A DNA stretch of 43,363 nucleotides from Nitrospirota bacterium (GTDB lineage: Bacteria; Nitrospirota; JACRHL01). Numbering within the stretch: the stretch's first letter is position 1; each line of letters opens with the position of its first letter. The notes below the pieces were generated by a model. It saw only the letters and a program-made list of their open reading frames with translations. It made no database searches and was not told the origin of the DNA. This document shows, one piece after another, positions 1-43,363 of the stretch. A program made the translations under genes and the position numbers. The DNA is taken from contig JAOUMB010000001.1 of the NCBI GenBank assembly GCA_029881725.1, positions 81,321 to 124,683 on the forward strand. Reading direction: 5' to 3'.

Positions 1-281
1 ACATGGATTCGGTGCGCGCCCTCATCGCCCTGGGGGCCAACGTGAACGCGCGCGGCTACCGCATGAACACCATTCTGATGGAGGCCGCCGGGGTGGGCCG
101 CGCGGAGGCGGTGCGCCTGCTGCTGGAGGCCGGGGCCGACCCCACATTGACCGCCCGGCGCGGGGTGACCGCGCTGGAGATGGCCCGCCGGGGCGGCCAC
201 CCGGAAGTGCTGCGCATGATCAGCGAGGCCCTCGGGGTGCCGCAACCGGAACCGTATCGCACCCCCGCCGACATTCCCTGA
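1..281 (+). CDS. Ankyrin-repeat protein, C-terminal part (5' end outside window)
   Basis: The reading frame enters from the left edge and ends with TGA at 279-281. About 92 residues are visible. Two ankyrin units can be read, one around ALIALGANVNARG and one around AVRLLLEAGADPTLTARRG, followed by the start of a third (ALEMARRGGHPEVLRMI). Ankyrin repeats form a helix-turn-helix stack used for protein binding, and no enzymatic domain is seen in the visible part. The first visible ATG is at 3, but it falls inside a repeat, so the real start is almost certainly upstream of the window. The partner protein cannot be inferred. Confidence 0.8.
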   Translation, partial: MDSVRALIALGANVNARGYRMNTILMEAAGVGRAEAVRLLLEAGADPTLTARRGVTALEMARRGGHPEVLRMISEALGVPQPEPYRTPADIP

Positions 282-293
282 TCCGCCCGACGC

Positions 294-328
294 AAAACGG
301 CCCCGAAGGGAAATCCCTCCGGGGCCGT
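294..328 (-). terminator. Rho-independent terminator of the chemoreceptor gene
   Basis: Arms 297-310 and 315-328 form a 14-bp stem with one mismatch around the loop AAAT. Read on the minus strand, the stem is followed by TTTTGCG, and it lies about 40 bases after the chemoreceptor stop codon. On the plus strand it follows the ankyrin gene but lacks a good U-tract. Confidence 0.6.
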
Positions 329-369
329 GATGTTCGCTCCGGCGAGGCGGCCCACAGGGCCGCGTGTCG

Positions 370-2073
370 CTAGAAGTCCTCCATGTCACCGTGATTGGCG
401 GCCGACGGCGCGGACGCCACGGCCCGGGCCCGGGTCTTCTTTGCACGGCGCACCGTCGGGGTGCCCTTGCTCATGAAGCTTCCGCCGGTGGCGGCACCCC
501 CCGCCTTGCGCGGCGCCAGAGAGGTGCGGGTTTCTTCGCCCACGTGGAAGAAGCCCATCAGTTCCACCAGGTGGCGTGCCTCCTCGGCCAGCGTGTCGGA
601 GGTGGCCGCGGCCTCCTCCACCAGCGCGGCGTTGGACTGGGTGACCTCGTCCATCTGACCGATGGCCTTGTTCACCTGATCGATGCCCGAGGCCTGCTCC
701 TGACTGGAGGCGTTGATCTCGGACACGATGTCGGTCACCTTGGCCACGCTCTCCAGAATCTGGGTCAGGGCGGTACCGGACTTCTCCACCAGTTCGGAGC
801 CGTTCTTCACCTTGTCCACCGAATCCTCGATCAGCTTCTTGATCTCGTCGGCGGCGGAACCGGCGCGCTGGGCCAGGTTGCGCACCTCGGAGGCCACCAC
901 GGCGAAGCCGCGTCCGTGCTCACCGGCACGGGCCGCCTCCACCGCGGCGTTGAGCGCCAGCAGGTTGGTCTGGAAGGCGATCTCGTTGATCATGCCGATG
1001 ATCTCGGCGATCTTGCGGGACGAGGTGTTGATCTCCTCCATGGCAAGCCCCGCCTGTTCCACTACCTGACCGCCGGTTTCCGCCTGCTCGCGGGCGCCGG
1101 AGGCCAACTGGTTGGCCTTGGAGGCGTTTTCGGCGTTGGCCTTCACGGAAGCCGTCATCTGCTCCATGGAAGAGGCGGTCTCCTCCAGGGACGCAGCCTG
1201 TTCCTCGGTGCGCTGCGAGAGCTCCGAGTTGCCCTGGGCGATTTCCGCCGAGCCGGAGGTGATGCTCTCCGATGCCAGACGCACGCTACCGACCGTGTCG
1301 CGCAGTTTCTCGTTCATCAGCTTGAGGGCTTCCAGCATCTTGCCGGTTTCGTCGCGGCTGGTGATCTCCACCTTGTTGTCCAGGTTGCCGTCGGCGATCC
1401 TGCCCGCCAGCACCACGGCAGCATTCAGCGGCCGCACAATCAGGGTGGACAGCCAGGTGCTGACCAGCATCAGCAACACGAAGGCGCCCACCACCATGCT
1501 GAGGATAAAGCCCTTGGAACGGACCACGGCGCTGTCCCCCTGCGACTGGGCTTCCAGCGAGGCATCCTCGATCAGCTGGCTGATGGCCTCCATTTCATCC
1601 GCCAGGCGGTCGAAGCTGTCGTGGAAATCGGCCAGCATGGCCTGGGCCCGCGGCAGATCCTTGCCCGCCATTTCGAGAATGGTCTCGGCCGATTTAATAT
1701 ACGCCTCCAGCGGCGGCGCGGCGCGGTTCAGGGCCGCCTTGATCTCGGTGCTGACCTCGCGCCCGGTGTTTTCACGCAGGGCCTCGCGGAACGAGTCGGC
1801 ATTATCCTGCATGTCGTCATGGGCCCGGTTCAGGCCCGTGGGGTCGTTCTGGCTGGCCGCATACAATCCAACAAACACGTCGGATTTAAGCGAGTCGTGC
1901 CGCATGTCCGCCATCATGTGCGTACGCAGCGCCTGCGAATTGACCACGATCTCGTCCATGTCCTTGTCAAGGACGCTCAGCCCCCAGTAGCCGGTCACGC
2001 CCACCACCACCGCCATGGCGATGGCGGTCAGTCCGAAGGTGCTCAGCTTCGCCTTTACACTCAGGTTTTTCAT
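370..2073 (-). CDS. Methyl-accepting chemotaxis protein
   Basis: Membrane chemoreceptor of 567 residues that would control CheA through CheW. TM1 is at about residues 11-33. A helical periplasmic ligand-binding region (four-helix-bundle type) spans 34-187, TM2 188-212 and HAMP about 213-266. The cytoplasmic signalling hairpin follows, and its tip at 364-390 contains [20 protein letters not shown]. Glu/Gln-rich methylation helices ([16 protein letters not shown]) flank it. The C-terminus is a Ser/Ala/basic linker ending in DMEDF, which lacks the Trp of the usual NWETF-type CheR/CheB tether. ATG at 2073 is preceded by GGTAGGAA. The gene follows cheW on the same strand after 128 bases, so co-expression is plausible. 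The ligand is unknown. Confidence 0.95.
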
Positions 2074-2201
2074 CGGTTCCTACCCCTTGCTGCTGCTATT
2101 GCTGCTTGTTATTTTCCGCGCGTTCGTGGTCCCAACCTGCCCCGCGCATTCTTCTCTCACAACGTTTTCCGGAAACCGGTTCCGAAAAAAATCAAAAACG
2201 C

Positions 2202-2717
2202 CTACCCATTCAGGTCGTCGGCACCGGCAACGATGCCACCCATCACCTCACGCATGGCCAGGGTCATCACCAGCCGCTCGTCCAGCTTGCCCATGCCGGA
2301 CAGGAAGCGCAGATCCACTGACCCGCCGATCTCCGGCGGCGCCTGCATCTGGGCGTCGGTAAAGCCCATCACGTCCTTCACCTCGTCCACGGCGGCGCCA
2401 ATCACCTTGCCGTCCACCAGGGTGACGATGATGACGCTGGTGCTGTCGTATTCCTTGAATCCCATGCCGAACACGGCACGCACGTCCACCACCGGAATCA
2501 CCACGCCGCGAATGTTGATCACCCCCATCACCCACTCCGGGGCATTGGGAATCGCAGTCGGCTTCTGGTATCCGATGATCTCCTGCACTTCGAGGATCGG
2601 AATGCCGAACTCCTCGCCGCCCAGGGCAAAGGTCAGAAATTCGTGCTGTTCGGCGTCGTGCTGCTCCGTTCCGGAGCCATATCCGGCCTTCACATCCTCG
2701 GTGGTCGCGCTGGTCAT
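2202..2717 (-). CDS. cheW: Chemotaxis coupling protein CheW
   Basis: A 171-residue CheW-family adaptor that links chemoreceptors to the CheA kinase. The core is recognisable: FLTFALGGEEFGIPILEVQEI, then NAPEWVMGVINIRGVVIPVVD and DEVKDVMGFTD. The open frame reaches 2801, but I place the start at the ATG at 2717. It follows GGGAGAGGGA at a good distance, and the extra upstream residues are Arg/Gly-rich and unlike CheW. The N-terminal stretch of about 25 residues before the core is acidic and probably disordered. No cheA, cheY or cheR lies nearby, so this is a receptor-coupler pair separate from any main che operon. Confidence 0.95.
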   Translation of the reverse strand: MTSATTEDVKAGYGSGTEQHDAEQHEFLTFALGGEEFGIPILEVQEIIGYQKPTAIPNAPEWVMGVINIRGVVIPVVDVRAVFGMGFKEYDSTSVIIVTLVDGKVIGAAVDEVKDVMGFTDAQMQAPPEIGGSVDLRFLSGMGKLDERLVMTLAMREVMGGIVAGADDLNG

Positions 2718-3235
2718 AAAATCCCTCTCCCGTTCCCGTCCGGCGCCGCAGCGCCGTGCCACACGACGGCCTCCCGGCGGCGTGCGGATGGTTGTCACCA
2801 CGGGCCATACGAAGCGGCATCCCGCCCTTCCCGGACGCCTGGCGCGTTTCCGGGAAGTCGATCACCCGTTTCCCGTCTTTTCGGTGTGCCAAGGGGCTAC
2901 TTGAGCAATGTCCGGGAAAACCCCTACTCCTTGGGCGGGAATGCACGAAAATGCTGATTCAACCGCCGGACATCGGACACAAAATGCGCCGAAAACGTGC
3001 ACTGATTACCAAAATGAAACACGATTTTTCGTACCTTTTACGATATTTCGTCTTTTTGACCCCTGTCCACCGAACGCGGCAGAGCATGGACAAATATATA
3101 TCTATTTGTTTTATTGGTACTTTTAATATTTATCCGTAATTCCCCGTAGTTGGCACGACACCTGCTATCTCATCCACTAACCACCGTGCGCAATCAGGCG
3201 CCGGAGAATTCCTTACGTGGGGGCACGGGACATAA
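2718..3235. other. Non-coding divergent region between cheW and the first HTH gene
   Basis: No credible gene is seen here: the small open frames lack ribosome-binding sites and familiar sequence. The right half (about 2950-3180) is clearly AT-richer than the surroundings and should hold the promoters for cheW (leftward) and the HTH gene (rightward). The only structured element I see is the palindrome pair listed separately at 3021-3051. Confidence 0.6.
3021..3051. promoter_or_regulatory. Pair of 12-bp palindromes, possible operator
   Basis: ACGATTTTTCGT at 3021-3032 and ACGATATTTCGT at 3040-3051 are nearly identical, each is palindromic (ACGA/TCGT arms), and their starts are 19 bases apart. 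They lie in the AT-rich divergent region, about 185 bases before the HTH gene. Assignment as a regulator site is inference, and chance is possible in AT-rich DNA. Confidence 0.3.
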
Positions 3236-3646
3236 ATGAGAGCTGGAGTCATGGCAAGAAATATGGAAAACGGGAATGAAATGGCCGCCGGCACCGCCCG
3301 TCGCGGCGGAGAGCAATCCTTTGGCGCGGCATTGCGCGCCATTCGGCTGGCCAAGGGCATCGGGCTGCGCCAGTTCGCGCGCCGCATTGGCATCAGCCCC
3401 ACCTACCTTTCCCAGGTAGAGCGTGGCGACACGGCACCGCCGGTGGAAGACCGCGTGGCGGCCATGGCCCGCGAACTGGATCAGGATGTGGATGAATTGC
3501 TGGCCCTGGCCGGCCGCATCCCGGCCGCCGTCCGCTCCGCGATCATGCGCTACCCGGCCGAGATGACCGCACTGGTGCAGGCCGCGGGCGAACTGTCGCG
3601 CGAGGATCTGGCCGAGTTGATCCGCACTGCCGAAAAAATGGGGTAA
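3236..3646 (+). CDS. Short HTH (XRE-type) regulator, paralogue 1
   Basis: A 136-residue protein with a Cro/C1-type helix-turn-helix at about residues 29-85. The recognition region reads RQFARRIGISPTYLSQVERG. A conserved tail of about 50 residues follows (LALAGRIP..., RYPAEMTALV, LSREDLAELI). Residues 1-28 are variable and probably disordered. It closely resembles the proteins at 4994 and 13545. It has no sensor domain, cysteine pair or peptidase domain, so it probably acts as a small DNA-binding repressor or activator, with the tail likely used for oligomerisation. ATG at 3236 is used here, but the in-frame ATG at 3251, behind CTGGAG, is an alternative. Transcription ends at the strong terminator at 3784. 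Target genes are unknown. Confidence 0.85.
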   Translation: MRAGVMARNMENGNEMAAGTARRGGEQSFGAALRAIRLAKGIGLRQFARRIGISPTYLSQVERGDTAPPVEDRVAAMARELDQDVDELLALAGRIPAAVRSAIMRYPAEMTALVQAAGELSREDLAELIRTAEKMG

Positions 3647-3783
3647 TGCGCCACCGGGCGCACCACCCCCGCCAATCCGTCCCAGCCCGTCGATCCGGGG
3701 GAACTCCCCCCTTGGTTTCCGGGTTCGGGACGAGGTAACTGGAAGGTGTCCGTTCCCGGCCCTTTCCCCCCCCCCGCTACGGC

Positions 3784-3828
3784 AAAGCCGGTGGCACCCA
3801 TCTGTCGGGGTGCCACCGGCTTTTTGTT
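3784..3828 (+). terminator. Strong rho-independent terminator
   Basis: A perfect 16-bp stem pairs 3784-3799 with 3808-3823 around an 8-base loop and is followed by TTTTTGTTT. It ends the transcript of the HTH gene whose stop codon lies at 3646. Confidence 0.93.
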
Positions 3829-4809
3829 TCCCACCAATCCATCCGGCGGCCACCCTCCAACGCCGCATGCCCCACCCCCTTCGCGGGACAATCCCGGCCA
3901 CGGAGGCCTACCGACCGGTACGGTCACCCCCCCCTCCCGCCTGCAATCCAATGAAGGCCAACGAGGGCCGACGAAACCAGCCACACCATACCGGGCACGC
4001 GAACCCCGCCGCACGTGGCGCTGCCGTTTGAGGGTCGAGCCAACCCGCACCAACCCGCTCCGGCCTGCCTTCCCACGCTCAAAGGGGATACCCGATAACG
4101 CCATGGGAATTTCGATTTTTTCCCCAGACATGCATTTTGGAATCCGTTTGGCCGCCCCGGACTGTTCCCTTGAGATGCCCGCCTCCGGGTTTCACCCGAG
4201 GCCGGAAGGAGCCTTTCCGAATCAGTTGTACACCACCCCGGTACCCCCTTCACCACTTCGGAGAACTGCATCGTTCAACACCAATAGTACGACTGCAAAT
4301 ATCGGTATTTTCCAAGCTTTGGATGGATTGCTAACGTCAGCCATAATCCCCACCCTAAATTGCCGCCCGAAACACCCCACGGATTCCGCTTCGTTGCGCA
4401 GTGAAACCAGCCACCCCTTCATTTTAATGCTAGCAATACAACCACATCATACATGTAACACATTGTTTTTTCACTTATCCAATGTTTCCTCAACAGATCC
4501 GCTTCCGGTTTAGCGGCCTGCTCGTTCTTCGTTCTACACACAAAACACGGACAACTCGCCCTGTGTGACAGATATTAAAACAGTTTGACAACATTTTTAG
4601 TGTCTCCTATCCTCCCAATGTTCCGGCGTTGTATGGCGTTGTTTTTTTCACCATATTCAACCTTCGATTATCAGGTGCGTCGGGATATCGCTTTGGGTGG
4701 GTAACCGGGTCTGAAGGCGCGCATATAAATGCCCACCTTTTAACCTAACTGACAAATTCCGGAGACACCCGTTCCATCGCAACCGGCGCATGCCGGGACA
4801 GCTTGGAAT

Positions 4810-4947
4810 CTACCGTGCCGGCAAATCGGGATTGCCGACATGGGTAGAAGTCACTCGACGCCCTCGGTAACAGGGCGCTTGAAATCCAATGCCTGGGGTT
4901 GGGGAAAGCCTTCAGAAGGCACGTGGATGGCAATAACACCAAACCCC
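4810..4947 (+). promoter_or_regulatory. Possible structured 5' leader of HTH paralogue 2
   Basis: Three consecutive foldable elements precede the gene. First is a nested hairpin with outer arms CTACC (4810-4814) and GGTAG (4843-4847) and inner arms CGGCAA (4819-4824) and TTGCCG (4832-4837). Second is a perfect hairpin CGCCCT (4859-4864) / AGGGCG (4872-4877). Third is a stem GGGGTT (4895-4900) / AACCCC (4942-4947) enclosing GCCTT (4908-4912) / AAGGC (4916-4920). I do not recognise a known riboswitch class. No U-tract follows, so if it is functional, control of translation is more likely than termination. Confidence 0.4.
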
Positions 4948-4993
4948 TGAGTGGGGGGGAACCGCAACCCGAACCATTGCGGACAGGAGCCAC

Positions 4994-5446
4994 ATGGACA
5001 ACCCAGCAGACAGGCACTGGACAAATCACCACATGATGATGCAGCCCGCCGGCGGACCCGGCGACGATTACCGCCCGGTGCGGCGCAACCTTTCCCCTGA
5101 ATTCGGCATGCGCATTCGCACCCTGCGCACTGCGGGTGGCTATGGGCTGCGGGAATTCGCGCGCAAGGTGGACATCAGCCCCACTTACCTGTCCCAGGTG
5201 GAACGGGGCGAAGTTCCGCCGCCGGCGGAACCCCGGGTGGTGACCATCGCAAATACCCTGGGGGAGGATGCCAATGTGTTGCTGGCGCTGGCCGGGCGCA
5301 TTCCGGAGAGCACCCGTCAGGTGCTGATGCGCCACCCGACCGAAATGACCGCGCTGGTTTCCGTGGCGGGCGATTTGTCCAGAGAGCAACTGGCGGACCT
5401 GCTGCGCGTGGCCACCATGATGGCGGAGTCCGACAGCGTCAAATAA
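4994..5446 (+). CDS. Short HTH (XRE-type) regulator, paralogue 2
   Basis: A 150-residue paralogue of the protein at 3236. The helix-turn-helix reads REFARKVDISPTYLSQVERG and is followed by the same tail pattern (LALAGRIPESTR, RHPTEMTALV, LSREQLADLL). The first 35 residues are polar, rich in Met/His/Pro, and not conserved between paralogues. ATG at 4994 is well supported by AGGAG with a 4-base spacing. A hairpin-rich leader lies just upstream. The gene converges on the sigma-54 activator gene, whose stop codon is 33 bases away. It is probably a DNA-binding regulator with unknown targets. Confidence 0.87.
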   Translation: MDNPADRHWTNHHMMMQPAGGPGDDYRPVRRNLSPEFGMRIRTLRTAGGYGLREFARKVDISPTYLSQVERGEVPPPAEPRVVTIANTLGEDANVLLALAGRIPESTRQVLMRHPTEMTALVSVAGDLSREQLADLLRVATMMAESDSVK

Positions 5447-5479
5447 GCCCGAAGGCTGCAAGGGGATGGCGCCCGGGCG

Positions 5480-8400
5480 CTACCCCTTGCCCCCGCCGGG
5501 CTTGACGATGCCCAGCTTGGCCATGCGCGAACGCAGGGTGTTCGGATGCATCCCGAGAACCGCCGCCGCCCCCCGGGAACCGGCAATCTTTCCACCGGTT
5601 TCTTCCAGAATTTCCACAATGTGTGCCCGCTCCACCGCCTCCAGGGTGCGGTTTCCGGAGGCTTCGGCCCCGCCGCCCACTCCGAGGGCCGCCGGGTCGA
5701 TGTGGATCACCCGGCGGCGGGCCACGATTACCGCGCGCTCGATCACATTTTGTAGCTCGCGGATATTGCCTGGCCACGGGTAGGTCATCAGCCGTTGCAT
5801 GGAGCCGGTGGAAATACCGTCCACCGGTTTTCCATAACGCTCGGCAAAACCGCCCAGAAAGTGCTGCACCAGCGCGGGAATGTCCTCGGTGCGCTTCCTG
5901 AGCGGCGGAATTTTAAGCGGAAACACGTTCAGGCGGTAAAACAGGTCGGTGCGGAAACGGCCCGCGTCCACCATCTGCTGCAAATCCCGGTTGGTGGCGG
6001 CAATGATGCGCACGTCACAGCGCACGGTGCGGTTGCCACCCACACGCTCGAATTCCCCCTCCTGCAACACCCGCAGAAGCTTGACCTGGGCGTCCAGCGG
6101 CAATTCGCCGATCTCGTCCAGAAACAGGGTCCCGCCATCGGCCAGCTCAAACCGCCCCACCCGCTGCCGTTCGGCGCCGGTAAACGAGCCGGCCTCGTGG
6201 CCGAACAACTCGCTTTCCACCAGGTTTTCCGGAATCGCCCCGCAATTGATTTTCACCATCGGGCGGCCGCTGCGGCGGCTCAGGTCGTGCACCGCGCGGG
6301 CGATCAGCTCCTTGCCGGTACCGCTCTCACCGTGAATCAGCACCGCCGCGCCGGTGGGCGCCACCTGTTCAACCTTGCCCAGGATTTCAGCCAGGGAGGC
6401 ACTCTGGCCAACAATCTCCTCGAACCGCTGCTCGGTGCGCAGTTCCTCCTGCAGATAGATGTTCTCGGCCTGCAAACGCTCCTTCAGCCGTTCCACTTCC
6501 TCCAGCGCCTTGCGCGCCTCCTCCTCGGCGCTGTGGGTGCGGCTCACGTCCACCGCCACCCCCACCAGACCGGTACAGCGGCCCACCGGATCAAAGCGCG
6601 GGGTCAACTGCGTCTCGAATGCCACGCCATCCATCACCGCGGTGTAATGACACGGTTGACCCGACAGGCCCTTGCGGATCTCCTCGATAATGTCCGGGTA
6701 ATCGCGGTACAGGTCGAATACCGTGCGCCCCACCACCTCACCCGGTTCCAGCCCCATCCGTTTCAGGCCGCTCCCCTCGGAGAGGGTAAAGCACCCATCC
6801 GCGTCCAGCGCAAACAGGACCATTTCCGCCACCCCCACCACGGAGCGCATCAGTTGGTCGCGGCTGCGGGCGAATGCCTCCGCCTCGCGCAGGCCGGTAA
6901 GGTCGGTCAGCGTCACCGCCAGTTGCCCGAAGCCCTTTCCAGCGGTGGGGATGCCAAACGACACCAGCACGCTGATCTCGCGGCCGCTCAGGGTACGGAA
7001 CGGAATTTCCCGGTCGAACCGGGCGGCACCGTCAAACATGGCAATCAGGGAGGACCGGTAGCCGTCCCAGGTGCCGGCCAGAAAGCAGCGGTCGAAAGCC
7101 GTCACCAGTTGTTCCCGGCTGTCTGCCTCGAACAGGCGCACCGCCGCGGCGTTGGCATTGACCACCCGCATGTCCGAGGCAATCTCCCGCACCTGTCCGG
7201 GGTTGTCATCCAGCCAGCGGCCCAGATCGGTCACCCGCTGTTTTTTGCGCAGGGCCTCCAGACGGGTGTGCACCCCGCTCATATCCTGTTCCAGCATGGC
7301 GGTGGCCGACGACTCGATCAGGTGGCGGTAGCGCTCCTCGCTGGACTTGAGCTGCCCCTCGGCCTCACGCTGCCCGGTCACATCGCGGGCGGTGGCATAG
7401 ACCAGCCCGTCCGGCGTGGAAACGGCGTTCCACACCAGATGACGCCAGGCGCCGTTCCGGGTGCGTACCCGTTTTTCCACGGCCACCACCGGCTGGCCCT
7501 TTTGCAGCGCCTGGATGTGCCTGCGGCTGATTTTCCGGTCGTCCGGATGCACAAAGTCCAGAAACTGCCTGCCGATCAGCTCTTCGGGCGTATACCCCAA
7601 CAGGTCTGTAAATGCCGGGTTGATGCGCCGAAAAGTTCCGTCCGCCGCCGCCACGCACAACAGGTCGTAGGACAGGTTGAAAAAGTTGCCGAGTTGCTCC
7701 TCCTGGTCGCGCCGCTCGGTAATGTCGTCGATGATGCCGCTGACCCGCAGCACGCCGTTGGCATCCGGCGGCAACGCCGTCGCCCGGTCACGTACCCAGC
7801 GCGTGGTGCCGTCGGCCCGCACCACCCGGTAGTCCAGCTCGTAGCGGTCCCGCGCACCCGACACCAGCGTGCCAAAGGCCCAGGTGAGTGCCTCCCGGTC
7901 ATCCGGATGCACATGGGCCATCCACGTGTCCGGCCGGTCGTAAATCTCCTGTGCGGTGACCCCCCAGGTGCGCTCGAAGGCCGGACTCAGGTACAACACC
8001 CGGAGCGGATCGCCCACCTCGACAAACCAGAATGCCTGATCGATGTGTTCGGCCAGCATCCGGAAGCGCTCCTCGCTCTCCTGGATCAGCCGCTCCGCCT
8101 CGTGGCGCTCCGTGATGTCCTCGTAGCACCCCATCACCCCCACCACCGAGCCGTCCGCTCCCCGCAGCGGCACCTTGCTGGTGCGCAGCCAGCGCTGTTC
8201 TCCATTGGGAGTGGTGAGGCCTTCCTCGTAATTCAGTTTCGGAATCCCGCTTTCGATCACCTGGCGATCGTCCCGCCGGTATTCCTCGGCACGGTCTTTC
8301 CAGCCCAGTTCAAAATCCTGGCGACCGATGATCTCTTCCTGGCGGTTCAACCCCGCATCCCTGGCGAACAGGTGGTTGCACCCCTCATACACCAGATTGG

Positions 8401-9223
8401 TGTTCTTCCAGAACACCCGCACCGGAATGGCGTCCAGCACCACCTGCAACGCCGCGTGCGACTGCTCCAGCGCCCGTTCCGTATGGCGCCGTTCGGTGAT
8501 GTCCTGGATCATCGAGGCCACGCCCACCACCTGACCCTGCTCGTCCAGCAGCGGGGTGTTGTGCCATTCACACAGAATGACGCGGTCGTCGCGGGTGCGG
8601 TTCTGGTATTCGCCATAGGTGCCGCCCTGCTGGCTGAGCAATGCGTCGAAGGCGAGTTCCATCTCCTGCCTGCCCGCCTCGGACACGATCAGGTCCACGG
8701 CACGCTGCCCGCGCGCCTCCTCCCGGCTGTATCCGAACACCACCTCGGCGGCCCGGTTCCACTCCACCACCCGCAGATCGGGCGACCACTCGATCACCGC
8801 CAGCGGGGTATGCCGGACATGCAGCGCCAGGCGTCGGGCCGTGGCGCGCAGGGTGCGCTCGGCCTCCTGGCCTCCGGTCACATCGATGATCGTGGCAAAC
8901 AGGCCGTTCACCCGGCCTCCGGATTCCCGGTCCGGCGCCAGATACACCTTCAGGTGACGCGGCCGCTGGTCGATGACCATGGTGGCTTCATAGGAGGTGG
9001 GGAGGCCGGAGAGCGCCTGGTCAAAATGGTGCCGAACCCGCTCGAATCCGGCGGCTCCCAGCAGTTCGCGCACGGTCAGGTCCCGGTCCGCGGGGTTGAA
9101 CCCGAACCAATCCACGTACCGTTGATTGCAATATTTATAGACCAGCCCGGTATCCACATACGACACCAGCACCGGCAGCGCATCCGGCGAAAGAAAATGG
9201 TTCAATTCGGCGGATGAACGCAT
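5480..9223 (-). CDS. Seven-PAS sigma-54-dependent transcriptional activator
   Basis: A 1247-residue bacterial enhancer-binding protein. About seven tandem PAS modules, several ending in the DITER-type PAC signature, fill residues 1 to about 900. A coiled-coil linker (EEVERLKERLQAENIYLQEE) leads to the AAA+ domain. Walker A GESGTGKE starts at 965, the sigma-54 loop is GSFTGA at 1012-1017, Walker B is LFLDE near 1036, and the arginine-finger region reads RFRTDLFYRLNVFPLKIPPL. A Fis-type helix-turn-helix (GMHPNTLRSRMAKLGI) ends it. The loop has Ser where the consensus GAFTGA has Ala. No transmembrane segment or receiver domain is present, so input is presumably cytosolic small molecules, cofactors or redox state sensed by the PAS units. 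I chose ATG at 9223 because GGGAGGTGA precedes it; the open frame extends to 9370. Its targets are not evident. Confidence 0.93.
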   Translation of the reverse strand: MRSSAELNHFLSPDALPVLVSYVDTGLVYKYCNQRYVDWFGFNPADRDLTVRELLGAAGFERVRHHFDQALSGLPTSYEATMVIDQRPRHLKVYLAPDRESGGRVNGLFATIIDVTGGQEAERTLRATARRLALHVRHTPLAVIEWSPDLRVVEWNRAAEVVFGYSREEARGQRAVDLIVSEAGRQEMELAFDALLSQQGGTYGEYQNRTRDDRVILCEWHNTPLLDEQGQVVGVASMIQDITERRHTERALEQSHAALQVVLDAIPVRVFWKNTNLVYEGCNHLFARDAGLNRQEEIIGRQDFELGWKDRAEEYRRDDRQVIESGIPKLNYEEGLTTPNGEQRWLRTSKVPLRGADGSVVGVMGCYEDITERHEAERLIQESEERFRMLAEHIDQAFWFVEVGDPLRVLYLSPAFERTWGVTAQEIYDRPDTWMAHVHPDDREALTWAFGTLVSGARDRYELDYRVVRADGTTRWVRDRATALPPDANGVLRVSGIIDDITERRDQEEQLGNFFNLSYDLLCVAAADGTFRRINPAFTDLLGYTPEELIGRQFLDFVHPDDRKISRRHIQALQKGQPVVAVEKRVRTRNGAWRHLVWNAVSTPDGLVYATARDVTGQREAEGQLKSSEERYRHLIESSATAMLEQDMSGVHTRLEALRKKQRVTDLGRWLDDNPGQVREIASDMRVVNANAAAVRLFEADSREQLVTAFDRCFLAGTWDGYRSSLIAMFDGAARFDREIPFRTLSGREISVLVSFGIPTAGKGFGQLAVTLTDLTGLREAEAFARSRDQLMRSVVGVAEMVLFALDADGCFTLSEGSGLKRMGLEPGEVVGRTVFDLYRDYPDIIEEIRKGLSGQPCHYTAVMDGVAFETQLTPRFDPVGRCTGLVGVAVDVSRTHSAEEEARKALEEVERLKERLQAENIYLQEELRTEQRFEEIVGQSASLAEILGKVEQVAPTGAAVLIHGESGTGKELIARAVHDLSRRSGRPMVKINCGAIPENLVESELFGHEAGSFTGAERQRVGRFELADGGTLFLDEIGELPLDAQVKLLRVLQEGEFERVGGNRTVRCDVRIIAATNRDLQQMVDAGRFRTDLFYRLNVFPLKIPPLRKRTEDIPALVQHFLGGFAERYGKPVDGISTGSMQRLMTYPWPGNIRELQNVIERAVIVARRRVIHIDPAALGVGGGAEASGNRTLEAVERAHIVEILEETGGKIAGSRGAAAVLGMHPNTLRSRMAKLGIVKPGGGKG

Positions 9224-9394
9224 CCCGTCACCTCCCGGCCCGTCGTGCCCCGTTTTCAATGGTATGTCGGCCCCCCCGGATCGGCGTGCCACCCAGCGTG
9301 CTCCATTTACTTCAACCCGCACGGAAAAGCGTACTCGTTTAATCTTACACGCGGTCCAATCCGATAACAAACATGGGGGTTTGGAGACCGTGTT

Positions 9395-9414
9395 AGCCGG
9401 TGATCGATCCGGCT
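9395..9414. promoter_or_regulatory. Inverted repeat upstream of the desaturase, possible operator
   Basis: AGCCGG (9395-9400) and CCGGCT (9409-9414) form an exact inverted repeat with an 8-base spacer containing ATCGAT. It lies in the divergent region between the activator and desaturase genes. Its function is inferred only from symmetry and position. Confidence 0.3.
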
Positions 9415-9436
9415 GCGCGGGACCGATCGAGCCAAA

Positions 9437-9464
9437 CCGCCGCTGGCGAATAGGGCAGCGGCGG
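9437..9464 (+). promoter_or_regulatory. GC-rich hairpin in the desaturase leader
   Basis: CCGCCGCTG (9437-9445) pairs perfectly with CAGCGGCGG (9456-9464) across a 10-base loop. No U-tract follows, so it is not a terminator. It could be a leader hairpin of the desaturase message or a DNA-binding site. Not matched to any known element. Confidence 0.35.
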
Positions 9465-9552
9465 GGTAAGATGAGTAGTTGATGGGGAATTCACTATTTT
9501 TCCGGTGACCGGCCCGCACGCCCGCGCCACCGCCCACGGAGCCCACCCTTAC

Positions 9553-10719
9553 ATGCATGAACCCTACCGGCCGGGACGTGGTCTGTCCGCAGTCAACTGG
9601 CCCACGACGCTGTTTCTGATCATATCGCCACTGGCCGGAATCGCCGGCACCGCCTGGTGGGCCATGAGCGGTCATTTCAACGGGGCCACCCTGGCCCTGT
9701 TTTTTGCCACCTGGGCCGCCACCGCCATGGGCATCACCGGCGGCTATCACCGCCTGTTCTCCCACCGCGCCTATACCGCAAAAGGCCCGCTTCGGGTGCT
9801 GCTGATGCTTTGCGGCGGCGCCGCCTGGGAAGGATCGTGTCTGGAGTGGTCCCGCGATCACCGCCGCCACCACAAATACGTGGACACCGATCACGATCCC
9901 TACAACATCGGGCAGGGTTTCTGGTGGGCCCACGTCCTTTGGCTGGTATACAACCGCAAGGAAGCGGTGGATCCGGCGGAGGTACCGGACCTGTGGGCCG
10001 ATCCGCTGATGCGCTTTGAGCACCGCTTTTACCCGTGGATTGCCACGGTGACCAGCTTTTTCATCCCCATCGCCGTGTGCGCCGCATGGGGCGACCCGTG
10101 GGGGGGGCTGTTCGTGGCCTCCACCCTTCGCATCGTCGCCAACCACCACAGCACATTCCTGATCAACAGCCTGAGCCATATCGCCGGATCACAGCCGTAT
10201 TCCGACAGCCACAGCGCCCGGGACAACTGGTTCACCGCCCTGCTCACCTTTGGCGAGGGGTATCACAACTACCACCACGAGTTCGCGTCCGACTACCGCA
10301 ATGGCGTGCGTGCCTACCAGTGGGATCCGACCAAATGGCTGATCTGGAGCTGTTCCGTACTGGGGATGGCCACGGATCTGAAGCGGGTGGCGGCCGAAAA
10401 AGTGGCGGCCAAACGGCTGGAAATGCTTGAGAAGCGGCTGGCCGAAAAACTGGCCCGGAGGCGGGTTCCGCTTTCCGTACGTGCCGAGGCGGCGCTGGAG
10501 CAGGCCCGCGGGCAGGTGCATCAGGCGCTGAACCATGCGGCCCGGCTGCGCAAGGAACAGCATCGGATTCTGGCCCAACTGCGGCAGAACGCCAGCGCGG
10601 AACTGACCCGCGCGCTGGCCGAATTGAAGGAAAAGCTGAAGCAGGCGGAGCGCGATCTGGCGAGCACCCTGGCCGCCTGGCAGGTCGCCGCGCAAGGCGC
10701 CGGACGGGCCATCGCCTGA
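9553..10719 (+). CDS. Acyl-CoA/acyl-lipid delta-9 fatty-acid desaturase with coiled-coil tail
   Basis: A di-iron membrane desaturase that would introduce a double bond into long acyl chains using oxygen and an electron donor. All histidine boxes are present: HRLFSH, the HRRHH box followed by KYVDTDHDPY, HHSTFLINS, and YHNYHHEFASDYRNG. Hydrophobic segments surround them (WPTTLFLIISPLAGIAG, ATLALFFATWAATAMG, YPWIATVTSFFIPIAV). After the desaturase core, about 110 charged, Ala/Leu/Lys/Glu-rich residues form a predicted helical coiled coil, which is longer than usual for this family. I start at ATG 9553 (388 residues); an in-frame GTG at 9505 is possible. It ends at a shared bidirectional terminator. 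The nearby sigma-54 activator is divergent, but a regulatory link is only a guess. Confidence 0.92.
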   Translation: MHEPYRPGRGLSAVNWPTTLFLIISPLAGIAGTAWWAMSGHFNGATLALFFATWAATAMGITGGYHRLFSHRAYTAKGPLRVLLMLCGGAAWEGSCLEWSRDHRRHHKYVDTDHDPYNIGQGFWWAHVLWLVYNRKEAVDPAEVPDLWADPLMRFEHRFYPWIATVTSFFIPIAVCAAWGDPWGGLFVASTLRIVANHHSTFLINSLSHIAGSQPYSDSHSARDNWFTALLTFGEGYHNYHHEFASDYRNGVRAYQWDPTKWLIWSCSVLGMATDLKRVAAEKVAAKRLEMLEKRLAEKLARRRVPLSVRAEAALEQARGQVHQALNHAARLRKEQHRILAQLRQNASAELTRALAELKEKLKQAERDLASTLAAWQVAAQGAGRAIA

Positions 10720-10777
10720 CACGCGATTTCGTGCCCGGACCGGGATTTCGTATTCCGGTCCCGCACCCGGAACATTC

Positions 10778-10819
10778 AAAAAAGGCCGTAATCCCGCTCC
10801 GGGGTTGCGGCCTTTTTTT
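10778..10819 (+). terminator. Bidirectional terminator between desaturase and small membrane ORF
   Basis: Six A's, a GC-rich stem of about 12 bp (GGCCG arm 10784-10788, CGGCC arm 10808-10812, plus an inner AATCCCG/CGGGGTT part with one G-T pair) and seven T's at 10813-10819. The symmetry of A- and T-tracts lets it stop transcription from both sides. Confidence 0.93.
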
Positions 10820-10840
10820 ATACATCGTTGCCGAGGGGGA

Positions 10841-10930
10841 TCAGACGGACTGCAGCACCAACCAGCAACTGAAGATCAATGCCGCGATGCCGGCCATGAA
10901 CAGGTTGAGGTTGTGGATTATCATCTTCAT
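10841..10930 (-). CDS. Possible 29-residue single-span membrane protein
   Basis: A very short frame from ATG at 10930 to TGA at 10841-10843. It begins MKMIIHNLNLFMAG and continues with the hydrophobic IAALIFSCWLVLQSV, so almost the whole protein is one membrane helix. GGTGGGA lies eight bases before the ATG. The frame ends 21 bases before a terminator that works on this strand, which supports a real transcript. I recognise no family. Such mini-proteins often tune larger membrane complexes, but no partner is indicated. The alternative is chance hydrophobic coding in a trailer region. Confidence 0.5.
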   Translation of the reverse strand: MKMIIHNLNLFMAGIAALIFSCWLVLQSV

Positions 10931-11313
10931 TTTCAATCCCACCGGATTGTCGCCGGAACCCCTGTGGCTCCGTGGCCGTTTCTGCCCTCTCAAGTTTGCA
11001 TACGCCGTGCCACTCGCGCGTTACGGGGAAGGGACCACGCCCCTCGGCACCGAAGCCCGGATATCCAATCGCTTTTGCACAGTGCCCGTCGCCCTTTAAC
11101 CACGGGCATTTTCCCGCCATCAGGGGAGGTGCCGGGCGGATCCCGCAGCGGACGTCACCGGGATGCCGACGACCCGATTCCGGGGCGGACGGACCATGCA
11201 CATCCGCGCTCCCCGTGTGTTTTTTACCTGAATTTCTTCCCTTCCTCCCAAACGGCGGCTACGTTTGCAGAAACGGGGCGAATGCGATTCGCCCCCGGGC
11301 ACAGGGGAATCCC
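10931..11313. other. Intergenic region with one perfect hairpin
   Basis: No gene is supported. The long frame starting near 10972 is an in-frame upstream extension without start signals. The right end has a perfect 8-bp hairpin, GGGGCGAA (11275-11282) / TTCGCCCC (11288-11295), 18 bases before the next ATG. It could influence ribosome access to that gene. Confidence 0.5.
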
Positions 11314-11544
11314 ATGGAGACCACCATTCAACTGAAAAGCGGAGACGTGCTGATTCGCGATATCGGCAAGTCCGCCCCTCCCGCCCCGCACGGGCGCGGC
11401 TGGGTGCACGTGTCCGCCGGGGTGTTGCACACCACAGACTACTACCCGGTCCTGCAGGCACGGGTGCTGATTCGCGCCAAGGGGGTGGCGCGGGTGCGGC
11501 GCGGCAATATCGAGGTGTGGCCACGGCCGGTGAACCCGGCGTGA
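11314..11544 (+). CDS. Small hypothetical protein (76 residues)
   Basis: ATG at 11314 follows AGGGGA with a five-base spacing and ends in TGA at 11542-11544. The protein is basic, with no signal peptide or membrane span. It contains SGDVLIRDIGK, GRGWVHVSAGVLHTTDYYPV and a beta-rich RVLIRAKGVARVRRGNIEVW end that could form a small barrel. I do not recognise a family. The methyltransferase gene starts 37 bases downstream on the same strand, so the two may be co-transcribed. The perfect hairpin just upstream might affect its translation. Confidence 0.6.
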   Translation: METTIQLKSGDVLIRDIGKSAPPAPHGRGWVHVSAGVLHTTDYYPVLQARVLIRAKGVARVRRGNIEVWPRPVNPA

Positions 11545-11581
11545 CCCGAAGGCGCCCCACGGCGCACCCGGCCGCCAGCCG

Positions 11582-12280
11582 GTGACCGGCAGTCCGGAGC
11601 CGGCGTTGCCGCGAGGCGCGGTCATCCGCTTTTACGACCAGTTCGGCGCACGCCAGGACCATCAGGCGTGGTATGAAAAACCGGCGCTGGACGCCCTTGT
11701 CGACCACGCCGGGTTCGACACCTGCGGCCATGTGGTGGAGTTCGGTTGCGGAACCGGACAACTGGCTGCCGACTGTCTGGCCCGCCACCTGACCGGGCGC
11801 GCGGTGTGGACCGCCACCGACGCCAGCGCCACCATGTGCCGCCTGGCCGCCGACCGGCTGGCCCGGTTTGGCAACCGGGCGCGGGTGATTCACACCGATG
11901 GCTCCCCCGCCCTGCCGGTAACCGATGGCGACGCCGACCGGGTGGTCAGTACGTATGTCCTGGATCTGATGGACAAGAACGACATTCTCACCCTGCTTGC
12001 GGACGCCCACCGGGTGCTGATTCCAGGCGGGCTGCTGTGCCTGACTGGACTCACCTTCGGTTCCACTCCCCTGTCCCGCCTGACGGTGGCCCTGTGGCGC
12101 CGGATCTATCGCAACAACCCGGTGCGGGTGGGAGGATGCCGCCCACTGGATATGGCCCAATGGCTGGACCCGGAACGATGGCAGATGGTAACCAATCAAA
12201 CGGTCACCGCCCGGGGGCTGGTGCCGTCGGCGGTGGTGGTGGCGAAACGGCTCCCGAATCCGCATAATGGGCGTCCATAA
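11582..12280 (+). CDS. Class I SAM-dependent methyltransferase
   Basis: A 232-residue Rossmann-fold methyltransferase. The SAM-binding motif I is VVEFGCGTGQLA at about residues 51-62. Motif II is around ATDASATMCRLAADRL, an acidic DGSPALPVTDGDADRVVSTY stretch follows, and the later strand LIPGGLLCLTGL is typical of the UbiE/Methyltransf_11 group. The substrate cannot be deduced. The start is a GTG at 11582, since the frame has no ATG before the SAM motif. It is followed after 26 bases by a gene for an exported protein on the same strand. Confidence 0.85.
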   Translation: MTGSPEPALPRGAVIRFYDQFGARQDHQAWYEKPALDALVDHAGFDTCGHVVEFGCGTGQLAADCLARHLTGRAVWTATDASATMCRLAADRLARFGNRARVIHTDGSPALPVTDGDADRVVSTYVLDLMDKNDILTLLADAHRVLIPGGLLCLTGLTFGSTPLSRLTVALWRRIYRNNPVRVGGCRPLDMAQWLDPERWQMVTNQTVTARGLVPSAVVVAKRLPNPHNGRP

Positions 12281-12306
12281 TGCCATCCTGATTGCACCGG
12301 AAGCCC

Positions 12307-12786
12307 ATGCGCATCGCCCCGATCATCCTGTTGTCCGCCCTGCTGCTCATCACGGCCAGCCCCGCCCGCGCGCTGGACCTGGACCGCACCGAGCCGGGCA
12401 CCTACTCCCGCGAACCCGGCTCCATCGTGATGACCGAAATGCTGCTGGCCGCCGTGAGCGCGAGCGCCATGTTCTCTCCAGAGGTATACGGAGGGCTGTT
12501 GCTGGTTTCGGCGCCGGTGGTGCACTTTGCGGCGGGCAAGGAGTCCCCCCCCCTGCTGCGCTGGGGAATGCCGCTGTTCTACGCGACGCTGGGGATCTAC
12601 AACGTCACCGTGCTCGCGGACGACACGTACAACGAGGCACGCATCTTCCGCGAGAACTTCGCCGCCTGGAACGGGCTGTATATCTATGCACTGACCCACT
12701 CCCCGGCGCAGAACGACAGCCCGCTTTCGGCGGGGGTGTCCGCCCTGCCGGGCCGCGTCCTGCTCACCGCTTCCCTGCGCTTCTAG
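12307..12786 (+). CDS. Hypothetical exported or membrane protein
   Basis: A 159-residue protein with a clear signal peptide: MRIAP, a hydrophobic run IILLSALLLITA and the cleavage-like SPARA before LDLDR. The mature part has two moderately hydrophobic stretches (EVYGGLLLVSAPVVHFA and LLRWGMPLFYATLGIYNVTV) and ends in RVLLTASLRF. An aromatic C-terminal Phe is compatible with an outer-membrane protein, but the protein is short and no barrel family is recognised. ATG at 12307, preceded by CCGGAAG, is chosen over an upstream TTG. It converges on the next gene with only five bases between stop codons. Confidence 0.65.
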   Translation: MRIAPIILLSALLLITASPARALDLDRTEPGTYSREPGSIVMTEMLLAAVSASAMFSPEVYGGLLLVSAPVVHFAAGKESPPLLRWGMPLFYATLGIYNVTVLADDTYNEARIFRENFAAWNGLYIYALTHSPAQNDSPLSAGVSALPGRVLLTASLRF

Positions 12787-12791
12787 CGGCC

Positions 12792-13391
12792 TCAGCGGCG
12801 CCCGCCGGGGCCCCGTCCACCATCCCAATCCCCGCCGTCCCGGTCACGACCGCGCTCCATATCCATATCCCGATCCGGACCGCCAAGGCGCGGCGGTGGT
12901 CCGATCCGTGCCTCCATGCGGCGCTCGAAGCGTTCCGTCAATCCCGCCGCATCGCCTTCACGGGCGGCGTGACGAAGTTCCTCGGTCACCATTTCCCGTG
13001 CCGCCGTGGCATCGTACCGCTCCAGGTGCATGGCCTGATTCATGTACCGCACCGTTTCGTTCAGGCAGTCCCCCCTGCACCCCTCGTTGAGCGCGGTCTG
13101 GGTCATCGTTTTCAGGTTTTCCTCGTTGCCGCCCAGTGCCAGATGCTGCTGAATCCGGTTTTGCAGGCGAATCTCCTGCCGGGCCGTCATTCCGGCCTCT
13201 TTTCCCAACCGCTCCGCAATCCGCTCGGCGTCGTAGCTGCGCTCGCGCAGCCGGTCCCGATCCATGTCTCCGGTTTGAGCGGCCTCCTCCTGCAATTCCC
13301 CGTCCGCCAGCAACCATTGCGGTTCGCCTGCCGCCGCAGGGGCCCCCGTTCCAAGCATCACCACCGCCAATAATGTGATCCACCCGTTCAT
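12792..13391 (-). CDS. Hypothetical periplasmic protein with Asp/Arg/Gly-rich tail
   Basis: A 199-residue exported protein. It has a signal peptide (MNGWITLLAVVMLGTGAPAAA), a charged helical middle (ERIAERLGKEAGMTARQEIR and similar), a single cysteine pair in CRGDC, and a low-complexity end rich in Asp, Arg and Gly (RDMDMERGRDRDGGDWDGG). The two cysteines could form a disulphide in the periplasm. I recognise no family. The start at 13391 is well defined by GGAGGGAGGATC directly upstream; the longer open frame to 13535 runs through a terminator and is rejected. Confidence 0.75.
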   Translation of the reverse strand: MNGWITLLAVVMLGTGAPAAAGEPQWLLADGELQEEAAQTGDMDRDRLRERSYDAERIAERLGKEAGMTARQEIRLQNRIQQHLALGGNEENLKTMTQTALNEGCRGDCLNETVRYMNQAMHLERYDATAAREMVTEELRHAAREGDAAGLTERFERRMEARIGPPPRLGGPDRDMDMERGRDRDGGDWDGGRGPGGRR

Positions 13392-13473
13392 GATCCTCCC
13401 TCCACAAAATCCGCTGTTTCCCACCCTCGGCCCTTGGTTTGAATCTAGCACCCCGCCCCGCCGAGCGCAGGTG

Positions 13474-13523
13474 AAAAAAAACCGCCGTGGGCGGGACCCG
13501 GCAGGGCCCCGCCCACGGCGGTT
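13474..13523 (-). terminator. Strong rho-independent terminator after HTH paralogue 3
   Basis: A perfect 16-bp stem pairs 13480-13495 with 13508-13523. On the minus strand it is followed by a run of eight T's (plus-strand A's at 13474-13481). It lies 22 bases beyond the stop codon of the HTH gene. Confidence 0.95.
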
Positions 13524-13544
13524 CTGGGCAACCATTGTCAGTCG

Positions 13545-13982
13545 TCAGCGGATCTTGCGCGCCATCTCACGGGCGATACGGGTCAACTCGACGATATTTT
13601 CCCGATCCAGCCCAAGGGTGGACTGAATCAGCCGTGACACCTCTTCCGGCGCCCGCTCCATGGCGTTGCTGAGCACCGATGAAACACGGCCGGAGTGGGC
13701 CATCAGGGTGTCCGGATCCTCGCCCAGGGCACGGGCGATGGTACGCACGCGCTCCTCGCGCGGTGGACGTGCCTCGCCCCGTTCGATCTGCGAGAGATAG
13801 GCGGCGCTGATGCCCACCATCTTGGCAAACTCCCGCAGCCGGTAGCCCTTGCTGTTGCGCAGGGAGCGCAACATCGGACCGAAACTCCCCTCCGCCATCT
13901 CCGTGTTGACGGAGGTTGAGGAAGCGGAGCGATACGCATCGATGGTGTGTTGCGCAAAACTGCGCTGTTCGTTGTAGTTCAT
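13545..13982 (-). CDS. Short HTH (XRE-type) regulator, paralogue 3
   Basis: A 145-residue relative of the proteins at 3236 and 4994. The N-terminal 40 residues are polar and variable. The helix-turn-helix reads REFAKMVGISAAYLSQIERG. The tail keeps the pattern (AHSGRVSSVL, RAPEEVSRLI, LDRENIVELT) but has diverged more than the other two copies and ends in basic ARKIR. ATG at 13982 follows AAGGGGGGAAA. The gene has its own terminator and an AT-rich upstream region, so it is a single-gene transcript. DNA targets are unknown. Confidence 0.87.
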   Translation of the reverse strand: MNYNEQRSFAQHTIDAYRSASSTSVNTEMAEGSFGPMLRSLRNSKGYRLREFAKMVGISAAYLSQIERGEARPPREERVRTIARALGEDPDTLMAHSGRVSSVLSNAMERAPEEVSRLIQSTLGLDRENIVELTRIAREMARKIR

Positions 13983-14370
13983 TTTCCCCCCTTCCACTGC
14001 CCTGCGGCAGTGGTACCCACGAGTGGTCTGTTGTTCATCCGTGCGAATGGTGGCTATCCACCAAACGCATTTTGTAACTATGCGGTACTCGAAGCCTCGT
14101 ACGCAAGTTCCCCTCGCGCATACGATTCCGTGTGTGCGCATTTTTCACATCGGACGCCCGTAGGCCACAACTGAAGGGACAACCTATTAAAAAATAATAA
14201 AACCAATTGGATACGACTGATTATTAATTAACAAACCGGGATGTTTTGCTCCGGTTTGAAAGGATGCATTCACCCGTACACAGGGATGAATTGTGCCAGC
14301 GTGGCTCCCGGGATTGGTGCGTTCAGGGTGTAACCGGACGGTAACCTTCGGGGTCCGTCGCGGGCGTCGG
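13983..14370. other. AT-rich intergenic region upstream of HTH paralogue 3
   Basis: No supported gene. An AT-rich block at about 14185-14235 contrasts sharply with the surroundings and probably contains the leftward promoter for the HTH gene, although I cannot assign -35 and -10 hexamers with confidence. Two short open frames here lack ribosome-binding sites. Confidence 0.5.
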
Positions 14371-14703
14371 TCACCCTTCAACCAGGGCGTAGTCCATCAG
14401 CAGGTGGTAAATGTGCTTCAGTTCGGCGGCGCCGATAGTGCTGAAGTGTACCCCCAGGCCGCCGGGAGTGATGCGTTTGACCACGCCCTGCGCTTCCACG
14501 CGCACCATCTTGGGCACGTTATGGGTCATCAGCAGGCTCAGTTTCATGCCCTCCCGGGCATGCTCCGTATTGCAGCAGATGAACACCCCGTCCAGGCTCA
14601 GGTCACGGGCCAGCCCCGCAAAGCGCCTGCCATTCTTGCCGGTGGCAATCACCGCCATCTCCACCGGGGTGCGTCCAAACTGTCTGCGTTCCGCATCGCT
14701 CAT
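14371..14703 (-). CDS. PilZ-domain protein (c-di-GMP receptor)
   Basis: A stand-alone PilZ domain of 110 residues. Both c-di-GMP-binding motifs are intact: the arginine motif in RRQFGRTPVEM and the D-x-S-x-x-G motif in DLSLDGVFI. The protein would change shape or partner when the second messenger c-di-GMP rises, commonly affecting motility, surface polysaccharide or chemotaxis. ATG at 14703 follows GGAGG and lies 13 bases after the stop codon of another PilZ gene, so the two are co-transcribed. An in-frame ATG at 14727 overlaps that gene and is less likely. Confidence 0.9.
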   Translation of the reverse strand: MSDAERRQFGRTPVEMAVIATGKNGRRFAGLARDLSLDGVFICCNTEHAREGMKLSLLMTHNVPKMVRVEAQGVVKRITPGGLGVHFSTIGAAELKHIYHLLMDYALVEG

Positions 14704-14716
14704 CAGGCGGCCTCCA

Positions 14717-15049
14717 TCATTCACCATCCGGGTTGTACAGGAACAGGTCGTGCAATTTGCGCTCGTTGTCCGGGTCTATGTCGTCAAAGGCGATGCCGAT
14801 CAGCGATTCCCTCGCCCACACCACGGTACCGGGGGTTTGGATATTGACCGCGCCTTCGCCGCTTCCGAAGCGCAGCAACACGTCGCAGTGGGTACCCACC
14901 GGCAGCGGGTCCAGGCACGACAGCGCGCACCCCCCCATGCCCACATCCCCGGTCATGCCGTCGATATGACGCCCCTCGGCAGTGGTTACCACCACCCACA
15001 TTTCCACGTTGGAGCGGTCGTGATCCCGCTTGAAAAATACCTTGCCCAT
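14717..15049 (-). CDS. PilZ-domain protein, upstream partner
   Basis: A second single-domain PilZ protein of 110 residues. The N-terminal arginine motif is FKRDHDRSNVEM. The second motif reads TGDVGMGGCAL, so Gly replaces the usual Ser of D-x-S-x-x-G, a change also present in the PilZ protein at 16808. Binding of c-di-GMP is still plausible but less certain than for the downstream neighbour. ATG at 15049 is preceded by GAGGG at five bases. It forms a two-gene unit with the PilZ gene ending at 14371. Confidence 0.87.
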   Translation of the reverse strand: MGKVFFKRDHDRSNVEMWVVVTTAEGRHIDGMTGDVGMGGCALSCLDPLPVGTHCDVLLRFGSGEGAVNIQTPGTVVWARESLIGIAFDDIDPDNERKLHDLFLYNPDGE

Positions 15050-15169
15050 GGCTGCCCTCGCGTGGGAATACCGAACGCCACGCGCGCACGGCTACCTCTC
15101 CTTATCGGCGCGGAGGTTCCAGCCTTGACGGGAGGGATGACTTGTTTTTTTCAAACAGGTGGAAGGCGC

Positions 15170-15871
15170 TCAGGAATCGTCGGTTCCGGTGCGCGGATTG
15201 GCATTTTCCATGCGGGCCCGCAGCGCCCCGGCCTCGTCCCGCAAGGCGGCATTCTCCGGCTCCAGGGCGGCAGCGCTTTCCAGCACCGCCACGGCGTCCA
15301 CCAGCCGTCCCTGCATCACCATCACCCGCCCCAGCGCGGCACGGCAACCGGCATGCTCCGGCTCCGCGGCCACGGCCTGCAACAGTACCGCGTGCGCCTC
15401 CGCCAGCCGCCCCTGATCGGCCAGCGCCAGCCCCAACCCCGTCAGCAATTCCGGATCGTAGGGGATGGACGCCAGCGCATGGCGGTAGCTGTCCACCGCC
15501 TCCTCCGGCTCCCCGGCCAGACGCAGCGCGTCGCCCAGCAGACGGTGGGTATGCACGTGCTGAGGACGCACCAGCGCCGCGCGGCGATAGCAGTTTACCG
15601 CCTCGGTCAGTTCCCCCGCGTCCATATGCAGACGGGCCAGAGTGTGCAGATAGGCCAGTTGTTCCGGCTTCTCGGACGCCGCCCGCTCCAGCATGGCCAC
15701 CGCCTCGGCCTGCCGCCCGGCGGCCGCGTGCAGCACCCCCAGACGGTAGAGCGCCTCCGTGTTGCGCGGGCGGTTGGTCAACACCTGTTCATAGATGGCG
15801 CGCGCCTCCTCGACGTGCCCCTGCTCCGCCAATTTTGCGGCCTTGTCCAGACGTGCCTGGATATTGCGCAT
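15170..15871 (-). CDS. Tetratricopeptide-repeat protein
   Basis: A 233-residue protein made almost wholly of about six TPR units, for example AEQGHVEEARAIYEQVLTNR, AAGRQAEAVAMLERAASEKP and LAGEPEEAVDSYRHALASIP. TPRs build a superhelical scaffold for protein binding. No signal peptide, membrane span or enzymatic domain is seen once the start is placed at ATG 15871 (behind GGGGGG). The longer frame to 15982 adds a Gly/Pro-rich segment without start signals. The gene is 120 bases upstream of the PilZ pair on the same strand, so it may belong to the same transcript and serve as a scaffold for c-di-GMP-dependent control; that link is inference. Confidence 0.88.
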   Translation of the reverse strand: MRNIQARLDKAAKLAEQGHVEEARAIYEQVLTNRPRNTEALYRLGVLHAAAGRQAEAVAMLERAASEKPEQLAYLHTLARLHMDAGELTEAVNCYRRAALVRPQHVHTHRLLGDALRLAGEPEEAVDSYRHALASIPYDPELLTGLGLALADQGRLAEAHAVLLQAVAAEPEHAGCRAALGRVMVMQGRLVDAVAVLESAAALEPENAALRDEAGALRARMENANPRTGTDDS

Positions 15872-16088
15872 GTGCCCCCCGGGATTATATATCGCCCGCC
15901 GTCCCCGTTCGGGGCCAGCGTGGCTGGGTATCGCTTGGTGGGGTCCACCGCCGCCCCCGCGGGCGAAAACGGCAGACCGCAATACTCATCCTTTCACGGG
16001 GTCCGGCGCTGGTCAAGCGACACCGTTTCCTCCGCATGACCACGGGCGCTAGAATGAAGCACTCCGTTTACACCGGGAGCTTTAACGC

Positions 16089-16541
16089 ATGGGTAACTGG
16101 CGGGAACGACGGCGGGCGGATCTGGGCCGGATTCACCAGGCGCGCCGCAGCATGGACCTGGACGATCCCACCTATCGCGCCCTGCTGCGCGACCTGACCG
16201 GACATGACAGCGCCGCCGAGCTGGACGCCAACGGTCTGGCCCGGGTAATCGCCTTTTTCCGTGAATGCGGCGCGCTGACATCCGCCCCCGCGCCGGCCAC
16301 CCCCCGCTCACGCCCCTCCCACGTGGGACGTCTGCGCGCCATGTGGCGTGGTCTGGCCGCCTGCGGACAGGTGGCCGACGGCAGCCCCCAGGCACTGGAC
16401 CGCTTTGTCCGCCATCACATCGGCTGCGCCGGGGTGGCCGCCCTGAACGCCGATCAGGCCGCCCGCGTCACGCATCTGCTCAAGACCTGGCAACGGCGGC
16501 GACCGGGACGGCGGGGCCGCCCCAACGGGCGTGGCCACTGA
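16089..16541 (+). CDS. GemA-like protein (phage Mu gp16 / DUF1018 family)
   Basis: A 150-residue protein whose two halves match my memory of the Mu GemA/gp16 family. The first half reads RRADLGRIHQARRSMDLDD, then TYRALLRDLTGHDSAAELD and GLARVIAFFR. The second reads GRLRAMWRGLAACGQVAD, then ALDRFVRHHIGCAG and LNADQAARVTHLLKTW. In phage Mu, GemA is an early protein that modulates host gene expression. Here no other phage gene is near, so it is either a remnant or a recruited chromosomal regulator. The start ATG 16089 is preceded by GGGAG at nine bases. It diverges from the TPR gene. Confidence 0.75.
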   Translation: MGNWRERRRADLGRIHQARRSMDLDDPTYRALLRDLTGHDSAAELDANGLARVIAFFRECGALTSAPAPATPRSRPSHVGRLRAMWRGLAACGQVADGSPQALDRFVRHHIGCAGVAALNADQAARVTHLLKTWQRRRPGRRGRPNGRGH

Positions 16542-16807
16542 TGCGGGCCACCGGGGCATGCGGGTGCCGACGCTCCGGCCCGGCGGCTCAGCGGGGCGGT
16601 CTATTCCCCCGGAGCCGGTGCTGCCCGCCTCCGGGGGGAGATATTCGCCGGATTAAACGGAATTCCGGTATCGAACAGGTGAACAAAATGGAAAGTTGGT
16701 GGTAACCTTCATACGCGTCGGGGTCACCGGGGGACGTGACCACCGCCCGCGGCCGGGAGAGGGAACATCCGGCGGCGGTTCGACACCCCAAGGGAGCACG
16801 TTGTCCA

Positions 16808-17131
16808 GTGAGTGATTACACACGCCGTTTTGAACGTCACAGCATGGCCCTGCCGGTTTCCGTGGAGGGGGGAGGCCGCGAAGTGAGCGCACATACCCGC
16901 CAGGTGGGTCTGGGCGGATGTTACGTGGTGTGTACCGATCCGCCGGAAGAGGGGGAAACCGTGCATGTGACCCTGAGCCTCACCGATCCGCGCGAGGGCC
17001 AGTCGATCTCCGCCAAGGGGCAGGTGGTCTATGTGCTGTCCGACGGCATGGGCATTTCGTTTTCCGAGATCGACGACGCTGCCCAGGAAGTGCTGTGGGA
17101 CTTCTTCATGGCCCAGGACCTGAAGTGGTAA
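16808..17131 (+). CDS. PilZ-domain protein, third copy
   Basis: A single PilZ domain of 107 residues. The arginine motif is RRFERHSM, and the second motif reads QVGLGGCYV, with Gln and Gly at the positions usually held by Asp/Asn and Ser. The core strands (VHVTLSL, AKGQVVYVL, MGISFSEID) are intact. I use GTG at 16808, a few residues before the arginine motif. An upstream GTG at 16736 would add 24 basic, unlikely residues, so the exact start is uncertain. It is about 1.8 kb from the other two PilZ genes and on the opposite strand. Confidence 0.83.
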   Translation: MSDYTRRFERHSMALPVSVEGGGREVSAHTRQVGLGGCYVVCTDPPEEGETVHVTLSLTDPREGQSISAKGQVVYVLSDGMGISFSEIDDAAQEVLWDFFMAQDLKW

Positions 17132-17172
17132 AACCCGCCCGGGCTTGCGCCCTGTCCGGTCCCGCGCCCGGG
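17130..17172 (-). terminator. Probable terminator after the dodecin gene
   Basis: CCCGGGC (17138-17144) and GCCCGGG (17166-17172) form a 7-bp stem. On the minus strand it is followed by CGGGTTTTACC. The long loop and short U-tract make it weaker than other terminators here. It sits between two convergent genes, as expected. Confidence 0.4.
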
Positions 17173-17182
17173 TGCGCGGGGG

Positions 17183-17392
17183 TCAATCCTCGAGCGTAAA
17201 GCCGATCTTGACGGTCACCTGCCACTGGGTGACCTGGCCACCCTCGATGTGGCCGCGCAATTCCGACACCTCGAACCAGCGCATGTTGCGCACGGTTTGA
17301 CCGGCGCGGGCCACCGCCCCGTTCACCGCCGCCTCCACGCTCTCGCTGCTGGTGCCGGTCAGTTCGATGTGCTTGTATACGTGATCGCTCAT
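17183..17392 (-). CDS. Dodecin (flavin-binding dodecamer protein)
   Basis: A 69-residue dodecin. Members assemble into a hollow 12-mer that stores FMN, riboflavin or related flavins and buffers them against photoreactions. The signature residues are visible: [11 protein letters not shown] at the start, the flavin-stacking Trp in NMRWFEV, and the conserved end [22 protein letters not shown] at 17392 follows GGAGGC at five bases. It lies 107 bases downstream of the J-like protein gene on the same strand, but a single transcript is not certain. Confidence 0.96.
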
Positions 17393-17499
17393 GGTTGCCT
17401 CCGCCGGGTTGCCCGCGGGCCTCGCGCCCGCTGCGCCTCAATGGCGCATCATTCTGGTTTTACTGTGCACCGGGGCGGGACGGAATACAAGCGGATCGG

Positions 17500-18297
17500 T
17501 CATCCTCCGCGCGTGATCCCGGTAATCACCAGCACCAGCACCGCCAGCGCCAGCAACACCGGGAACAGTTGCAGCGCGGCCCCCGCCCGCATCATCAGCC
17601 ACTGGTTGCGCAGCATCGGCGGGGTCTGCTCGCCGATCAGCCGGGTCAGTGCCGCCGCGTGGGGTCCATCGGGATCCAGGCGCAGCCCCACCCGGGCCAC
17701 GGCACGGGCCAGATCGGGCTTCCCGGCACGCAAAAAAGAGTGTGCCTGCCAGGCCAGCAGACGCGCATTGGGGGCCCGCGGGAAATCGCCGCCCCGGGCA
17801 TTGGCCAGAATCGCGCGCACACTGGCGGCGGGTCCGTTGGGGAACCCCCACCAGCCGATCATCCAGGTGAGCAGGGAGGCGCCGACCGCCACATCGCGGG
17901 CACAGCGGGCGCAGTAAATGCCGGTCAGGCGTTCGTGGGAAACGCGGGTGATGCCCCCGGCCACCCGATGAAAGGTCAAAAAACGCGGTTGGGCGGTGAC
18001 GCTGTTGCACCGGGTGCAGGCCACCGGGTCACCACCGTCGTCCGGGCCGGACGCACCACCGGTGCAGGCGGTGAGCGCCTCCAGGTCATAGGCTTCCCGG
18101 CGGACCGGATCGGAAAGGGTCTGCCAGGCGTCCTCCAGGGCGCGCTGCTGCATATCGCCCCCCAGCCGCCCCTCGCGTCCGGCGAGGGCCTTGCGCCGCT
18201 CCCTGTAGGCCTTGGCGAGTGCCACATCGGAGGCGTGCGGCGCCATGCCGAGGATGCGGTAATACCCCTTGCTGTCCGGATGTTCCATGGGGGCCAT
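17500..18297 (-). CDS. J-like membrane protein with zinc-finger cysteines, HPD missing
   Basis: A 265-residue protein. Residues 11-75 resemble a DnaJ domain (YYRILGMAP ... LEDAWQTLSDPVRREAYD). The loop that should carry His-Pro-Asp instead reads ALAGREGRLGG, so stimulation of Hsp70 is unlikely. Two CxxC pairs (C94/C97 and C129/C132) could bind zinc. A Trp-rich segment (LLTWMIGWWGFPNG, about 142-155) and a C-terminal membrane helix (LQLFPVLLALAVLVLVITG) follow, with a TPR-like helical stretch between. The overall layout resembles a DnaJ-related membrane family seen in other bacteria. ATG at 18297 follows AGGG. It is 39 bases behind the RNA methyltransferase gene, so the two are probably co-transcribed. 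Confidence 0.78.
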   Translation of the reverse strand: MAPMEHPDSKGYYRILGMAPHASDVALAKAYRERRKALAGREGRLGGDMQQRALEDAWQTLSDPVRREAYDLEALTACTGGASGPDDGGDPVACTRCNSVTAQPRFLTFHRVAGGITRVSHERLTGIYCARCARDVAVGASLLTWMIGWWGFPNGPAASVRAILANARGGDFPRAPNARLLAWQAHSFLRAGKPDLARAVARVGLRLDPDGPHAAALTRLIGEQTPPMLRNQWLMMRAGAALQLFPVLLALAVLVLVITGITRGG

Positions 18298-18336
18298 GGT
18301 ACCCTGTTTGCGCGTCCGGCAGCAGGAGAAAACGTG

Positions 18337-19137
18337 TCAGCCCAGGCGGCGCCCGAACATCAGCAGGCTGCCCGCCACCGCCACATTCAGCGAATCCACC
18401 GGTGGTGCCATGGGGATACGGATCGCCCGGTCGGCGGCGGCCGCCAGTTCCAGCGGCACCCCCTGCCCCTCCGCGCCCATCACCCAGGCGGCGCGAACGC
18501 CGGCGGGCAAGTCCGCCGGGGAGGTATCGCCGTCCACCTGGGCCACGCACACCGTGAATGATTCGGATTTGAGATAGTCCGCCAGGGAGTCCGCCGGAGC
18601 GTCCCACACCCCCCACGGCAAACGGAACACGCTGGCGGCCGCGGCCCGGACCGCCTTGAAGCCGGTGGGGTCGGCACAGTTGCGGTCAATAATCACTCCG
18701 CAGGCACCCGCCGCTTCCGCGCTACGCATCAGGGTACCCACATTGCCCGGATCCTGCACCCCCGCCAGCACCAGCAGGTCGCCGGTTCCGGTCACCACCT
18801 GCATGAGCGGAGCGGGGGTCAACGCCACCACCGCCACCACCCCCTGCGGGGTGCGGGTGTCGGCGATGCGCGCCAGCACCGGCGTGCTCACGCCGGTCAG
18901 TTGAACTCCGGCGGCCGCGGCCTTCTCCAGCAATGCGGTGCCGCCGGGCCGCTCGTAAACCGTGGAGCACCAGAACAGTTCCCGCACACGCCCGGGAAGG
19001 TCCAGCAATTCCGTGACCACCTTGACCCCCTCGGCCAGGGCCAGACCGCTCTCCCGGCGGTGTTTTCCCTGATGCAGGGCGCGCGCCTTGCGCACGTGGG
19101 GATTGGCAACGCTGGTCAGGATGGATGGCGGTGTCAT
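18337..19137 (-). CDS. SPOUT (TrmH/SpoU-type) RNA 2'-O-methyltransferase
   Basis: A 266-residue enzyme that would methylate the 2'-OH of a ribose in rRNA or tRNA using SAM. The three SpoU motifs are present: LAGVQDPGNVGTLMRSAEAAG, VMGAEGQGVP, and IPMAPPVDSLNVAVAGSLLMF, which together build the trefoil-knot SAM site. The N-terminal 100 residues (HVRKARALHQGKHRRESGLA, LAEGVKVV) match the RNA-binding substrate domain of the RlmB/TsnR group. I start at ATG 19137; the open frame continues to 19338 but overlaps the arsenate-reductase-like gene. The exact RNA target cannot be told. Confidence 0.93.
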   Translation of the reverse strand: MTPPSILTSVANPHVRKARALHQGKHRRESGLALAEGVKVVTELLDLPGRVRELFWCSTVYERPGGTALLEKAAAAGVQLTGVSTPVLARIADTRTPQGVVAVVALTPAPLMQVVTGTGDLLVLAGVQDPGNVGTLMRSAEAAGACGVIIDRNCADPTGFKAVRAAAASVFRLPWGVWDAPADSLADYLKSESFTVCVAQVDGDTSPADLPAGVRAAWVMGAEGQGVPLELAAAADRAIRIPMAPPVDSLNVAVAGSLLMFGRRLG

Positions 19138-19234
19138 GCTCGAAAATGCTCCCGCACCCGCCGTCCCCATGCGACCGGGCTCAATGGCACGCCCCGGTGG
19201 GCGTGTATGCGGGGATTGTGCCGAATCCGGAAGC

Positions 19235-19260
19235 AAAAATCCACCCGAGGCAACCGGGTG
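19235..19260 (-). terminator. Rho-independent terminator after the permease/ArsC-type operon
   Basis: CACCCG (19242-19247) pairs with CGGGTG (19255-19260) around a 7-base loop. On the minus strand the stem is followed by GATTTTTGC. It lies just beyond the stop codon at 19274 and separates this operon from the RNA methyltransferase gene. Confidence 0.65.
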
Positions 19261-19273
19261 TGCAGTCGGCGCG

Positions 19274-19624
19274 CTACAGGATTTCCAGCACGTTCTCGGG
19301 AGGACGGCCAAGGGCGGCGCGCTCCCCGTTGACGACAACCGGACGTTCCATCAGGCGCGGGTGGGCGCTCATGGCGGCAAGCAATTCCGCATCGGTCTTG
19401 CCCGCGTCCGCCAGGCCGAGTTGTTTGTACTCGTCCTCCTTGGTGCGCATCAGTTCGCGGGGGGAGGTCATGCCCAGCTTGCCCAGCAGGTCCCGCAGGG
19501 TGTCGGCGGAAGGCGGGGCGTCCATATAGTGGATCACCTCCGGGGTCACGCCATTCTGTTCCAGCAGTTGCAGGGTTTGGCGGCTCTTGGAGCATTTCGG
19601 GTTATGGTAGATGACAATGGACAT
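19274..19624 (-). CDS. arsC: ArsC/Spx-family reductase (glutaredoxin-type arsenate reductase-like)
   Basis: A 116-residue thioredoxin-fold protein of the ArsC/YffB/Spx family. The N-terminal active-site segment is YHNPKCSKSRQTL with the catalytic Cys11, and the C-terminal conserved block is RPVVVNGERAALGRPPENVL. Classical glutaredoxin-dependent arsenate reductases reduce arsenate to arsenite using one such cysteine, but many family members with the CSKSR form have no proven arsenate activity. ATG at 19624 lies 15 bases after the stop codon of the SLC13-type permease, so the two form an operon that ends at the terminator at 19235. A second, unrelated arsenate reductase is encoded at 26890. Confidence 0.9.
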   Translation of the reverse strand: MSIVIYHNPKCSKSRQTLQLLEQNGVTPEVIHYMDAPPSADTLRDLLGKLGMTSPRELMRTKEDEYKQLGLADAGKTDAELLAAMSAHPRLMERPVVVNGERAALGRPPENVLEIL

Positions 19625-19639
19625 GATCTCTTCGCGATC

Positions 19640-21478
19640 TCAACTGCCCGGCACCAGCGGCCACACCATCGGCACCAGGACAAGGGTCAGAAAAAAGATA
19701 AGTATAAGCAGCGGGCCGCCCACGCGCATGTAATCCAGAAAACGATAGTTGCCGGGGCCGTACACCAGAATGTTGGCCGGGTGGGCGACCGGAGTGATGA
19801 AGCTGGTGGAAGCGGAAATGGCGATGGCCATGGCAAACGGATAGGGCGACAGCCCCATGCCGCTGGCGGCCTCCAGCGCAATGGGCACCACCAGCACGGC
19901 GGCGGCGGCGTTGGACATCACCTGGGTGAGCAGGGTGGTGGCGATGAAGAAGCCGCCCATGACCACCAACGGTCCCATTGGGGCCAGGGTGGAGAGCATT
20001 CCCCCCGCCAGCCACTGGGCGGCGCCGGAATGCTCCATGGCGATGGCCAGCGGCAGCATGCCGGCGATCAGGAACACGCTCTTCCAGTCGATGGACCGGT
20101 AGGCCTCCTCCATGGTGAGGCAGCGCAGCAATACCATGGCGATGGCCGCAATGGTTCCGGCCAGGGCAATATGCAGCAGGCCAAAGGTGGCACACCCGAC
20201 CGCGGCCCCCATCACCAGCATGGCGCGCCAGGCCCGGTCGGTGCGCATGCCTTCCAGTTCCACCTCCTCCAGCACCAGAAAGTGGCGTTCGTCGCGCAGA
20301 TGGCGCAGGGACTCGCGCTGCCCCTGCACCAGCAGGACGTCACCGGCCTTGACCGGGATGCGCCCCAGCTTGTCGTGCAGCATTTCGCCGTGGCGGTAAA
20401 TGCCCAGGGCGGTCACCTGGAAGCGGTTGCGGAAGTCGATTTCCTTCATGGTCCGCCCGACGATCCACGACTGGGGGGAGATGACCACCTCCAACAGGCC
20501 GATGTCGTCCGAGGTGATGGCGCTTTCCCGCCCGCCCAGTTCGGCCTTGATCTGCACCCCGCCGGTGCGGCGCACCTCCATGATTTTTTCCACGTTGGCT
20601 TCCACCAGCAGGTGGTCGCCCTCGTTCAGCACCTCGTGGGGAAGCGGCGAAAGGATGCGGATCTGCCGTGTGGTGGGGCGCTCTCCGGGGCCCTCGTACG
20701 GGGTTCCCTCCGGTACCGGCGCCTTGCGGATGATGCCCAGCACGGCAATGTCGAAATCGCGCCCCAGGCGCGATTCGGCCAGGGTGCGTCCGATCAGCGG
20801 CGACTCGGGCAGAATCATCAGCTCGGTGAGATAGGTGCGGATGAACTCACCCAGTTCCGCCTCCGGGCTGACCCGCACCGGCAGCAGGCGGCGGCCGAGG
20901 GTGGCCATGAACAACACACCCACGATCAGGATCGGCAATCCCACGGGGACAAAATCGAATACCTCGAAGCCGTCAAATCCGTGGGCCTCCAGGGACATGC
21001 TGACCAGCAGGTTGGGGGGCGTTCCGATGAGGGTGAGCATACCGCCCAGCAGCGAACCGAAGGCCAGCGGCATGAGCAGCTTGGAAGCGGGAATCCCCGC
21101 CTGCCGGGCCAGCCCCACCACGGCGGGAAACAGCACGGCGGTGGCGCCGATGTTGTTCATGAACGCACTCATGGTGCCCACCGTGAGCATTATGGCCACC
21201 ACCAGCAAGCTTTCACGGTCACCGGCAATGCGGTAAATCTGATGGCCGATGGTCTGGGTAACGCCGGTCTGGGAAAGGGAGGCGCCCAGCACGTACATGG
21301 CCACCACGGTAACCACCGCCGGATTGGCGAAACCCGAAAAGGCTTCGTCGATGGACACCAGTCCGAACACGGCCAGGGCGGTGAGCACCAGCAGCGCGGT
21401 CAGGTCCACGCGCAACCACTCGGTGGCGAACAACACCATCGCCACCACCAGGATGCCCAATACCAGCGGGATTTCCAT
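19640..21478 (-). CDS. SLC13-type anion permease with two RCK_C (TrkA-C) domains
   Basis: A 612-residue inner-membrane transporter. The two membrane halves carry the paired re-entrant-loop motifs MNNIGATAVLFPAVVGLA with GTPPNLLV, and MSNAAAAVLVVPIA with ITPVAHPANILVYG. These are typical of the DASS/SLC13-ArsB superfamily. Between them, at roughly residues 200-400, two TrkA-C domains can be seen (TYLTELMILPESPLIGRTLA and GLLEVVISPQSWIVGRTMKE), a layout of bacterial sodium/sulphate-type permeases. The substrate may be sulphate, another oxyanion or a dicarboxylate. ATG at 21478 is preferred to GTG at 21505. The ArsC-type reductase gene follows at 15 bases, and a rhodanese gene lies upstream, hinting at sulphur or arsenic oxyanions without proving either. 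Confidence 0.9.
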   Translation of the reverse strand: MEIPLVLGILVVAMVLFATEWLRVDLTALLVLTALAVFGLVSIDEAFSGFANPAVVTVVAMYVLGASLSQTGVTQTIGHQIYRIAGDRESLLVVAIMLTVGTMSAFMNNIGATAVLFPAVVGLARQAGIPASKLLMPLAFGSLLGGMLTLIGTPPNLLVSMSLEAHGFDGFEVFDFVPVGLPILIVGVLFMATLGRRLLPVRVSPEAELGEFIRTYLTELMILPESPLIGRTLAESRLGRDFDIAVLGIIRKAPVPEGTPYEGPGERPTTRQIRILSPLPHEVLNEGDHLLVEANVEKIMEVRRTGGVQIKAELGGRESAITSDDIGLLEVVISPQSWIVGRTMKEIDFRNRFQVTALGIYRHGEMLHDKLGRIPVKAGDVLLVQGQRESLRHLRDERHFLVLEEVELEGMRTDRAWRAMLVMGAAVGCATFGLLHIALAGTIAAIAMVLLRCLTMEEAYRSIDWKSVFLIAGMLPLAIAMEHSGAAQWLAGGMLSTLAPMGPLVVMGGFFIATTLLTQVMSNAAAAVLVVPIALEAASGMGLSPYPFAMAIAISASTSFITPVAHPANILVYGPGNYRFLDYMRVGGPLLILIFFLTLVLVPMVWPLVPGS

Positions 21479-21569
21479 CAAGGGCCTTTTACACCAACGC
21501 CACACACGCCCGGCAGGGCGCGAATGTCACCATATCATAATTCGACGGAGCCCGCGCCGCGCGGGTCGG

Positions 21570-22361
21570 TCAGCGGGAAACCGGCATCTTGTGGTGGGTC
21601 CATTCCCACCAGCTTCCGTCGTAATTTTTCACCTTCGGATACCCCTTCAGGTGCAGCACCATGAATACCACCGCCGAGCGCACGCCGCCGGTGCAGTAGG
21701 GGACGATCTCCTTGTCCGGGGAAATCCCGGCCTTTTCCAGCATCGGCAGCAGATCCGTATCCAACAGAAAGGTACCGTCGTTGCGATACATGGCGCTCCA
21801 CGGCAGATTGACCGCACCGGGCACATGCCCCTGATCGGCAAATTCGTCGGCGCCCCGCGTGTCCACCACCACGGTGCCGGGCGCAGCGCCGTTCATGCAG
21901 GCGGCCACACCGTCCCGGTCGATGGATGTCCCCGTGCGCAGGTTGGGCACGAACTTCACGGTGCGCGGCCGGGTGGGCAGCATGGCGGTAGCGCGCCCCT
22001 CATCACGCCACTTGGGATAGCCGCCGTCCAGAACGCGGATGTCGTCGTGCCCCAGCATGTGCAACATCCAGAAAAAACGCCCCTCGGCCCCCCAGTTCTC
22101 AAACGGCTCGGATACCAGCACCACCGGCCGGTCAACGGCCACGCCCAGGTCCGAAAAGCCCGCCGCCAGCACCGAATGGTCCGGGTGCAGCATGCCCTTC
22201 ACCTTGTGGGACGGATCGCAAAACTCCTGCCAGCGGGTGGCGACCGAACCGGGGATGTGCCCCTTCAGATAGGCCAGGTTACCGCGCACGTCCAGGATCG
22301 CCGGGCTTTCCGCCGCTATCAGCTCGGCCAGTTCTCCGGTGGTGATCAATCCCGATGGCAT
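21570..22361 (-). CDS. Two-domain rhodanese (sulfurtransferase)
   Basis: A 263-residue tandem rhodanese. The first domain (ITTGELAELIAAESPAILDV ... LDGGYPKW) lacks the active cysteine, as usual. The second has the active-site loop CTGGVRS preceded by EIVPY. CTGGVR differs from the CRKGVT of thiosulfate and CGSGVT of mercaptopyruvate sulfurtransferases, so the sulphur donor is not predictable. There is no signal peptide, so it acts in the cytoplasm. ATG at 22361 follows GAGAGGAA at four bases. A terminator directly upstream separates it from the monophosphatase gene. The permease gene is 91 bases downstream on the same strand. Confidence 0.93.
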   Translation of the reverse strand: MPSGLITTGELAELIAAESPAILDVRGNLAYLKGHIPGSVATRWQEFCDPSHKVKGMLHPDHSVLAAGFSDLGVAVDRPVVLVSEPFENWGAEGRFFWMLHMLGHDDIRVLDGGYPKWRDEGRATAMLPTRPRTVKFVPNLRTGTSIDRDGVAACMNGAAPGTVVVDTRGADEFADQGHVPGAVNLPWSAMYRNDGTFLLDTDLLPMLEKAGISPDKEIVPYCTGGVRSAVVFMVLHLKGYPKVKNYDGSWWEWTHHKMPVSR

Positions 22362-22375
22362 GCATTCCTCTCCAC

Positions 22376-22401
22376 GCAAAAACCGCCCCGGCTGCCGGGG
22401 C
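22376..22401 (-). terminator. Rho-independent terminator after the inositol-monophosphatase-family gene
   Basis: GCCCCGG (22385-22391) and CCGGGGC (22395-22401) form a 7-bp GC stem with a 3-base loop. On the minus strand it is followed by GGTTTTTGCG. It is 37 bases beyond the stop codon at 22438 and ends just before the rhodanese gene's ribosome-binding site. Confidence 0.72.
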
Positions 22402-22437
22402 ACATGACGTTGATTATTGGTGGTTTCACCCGGAGCG

Positions 22438-23235
22438 TCAAACCGGCTGTCCGGTGAGTACCGATACCATGTCCGCGTGAATGCGGCCATTGCTGGCCAG
22501 AATTTCGTAATCCGACAGGCGGTGGGGGGTTCCGTCAAAGCGGCTGACGGTGCCGCCCGCCTCCAGCACCATGAGCTTGGCGGCGGCGGTATCCCACGGC
22601 TTCAGGTTCAGTTCCCAGAAGCCGTCAAAGCGCCCGGCGGCCACATAGGAAAGATCGATGGCGGCGGACCCGGTTCGGCGCGTGGCCTGGGCCCGGCGGG
22701 TAAAGGCGGCGAAATGGTCCAGGTTGTCGCGCGCCGCATCGTGCACGTTGTAGGCAAACCCGGTGGTCAGCATGGCGTCCACCAGTGTGTCCACCGGCGA
22801 AACCCCGATGGGCGCTCCGTTCAGGGTGGCCCCCCGGCCCTTCACCGCCACGAACATTTCGTTCAGCATGGGCGCGAACACCACCCCCAGGGTTGGCTCC
22901 CCGGCCACCTCCAGCCCGATGGACACGCAAAAGAACGGAACCCGGTGGGCAAAGTTGGTGGTGCCGTCCAGCGGGTCGATGATCCACCGGCACGGGTGGT
23001 CGCCCCCCTCCGCGCCGCCCTCCTCCGCCAGGATGCGGTGGTCCGGAAAATTGTTGCGGATGGCCGCCGTCACTTCCGCCTCACAGGCGGTGTCCACCTC
23101 GGTGAGAAGGTCGATGGTGCCCTTTTTGACCACCTTCACGGTCCGGTGATAGCCGTCCTTCTGGATGTCTCCGGCCACATGAGCGGCGGCCAGCGCCACC
23201 TCCAGCGCCAGGTCCAGGTCTACCGGTTGCCTCAC
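22438..23235 (-). CDS. Inositol-monophosphatase family phosphatase
   Basis: A 265-residue Mg-dependent, lithium-sensitive-type phosphatase. The metal-binding signatures are present: LAEEGG near residues 69-74, WIIDPLDGTTNF near 84-95 and KPWDTAAAKLMVLEAGG in the C-terminal part. Substrates of this family include inositol phosphates, 3'-phosphoadenosine 5'-phosphate (CysQ) and fructose-1,6-bisphosphate, and sequence alone does not decide. The open frame reaches 23352, but the first 39 residues would be unlike the family. GTG at 23235, preceded by GAGGG, gives the normal family length. It diverges from the phosphodiesterase gene. Confidence 0.92.
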   Translation of the reverse strand: MRQPVDLDLALEVALAAAHVAGDIQKDGYHRTVKVVKKGTIDLLTEVDTACEAEVTAAIRNNFPDHRILAEEGGAEGGDHPCRWIIDPLDGTTNFAHRVPFFCVSIGLEVAGEPTLGVVFAPMLNEMFVAVKGRGATLNGAPIGVSPVDTLVDAMLTTGFAYNVHDAARDNLDHFAAFTRRAQATRRTGSAAIDLSYVAAGRFDGFWELNLKPWDTAAAKLMVLEAGGTVSRFDGTPHRLSDYEILASNGRIHADMVSVLTGQPV

Positions 23236-23350
23236 GGATGCCCTCACGTCTCCAACCCCGGCCGAATGCCGGGGCGGTGCCCCAAGGGTAGCACGGCCCG
23301 CACCACCGGTTTCGACGGATCCCCCCGCTCGGGTTAGAATAAAAAGGCAC

Positions 23351-23929
23351 ATGCGCGGCCCCCGTGCCGCGCCTCCTCACCCTTGTAATGAAGAACGAAG
23401 GCGGTTGAACCGGTTGTCCACCCCCCTGTCCATCGGCGTGATCTCCGACACCCACGGGCGCATGCATGCGCGGGTGTTCGACCTGTTCAGCGGCGTGGAC
23501 CACATCCTGCACGCGGGGGACATCGGCACCGAGGAGGTGCTCATCGACCTGCGCGCCATCGCTCCGGTCACGGTGGTGCACGGCAACGTGGACGTGTTCA
23601 GCCCGCTGGAGAAATACCCGGAGGAGACGGAGATCATTCTGGGCGGGGTGCGGGTGCATCTGGTGCATCAGGTGGCGCCGCTCCTTCAGCGGCTGGATCG
23701 CGGCCAGTGGCAGGGACACCTGCCGCAGGTGCTGGTCTACGGCCACAGCCACACGGGGCTGGCATCGCGGGCTGGCGACGTGCTGCTGTTCAACCCGGGC
23801 AGTGCCGGGCCGCGCCGCTTCGACAAGATCCCCTCGGTCGGTTTTTTGACCATTGAAAACGGCGTGGCCACCCCGAAGCTGGTGGCCCTGGAACCCGCCG
23901 AACAGGAGTTGCTCGCCGGTGCGTCGTAA
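23351..23929 (+). CDS. YfcE/MJ0936-type metallophosphoesterase
   Basis: A 192-residue calcineurin-like phosphodiesterase. Di-metal ligands are visible in order: D33 and H35 (ISDTHGRM), D57 (HAGDIGT), N79 (HGNVDV), and the histidines of VYGHSHTG, then NPGS. Family members hydrolyse phosphodiesters in vitro and their physiological substrate is usually unknown. ATG at 23351 follows AAAAAGG at four bases. A TTG at 23405 would give a core-only protein, so the first 18 residues are uncertain. The stop codon overlaps the start of the FG-GAP lipoprotein gene by 11 bases, so they are translated from one message. Confidence 0.92.
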   Translation: MRGPRAAPPHPCNEERRRLNRLSTPLSIGVISDTHGRMHARVFDLFSGVDHILHAGDIGTEEVLIDLRAIAPVTVVHGNVDVFSPLEKYPEETEIILGGVRVHLVHQVAPLLQRLDRGQWQGHLPQVLVYGHSHTGLASRAGDVLLFNPGSAGPRRFDKIPSVGFLTIENGVATPKLVALEPAEQELLAGAS

Positions 23930-25055
23930 TCCCCTGCCGGTGCTGTGCGCCGTGCTGGCGCTGTTGGCCTCCGCCTGTGGCGGTGGGAGTTCATCCCCCT
24001 CATCCGGGGTGACGGTGCATGCCACCGGGTTGCAGCCAATGGACGTGGTGCTGGGCGATTTCGACGGCGACGGGAATCTGGATGTGGCGGTGGCCAATCA
24101 ATTCGAAATTCCCGGATCGGTGGTCACCCTGTTCCAAAATACGGGAGGCGCGTTTTCGGCGGGCCTGAACCTGGCTTCCACCACCGCCGGAAGCGCGATT
24201 TCCACCATCGCACTGGCGGCGGGAAACCTCAACGGCGACGCATACGACGATCTGGTGATCCTGTATCTGGACGGCGACGCCTACGAACTCGCGTCCGGCG
24301 CGGCCACCCTGGCCGGAATGGCCACCAGCGGGGCGGTGAGCCTTGGGGCCGGGTCGTTCCCACAGTCCGTCACGCTGGCCGATTTTAACCGTGACTCGAA
24401 GCAGGACATGGCGGTTTCCCTGAGCCAATATGACCGCATCGACCTGCTGGCCGGGGACGGCACGGGCGGCTTTGCCGCCGCGTGGACCAGCATCCCCACC
24501 GGAGGGACCAGCACTCCCTGGGGCGTGGCCGCGGGCGATATCGACAACGACGGCAACCTCGACCTGCTGGCGGTGACCATCGCCGGCCCGGAGTATCTGG
24601 CCGCTTCCTTCGGCCCCGCCTTTTCCGGCCTGATCCCCGCCGCCACCGCCCTGCGCTCGCCCACCGCCGCCAACGTGGCCGCCGGGAAGTTCGACACGAA
24701 CCCAAGGGCCGATGTGGTCACGGTCCAGAACGATGAAAATCTGGCGCGGGTGTTTCTGAATGGCAACCTGACGGCCCCGGTCACCTACCCCGTCGGCACC
24801 GGACCGGTGGACGTGGCCATCGGCGACGTCACCGGCGACACCTTCGCCGACATCATCACCGCCGACCGGGACGCCGACACCGTCACCATCCTGCCCGGCC
24901 TCGGCGATGGCACGTTCGACACGGCCGCCACCATCACCCTGGCCGTTCCCGCCCAGCCCGCCGCGCTGGCCGTGGGCGACCTGAATGGCGACGGGGTGGC
25001 CGATATCCTCACCGTGCATCCCACCCTGAACCAGCTTGCGGTGATTCTCCGGTAG
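23919..25055 (+). CDS. FG-GAP/VCBS beta-propeller lipoprotein
   Basis: A 378-residue exported lipoprotein. GTG at 23919 begins a signal sequence (VRRNPLPVLCAVLALLA) ending in the lipobox LASAC followed by GGGSSSPSS, so the mature protein would be anchored by its N-terminal Cys. Seven FG-GAP units follow, each with a calcium-binding-like Asp loop: GDFDGDGNLDVAVAN, GNLNGDAYDDLVI, ADFNRDSKQDMAV, GDIDNDGNLDLLAV, GKFDTNPRADVVTV, GDVTGDTFADIITA and GDLNGDGVADILTV. Seven units fit a closed integrin-alpha-like seven-bladed propeller. It is probably a surface or periplasmic binding protein, and its ligand is unknown. Confidence 0.9.
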   Translation: MRRNPLPVLCAVLALLASACGGGSSSPSSGVTVHATGLQPMDVVLGDFDGDGNLDVAVANQFEIPGSVVTLFQNTGGAFSAGLNLASTTAGSAISTIALAAGNLNGDAYDDLVILYLDGDAYELASGAATLAGMATSGAVSLGAGSFPQSVTLADFNRDSKQDMAVSLSQYDRIDLLAGDGTGGFAAAWTSIPTGGTSTPWGVAAGDIDNDGNLDLLAVTIAGPEYLAASFGPAFSGLIPAATALRSPTAANVAAGKFDTNPRADVVTVQNDENLARVFLNGNLTAPVTYPVGTGPVDVAIGDVTGDTFADIITADRDADTVTILPGLGDGTFDTAATITLAVPAQPAALAVGDLNGDGVADILTVHPTLNQLAVILR

Positions 25056-25141
25056 CACCGGTTGGGTCCGGTTGATTTCCCACAACGCCTTATGGTTGCT
25101 TGAATAATGGGCGGTTTTGTCCGATAAGAGCCTGGAGGATC

Positions 25142-26893
25142 ATGCCCGAACTGAGCCAAACCGACAGCCACGGCACGCTGAACCGCCTGATCCGGGTGGC
25201 GCGCTGCCTGGAGCCCGCCGACCTGCTGATTACCGGCGCCCGCCTGGTCAACGTGGCCACCGGCGAGGTGTACGCCGCCAACGTGGCGTTGTGCGGCGAT
25301 CGGATCGCGGGCATCGGCATGCACTACACCGAGGGGAATCAGGTCATCGACGCCACGGGAAAATTCATCCTCCCGGGCCTGATCGATGCCCACATGCATA
25401 TCGAAAGCTCCCTTCTGACGCCGGCGGAATACACCCGGGCGGTGCTGCCGCGCGGCACCACCACCATCGTCATCGACCCCCACGAACTGGCCAACGTGCT
25501 GGGGCTGACCGGCGTTCGCTACGTGCTGGAAGCCAGCCGCAATCTGCCGCTCACCCTGTATGTCATGGCCTCCAGTTGCGTGCCCGCCACCGACATGGAA
25601 ACCTCCGGCGCCACCCTGGGCAGCCGCGAAATCACCGAGATGCTCACCTGGGAACGGGTGCTCGGCGTGGCCGAAATGATGAACGTTCCCGCCATTTTGA
25701 ACGGCAACCCGGACACCCTTTCGCTGCTATCCGCCGCCGCCGAGTGGAAAGTGCCGGTGGATGGCCACTCCCCCGGTCTGAGCGGGCCGGACATGGTGGC
25801 CTACGTGGCCGCCGGAGTGCAGACCGACCACGAATGCACCACCCCGGAGGAGGCGCTGGAAAAGCTGCGCCTGGGCATGTACCTGATGATTCGCGAAGGC
25901 TCCGCCGCGCGCAACATGGAAGCCCTGCTGCCGGTGGTCAACGACGGCAACCACCGCCGCTGCCTGCTGGTGACCGACGACACCCATCCGCACGAACTGC
26001 TGTCCCGCGGGCACATGGACCACGCCCTGCGCAAGGCCGTTTCGCTGGGGATGGACCCGGTGCGCGCGGTGCAGATGGCCACCATCAATTCGGCCGAGGC
26101 CATGGGCCTGCACCGCACCGGCGCCGTGCTTCCCGGGTGGCGGGCCGATCTGCTGCTGGTTGACGATCTTTCAAACTTCGCCGTGCGCACGGTCATCAAG
26201 GACGGCCGGGTGGCGGTTCAGGACGGGGAAATCCTGGTGCCCGTCCCCACCCACACCGATCCCAAGGTGCGCGGCCGCGTGCGGGTCGGGAAGATCACCC
26301 CGGACCGTTTCCACATTCCCTTTGCCGGAAAAACCGCGCGCGTCATCGGACTGACCGAGAACCAGCTCATCACCCGCAGCCTGGAGATGGCGGTCACCGT
26401 GGAGGATGGCGCCGCCATTTCCGACCCGGCCAGGGACCTGCTCAAGGTGGCGGTCATCGAGCGCCACACTGCCAGCGGCAAAATCGGGTTGGGACTGGTG
26501 CACGGCATGGGACTGATGCGCGGGGCCATGGCCTCGACCGTGGCCCACGACTCGCACAACCTGATTGTGGTGGGAGAAAACGATTCCGACATGGCCGCCG
26601 CCGTTTCCGCGCTGGAAAAAATGGGGGGCGGATTCGTCATCGTGGTGGACGGGCAGGTGGTGGAATCCCTGGCCCTGCCGGTGGCCGGACTCATGTCCGA
26701 GGAACCGGTGGAGGTGGTGGCCGAACGCGGCAAGCGCCTGCGCGAGGCCGCCAAGCGCCTGGGTGTGAAACCCGCGACGCCGTTCATCACCCTGAGCTTT
26801 CTGGCCCTGCCGGTGATTCCCGAACTCAAGATTACCGATCACGGGCTGGTGGACGTGACCCGCTTCGAAATGACGGACCTGGAAATCGGCTAG
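25142..26893 (+). CDS. ade: Adenine deaminase
   Basis: A 583-residue amidohydrolase that converts adenine to hypoxanthine and ammonia in purine salvage. The metal-binding pair is in GLIDAHMHIESS (H84, H86). Further family features are PRGTTTIVIDPHELANVLG, NGNPDTL, VDGHSPGLSG, DHECTTPEEALEKLRLGMY, and the catalytic-acid region LVTDDTHPHEL. The C-terminal adenine-deaminase-specific domain (HGMGLMRGAMASTVAHDSHN) is complete, distinguishing it from dihydroorotase-like enzymes. ATG at 25142 follows GGAGG. Its TAG stop overlaps, on the opposite strand, the TAG stop of the arsenate reductase gene (shared CTAG at 26890-26893). Confidence 0.96.
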   Translation: MPELSQTDSHGTLNRLIRVARCLEPADLLITGARLVNVATGEVYAANVALCGDRIAGIGMHYTEGNQVIDATGKFILPGLIDAHMHIESSLLTPAEYTRAVLPRGTTTIVIDPHELANVLGLTGVRYVLEASRNLPLTLYVMASSCVPATDMETSGATLGSREITEMLTWERVLGVAEMMNVPAILNGNPDTLSLLSAAAEWKVPVDGHSPGLSGPDMVAYVAAGVQTDHECTTPEEALEKLRLGMYLMIREGSAARNMEALLPVVNDGNHRRCLLVTDDTHPHELLSRGHMDHALRKAVSLGMDPVRAVQMATINSAEAMGLHRTGAVLPGWRADLLLVDDLSNFAVRTVIKDGRVAVQDGEILVPVPTHTDPKVRGRVRVGKITPDRFHIPFAGKTARVIGLTENQLITRSLEMAVTVEDGAAISDPARDLLKVAVIERHTASGKIGLGLVHGMGLMRGAMASTVAHDSHNLIVVGENDSDMAAAVSALEKMGGGFVIVVDGQVVESLALPVAGLMSEEPVEVVAERGKRLREAAKRLGVKPATPFITLSFLALPVIPELKITDHGLVDVTRFEMTDLEIG

Positions 26894-27318
26894 CCTACCT
26901 GCTCCGCCTCTTCTTCCGCCAGCGCCCGCACCCGCTCCAGCAACACCCGCACCCGCCGCCCGATCTGGTCGCGCACCTGGCGGAACTGTTCCGTGGGCAT
27001 CTCTTTTGGATCGGGAATGTTCCAGTCCTCGCGAATGGCCGCCGCCACGTTGGGGCAGGCATCGCCACACCCCATGGTAACCACCGCCTGATACGGCCCC
27101 GGGGGAATTTCGTCCAGACCGGTGGAGCGGTGGGCCGTCAGGTCGTATCCCACCTCGGCCATCATCACCGTGGCCCGCGGGTTCACCTGACCGGCAGGGC
27201 GCGACCCGGCGCTCAGCGCATGCACCTCCCCGGCTCCCGCCATGCGCAAAAACGCCTCGGCCATCTGGCTTCGGCAGGCGTTTTCCACACAGACGAACAG
27301 GACTTTGGGCAGATCCAT
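26890..27318 (-). CDS. arsC: Arsenate reductase, low-molecular-weight phosphatase type
   Basis: A 142-residue protein of the LMW-PTPase-like arsenate reductase family. The anion-binding loop is CVENACR (C10 to R16) in LFVCVENACRSQMAEA. Redox cysteines 84 and 88 in TMGCGDACPN, and the acid in WNIPDPKE, complete the catalytic set. It would reduce arsenate to arsenite using thioredoxin-type or other thiols. ATG at 27318 shares one base with the stop codon of the aquaporin gene (TGATG), so the two are translationally coupled. GGAGGAG precedes it. The pairing suggests arsenite leaves through the channel, as reported for AqpS/ArsC of Sinorhizobium. Confidence 0.94.
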   Translation of the reverse strand: MDLPKVLFVCVENACRSQMAEAFLRMAGAGEVHALSAGSRPAGQVNPRATVMMAEVGYDLTAHRSTGLDEIPPGPYQAVVTMGCGDACPNVAAAIREDWNIPDPKEMPTEQFRQVRDQIGRRVRVLLERVRALAEEEAEQVG

Positions 27319-28004
27319 CAGGACTCCTCCACACCAAGGACACGACCGGACACCCGGCAGGAAGCCGGACGCGGCCCGAAACATACCGCCAGCACCGCCC
27401 CCGCCAGCGGCACGATCAGATACACCCACAACGCCCCGGCCTCTCCCGCCACCCATGCGGGTCCCAGCGAGCGGGCCGGATTCATCGAAGCCCCGGAAAC
27501 GCCACCCCCCACCGCCGCCTCCAGCGCCACGGTAACCCCCACCGTCATGGCCACCCGCCAGCGCGCCGCCGACGCGGGCAGCCGCAACACCACGCTCATC
27601 AGCGCCATGGTCAGGGCCAGTTCCATGAGAATGGCCGAACCCAGGCTCAGATGCGGCCGGGTGACCGGAAACCCCGCCGTCACCCCGGACAGGACCGAAA
27701 GCCCCCACGCGGCCAATGCCGCACCGGCAACCTGGGCCGTCCAGTAGGGAGCCACATCCCGCCCCGGCAACCGCCCCGCCGCCCACAGGCCAAAGGTGAC
27801 CGCCGGATTCAGGTGCGCACCGGACACCGGCACGGTCAGCCACACCGCCACCGCCACCGCCAGGCCGAACCCGGCCGCGACCCCGGGGTTTCCCAGGGCA
27901 CCGGTCAGCGATTGGATCAATTCCGCGCCGACTCCGATCCATACCAGGATGCCGGTGCCCGCCACCTCCGCCCCGAAGCGTGCCGCCATGGATTTGGATT
28001 TCAC
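27318..28004 (-). CDS. Aquaglyceroporin (MIP family), probably AqpS-like
   Basis: A 228-residue six-helix channel of the MIP family. Both pore loops are intact: SGAHLNPAVTF (NPA at 66-68) and SGASMNPARSLGP (NPA at 175-177, with R178 of the selectivity filter). Family members pass water, glycerol or uncharged metalloids such as arsenite. Its overlap with arsC argues for arsenite efflux (inference). The start is GTG at 28004 with AAGGGG upstream; ATG at 27989 lacks a ribosome-binding site. It diverges from a PhoB-like regulator, and no arsR or arsB gene is nearby, so control may come from the shared intergenic site. Confidence 0.9.
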   Translation of the reverse strand: MKSKSMAARFGAEVAGTGILVWIGVGAELIQSLTGALGNPGVAAGFGLAVAVAVWLTVPVSGAHLNPAVTFGLWAAGRLPGRDVAPYWTAQVAGAALAAWGLSVLSGVTAGFPVTRPHLSLGSAILMELALTMALMSVVLRLPASAARWRVAMTVGVTVALEAAVGGGVSGASMNPARSLGPAWVAGEAGALWVYLIVPLAGAVLAVCFGPRPASCRVSGRVLGVEES

Positions 28005-28050
28005 TGGATTCCCCTTCTCTCCCCGTTTGCATTTACAAGATAAGTACTGT

Positions 28051-28067
28051 CCGTTAGGAAACCGTTA
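28051..28067. promoter_or_regulatory. 11-bp-spaced direct repeat, possible OmpR/PhoB-family binding site
   Basis: CCGTTA occurs at 28051-28056 and again at 28062-28067, exactly 11 bases apart. It lies in the 137-bp divergent region between the aquaporin and response-regulator genes. OmpR/PhoB-type regulators bind tandem half-sites with 11-bp spacing, and one is encoded next door. The hexamer is not the classical Pho-box sequence. Confidence 0.4.
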
Positions 28068-28141
28068 ATTTTCAGTGAGTATTCCGTGAAGAGCGAGACA
28101 AACGCGCCGGCGCCGTGGCACCATGACTCCCGGAATGGACC

Positions 28142-28858
28142 ATGAGCACCGCACCCCACATATTGATCGTCGAGGACGAGCCGGACATCGTGGAACTGAT
28201 CCGCTACAACCTGGAGCGGGCCGGATACCGGGTACGCGCCGCCATGAGTGGCGATGCCGGACTGCGCGACGCCCTCGCCCACCCGCCGGGGATGGTGGTG
28301 CTGGACCGGATGATGCCGGGGCTGGACGGGCTTCAGGTGTGCCGTGCCCTGCGCGCCGAGGCCGGCACCGAAACCGTGCCGATCCTGATGCTCACCGCCC
28401 GTGGCGCCGAGGCCGACGTGGTGGCGGGGCTGGAGGCCGGGGCCGACGACTACGTGGTCAAACCGTTCTCCCCCAAAGTGCTGATCGCCCGTGTGCGCGC
28501 CCTGTTGCGGCGCGTCACCCCCGAGGTGGCGGAACCCGCCGCCAGCGCTTCGGCGCCCGCCCCCGGTAATGTGATTGCCCATTACGGCATCGAACTGGAT
28601 CCGGGCCGCCGCCGGGTCACCGTGGAAGGGGTCGAGGTCACCCTTACCCGCACCGAGTTCGATCTGCTCGAATACCTGCTCAAGCGCCCCGGTTGGGTGT
28701 TCACCCGCAACCAGATCGTGGACGGCATCAAGGGGACCGGGCACCCGGTCACCGAGCGCAGCGTGGACGTGCAGGTGGCCGCCCTGCGCAAAAAGCTCGG
28801 CCCGCGCGGTTCCGTGGTGGAAACCGTGCGCGGCGTCGGCTACCGGGTGGCGGAGTAG
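28142..28858 (+). CDS. OmpR/PhoB-family response regulator
   Basis: A 238-residue two-component regulator. The receiver domain has the acidic pocket ED at 11-12, the phospho-acceptor Asp55 (VVLDRMMPGLDG), the Thr of LMLTARG and Lys107 of VVKPF. The C-terminal winged helix reads LTRTEFDLLEYLLKRPGWVF, then SVDVQVAALRKKLG and ETVRGVGYRV. An Ala/Pro-rich linker joins the domains. The order of a PhoB-like regulator followed two bases later by a PAS-containing kinase resembles phoBR, but no pst or phoU genes are in the window. It probably regulates itself and possibly the divergent aqpS-like/arsC pair through the repeat at 28051. Confidence 0.92.
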   Translation: MSTAPHILIVEDEPDIVELIRYNLERAGYRVRAAMSGDAGLRDALAHPPGMVVLDRMMPGLDGLQVCRALRAEAGTETVPILMLTARGAEADVVAGLEAGADDYVVKPFSPKVLIARVRALLRRVTPEVAEPAASASAPAPGNVIAHYGIELDPGRRRVTVEGVEVTLTRTEFDLLEYLLKRPGWVFTRNQIVDGIKGTGHPVTERSVDVQVAALRKKLGPRGSVVETVRGVGYRVAE

Positions 28859-28860
28859 AC

Positions 28861-30252
28861 ATGGGCGAGCGCGTATTGCTGTGGCGGGTGTTCATCCCCG
28901 GCGTCACCATCCTCACCGGTGCCCTGTTGCTGTTGTGCCTTTACGGGCTGTCCCTGTTGGGTGGCGAAGCCGGTACCGCGCAACGGGGCGACCTGCTGAT
29001 CGCCACCCTGTTCACCGCCCTGGGCGCGGGCCTCGTGCTGTACAACGTGGCGCGGGGGCTCGCGACCCCGTTTGAGGAGGCCGCCGAAGCCGCCGAACGG
29101 CTGGCGGCGGGCGAATCCGGCCACCGCATGCCAAGCCATGCCGAGGGGGAACTGGCCTCCATCGCCGAGGCGATCAACCTGCTGGCACGCACCCGCGAAT
29201 CCGGCGCAAGTGCCGGAGAGCGGCGGGAACAGGAGCACCTGGCAATCCTGTCGGTCATGTCCGATGGGGTGGTTGCGGTGGACGCGGGCGGCCGCATCAT
29301 CACCCTCAATCCGGCCGCCGCCGGTTTTTTAAAGCTGGCCCGCGCCGATGCGCCGGGCAGACGCCTGGCGGAACTGGTGCGCAACCCGGACCTGCTCCGG
29401 TTTGCCGATCAGGTGCGCGCCGAAGGCGGCACCGGCGAAACCGAGGTAAGCCTTTCCGGCGCCCGCGGTGAACTGCGCCTGCGCGTTACCGCCGCCCCGC
29501 TGCCCCGTGGCAAGGGGCGCCCCGGCAGCGTGCTGGTGTTCACCGACATCACCCGCATTCACCAGCTGGAACGCATGCGCCGCGACTTTGTGGCCAATGT
29601 CTCCCACGAACTGAAAACCCCCATCACCGCCATTCAGGGCGCGGTGGAAACCCTGCGCGACGGCGCCGCCGACGACCGCGAGGCCCGCGACCGGTTTTTC
29701 GACATGCTGCACCGCCAGTCGGAGCGGCTGGGGGCACTGGTGTCCGACACCCTGAGCCTGTCACGCATTGAGCGCGACGTGGACAAGGGGGGCATGACCC
29801 TTTCCCCCACCCGGCTGCGCAAGGTACTGGACGAGGCCATGGAGGACTGCCGCCCCAAGGCGGACGAAAAGGGTACCCCGGTTACCGTGGAATGCCCGGA
29901 CGATCTCCAGGTTTCCGCCGACGCCGCCATGCTGGAACAGGCGGTGGTGAATTTGGCCCTGAACGCCATCACCTACAGCCCCCCCGGAACCCCGGTGGCG
30001 GTCCGGGTGCTCCCCGGAAGCGACATTGTGATCGAGGTGGCCGACAGCGGTCCCGGCATCGCGCCGGAACACCTGCCGCGCCTGTTCGAACGGTTTTACC
30101 GGGTGGACGCCGGCCGCAGCCGCGATCTGGGCGGCACCGGCCTTGGGCTGGCGATTGTGAAACACGTGGCCCTGGCCCACGGAGGCCGCGTGTCGGTGGA
30201 TTCCAAACCGGGAAAGGGCAGCACCTTCCGGATTCACCTGCCGACCGCCTGA
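28861..30252 (+). CDS. PhoR-like sensor histidine kinase
   Basis: A 463-residue membrane kinase. There are two membrane helices at about residues 10-33 and 46-64 with only a dozen residues between, so hardly any periplasmic sensor. HAMP-like (66-115) and PAS (125-235) regions follow. The HisKA box is FVANVSHELKTPITAIQGAV with H249, and the ATPase boxes are VNLALNAITYSPP (N), DSGPGIAPEH (G1) and GGTGLGLAIVKHV (G2). It would phosphorylate the regulator encoded two bases upstream. The short periplasmic loop is like PhoR, which senses through partner proteins. GGAG precedes the ATG. Its last 19 bases overlap the end of the convergent PEP synthase gene. Confidence 0.92.
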   Translation: MGERVLLWRVFIPGVTILTGALLLLCLYGLSLLGGEAGTAQRGDLLIATLFTALGAGLVLYNVARGLATPFEEAAEAAERLAAGESGHRMPSHAEGELASIAEAINLLARTRESGASAGERREQEHLAILSVMSDGVVAVDAGGRIITLNPAAAGFLKLARADAPGRRLAELVRNPDLLRFADQVRAEGGTGETEVSLSGARGELRLRVTAAPLPRGKGRPGSVLVFTDITRIHQLERMRRDFVANVSHELKTPITAIQGAVETLRDGAADDREARDRFFDMLHRQSERLGALVSDTLSLSRIERDVDKGGMTLSPTRLRKVLDEAMEDCRPKADEKGTPVTVECPDDLQVSADAAMLEQAVVNLALNAITYSPPGTPVAVRVLPGSDIVIEVADSGPGIAPEHLPRLFERFYRVDAGRSRDLGGTGLGLAIVKHVALAHGGRVSVDSKPGKGSTFRIHLPTA

Positions 30253-32654
30253 GCCCCCTCCCCACCGCGCCCAAGCTTTTCCTCCACCTCCACCACCCGG
30301 CGGGTGATGGACAGCACGGAATCGGGGTTCAGGCTCATGGATTCGATCCCCTCCTTGACCAGAAATTCCGCAAAATCCGGATAGTCCGACGGAGCCTGGC
30401 CGCAGATGCCGATGTGCCGTTCCATGCGGCGCGCGGTGCGGATGGCCTGGGACACCAGCATCTTCACCGCCGCGTTGCGCTCGTCGAACACGGACGCCAC
30501 CAGCGGGCTGTCCCGGTCCACCCCCAGGGTGAGCTGGGTCAGGTCGTTGGAGCCGATGGAGAAGCCGTCGAAGTGGGCCAGAAACTGCTCGGCCAGAATC
30601 ACGTTGGCGGGGATCTCGCACATCAGGTAGACCGTCAACCCGTGCTCGCCGCGTTTCAGGCCGTTCCGGGCCATGCGGTCGAGCACTCCCAGTCCCTCGG
30701 CCACGGTACGCACGAAGGGGATCATCACCTGCACGTTGGTCAGCCCCATTTCCTCGCGCACGGCGCGGATCGCGCGGCACTCCAGGGCAAAGCCCTCGCG
30801 GTACACGTCGCTCACGTAGCGCGCCGCGCCCCGGAACCCGAGCATGGGGTTTTCCTCCTTCGGCTCGAAATCCCTGCCGCCAATCAACTCCGCGTACTCG
30901 TTGCTCTTGAAATCGCTCAACCGCACGATCACCGGCTTGGGATAGAAGGCGGCGCCGATGGTGCCCACCCCCTCCGCCAGCTTGCGCACAAAGTAGTCGG
31001 CCGGGCCGTCATAGCCGCGCGTCAGGCGGGCGATTTCCTCGCGCACCGCCGGGTCCGCCACCTCCTCCGGGTGCAACAGCGCCTGGGGATGCACGCGCAC
31101 CTGATTGCTGATGATGAACTCCAGCCGCGCCAGCCCCACCCCGTCGTTGGGCAAAAACGAGGCCTCGAAGGCCACGTCCGGGTTGCCCACGTTCATCATG
31201 ATGCGCGTGTGCGGACGCGGCAGCCCTTTCAGGGAGATTTTTTCCACCTCAAACGGCACCTTGCCCTCCAGCACCACCCCCTCGGCGCCCCCGGCGGCGG
31301 ACACGGTAACGGTTTCGCCGGTGCGGATGCTGCGGGTGCCGTCGCCGGTGCCGACCACGGCGGTCAGCCCCAGTTCGCGGCTGACGATGGCCGCGTGGCA
31401 GGTGCGCCCCCCCTTGTCGGTAACGATCCCGGCGGCGGTTTTCATCACCGGTTCCCAGGCCGGATCGGTCATCTCCGCCACCAGGATTTCCCCGCTCCGT
31501 AGCTGGTGCAGATCATCGGCGGAGCGGATCACCCGCGCGGTTCCCGACACGATTCCGCCCCCCACCGCCGCGCCCCGCGCCAGTTCCTTGCCCTCCCCCT
31601 TCAGGTGAAAGCGGCGGATGGTGGTGCGCTCGGCACGGGAGTGAACCGTTTCGGCCCGCGCCTGAATGATGTAGAACGGGCCGTCGGCCCCGTCCCGCGC
31701 CCACTCCAGATCCAGCCGCACCGGATGCCCGGCCCGCTCCGAATAGTGGGACTCCACCGCCACCGCATAGCGCGCCAGTTGCACCGTTTCGGCATCGGTC
31801 AGGCAAAACCGTTCCCGCTCCGCCTGGGGCACCGGCTCGTTGACCAGCCCGTCGCCAAAACCCGCATACACCATGCGCTGTTCCTTGGCCCCCAGCTTGC
31901 GCCGAATGACCGGCGACGGGGCATGCCCCAGGGTGTGTTTGAACACATAAAACTCGTCCGGGCTGACCGCCCCCTGCACCACGTTTTCACCCAGTCCGTG
32001 GGCGGCGGTGACCAGCACCACGCCGTCGAAACCGGTGTCGGTATCCAGGGTGAACATGACCCCGCTGGTGGCCTGATCGGAGCGCACCATCTGCTGCACC
32101 GCCACGCTCAAGGAAACCTGCATGTGATCGAAGCCGTTGTGGATGCGGTAGACGATGGCCCGGTCGGTAAACAGGGACGCCCAGCAGCGGCGCACCGCGT
32201 CCAGCAGCGCCTCCTGCCCGCGAATGTGCAGGTAGCTTTCGTGCTGTCCGGCAAAGGAGGCGTCCGGCAGGTCCTCGGCGGTGGCGGAGGAGCGCACCGC
32301 CACATCCAGATCGCCACACCCGGCGGACAGTTTCGTATAGGCGTCGGCAATGGCGGCCGCGATAGCGGGCGGCACCGGGGCATCGGCCACCAGCGCGCGC
32401 AGCCGCTCGCCGCGCCGGGCCAGATCGGCCACGTCGTCCAGGTCCACCCCGTTCAGCAGGTCGTGCATTTCCGCTTCGATACCGGCTCCGGAAACCACCT
32501 GCCGATAGGCCGGGGCGGTGATGCAGAAACCGTCGGGCACCGGCACCCCGAGCGGCTTCAACTCCCGATAGAGTTCCCCCAGGCTGGCCCCCTTGCCCCC
32601 CACCAGCGGCACATCATCCAGCGACACCTGATCGAAAAAAAGGACCGGATCCAT
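30234..32654 (-). CDS. ppsA: Phosphoenolpyruvate synthase (pyruvate, water dikinase)
   Basis: An 806-residue enzyme that makes PEP from pyruvate and ATP, the entry step of gluconeogenesis from three-carbon acids. The N-terminal nucleotide domain shows VPLVGGKGASLGELYREL and VAVRSSATAEDLPDASFAGQ. The swivelling domain carries the phosphorylated His420 in GGRTCHAAIVSRELG. The C-terminal PEP domain ends with the catalytic-Cys region HIGICGQAPSDYP and GIESMSLNPDSVL. The length matches the family. GGGGAGG precedes ATG 32654. A short palindrome lies in its leader. Convergent overlap with the kinase gene could cause some antisense interference. Confidence 0.97.
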   Translation of the reverse strand: MDPVLFFDQVSLDDVPLVGGKGASLGELYRELKPLGVPVPDGFCITAPAYRQVVSGAGIEAEMHDLLNGVDLDDVADLARRGERLRALVADAPVPPAIAAAIADAYTKLSAGCGDLDVAVRSSATAEDLPDASFAGQHESYLHIRGQEALLDAVRRCWASLFTDRAIVYRIHNGFDHMQVSLSVAVQQMVRSDQATSGVMFTLDTDTGFDGVVLVTAAHGLGENVVQGAVSPDEFYVFKHTLGHAPSPVIRRKLGAKEQRMVYAGFGDGLVNEPVPQAERERFCLTDAETVQLARYAVAVESHYSERAGHPVRLDLEWARDGADGPFYIIQARAETVHSRAERTTIRRFHLKGEGKELARGAAVGGGIVSGTARVIRSADDLHQLRSGEILVAEMTDPAWEPVMKTAAGIVTDKGGRTCHAAIVSRELGLTAVVGTGDGTRSIRTGETVTVSAAGGAEGVVLEGKVPFEVEKISLKGLPRPHTRIMMNVGNPDVAFEASFLPNDGVGLARLEFIISNQVRVHPQALLHPEEVADPAVREEIARLTRGYDGPADYFVRKLAEGVGTIGAAFYPKPVIVRLSDFKSNEYAELIGGRDFEPKEENPMLGFRGAARYVSDVYREGFALECRAIRAVREEMGLTNVQVMIPFVRTVAEGLGVLDRMARNGLKRGEHGLTVYLMCEIPANVILAEQFLAHFDGFSIGSNDLTQLTLGVDRDSPLVASVFDERNAAVKMLVSQAIRTARRMERHIGICGQAPSDYPDFAEFLVKEGIESMSLNPDSVLSITRRVVEVEEKLGRGGEGAQAVGR

Positions 32655-32680
32655 GCGTGGCCTCCCCGTGCAGGGTCAGA

Positions 32681-32693
32681 GGGACAATGTCCC
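32681..32693. promoter_or_regulatory. Palindrome in the ppsA leader, possible operator
   Basis: GGGACA-A-TGTCCC at 32681-32693 is a perfect 6+6 palindrome around one base, 27 bases upstream of the ppsA start codon. It does not match the Cra/FruR operator that controls ppsA in enterobacteria. Regulatory function is a guess from symmetry and position. Confidence 0.3.
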
Positions 32694-32772
32694 CCTCGTT
32701 TACGTATATCACCGGCGGGGAGGGAGTGAAAGGATTTTGAGTGGAAACGGGGAGGCCACCTGAAAACGGCCT

Positions 32773-33534
32773 TCAGATGGGATTGGGAATGTCCACGAAC
32801 TCGCAGGTCACGCCGAATTCGGCGGCCAGCCGTTCGCCCAGCGCCATCACCCCGAAGCGCTCGGTGGCGTGGTGCCCGGCGCCGATGTAGTGGATGCCTT
32901 CCTCCCGCGCCAGGTGATAGACGTACTCACTGGCTTCGCCGGTAATGTAGACGTCGGCCCGCACCTCGACCGCCTCGCGCACCAGATCGGGGGCGCCGCC
33001 GCTGCACAGGGCCACGGTGCGCACCGTGGACGGGCCGAACGGCAGGTGAAACAGGTCGTCCTTGCCGAGCATGCGGGAGGTTTTGGACAAAAAGTCGTCG
33101 AACGGCAGCGGTTCCGGAAGGCTGCCCATGCAGGCGATGGTCTGCCCCTTGTAGCGGCCGAAATCGCGCCGCTCCGTCAGCCCCAGGCGTTCGAACAATT
33201 GCGCGTTGTTGCCCACCTGCGGGTGGCGGTCCAGCGGCAGGTGATAGCCAACCAGACTGAGGCCGTGTTCGAGCAGAAAGCCCAGGCGTTTTTTAAGGCT
33301 GCCCTTCACCACGCGGCTTTCCCCGTCCCAGAACATGCCGTGATGCACCAGCACCATCTGCGCTCCGGCTTCCACCGCGCGCTCAAACAGCGGCATGCAG
33401 GCCGAAACGCCCCCCACCACGCCGGTGACTTCGGAGCTCCCCTCCACCTGCAGGCCGTTGGGGCAGTAGTCGGCAATGGAACCGGCATCCAGCAGCCGGT
33501 CCATGTAGTCGACCATCCGGTGCAGGTCGGCCAT
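32773..33534 (-). CDS. NIF3/YbgI-family dinuclear metal protein
   Basis: A 253-residue NIF3-family protein (often labelled GTP cyclohydrolase I type 2-like). Metal ligands are visible in VLVHHGMFWD (H64, H65), YHLPLDRHPQ (H98, D102) and GAGHHATERFG near the C-terminus. Proteins of this family form toroidal hexamers with two metals per subunit; their physiological role is not settled. It is the last gene of the long minus-strand run: its ATG lies six bases after the stop codon of the hydratase-like lipoprotein. The ribosome-binding site is weak, consistent with coupled translation. Confidence 0.93.
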   Translation of the reverse strand: MADLHRMVDYMDRLLDAGSIADYCPNGLQVEGSSEVTGVVGGVSACMPLFERAVEAGAQMVLVHHGMFWDGESRVVKGSLKKRLGFLLEHGLSLVGYHLPLDRHPQVGNNAQLFERLGLTERRDFGRYKGQTIACMGSLPEPLPFDDFLSKTSRMLGKDDLFHLPFGPSTVRTVALCSGGAPDLVREAVEVRADVYITGEASEYVYHLAREEGIHYIGAGHHATERFGVMALGERLAAEFGVTCEFVDIPNPI

Positions 33535-33540
33535 GCGGGA

Positions 33541-34545
33541 TTACCAGCCGGTTTCCGGCTCTTCCGGGTCCACCGGCTTCACCACCTGGGGTGCGCGCAG
33601 GGCAAACTGCATGCCCACCGCCTGGGGACCGTCCGGAGACAGGCCGGTGTACACGGCGCGCAGGCGCAGTTCCTGAATCGGTTTGATCGGCGTGGTCAGG
33701 CTTCCCAGCGACAACAGGTCGCCCTCCTTCAGGGTGATGCCCTTGGCCTTCAGTTCGGCCGCCAGCCAGCGCACCACGTCCAGCGGGTGGCCCATCAGGG
33801 AAGCGGCGTGGCCGCGGCCGATTTCGGCCCCCAGGTTGTCCGTCACCACCACCGAAAAGCCGCCCAGCCGGTCCACCCATTCCGGGGTGGCCGACAGGCG
33901 GGTTCCAAAGCCGGTGACCCCCATGCGCGCCCCGGCATTGGCGGCAATGAGCGCGGCCTTGCCGGGCATATTGCCCTCGGCATAGGTCAAATCCGCCAGT
34001 TCGATGAACGGAAACACCATGTCCAAATGGCGCAGCACGTCCAGCCGGGAGGTGGCATCGTGAATGCCGGAATCGGTCACCCGCACCAGCAGGTCGGCCT
34101 CGGCCACCGGGCGCGCGCCGAAGGTGTCCGGCAGTTTGGCGCCGTCGTTATGCAGCATGCCCTTGAGCAGGATGCCCCACACCGGCGTGTCGGCCCCCAC
34201 GGCATCGCGGGCGGCCTGACTGGTGAGCGCGGCCTTGTAGCCCACCACCGGGCCCTGGGCCTCCAGATCGGGCTTCAGCAATTCCTCGCGCACCTTGTAG
34301 GCCATGGCCTCGCTGATGGAAGGCGTGGGAAGGGGTGCCGGACGTCCCTCGTCACGGTATTTGCGGAGGGTGTTGGCCAGGGCCACCTCGCGCGGCACTT
34401 CCGCATCCGGCTGCAACAGGCGCAGGGCCTCTTCCGAACTGGTCCTCGGCGGGCCTTCCGGCTCCTTCGGCGTGCAAGCCCATCCGGGGAACAGCAGCGT
34501 TCCCGCCAGCGCCACCCACATCACCTGCTTCAAGGACACAATCAT
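33541..34545 (-). CDS. Lipoprotein with 2-keto-4-pentenoate-hydratase-like (FAH superfamily) domain
   Basis: A 334-residue protein. Residues 1-24 look like a lipoprotein signal (MIVSLKQVMWVALAGTLLFP, then GWAC), though Trp at -2 makes the lipobox atypical. After a Pro-rich spacer, the rest resembles MhpD/HpcG hydratases: VVGYKAALTSQAARDAVG, PVWGILLKGML, then AEADLLVRVTD where cytosolic enzymes have their metal-binding Glu-x-Glu, PFIELADLTY, NAGARMGVTG, and GHPLDVVRWLAAELKAKGITLKEGDLLSLGS. The second Glu of that pair appears to be Asp. Such enzymes normally act in the cytosol, so an exported version is unusual. Its ATG directly abuts the stop codon of the DUF4124 gene. Confidence 0.82.
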   Translation of the reverse strand: MIVSLKQVMWVALAGTLLFPGWACTPKEPEGPPRTSSEEALRLLQPDAEVPREVALANTLRKYRDEGRPAPLPTPSISEAMAYKVREELLKPDLEAQGPVVGYKAALTSQAARDAVGADTPVWGILLKGMLHNDGAKLPDTFGARPVAEADLLVRVTDSGIHDATSRLDVLRHLDMVFPFIELADLTYAEGNMPGKAALIAANAGARMGVTGFGTRLSATPEWVDRLGGFSVVVTDNLGAEIGRGHAASLMGHPLDVVRWLAAELKAKGITLKEGDLLSLGSLTTPIKPIQELRLRAVYTGLSPDGPQAVGMQFALRAPQVVKPVDPEEPETGW

Positions 34546-35211
34546 TTACTGACCCATGGTGTTTATTTGTTCCAGCGTCCGGTTGTGCTGTTCCATCATT
34601 TCCGCCACCTTGTTGGCGTCGTCCACCAACTGCGGCACGTTGCGATAGGTTTCGATCACCGGCTCCAACGCCTCGGTCAGCGGTTCCGCAACCCCGGTAA
34701 CCGGATCGAGCACCCTCCGGAAGCGGCTCAGGGTTTCGTCCACGACCATTTTACCCTCATCGGAATGCGCCTTTTCCGCCACGCCCGGGTCCGGGGGGTG
34801 CGTGGTGCGGGCCGCCACCGAGGGATCCACTCCCGCCAGCACCGCCGCCTGCTCCGCGCTTACCAGATTATGCACCACCACCTGCTGGGTGATGGCGCCG
34901 GTCACGCCCTTGGGCGGCGTGTTGGAATAATGCCACTCGCCTTCGTCATCAATCCACTTGTAGACAGTCATGGCTCCGGCCCGCTGGGAGTCGCCCTCTC
35001 CGGGCGAGACCACCGCGTGTCCCTCCGGGATGCGCTGGGCCGCGAAGGTCGGCGCGGCGGCCGCGCCCGGCAGGCCAACGGGTGCCGGCACGACGCCCAG
35101 GTCTGGCATCGGCGGCGGCTTGGCCACCTGGAAATTGGTGCCGAACAAAAGCGCCAGGGTCGATCCGCCCAGCAGCAGGGCGGCATATTTGGCGAGACGG
35201 GTTGGAAACAC
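34546..35211 (-). CDS. Membrane-anchored DUF4124-domain protein
   Basis: A 221-residue protein. An N-terminal anchor (LAKYAALLLGGSTLALLFG, about residues 6-24) leads to a Pro/Ala linker. A DUF4124 motif follows (VYKWIDDEGEWHYSNTPP), a short beta unit common in exported proteobacterial proteins and of unknown function. The C-terminal 110 residues are helical and charged (LVDDANKVAEMMEQHNRTLEQ). Start GTG 35211 is strongly supported by GGAAGGAGGT. The open frame to 35382 is rejected because it overlaps the small membrane-protein gene. It abuts the hydratase-like lipoprotein gene without spacing, so a shared envelope role is likely. Confidence 0.82.
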   Translation of the reverse strand: MFPTRLAKYAALLLGGSTLALLFGTNFQVAKPPPMPDLGVVPAPVGLPGAAAAPTFAAQRIPEGHAVVSPGEGDSQRAGAMTVYKWIDDEGEWHYSNTPPKGVTGAITQQVVVHNLVSAEQAAVLAGVDPSVAARTTHPPDPGVAEKAHSDEGKMVVDETLSRFRRVLDPVTGVAEPLTEALEPVIETYRNVPQLVDDANKVAEMMEQHNRTLEQINTMGQ

Positions 35212-35230
35212 GAAACCTCCTTCCAGCGCG

Positions 35231-35425
35231 CTACTGCTCCTCCCCCAGCAACCGGTCGAAACTGTCCTCCCGGTTCTCGAGTGTCTTTCCGGCGCTATGT
35301 GCCTTATCGGTATATGTGGGCAAACCGACACTGCCGGGTTTGTCCGCCCCGCCGTGGGTGGCCAGATACCACCCTCCCCCACCCACCGCCGCCAGGACCA
35401 TCAGAAAAAGAAACAGCTTGTTCAC
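35231..35425 (-). CDS. Small membrane protein (64 residues)
   Basis: A short gene between mutS and the DUF4124 gene. GTG at 35425 is preceded by GGGGGAG at eight bases. The product begins VNKLFLFLMVLAAVGGGGWY, one membrane helix or uncleaved signal, and continues with a short polar tail (SAGKTLENREDSFDRLLGEE). Spacing is 38 bases from the mutS stop and 19 bases to the next start, so it belongs to the same transcript. I recognise no family. The tail would lie in the periplasm if the N-terminus is inside. Confidence 0.75.
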   Translation of the reverse strand: MNKLFLFLMVLAAVGGGGWYLATHGGADKPGSVGLPTYTDKAHSAGKTLENREDSFDRLLGEEQ

Positions 35426-35463
35426 GCACGATTCTCCCCCGCGAACCAGCTTGGAAGGACGGG

Positions 35464-38085
35464 CTACAGTTCGCGTTGCAGCCGATCCAGGACATTCATG
35501 GCCTCCAGGGGCGTCATCCGGCTCAGGTCGAGGGACTTGATCTGCTCCAGCACCGGGTGCCGATCGCCCGAAAACAGGCCGAACTGCACCGCTCGCGGAT
35601 CGGCCGGGGCCATCTCCGCGGCCGGGGCCTGTGCCGCCAGCCGGGGGCGCCCCTCCTGATCCAGCTCTCCGCCCTCCAGGTTGGACAGCACCTGGCGGGC
35701 GCGGTCGATCACCGTTTTTGGCAACCCGGCCAGACGGGCCACCTGGATACCGTAGCTGCGATCGGCGGCACCGTCCACGATCCGGTGCAGAAATACGATC
35801 TCGTCGTTCCACTCCCGCACCTGGACGTTCACGTTGCGCACCCCCTCGCGGCTCACGGCCAGGTCCGTCAATTCGTGATAGTGGGTGGCGAACAGGGTGC
35901 GGGCGCCGGGGTGGTCGTGCAGGTATTCGGCCACCGCCCACGCGATGGAAAGGCCGTCAAAGGTGCTGGTTCCGCGCCCGATCTCGTCCAGAATGACCAG
36001 GCTGCGGTCGGTGGCGTTGTGCAGGATGTTGGCGGTTTCGGTCATCTCCACCATGAAGGTGGACAGCCCCTCGGTCATGTTATCGGAGGCGCCGATGCGT
36101 GAAAACACCCGGTCCACCACCCCCACCCGGGCCGATGTGGCGGGCACGTGGGAACCGATCTGGGCCAGCAGGCAGATCACCGCCACCTGCCGCAGATAGG
36201 TGGACTTGCCCGCCATGTTGGGGCCGGTAATGAGCACCACCGGGGCCTCGGACAGGTTCGTGTCGTTGGCCACAAAGGTGCCCGCGGGGAGCATGGCCTC
36301 CACCACCGGATGGCGGCCGTTCTCGATTTCCAGGGTGCGCCCGTCCACCACCTCGGGCCGGGTCCAGCCGCCCTCCTGGGCCACCCGCGCCAAGGACGAC
36401 AGGGTGTCCAGCGCCCCCACCGCGGCGGCCACCCATTGCAGGCGCGGCACATGCTTGGCCACCCGGTCTCGCAGGTCGGAAAACAACTCCGCCTCCAGCC
36501 GCGCCATGCGCTCCCCGGCGGACAGGATGCGGGTCTCCAGTTCCTTGAGTTCGGGGGTGATGTAGCGCTCCGCGTTGACCAGCGTCTGCTTGCGGATATA
36601 GTCGTCGGGCACGCCGCGCTCAGCCAGCTTGGCCTTGGTCACCTCCAGGTAGTAGCCGAACACGTTGTTGTAGCGGATTTTCAGCGACTCGATGCCGGAG
36701 CGCTTGCGCTCGTCGGCCTCCATGCGCGCCAGCACGCCGCGCACGTCGCTGCCGATGCGGCGCACCTCGTCCAGCTCGGCGCTCACCCCGTCCCGGATCA
36801 CCCCGCCGTCCTTGAGCGCGGCGGGCACTTCCTCGGCCAGGGTGGCGGTGATATCGGCCCGCACGTCGTCCAGGTTGTCCCAGCCGGTGAGCATGCCGGA
36901 CAGCAGGTCCGGCCCCCCCGGCGGCAGCAGGGCCTTCAGGTCCGGCAGCGGGGCCAGGGAGTGGCCCAGCGCCGCCAGATCACGCGGGGTGGCGCGCCCC
37001 ATGGCCACGCGGGCCGCCAGCCGCTCCAGATCGGCTATCCCGGACAATTGCTCGCGCATGGCCTCGCGGGCATGGGGCTGGTCCACCAGCCACGACACCG
37101 CCTCCTGCCGCCGCACGATGGCGGCGGGCTCCAGCAGCGGCGCAGTCAGCCAGTCCTTCAGGAAGCGGGCGCCCATGGGCGTGCGGCTGCGGTCCAGCAA
37201 CGCCAGCAGGGTGCCGTGCCGCGAACCGTCCACCCCGCGCCGGGTGATCTCCAGGTTGCGCAGGGTGTCCGCGTCGATCAGCATGGCCGAACCCGGCGTG
37301 ACACTGCGAATGGCGGTGATCTGCGGCAGCACCCCCTTCTGGGTGTCGGTCAGAAATCCCAACAGGGCCCCGGCGGACCCCACCGACGGGGTGGCCCCGG
37401 TAATGCCGTAACCGTCCAGGCGGTTGACCCCCAGGTGCTTGCACAGGGAGCGTCGGCCACGATCCACGTCAAACCCCGGATGCACCCGCACCACCGGCCC
37501 CTTCGGGGGCCAGGCGGCCTCCCCCGGCGCCGGGTGCCAGTGGGTCTCCGGCACCAGCAGTTCGCGGCACTCGATGCGCGCCAACTCGGCGATCAGCCGC
37601 TCCGCCGCGCCGTCGCCGTTCAGATCCATGAGCCGGAAGTCCCCGGTGGAAACATCCACATAGGCCAGCCCCAGTCCATCGCCATCACCGCACACGGCGG
37701 CCAGGTAGTTGGCCTGGCCCCCTTCCAGCAGGTGATCCTCGGTGAGGGTGCCGGGGGTGATGACGCGCACCACCTCCCGCTTGACAATGCCCTTGCCCTG
37801 CCCCGCCTCCTCCACCTGATCGCACACGGCCACGTTGCGCCCGGCCTTGATCAGCCGCGCGATATACCCCTGTGCGGCATGAATCGGCAGCCCGCACAAG
37901 GGCACCGGATGCAGGCTGTTCTTGTCGCGGGTGGTGAGGGTCAGCTCCAGCAGCTCGGCGCCCTGTTTGGCGTCGTCGTAGAACATCTCATAGAAATCAC
38001 CCACCTGAAAAAACAGGATGGCGTCCGGGTGATCGGCCTTGATCTGCCGATACTGGAGCATCAATGGCGGAATTTTCACGCTCAT
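35464..38085 (-). CDS. mutS: DNA mismatch repair protein MutS
   Basis: An 873-residue MutS ATPase that recognises base mismatches and small loops and recruits MutL. The mismatch-reading motif is FFQVGDFYEMF, with Phe31 and Glu33 in the positions of E. coli Phe36 and Glu38. The ATPase has Walker A TGPNMAGKST, the signature around SRIGASDNMTEGLSTFMVEM, and Walker B LDEIGRGTSTFDG followed by FATHYHELTDL. The C-terminal helical dimer/tetramer segment is present. ATG 38085 overlaps the stop codon of the LapA gene by four bases (ATGA). No mutL is nearby. It sits in the middle of a ten-gene run. Confidence 0.98.
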   Translation of the reverse strand: MSVKIPPLMLQYRQIKADHPDAILFFQVGDFYEMFYDDAKQGAELLELTLTTRDKNSLHPVPLCGLPIHAAQGYIARLIKAGRNVAVCDQVEEAGQGKGIVKREVVRVITPGTLTEDHLLEGGQANYLAAVCGDGDGLGLAYVDVSTGDFRLMDLNGDGAAERLIAELARIECRELLVPETHWHPAPGEAAWPPKGPVVRVHPGFDVDRGRRSLCKHLGVNRLDGYGITGATPSVGSAGALLGFLTDTQKGVLPQITAIRSVTPGSAMLIDADTLRNLEITRRGVDGSRHGTLLALLDRSRTPMGARFLKDWLTAPLLEPAAIVRRQEAVSWLVDQPHAREAMREQLSGIADLERLAARVAMGRATPRDLAALGHSLAPLPDLKALLPPGGPDLLSGMLTGWDNLDDVRADITATLAEEVPAALKDGGVIRDGVSAELDEVRRIGSDVRGVLARMEADERKRSGIESLKIRYNNVFGYYLEVTKAKLAERGVPDDYIRKQTLVNAERYITPELKELETRILSAGERMARLEAELFSDLRDRVAKHVPRLQWVAAAVGALDTLSSLARVAQEGGWTRPEVVDGRTLEIENGRHPVVEAMLPAGTFVANDTNLSEAPVVLITGPNMAGKSTYLRQVAVICLLAQIGSHVPATSARVGVVDRVFSRIGASDNMTEGLSTFMVEMTETANILHNATDRSLVILDEIGRGTSTFDGLSIAWAVAEYLHDHPGARTLFATHYHELTDLAVSREGVRNVNVQVREWNDEIVFLHRIVDGAADRSYGIQVARLAGLPKTVIDRARQVLSNLEGGELDQEGRPRLAAQAPAAEMAPADPRAVQFGLFSGDRHPVLEQIKSLDLSRMTPLEAMNVLDRLQREL

Positions 38086-38366
38086 TTCTTGTTGGCCGAT
38101 TCGATGATATCCGCCAGATCCTCGCCCATCAGCCGCTTGCCGCGCCGCATCATGAACAGCTTGAAGGCGGCGGCAATGCGCCCCGGCAGGGTGAAGGCCG
38201 CGTGGACCGCCCAACCGGCCAGAAAGGCATACAGCAGCAGCAGCCCAAGCGGCATCTCGCGGGTGGTGCGGTCCAGAAAATGAAAGGTGGTGACCGTGTC
38301 GGCATTCACCCGGTACAGGGCGTAGCCGAGAATCGCCAACAGCAGCAGCAGCGTCAGGCGGATCAT
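38082..38366 (-). CDS. LapA (DUF1049)-family inner-membrane protein
   Basis: A 94-residue protein with two membrane helices (LTLLLLLAILGYALYRVN and MPLGLLLLYAFLAGWAVHAA) and the family pattern of a short loop containing TVTTFHF between them. A basic cytoplasmic tail (RRGKRLMGEDLADIIES) follows. In E. coli, LapA works with LapB in control of lipopolysaccharide synthesis; LapB is not encoded here. ATG 38366 is preceded by GGAGG. The gene starts 17 bases after the HIT gene and overlaps mutS by four bases. Confidence 0.88.
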   Translation of the reverse strand: MIRLTLLLLLAILGYALYRVNADTVTTFHFLDRTTREMPLGLLLLYAFLAGWAVHAAFTLPGRIAAAFKLFMMRRGKRLMGEDLADIIESANKK

Positions 38367-38383
38367 CCTCCCCTCCTCCCCCT

Positions 38384-38878
38384 TCAGGACTGGTTCGCCA
38401 GCCGCGTAAAGGCGGGCAGCAGCTTGTCGTAGGTCTGCAACAGGGCTTCCGGAATCACGTGGGTTCCGGCCACGGCGGGCATGAAATTCACGTCGCCGTT
38501 CCAGCGCGGCAACAGGTGCAGGTGCAGGTGTTCCTCGATCCCCGCCCCCGCCGCGCGGCCGATGTTGAGGCCCATGTTGAACCCCTCCGGGCGCACCGCC
38601 TCGCGCACGGCCATCTCCGACAGGCGGGTCAGCGCCATGATCTCGGCCAGCGCCAGTGGTTGCACCTTTTCCAGGCAATCCACGTGCGCGTAGGGGGAAA
38701 TCATCACGTGGGCCGGGTTGTAGGGGTAGGCGTTGAGCATCACGAAGGCGTGTTCCCCGCGCAGCAGGATGCCGTTGTCCCGGTCGGCCGATTCCTTCAC
38801 CTTGTCGCAAAAGATGCAGCCGGACGATTTATCGCCCAGGATGTAGTCGATCCGCCAGGGGGCCCACAGCGGCTTCAC
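38384..38878 (-). CDS. HIT-family hydrolase (Ap4A-phosphorylase-like)
   Basis: A 164-residue histidine-triad protein. The catalytic triad is in EEHLHLHLLPRW (HxHxH), with the conserved N-terminal core PLWAPWRIDYILG and a zinc-type CIFC pair near residues 21-24. Proteins of this subgroup split or phosphorolyse dinucleoside polyphosphates such as Ap4A or adenylylated compounds. GTG 38878 is the start, supported by GGAGGGGGGG and by the match of VKPLWAPWR to family N-termini. It overlaps the glycosylase stop codon by four bases (GTGA). Confidence 0.93.
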   Translation of the reverse strand: MKPLWAPWRIDYILGDKSSGCIFCDKVKESADRDNGILLRGEHAFVMLNAYPYNPAHVMISPYAHVDCLEKVQPLALAEIMALTRLSEMAVREAVRPEGFNMGLNIGRAAGAGIEEHLHLHLLPRWNGDVNFMPAVAGTHVIPEALLQTYDKLLPAFTRLANQS

Positions 38879-39687
38879 CGCCCCCCCTCCGCATCCATGC
38901 CAAGCTCCACCATGACCTTCCGGATGTCCTCCCACACCTCGCGCTTGGCGGACGGATTGCGCAGCAGATAGGCCGGGTGGTAGGTGGGCATCAGCCGAAT
39001 CCCCTCATAGGTGTGCCACACGCCGCGCAGACGGCTGATGGGCACGTCGCTCTTGCACAGGGCCTGGGCGGCGAACTTGCCCATGGCCACGATCACCTGG
39101 GGGCGAATCGCCGCCAGTTGCCGGGCCAGGTACGGCTCGCATGCGGCCAGTTCGTCCGGGGCCGGATTGCGGTTCTCCGGCGGACGGCATTTTACCGTAT
39201 TGCAGATGTAGACCGAAGCCCGCGGGATCTTCATTCCCTTTTCGATGATGTCGGTGAGCAACTGCCCGGCGCGGCCCACAAACGGCACCCCCTGGGCGTC
39301 CTCGTCGCGCCCCGGAGCCTCGCCCACGAACACCAGCCGGGCATTGGGGTCGCCCACGCCGAACACGATGTGGGTGCGCCCGGCACCCAGGGTGCACCGC
39401 ATGCACCCTTCCAGTTCGTTGGCGATGCCCGGCAGGGTGTCCGCCCCCTGCCCGTGCGCGGGGGCAACCGGCGCGGACGCGGGCTTGCCGGGGGCGGCTT
39501 CGGCCGCTTCCGGCGCCGCATATTCCGTGCGCGCCTCGCGCACCATACCGGACGGCGGGGCGGCGGGCGGGGCGGACGGCTCCGCCCCGGTGGCGGCGGG
39601 CGCGGCCACGCGCACCCGTCGCACACCGGCATGTTGCCACGCCTTCAGGTGTTCGGCGGCGGCGGAAAGCAGTTCCGGATCGGTCAT
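38875..39687 (-). CDS. Uracil-DNA glycosylase, family 4 (Fe-S)
   Basis: A 270-residue enzyme that removes uracil from DNA after cytosine deamination. Four cysteines fit a [4Fe-4S] cluster: C95 and C98 (GCMRC), C167 ([13 protein letters not shown]) and C183. The uracil pocket motif is [17 protein letters not shown], and the second catalytic motif is [13 protein letters not shown]. An Ala/Pro-rich, probably flexible N-terminal extension of about 80 residues precedes the core. ATG 39687 overlaps the stop codon of the pseudo-M3 gene by four bases. Both mutS and this gene in one operon indicate a DNA-maintenance theme. Confidence 0.95.
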
Positions 39688-41147
39688 GCGTCGTCCTCTT
39701 CGAATTCGCCCAGCACGGCCTCCAGCCGTTCCGTCAGCGGCCAGATGTCGTCCGGCTCGTCGATCCCCGCCGCTTCAGCGAGCGCCTCGAACCGGTGCCA
39801 TCCGGCTCCCCACAACGCCCGCAGGCGGGTGGCGGCTCCCGGATCGGCAAACCAGGCGGTTCCGAATTCCTCTTCCAGCCCGGTCAGAATCTGTGCGGCA
39901 AGGAAGTGGCCGCGCAGGGTGAACAGGTCTTCCAGAAACCAGCGGGTGTCGGCCAGATAGTGGTCACGCTCAAAACGCGCGCCGGTGGCCTTGTGCAGAT
40001 AATGCTCAAATGCGTCGGCCTTGTCCATGGGTTCACCGGGGCCGTGCAGGTAACGGGCGAAGCCGGCCATGCCGTGCAGGCGGCGCACCTCATACAGCCA
40101 CCACAGATGGAAAAGACGGGTTTGCGGCTGCGCCTCGGTTTTGGGCAGATGGCGCCGGATCCACTCGGGATTGCCGTACAGGCTGGCAAACACCGCCTGC
40201 CAGCAGGCCCGCACCGCCGGATCAATGAGCGCCTTGGACGGCTCATCCGCCGGCGCATGGGCCAGCCCCACGGCCACTGCGGCGCCGGACAGCCATTCCA
40301 CCGGGGCAATCCAGGTGGCTTCCGGGCGGGCGATCAGGCGCACGTCCTGGGGGACGCGGACGGCCGCCACGGTCACTCCCGGCAGTTTGCCTTCGCGGGC
40401 GCCCAGGTCCGCCGTCAGGCCGGGAATCGCGTCCAGCGCCAGCCCCAGTTCCCGGAAGGTGGCGCCCACCAGTTCCGCCGCGTCGGGAATGCCCCGCGCC
40501 GGTCCCCAGGCCCCGCCCCACAGGTAGACCATGTCGTGATAACGGGCATCCTCCGGGAACACCCCGGCGGCCCGCAACGGTTCCGCCATCAGCGCGCCAA
40601 AGGTGCCCGCGCTGTCCTCGGCCAGGCCGTCCGCCTCCTCCAGCAACGCGGCCACGTCCACCCCGTACAGGGCCTGGCACATGGCCGTATAGCCGGTAAA
40701 CCCCCGATCCACCATGAGCGTGTGGCTCTGCTCCAGCACCTTCAGGTAATCGGGTTCATGGCGGGCCAGCGCACGGCGCCAGGCCTGATCCAGCAGCTTG
40801 CGCTGCTTGCGGTTGCACTCGGCGGTGATGCGCTCCCGGGTGTCGGCGAAAAACCACTTGTCTTCCAGCCCCTTGAGGCGCTCCCCATGCAGTTCCATGC
40901 GGATCCGGTCGAGGCCCGGGGCGCATCCCCCCGCAATCTGGGCACGCACCAGATGGGCGAACAGCGGGCGCACCTGGGGATCGTCGGCCCGGGGGCGCAG
41001 TTCGGCCACCTCCTCGGCTCGCATCAATAAAGGATGGGCACCATAGGCGAAGGTGGTGCGCAGATCTTCCGCGCGGCCCGCCGCGTATTCTCCAGCCGCC
41101 TCGTGAAGCGCTCCCTGCAGGTCCGCCAGTTCGGCCGCCAGCGGCAT
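39684..41147 (-). CDS. Peptidase-M3-like protein without the HExxH zinc site (probable pseudo-peptidase)
   Basis: A 487-residue protein. The C-terminal 130 residues match my memory of M3-type (oligopeptidase-like) C-terminal helices: [57 protein letters not shown]. The preceding strand [18 protein letters not shown] corresponds to the segment just before the zinc helix. Where HExGH should follow, the sequence is [15 protein letters not shown] (residues 284-298), with no HExxH. The later Glu ligand region also appears changed ([17 protein letters not shown]). Proteolysis is therefore unlikely, and binding or scaffolding is plausible. The ATG overlaps the upstream stop codon (TGATG). The assignment rests on remembered family patterns, not on a search. 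Confidence 0.6.
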
Positions 41148-41992
41148 CAACTCCACCCGCTCTCCTCCAGAAAGCGCCACCGGTCAAAGGTGAGTCCCGC
41201 ATCCGGGTTATCCGTCTGGTGCTGGAAAATCGCGCTGGCGATTCCCTCCGGGGTGGGGCTCGTCAGTTCCGGGGATTCCAGCAGCGCGGTCAGGCGCGCC
41301 TTGAGGGCCTCGTCATGCAAACGCAGGGCGTCCACCCGTGCCCGGGGCGGCAACTGCCGGTCGCACAGGATGGTGGCCGACAGCAGGTTGCGCGCCAGCC
41401 GGTCGCCAAAGTTGCCGGTAACATCCGGGTTCAGGTCGGGGATCAGGTCCAGCTTGTGGAAGAACATGCCCATTTCTTCCGGCCCCAGGCACAGGCTGAT
41501 GACGTTGATCAGGTAGTCGATGCGCTTGAGGATCGGCAGCCGTTCCGCCGCGTGCTGGCTCCACAGGGTGGCAATGCGTTTGTAAACCGGCACCCGGTTG
41601 ATCTTCTGGATCAGCTGCCCCTCCATGTTCTCCAGCGAGGTGAACATGTCCACCGGGGTGAAGAAATCGGGGGTCAGCACCTGTTCCGCATCGCGTAAAA
41701 ATTCGTCGGGCACGAACACCACCAGATGGGCGTCCGGGTCGGCGGCCACCCGTTCCGCCAGTTGCTCCGGAGTGATGTGCAGCGGCCCCGGCGCCTGCGG
41801 ATGCAGCACGTAGGCGCTCTGGAAATCGGCGCGGATGCGCAGGTTGTTGCAGGCCGCCTCCATCAGCGGCAGCGGCAGATTGCCCACCCCGTACACAGAC
41901 GCATCGTCCGGGTCCACAAGGCGCTCCAGCCCCTGCCCGAGGAAGTTGGCGAAGATGTTCGCAAAACCGGCTTCAGAGAGAGTTTGACGCAT
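41147..41992 (-). CDS. Hypothetical protein, first gene of the ten-gene run
   Basis: A 281-residue protein that I do not recognise. It is soluble, without signal peptide or membrane helix. Visible segments are a helical N-terminus (RQTLSEAGFANIFANFLGQG), an alpha/beta-looking middle (GNLPLPLMEAACNNLRIRAD, DAHLVVFVPDEFL) and a helical C-terminal half (VYKRIATLWSQHAAERLPIL, RIDYLINVISLCLGPEEMGM, RLARNLLSATILCDRQLPPR). ATG 41992 opens the protein; the frame to 42094 runs through the palindromic promoter region and is rejected. It is tightly coupled to the pseudo-M3 gene (TGATG), so the two products probably act together. Confidence 0.72.
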   Translation of the reverse strand: MRQTLSEAGFANIFANFLGQGLERLVDPDDASVYGVGNLPLPLMEAACNNLRIRADFQSAYVLHPQAPGPLHITPEQLAERVAADPDAHLVVFVPDEFLRDAEQVLTPDFFTPVDMFTSLENMEGQLIQKINRVPVYKRIATLWSQHAAERLPILKRIDYLINVISLCLGPEEMGMFFHKLDLIPDLNPDVTGNFGDRLARNLLSATILCDRQLPPRARVDALRLHDEALKARLTALLESPELTSPTPEGIASAIFQHQTDNPDAGLTFDRWRFLEESGWS

Positions 41993-42082
41993 CGGAGCAG
42001 GGTACCGGATGGTCAGTCGGCGTGCAACCGGGAGCGGCGTACTACCTGCGCCCGGCCCTTGGAGATCAGTGCGTCCCAACCC

Positions 42083-42108
42083 CACTGTACACAAATAGGT
42101 GTATAGTG
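42083..42108. promoter_or_regulatory. Near-perfect 10-bp inverted repeat, probable operator
   Basis: CACTGTACAC (42083-42092) and GTGTATAGTG (42099-42108) pair at nine of ten positions with a 6-base spacer. The element lies between two divergent genes, 50 bases before the repeat-protein ATG and 91 bases from the leftward ATG. TATAGT inside the right arm could serve as a -10 box for the rightward gene, so a bound repressor would cover the promoter. The spacing does not fit the LexA site. Confidence 0.6.
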
Positions 42109-42158
42109 AAAATGTAAACGTTCTACCAATAGGTTCTCACCGAAAAGTGGAGGGCGCC

Positions 42159-43363
42159 ATGTATCGCTTTCGCTATGGGGTTCCGGGGAGGAAGATGGCT
42201 ATATGCGTAGTTGCAGCCATGTTATTGGTCATTCTCCCTCCCCCCTCCGGGGCTATTGCTCAAGGAGGCCTTTCAACTCTTCAGGTTGCGGTTCAGGCAT
42301 TGGAAGCCCGTGTACTCACACTTGAAACCACCATCGCTATCCAGGACGCCCGAATCATAACCTTGGAAACCCAGACTTCGGCGCTGCAAGCCTCTATCGG
42401 CGCGCAGGACACACGAATCTCGGCTCTGGAAACAACCACCGCCAGCCAACTGGCTCAGATCACCACGTTGGAATCCCAGAGTGCCACTCTACAGGCCTCT
42501 CTCGCTACGCAGGACACCCGCGTTGCGGCGATCGAGAGCAACAGTGTACTAACGCTAAACGGTCATTTAAGCCTGATTTCCCAAAGCGGCCGCGACACAG
42601 CGATTTTTGAAAGGGTTAACGTGCAGGTCGTCAACGGTTCCGGAGGGACGTCAACGGCCCCCAACGGTTTGGGTAACCTGATTGTTGGGTATAACGAGAT
42701 GCAATCGGTAATAAAAAATGAAAACAAATGCACCAACGGAGTGTCTACCACTTCGCTGGACTGCACATCAAAGGGCTACATCTGGATACCTTCGTTTGCC
42801 AAGGGAGGGTCACATAACCTGATTGTGGGGCCCGGACACATCTACCCGTTTATCGGCGGCATTGCGTTCGGAGCAGAAAATACGCTGATGGGAAACTTCG
42901 CTTCGATCACCGGTGGCACTCGAAACACTGCTCGTGGCGAGTGGGCAAACGTTGTTGGAGGGACTGACAATGTCGCCGGTTACATGTCATTGGTGGTTGG
43001 GGGCAGCCAAAACCGCGCCACCGCCAACCTCTCCAGTGCGATTGGGGGAACCCGCAACGTCGCGAGCAGCTACCTGGCAACAGTAGTTGGCGGATCATCA
43101 AATACCGCCGCAGGAAATGGAGCGACAGTCAGCGGCGGCTTTTCGCGCAAGGAGACCGGTGAATACGCGTGGGCGGACGGAACACTGATTCAGTCGATTC
43201 AAGGTGAACTCGCAGCCCTTTCCTCGGGTGTTGCAAATTACGAGTCCCGACTGGCCGCCGTTGAAGCCAACAGTGTGATCGCACTGGATGGAAAACTTCG
43301 GTTGGATTCCTCAAGCGGCTATGCAACTGCGTTGTTCGAAGGGGTAAACGTACAAGTGGTCAG
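42159..43363 (+). CDS. Exported coiled-coil/YadA-head-like repeat protein (3' end outside window)
   Basis: An open frame of 401 residues running off the window. ATG 42159 follows GGAGGG at four bases. Residues 1-34 form a signal peptide ending in SGAIA. Residues 45-128 are a heptad-type coiled coil with a 36-residue repeat (SALQASIGAQDTRISALE, then ATLQASLATQDTRVAAIE). A beta segment (129-158) and a Cys-containing insert (CTNG...LDCTSKG) follow. Six units of about 15 residues of the form GGTxNxAxG (249-330) resemble trimeric-adhesin heads. From residue 364 the first module starts again (RLAAVEANSVIALDGKLRLD). GC content and codon choice (TTA, CTA, ATA, GTA) are lower and looser than in neighbouring genes, suggesting transfer. 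It is probably a surface fibre or adhesin. Confidence 0.85.
   Translation, partial: MYRFRYGVPGRKMAICVVAAMLLVILPPPSGAIAQGGLSTLQVAVQALEARVLTLETTIAIQDARIITLETQTSALQASIGAQDTRISALETTTASQLAQITTLESQSATLQASLATQDTRVAAIESNSVLTLNGHLSLISQSGRDTAIFERVNVQVVNGSGGTSTAPNGLGNLIVGYNEMQSVIKNENKCTNGVSTTSLDCTSKGYIWIPSFAKGGSHNLIVGPGHIYPFIGGIAFGAENTLMGNFASITGGTRNTARGEWANVVGGTDNVAGYMSLVVGGSQNRATANLSSAIGGTRNVASSYLATVVGGSSNTAAGNGATVSGGFSRKETGEYAWADGTLIQSIQGELAALSSGVANYESRLAAVEANSVIALDGKLRLDSSSGYATALFEGVNVQVV

Follow-up and report, generated by a model that had tools for sequence, protein, structure and literature searches.

The last reading frame of the window, that is, of the whole 43,363-nucleotide stretch analysed here (positions 81321-124683 of contig C61 from a Nitrospirota genome), is still open where both the window and the contig end at 124683. 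It raises the question of what kind of protein starts at this place, how far it continues and where it would act. Our analysis leads us to consider it probable that the frame encodes an exported, homotrimeric stalk-and-head fibre of two modules and about 560 residues, which has no membrane anchor, was recently gained and serves an adhesive or matrix role.

Module layout and family of the interrupted frame

The first-pass annotation, made from the sequence alone, had described a modular protein of coil, beta segment and head repeats whose second module begins at the window edge. This description is right (Table 1), and a complete relative with three modules exists (L017). Residues 121-158 do recur as residues 364-401 at the annotated offset of 243 residues: the two copies align without gaps, share 24/38 residues and 70/114 bases, and their enclosing segments reach a Smith-Waterman score of 134, while 1000 shuffles gave a mean of 26 and a maximum of 47. 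The head period of about 15 in six units was equally borne out, as the self-identity of residues 233-345 is highest at lag 15 (32/98; the next best lag gives 14 matches) and the six GG units are spaced by 14-15 residues. The annotation went further and took coil, beta segment and head together as a repeated unit, of which one part stands. Since no more than about 60 residues of the second unit lie before the contig end, repetition is seen for the coil end and the beta segment, while a second head is suggested from another contig of the assembly, C82, only.

Table 1. Features of the fibre locus, in window coordinates
Feature	Position	Strand	Basis or remark
Modular fibre protein ORF, 401 residues	42159..43361	+	frame interrupted by contig end
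Putative Sec signal peptide, residues 1-34 (...SGAIA/Q)	42159..42260	+	translation and hydrophobicity rule
Coiled-coil stalk, residues 39-127; RhxxhE at 51, 65, 86, 121	42273..42539	+	AlphaFold2 helix, heptad period, motif count
Family core: beta hairpin (VNVQVVNG...GLGNLIVGYNE...GSHNLIVG...GG), residues 137-237	42567..42869	+	conserved alignment columns; strands 137-150
Head: probable beta-roll, six GG units, period 15, residues 234-340	42858..43178	+	self-matches; profile match to UspA1 head 3pr7
W-x-x-G-T-L module end, residues 338-343	43170..43187	+	alignment; tails of relatives
Second module, as far as visible: short coil of residues 347-371 with RhxxhE at 364, then second core start	43197..43361, to contig end	+	repeat alignment, AlphaFold2, motif
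Neighbour of 282 aa upstream, without a Pfam match; marks insertion site	41147..41995	-	synteny

The ATG at 42159 is preceded by GGAGG at 42149-42153, and M13 (42195) is an alternative possible start. The N-terminus is hydrophobic; from the translation and a simple hydrophobicity rule, cleavage is likely behind AIA. In the AlphaFold2 model the helix of residues 39-127 has a pLDDT mostly above 90, the head about 64-89, and a second helix spans residues 347-371. Profile and alignment place the family core blocks GLGNLIVGYN and GSHNL in the window protein; W338, G341 and L343 are nearly invariant across the family alignment, and most relatives terminate at the position of this module end.

No Pfam or NCBIfam model scored above its cut-off for the window protein, and in the open-access literature searched we found no paper recognisably on this fibre family. 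A scan of one-genome-per-species contigs in which the single protein was the query gave 88 matching stretches, and not one of them was confirmed; a profile of three cores later found relatives in the same contigs, 268 being confirmed among 311 stretches. By record titles they belong to Pseudomonadota, Myxococcota, Nitrospirota, Aquificota, Planctomycetota, Binatota, Hydrogenedentota and others, and within the own phylum 15 of 395 genomes match the family. G191, a genome of this phylum, has its entire locus in common with record L030, a Nitrospirae MAG (3321 of 3321 31-mers). Our survey took the best 80 of the 268 confirmed relatives, and so leans to close relatives, together with loci from the searches of the own genome, same-family genomes, the phylum and IMG/VR. 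It yielded 117 frames, 102 of them complete, and this number counts some genes more than once, where overlapping loci gave fragments of them (cut copies of the paralogue P0002 described below are one case). One module is present in 98 complete and 13 cut frames, two in three complete and two cut frames, and three in a single frame; the complete multi-module relatives are L017, L052, L061 and L069. Complete frames have a median length of 376 aa, and the longest frame of the survey has 951 aa. Among the 102 complete frames 67 end in W-x-[AGC] and 17 on or near a proline, and most of 103 frames have an N-terminus that is hydrophobic by the simple rule, with a lipobox-like motif in 10 of the 103. 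The window protein is an uncommon multi-module member of a broad, widespread and unnamed fibre family.

Several loci carry tandem copies; in L037, L061 and L085 three to four family genes follow one another. A motif, IPxTFxxGTPAxAxEVNxNF, lies between signal and coil in many relatives, among them L014, L018, L020 and L037, and this motif is absent from the window protein and from P0002. When the flanking frames of 80 named loci were compared all against all by blastp, no clear recurrent partner gene emerged; the largest clusters of flanking genes were judged by inspection to be alternative frames of family genes or general kinases.

The probable continuation on a second contig and the likely gain of the locus

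A protein search of the own genome located the family on C61 and C82 only, barring a match on C81 (E 1.3) that we took for a chance coil match. C82 (8034 bases), read inward from its end at 8034, carries P0003, then a second copy, 80 bases long, of the 3' end of acs, then P0002 and finally acs in the opposite direction. P0002 is a complete single-module paralogue of 429 aa, while P0003 is a 126-residue open C-terminal fragment with a stop, lying at the open end of the contig. In three of three same-family genomes (G001, G002, G003) acs and a homologue of the 282-aa window neighbour are adjacent on one strand; conservation there extends to the ROK gene that precedes acs and to the window gene that follows the neighbour, and no member of the fibre family was found in these three genomes, which came from the relatives search. 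Given this adjacency, the ends of C61 and C82 most likely face each other across an unsized gap, and the DNA between acs and the neighbour would be an insertion. The last 100 bases of C61 match nowhere else in the assembly, so the contig does not break at a near-identical repeat that is present in it.

The window ORF and P0003 have a low G+C content (0.55 and 0.51) compared with P0002 (0.643), acs (0.654) and the window as a whole (0.655), and their GC3 of 0.58 and 0.51 stands against 0.87-0.88 in mutS and acs. The site that is empty in three of three relatives and the low G+C, taken with the tree described next, point to a recent gain of the window gene and its paralogue between acs and the 282-aa neighbour. 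A tree of 47 cores was built from 34 loci, picked because they are close to the window or contain multi-module proteins; hits shorter than about 75 residues, including the second module of the window, were omitted. It pairs the window core with P0002 as sisters (98/94), on a side made up mostly of gammaproteobacterial members. Of the Nitrospirota members, G014 and L085 lie away from this pair, and L030 is on the same broad side. On C82 (L009) the tail of acs and its 80-base copy (98%), at 5841-5920 and 7550-7629, have the P0002 gene between them; these direct repeats look like the trace of a cassette insertion that would have restored the end of acs. No integrase was seen near the acs-tail repeats on C82. 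At the opposite end of this contig there is a transposase-like frame (L009 54-1064, IS3-type by eye).

Phage contigs that carry relatives may have been one vehicle for this gain. One could go further and suppose that the gene itself is a phage-derived exported fibre or cargo gene, spread by phages and acting in phage-host contact, since relatives occur on four IMG/VR contigs, on two of them among phage genes, and since the window gene appears to be recently gained. We consider this unlikely: searches of 50,697 phage records and 72,556 plasmid records returned nothing, relatives are far commoner in host genomes (the 268 of 311 stretches above), and the copies of this genome sit between acs and its neighbour with no phage genes in the assembled part. 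Virion fibres are not known to carry N-terminal export signals of this kind, which we also count against a phage origin. Matches of the family in PHROGs are mostly weak and coil-like. Family genes with an export-type N-terminus were seen at L119 4839-6327, near genes for ribonucleotide reductase, thymidylate synthase and virion structural proteins, and at L120 1407-2309, near genes for NAMPT and for RNA and DNA ligases.

How far the window frame continues is most simply answered by joining it to P0003, whose alignment to the head of module 1 has 48/117 identical columns and which ends in ...IYQNQHFP, resembling the proline-type tails of the survey. If P0003 ends the window gene, about 35 residues are missing, as estimated from the alignment to P0002. 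The joined protein would most likely have two modules and then a stop, with neither a long array nor an anchor; P0002 and P0003 both stop without one. P0003 may instead terminate another gene, and further modules or a third gene may be present in the gap.

The first-pass annotation had thought that the whole protein may be very long and had proposed to extend the contig and count its modules. The contig ends at the window edge; synteny most likely places the C82 end with its stop alongside. A very long adhesin with many further modules in the gap would fit the frame that is open at the contig end, the three modules of L017 and the general experience that an assembly break within a repeat is a usual sign of an array. 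It is nonetheless quite improbable, because no contig of the genome besides C61 and C82 bears a module (C81 giving only its match at E 1.3), the last 100 bases recur nowhere in the assembly, C82 supplies a family C-terminus with a stop, and 98 of the 102 complete relatives have one module, no frame exceeding 951 aa. The claim of great length is thus not supported.

The same annotation had called the duplication old, on the ground of high silent divergence between the copies. The divergence is real and saturated: among the 24 identical residues, 9 are encoded by the same codon in both copies, when 8.0 are expected by chance. With saturated silent sites the age of the copies can be given no more precisely than "not recent". 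Moreover, copy 2 is closer to P0002 (28/37 residues identical) than to copy 1 (24/38), and copy 1 shares 22/37 with P0002. As copy 2 is nearer to the paralogue than to its companion, the second module may equally well have been captured from a paralogue or have arisen by internal duplication, and an old duplication is unproven.

Coil, head and proposed working of the fibre

The coil has a clean heptad period of 3.5. The motif RhxxhE occurs 86 times in the 117 frames, compared with a mean of 2.56 and a maximum of 8 in shuffles that keep the register (non-hydrophobic residues shuffled in place); the reversed motif is not enriched (4 observed, 2.4 in shuffles). At least one RhxxhE is present in 60 of the 117 frames, and the window protein has five. 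The motif is described as stabilising parallel trimeric coils (PMC5940361).

Lag 15 is the best one in 93 of 94 family heads, and the spacing from GG to GG is 15 in 614 cases. A 35-member profile searched against solved structures matched the UspA1 head 3pr7 with an E-value of 4.8e-52, a kind of value that repeats inflate, and a phage tail-needle coil at 5.4e-8; it matched no solved autotransporter head at E <= 0.01 other than pieces of UspA1. The family core had no match among solved structures at E <= 0.01 (best 0.038). AlphaFold2 monomer models were weak (mean pLDDT 70.2 and 64.6), and Foldseek gave no solved match at E <= 0.001 for both of them and none for one of them in a viral library. 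Single-chain models of intertwined trimers are poor, and we therefore set these Foldseek negatives aside as uninformative. With weak monomer models and no Foldseek match, the fold of the head rests on sequence; we take the family head to be a probable UspA1-type beta-roll.

We propose that the fibre would work as follows. The N-terminal hydrophobic signal would direct Sec export, and three chains would zip along the coiled coil, with the RhxxhE motifs setting a putative parallel trimer. The conserved hairpin core would lead the coil into a head that is probably a left-handed beta-roll of 15-residue GG layers. Past W-x-x-G-x-L, a short coil and the second core would put at least two beads in line, and the rest of module 2 with the stop is most likely the C82 fragment P0003, which would complete a chain of about 560 residues with no membrane anchor. 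By a putative route the protein would be released outside or kept in the envelope, where it may act as an adhesive or matrix fibre. Two secretin-domain proteins are encoded in the own genome; they permit, and do not demonstrate, a type II route that the protein may take.

If this reading is right, a sizeable family of exported and apparently trimeric proteins in uncultured bacteria is nameless in Pfam and NCBIfam, adhesin heads are usable without an autotransporter anchor, and the unusual head of UspA1 gains an origin that can be tested, as multi-bead fibres gain a natural design.

Comparison with known systems

The head match to UspA1 and the trimer-type coil could be taken to indicate a trimeric autotransporter adhesin (TAA) of the YadA/UspA1 type, whose C-terminal anchor would lie beyond the contig end. 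A YadA-type anchor had indeed been suggested as something to look for, and it gained no support: YadA_anchor (PF03895) was not found in the own genome, while the E. coli control matched, and the relatives surveyed stop at the head or shortly past it. A hydrophobic 18-mer past the core, itself borderline, was seen in just 1 of the 102 complete relatives, P0002 and P0003 stop without an anchor, and the stalk precedes the head, the reverse of the TAA order. We therefore regard an anchored adhesin as very unlikely. An ice-binding or antifreeze beta-roll protein is hardly credible at all, for although LbR_Ice_bind (PF21300) matches 16 of 35 members (best 5.4e-12), the window protein (E 6.1e-4) scores 20.3 bits where the curated cut-off is 30, relatives also come from Aquificales MAGs, and UspA1 is matched far more strongly than the grass protein 3ult (4.8e-52 versus 3.2e-5).

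The anchorless fibre that we favour resembles several known systems in part. Both it and the phage tail-needle gp26 (PDB 4lin) have a trimer-type coiled coil, and the window protein matches gp26 with a phmmer E of 7.1e-6, but this match is confined to the coil, is of a kind easily given by low-complexity coils, and comes with no common core or head. Within the family, the closest example of the layout is a 931-residue frame of Marinicella litoralis KMM 3900 (L017:3834-6611) with three modules of coil, core, head and W.xG.L. That frame, unlike the window gene, is complete and has a tail of the DWVAGSL type, which differs from the ...IYQNQHFP of the C82 fragment.

The TAAs in general (YadA, EibD, BpaC) follow a similar modular plan of coil and beta-roll, and their modules are described as duplicated or omitted (PMC2942831); the 14-residue head layers and the C-terminal membrane anchor of YadA, EibD and BpaC were neither of them seen here. 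LPBR heads are described as having 14-residue layers, with UspA1, a protein of 863 aa, as an exception that has mostly 15 and an extra glycine at position 9 (PMC9543794). It is this UspA1 head of Moraxella catarrhalis (PDB 3pr7) that the family resembles in its 15-residue GG repeats and in the profile match over the head, whereas UspA1 is an anchored TAA and the family has its coil N-terminal to the head, a conserved core before the head and, in the relatives surveyed, no anchor after it. One may tentatively, and with considerable doubt, picture the family as an undescribed and mostly environmental group of anchorless, stalk-first trimeric fibres that crosses phyla and is in some cases carried by phages, that formed the reservoir for the 15-residue head of UspA1, and whose multi-module members lengthen by taking modules from neighbouring paralogues. 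In the window protein the order is signal, coil, core and head, and not head before stalk as in type Vc. We thus do not class it as a trimeric autotransporter adhesin; it would rather work like an adhesin passenger turned round.
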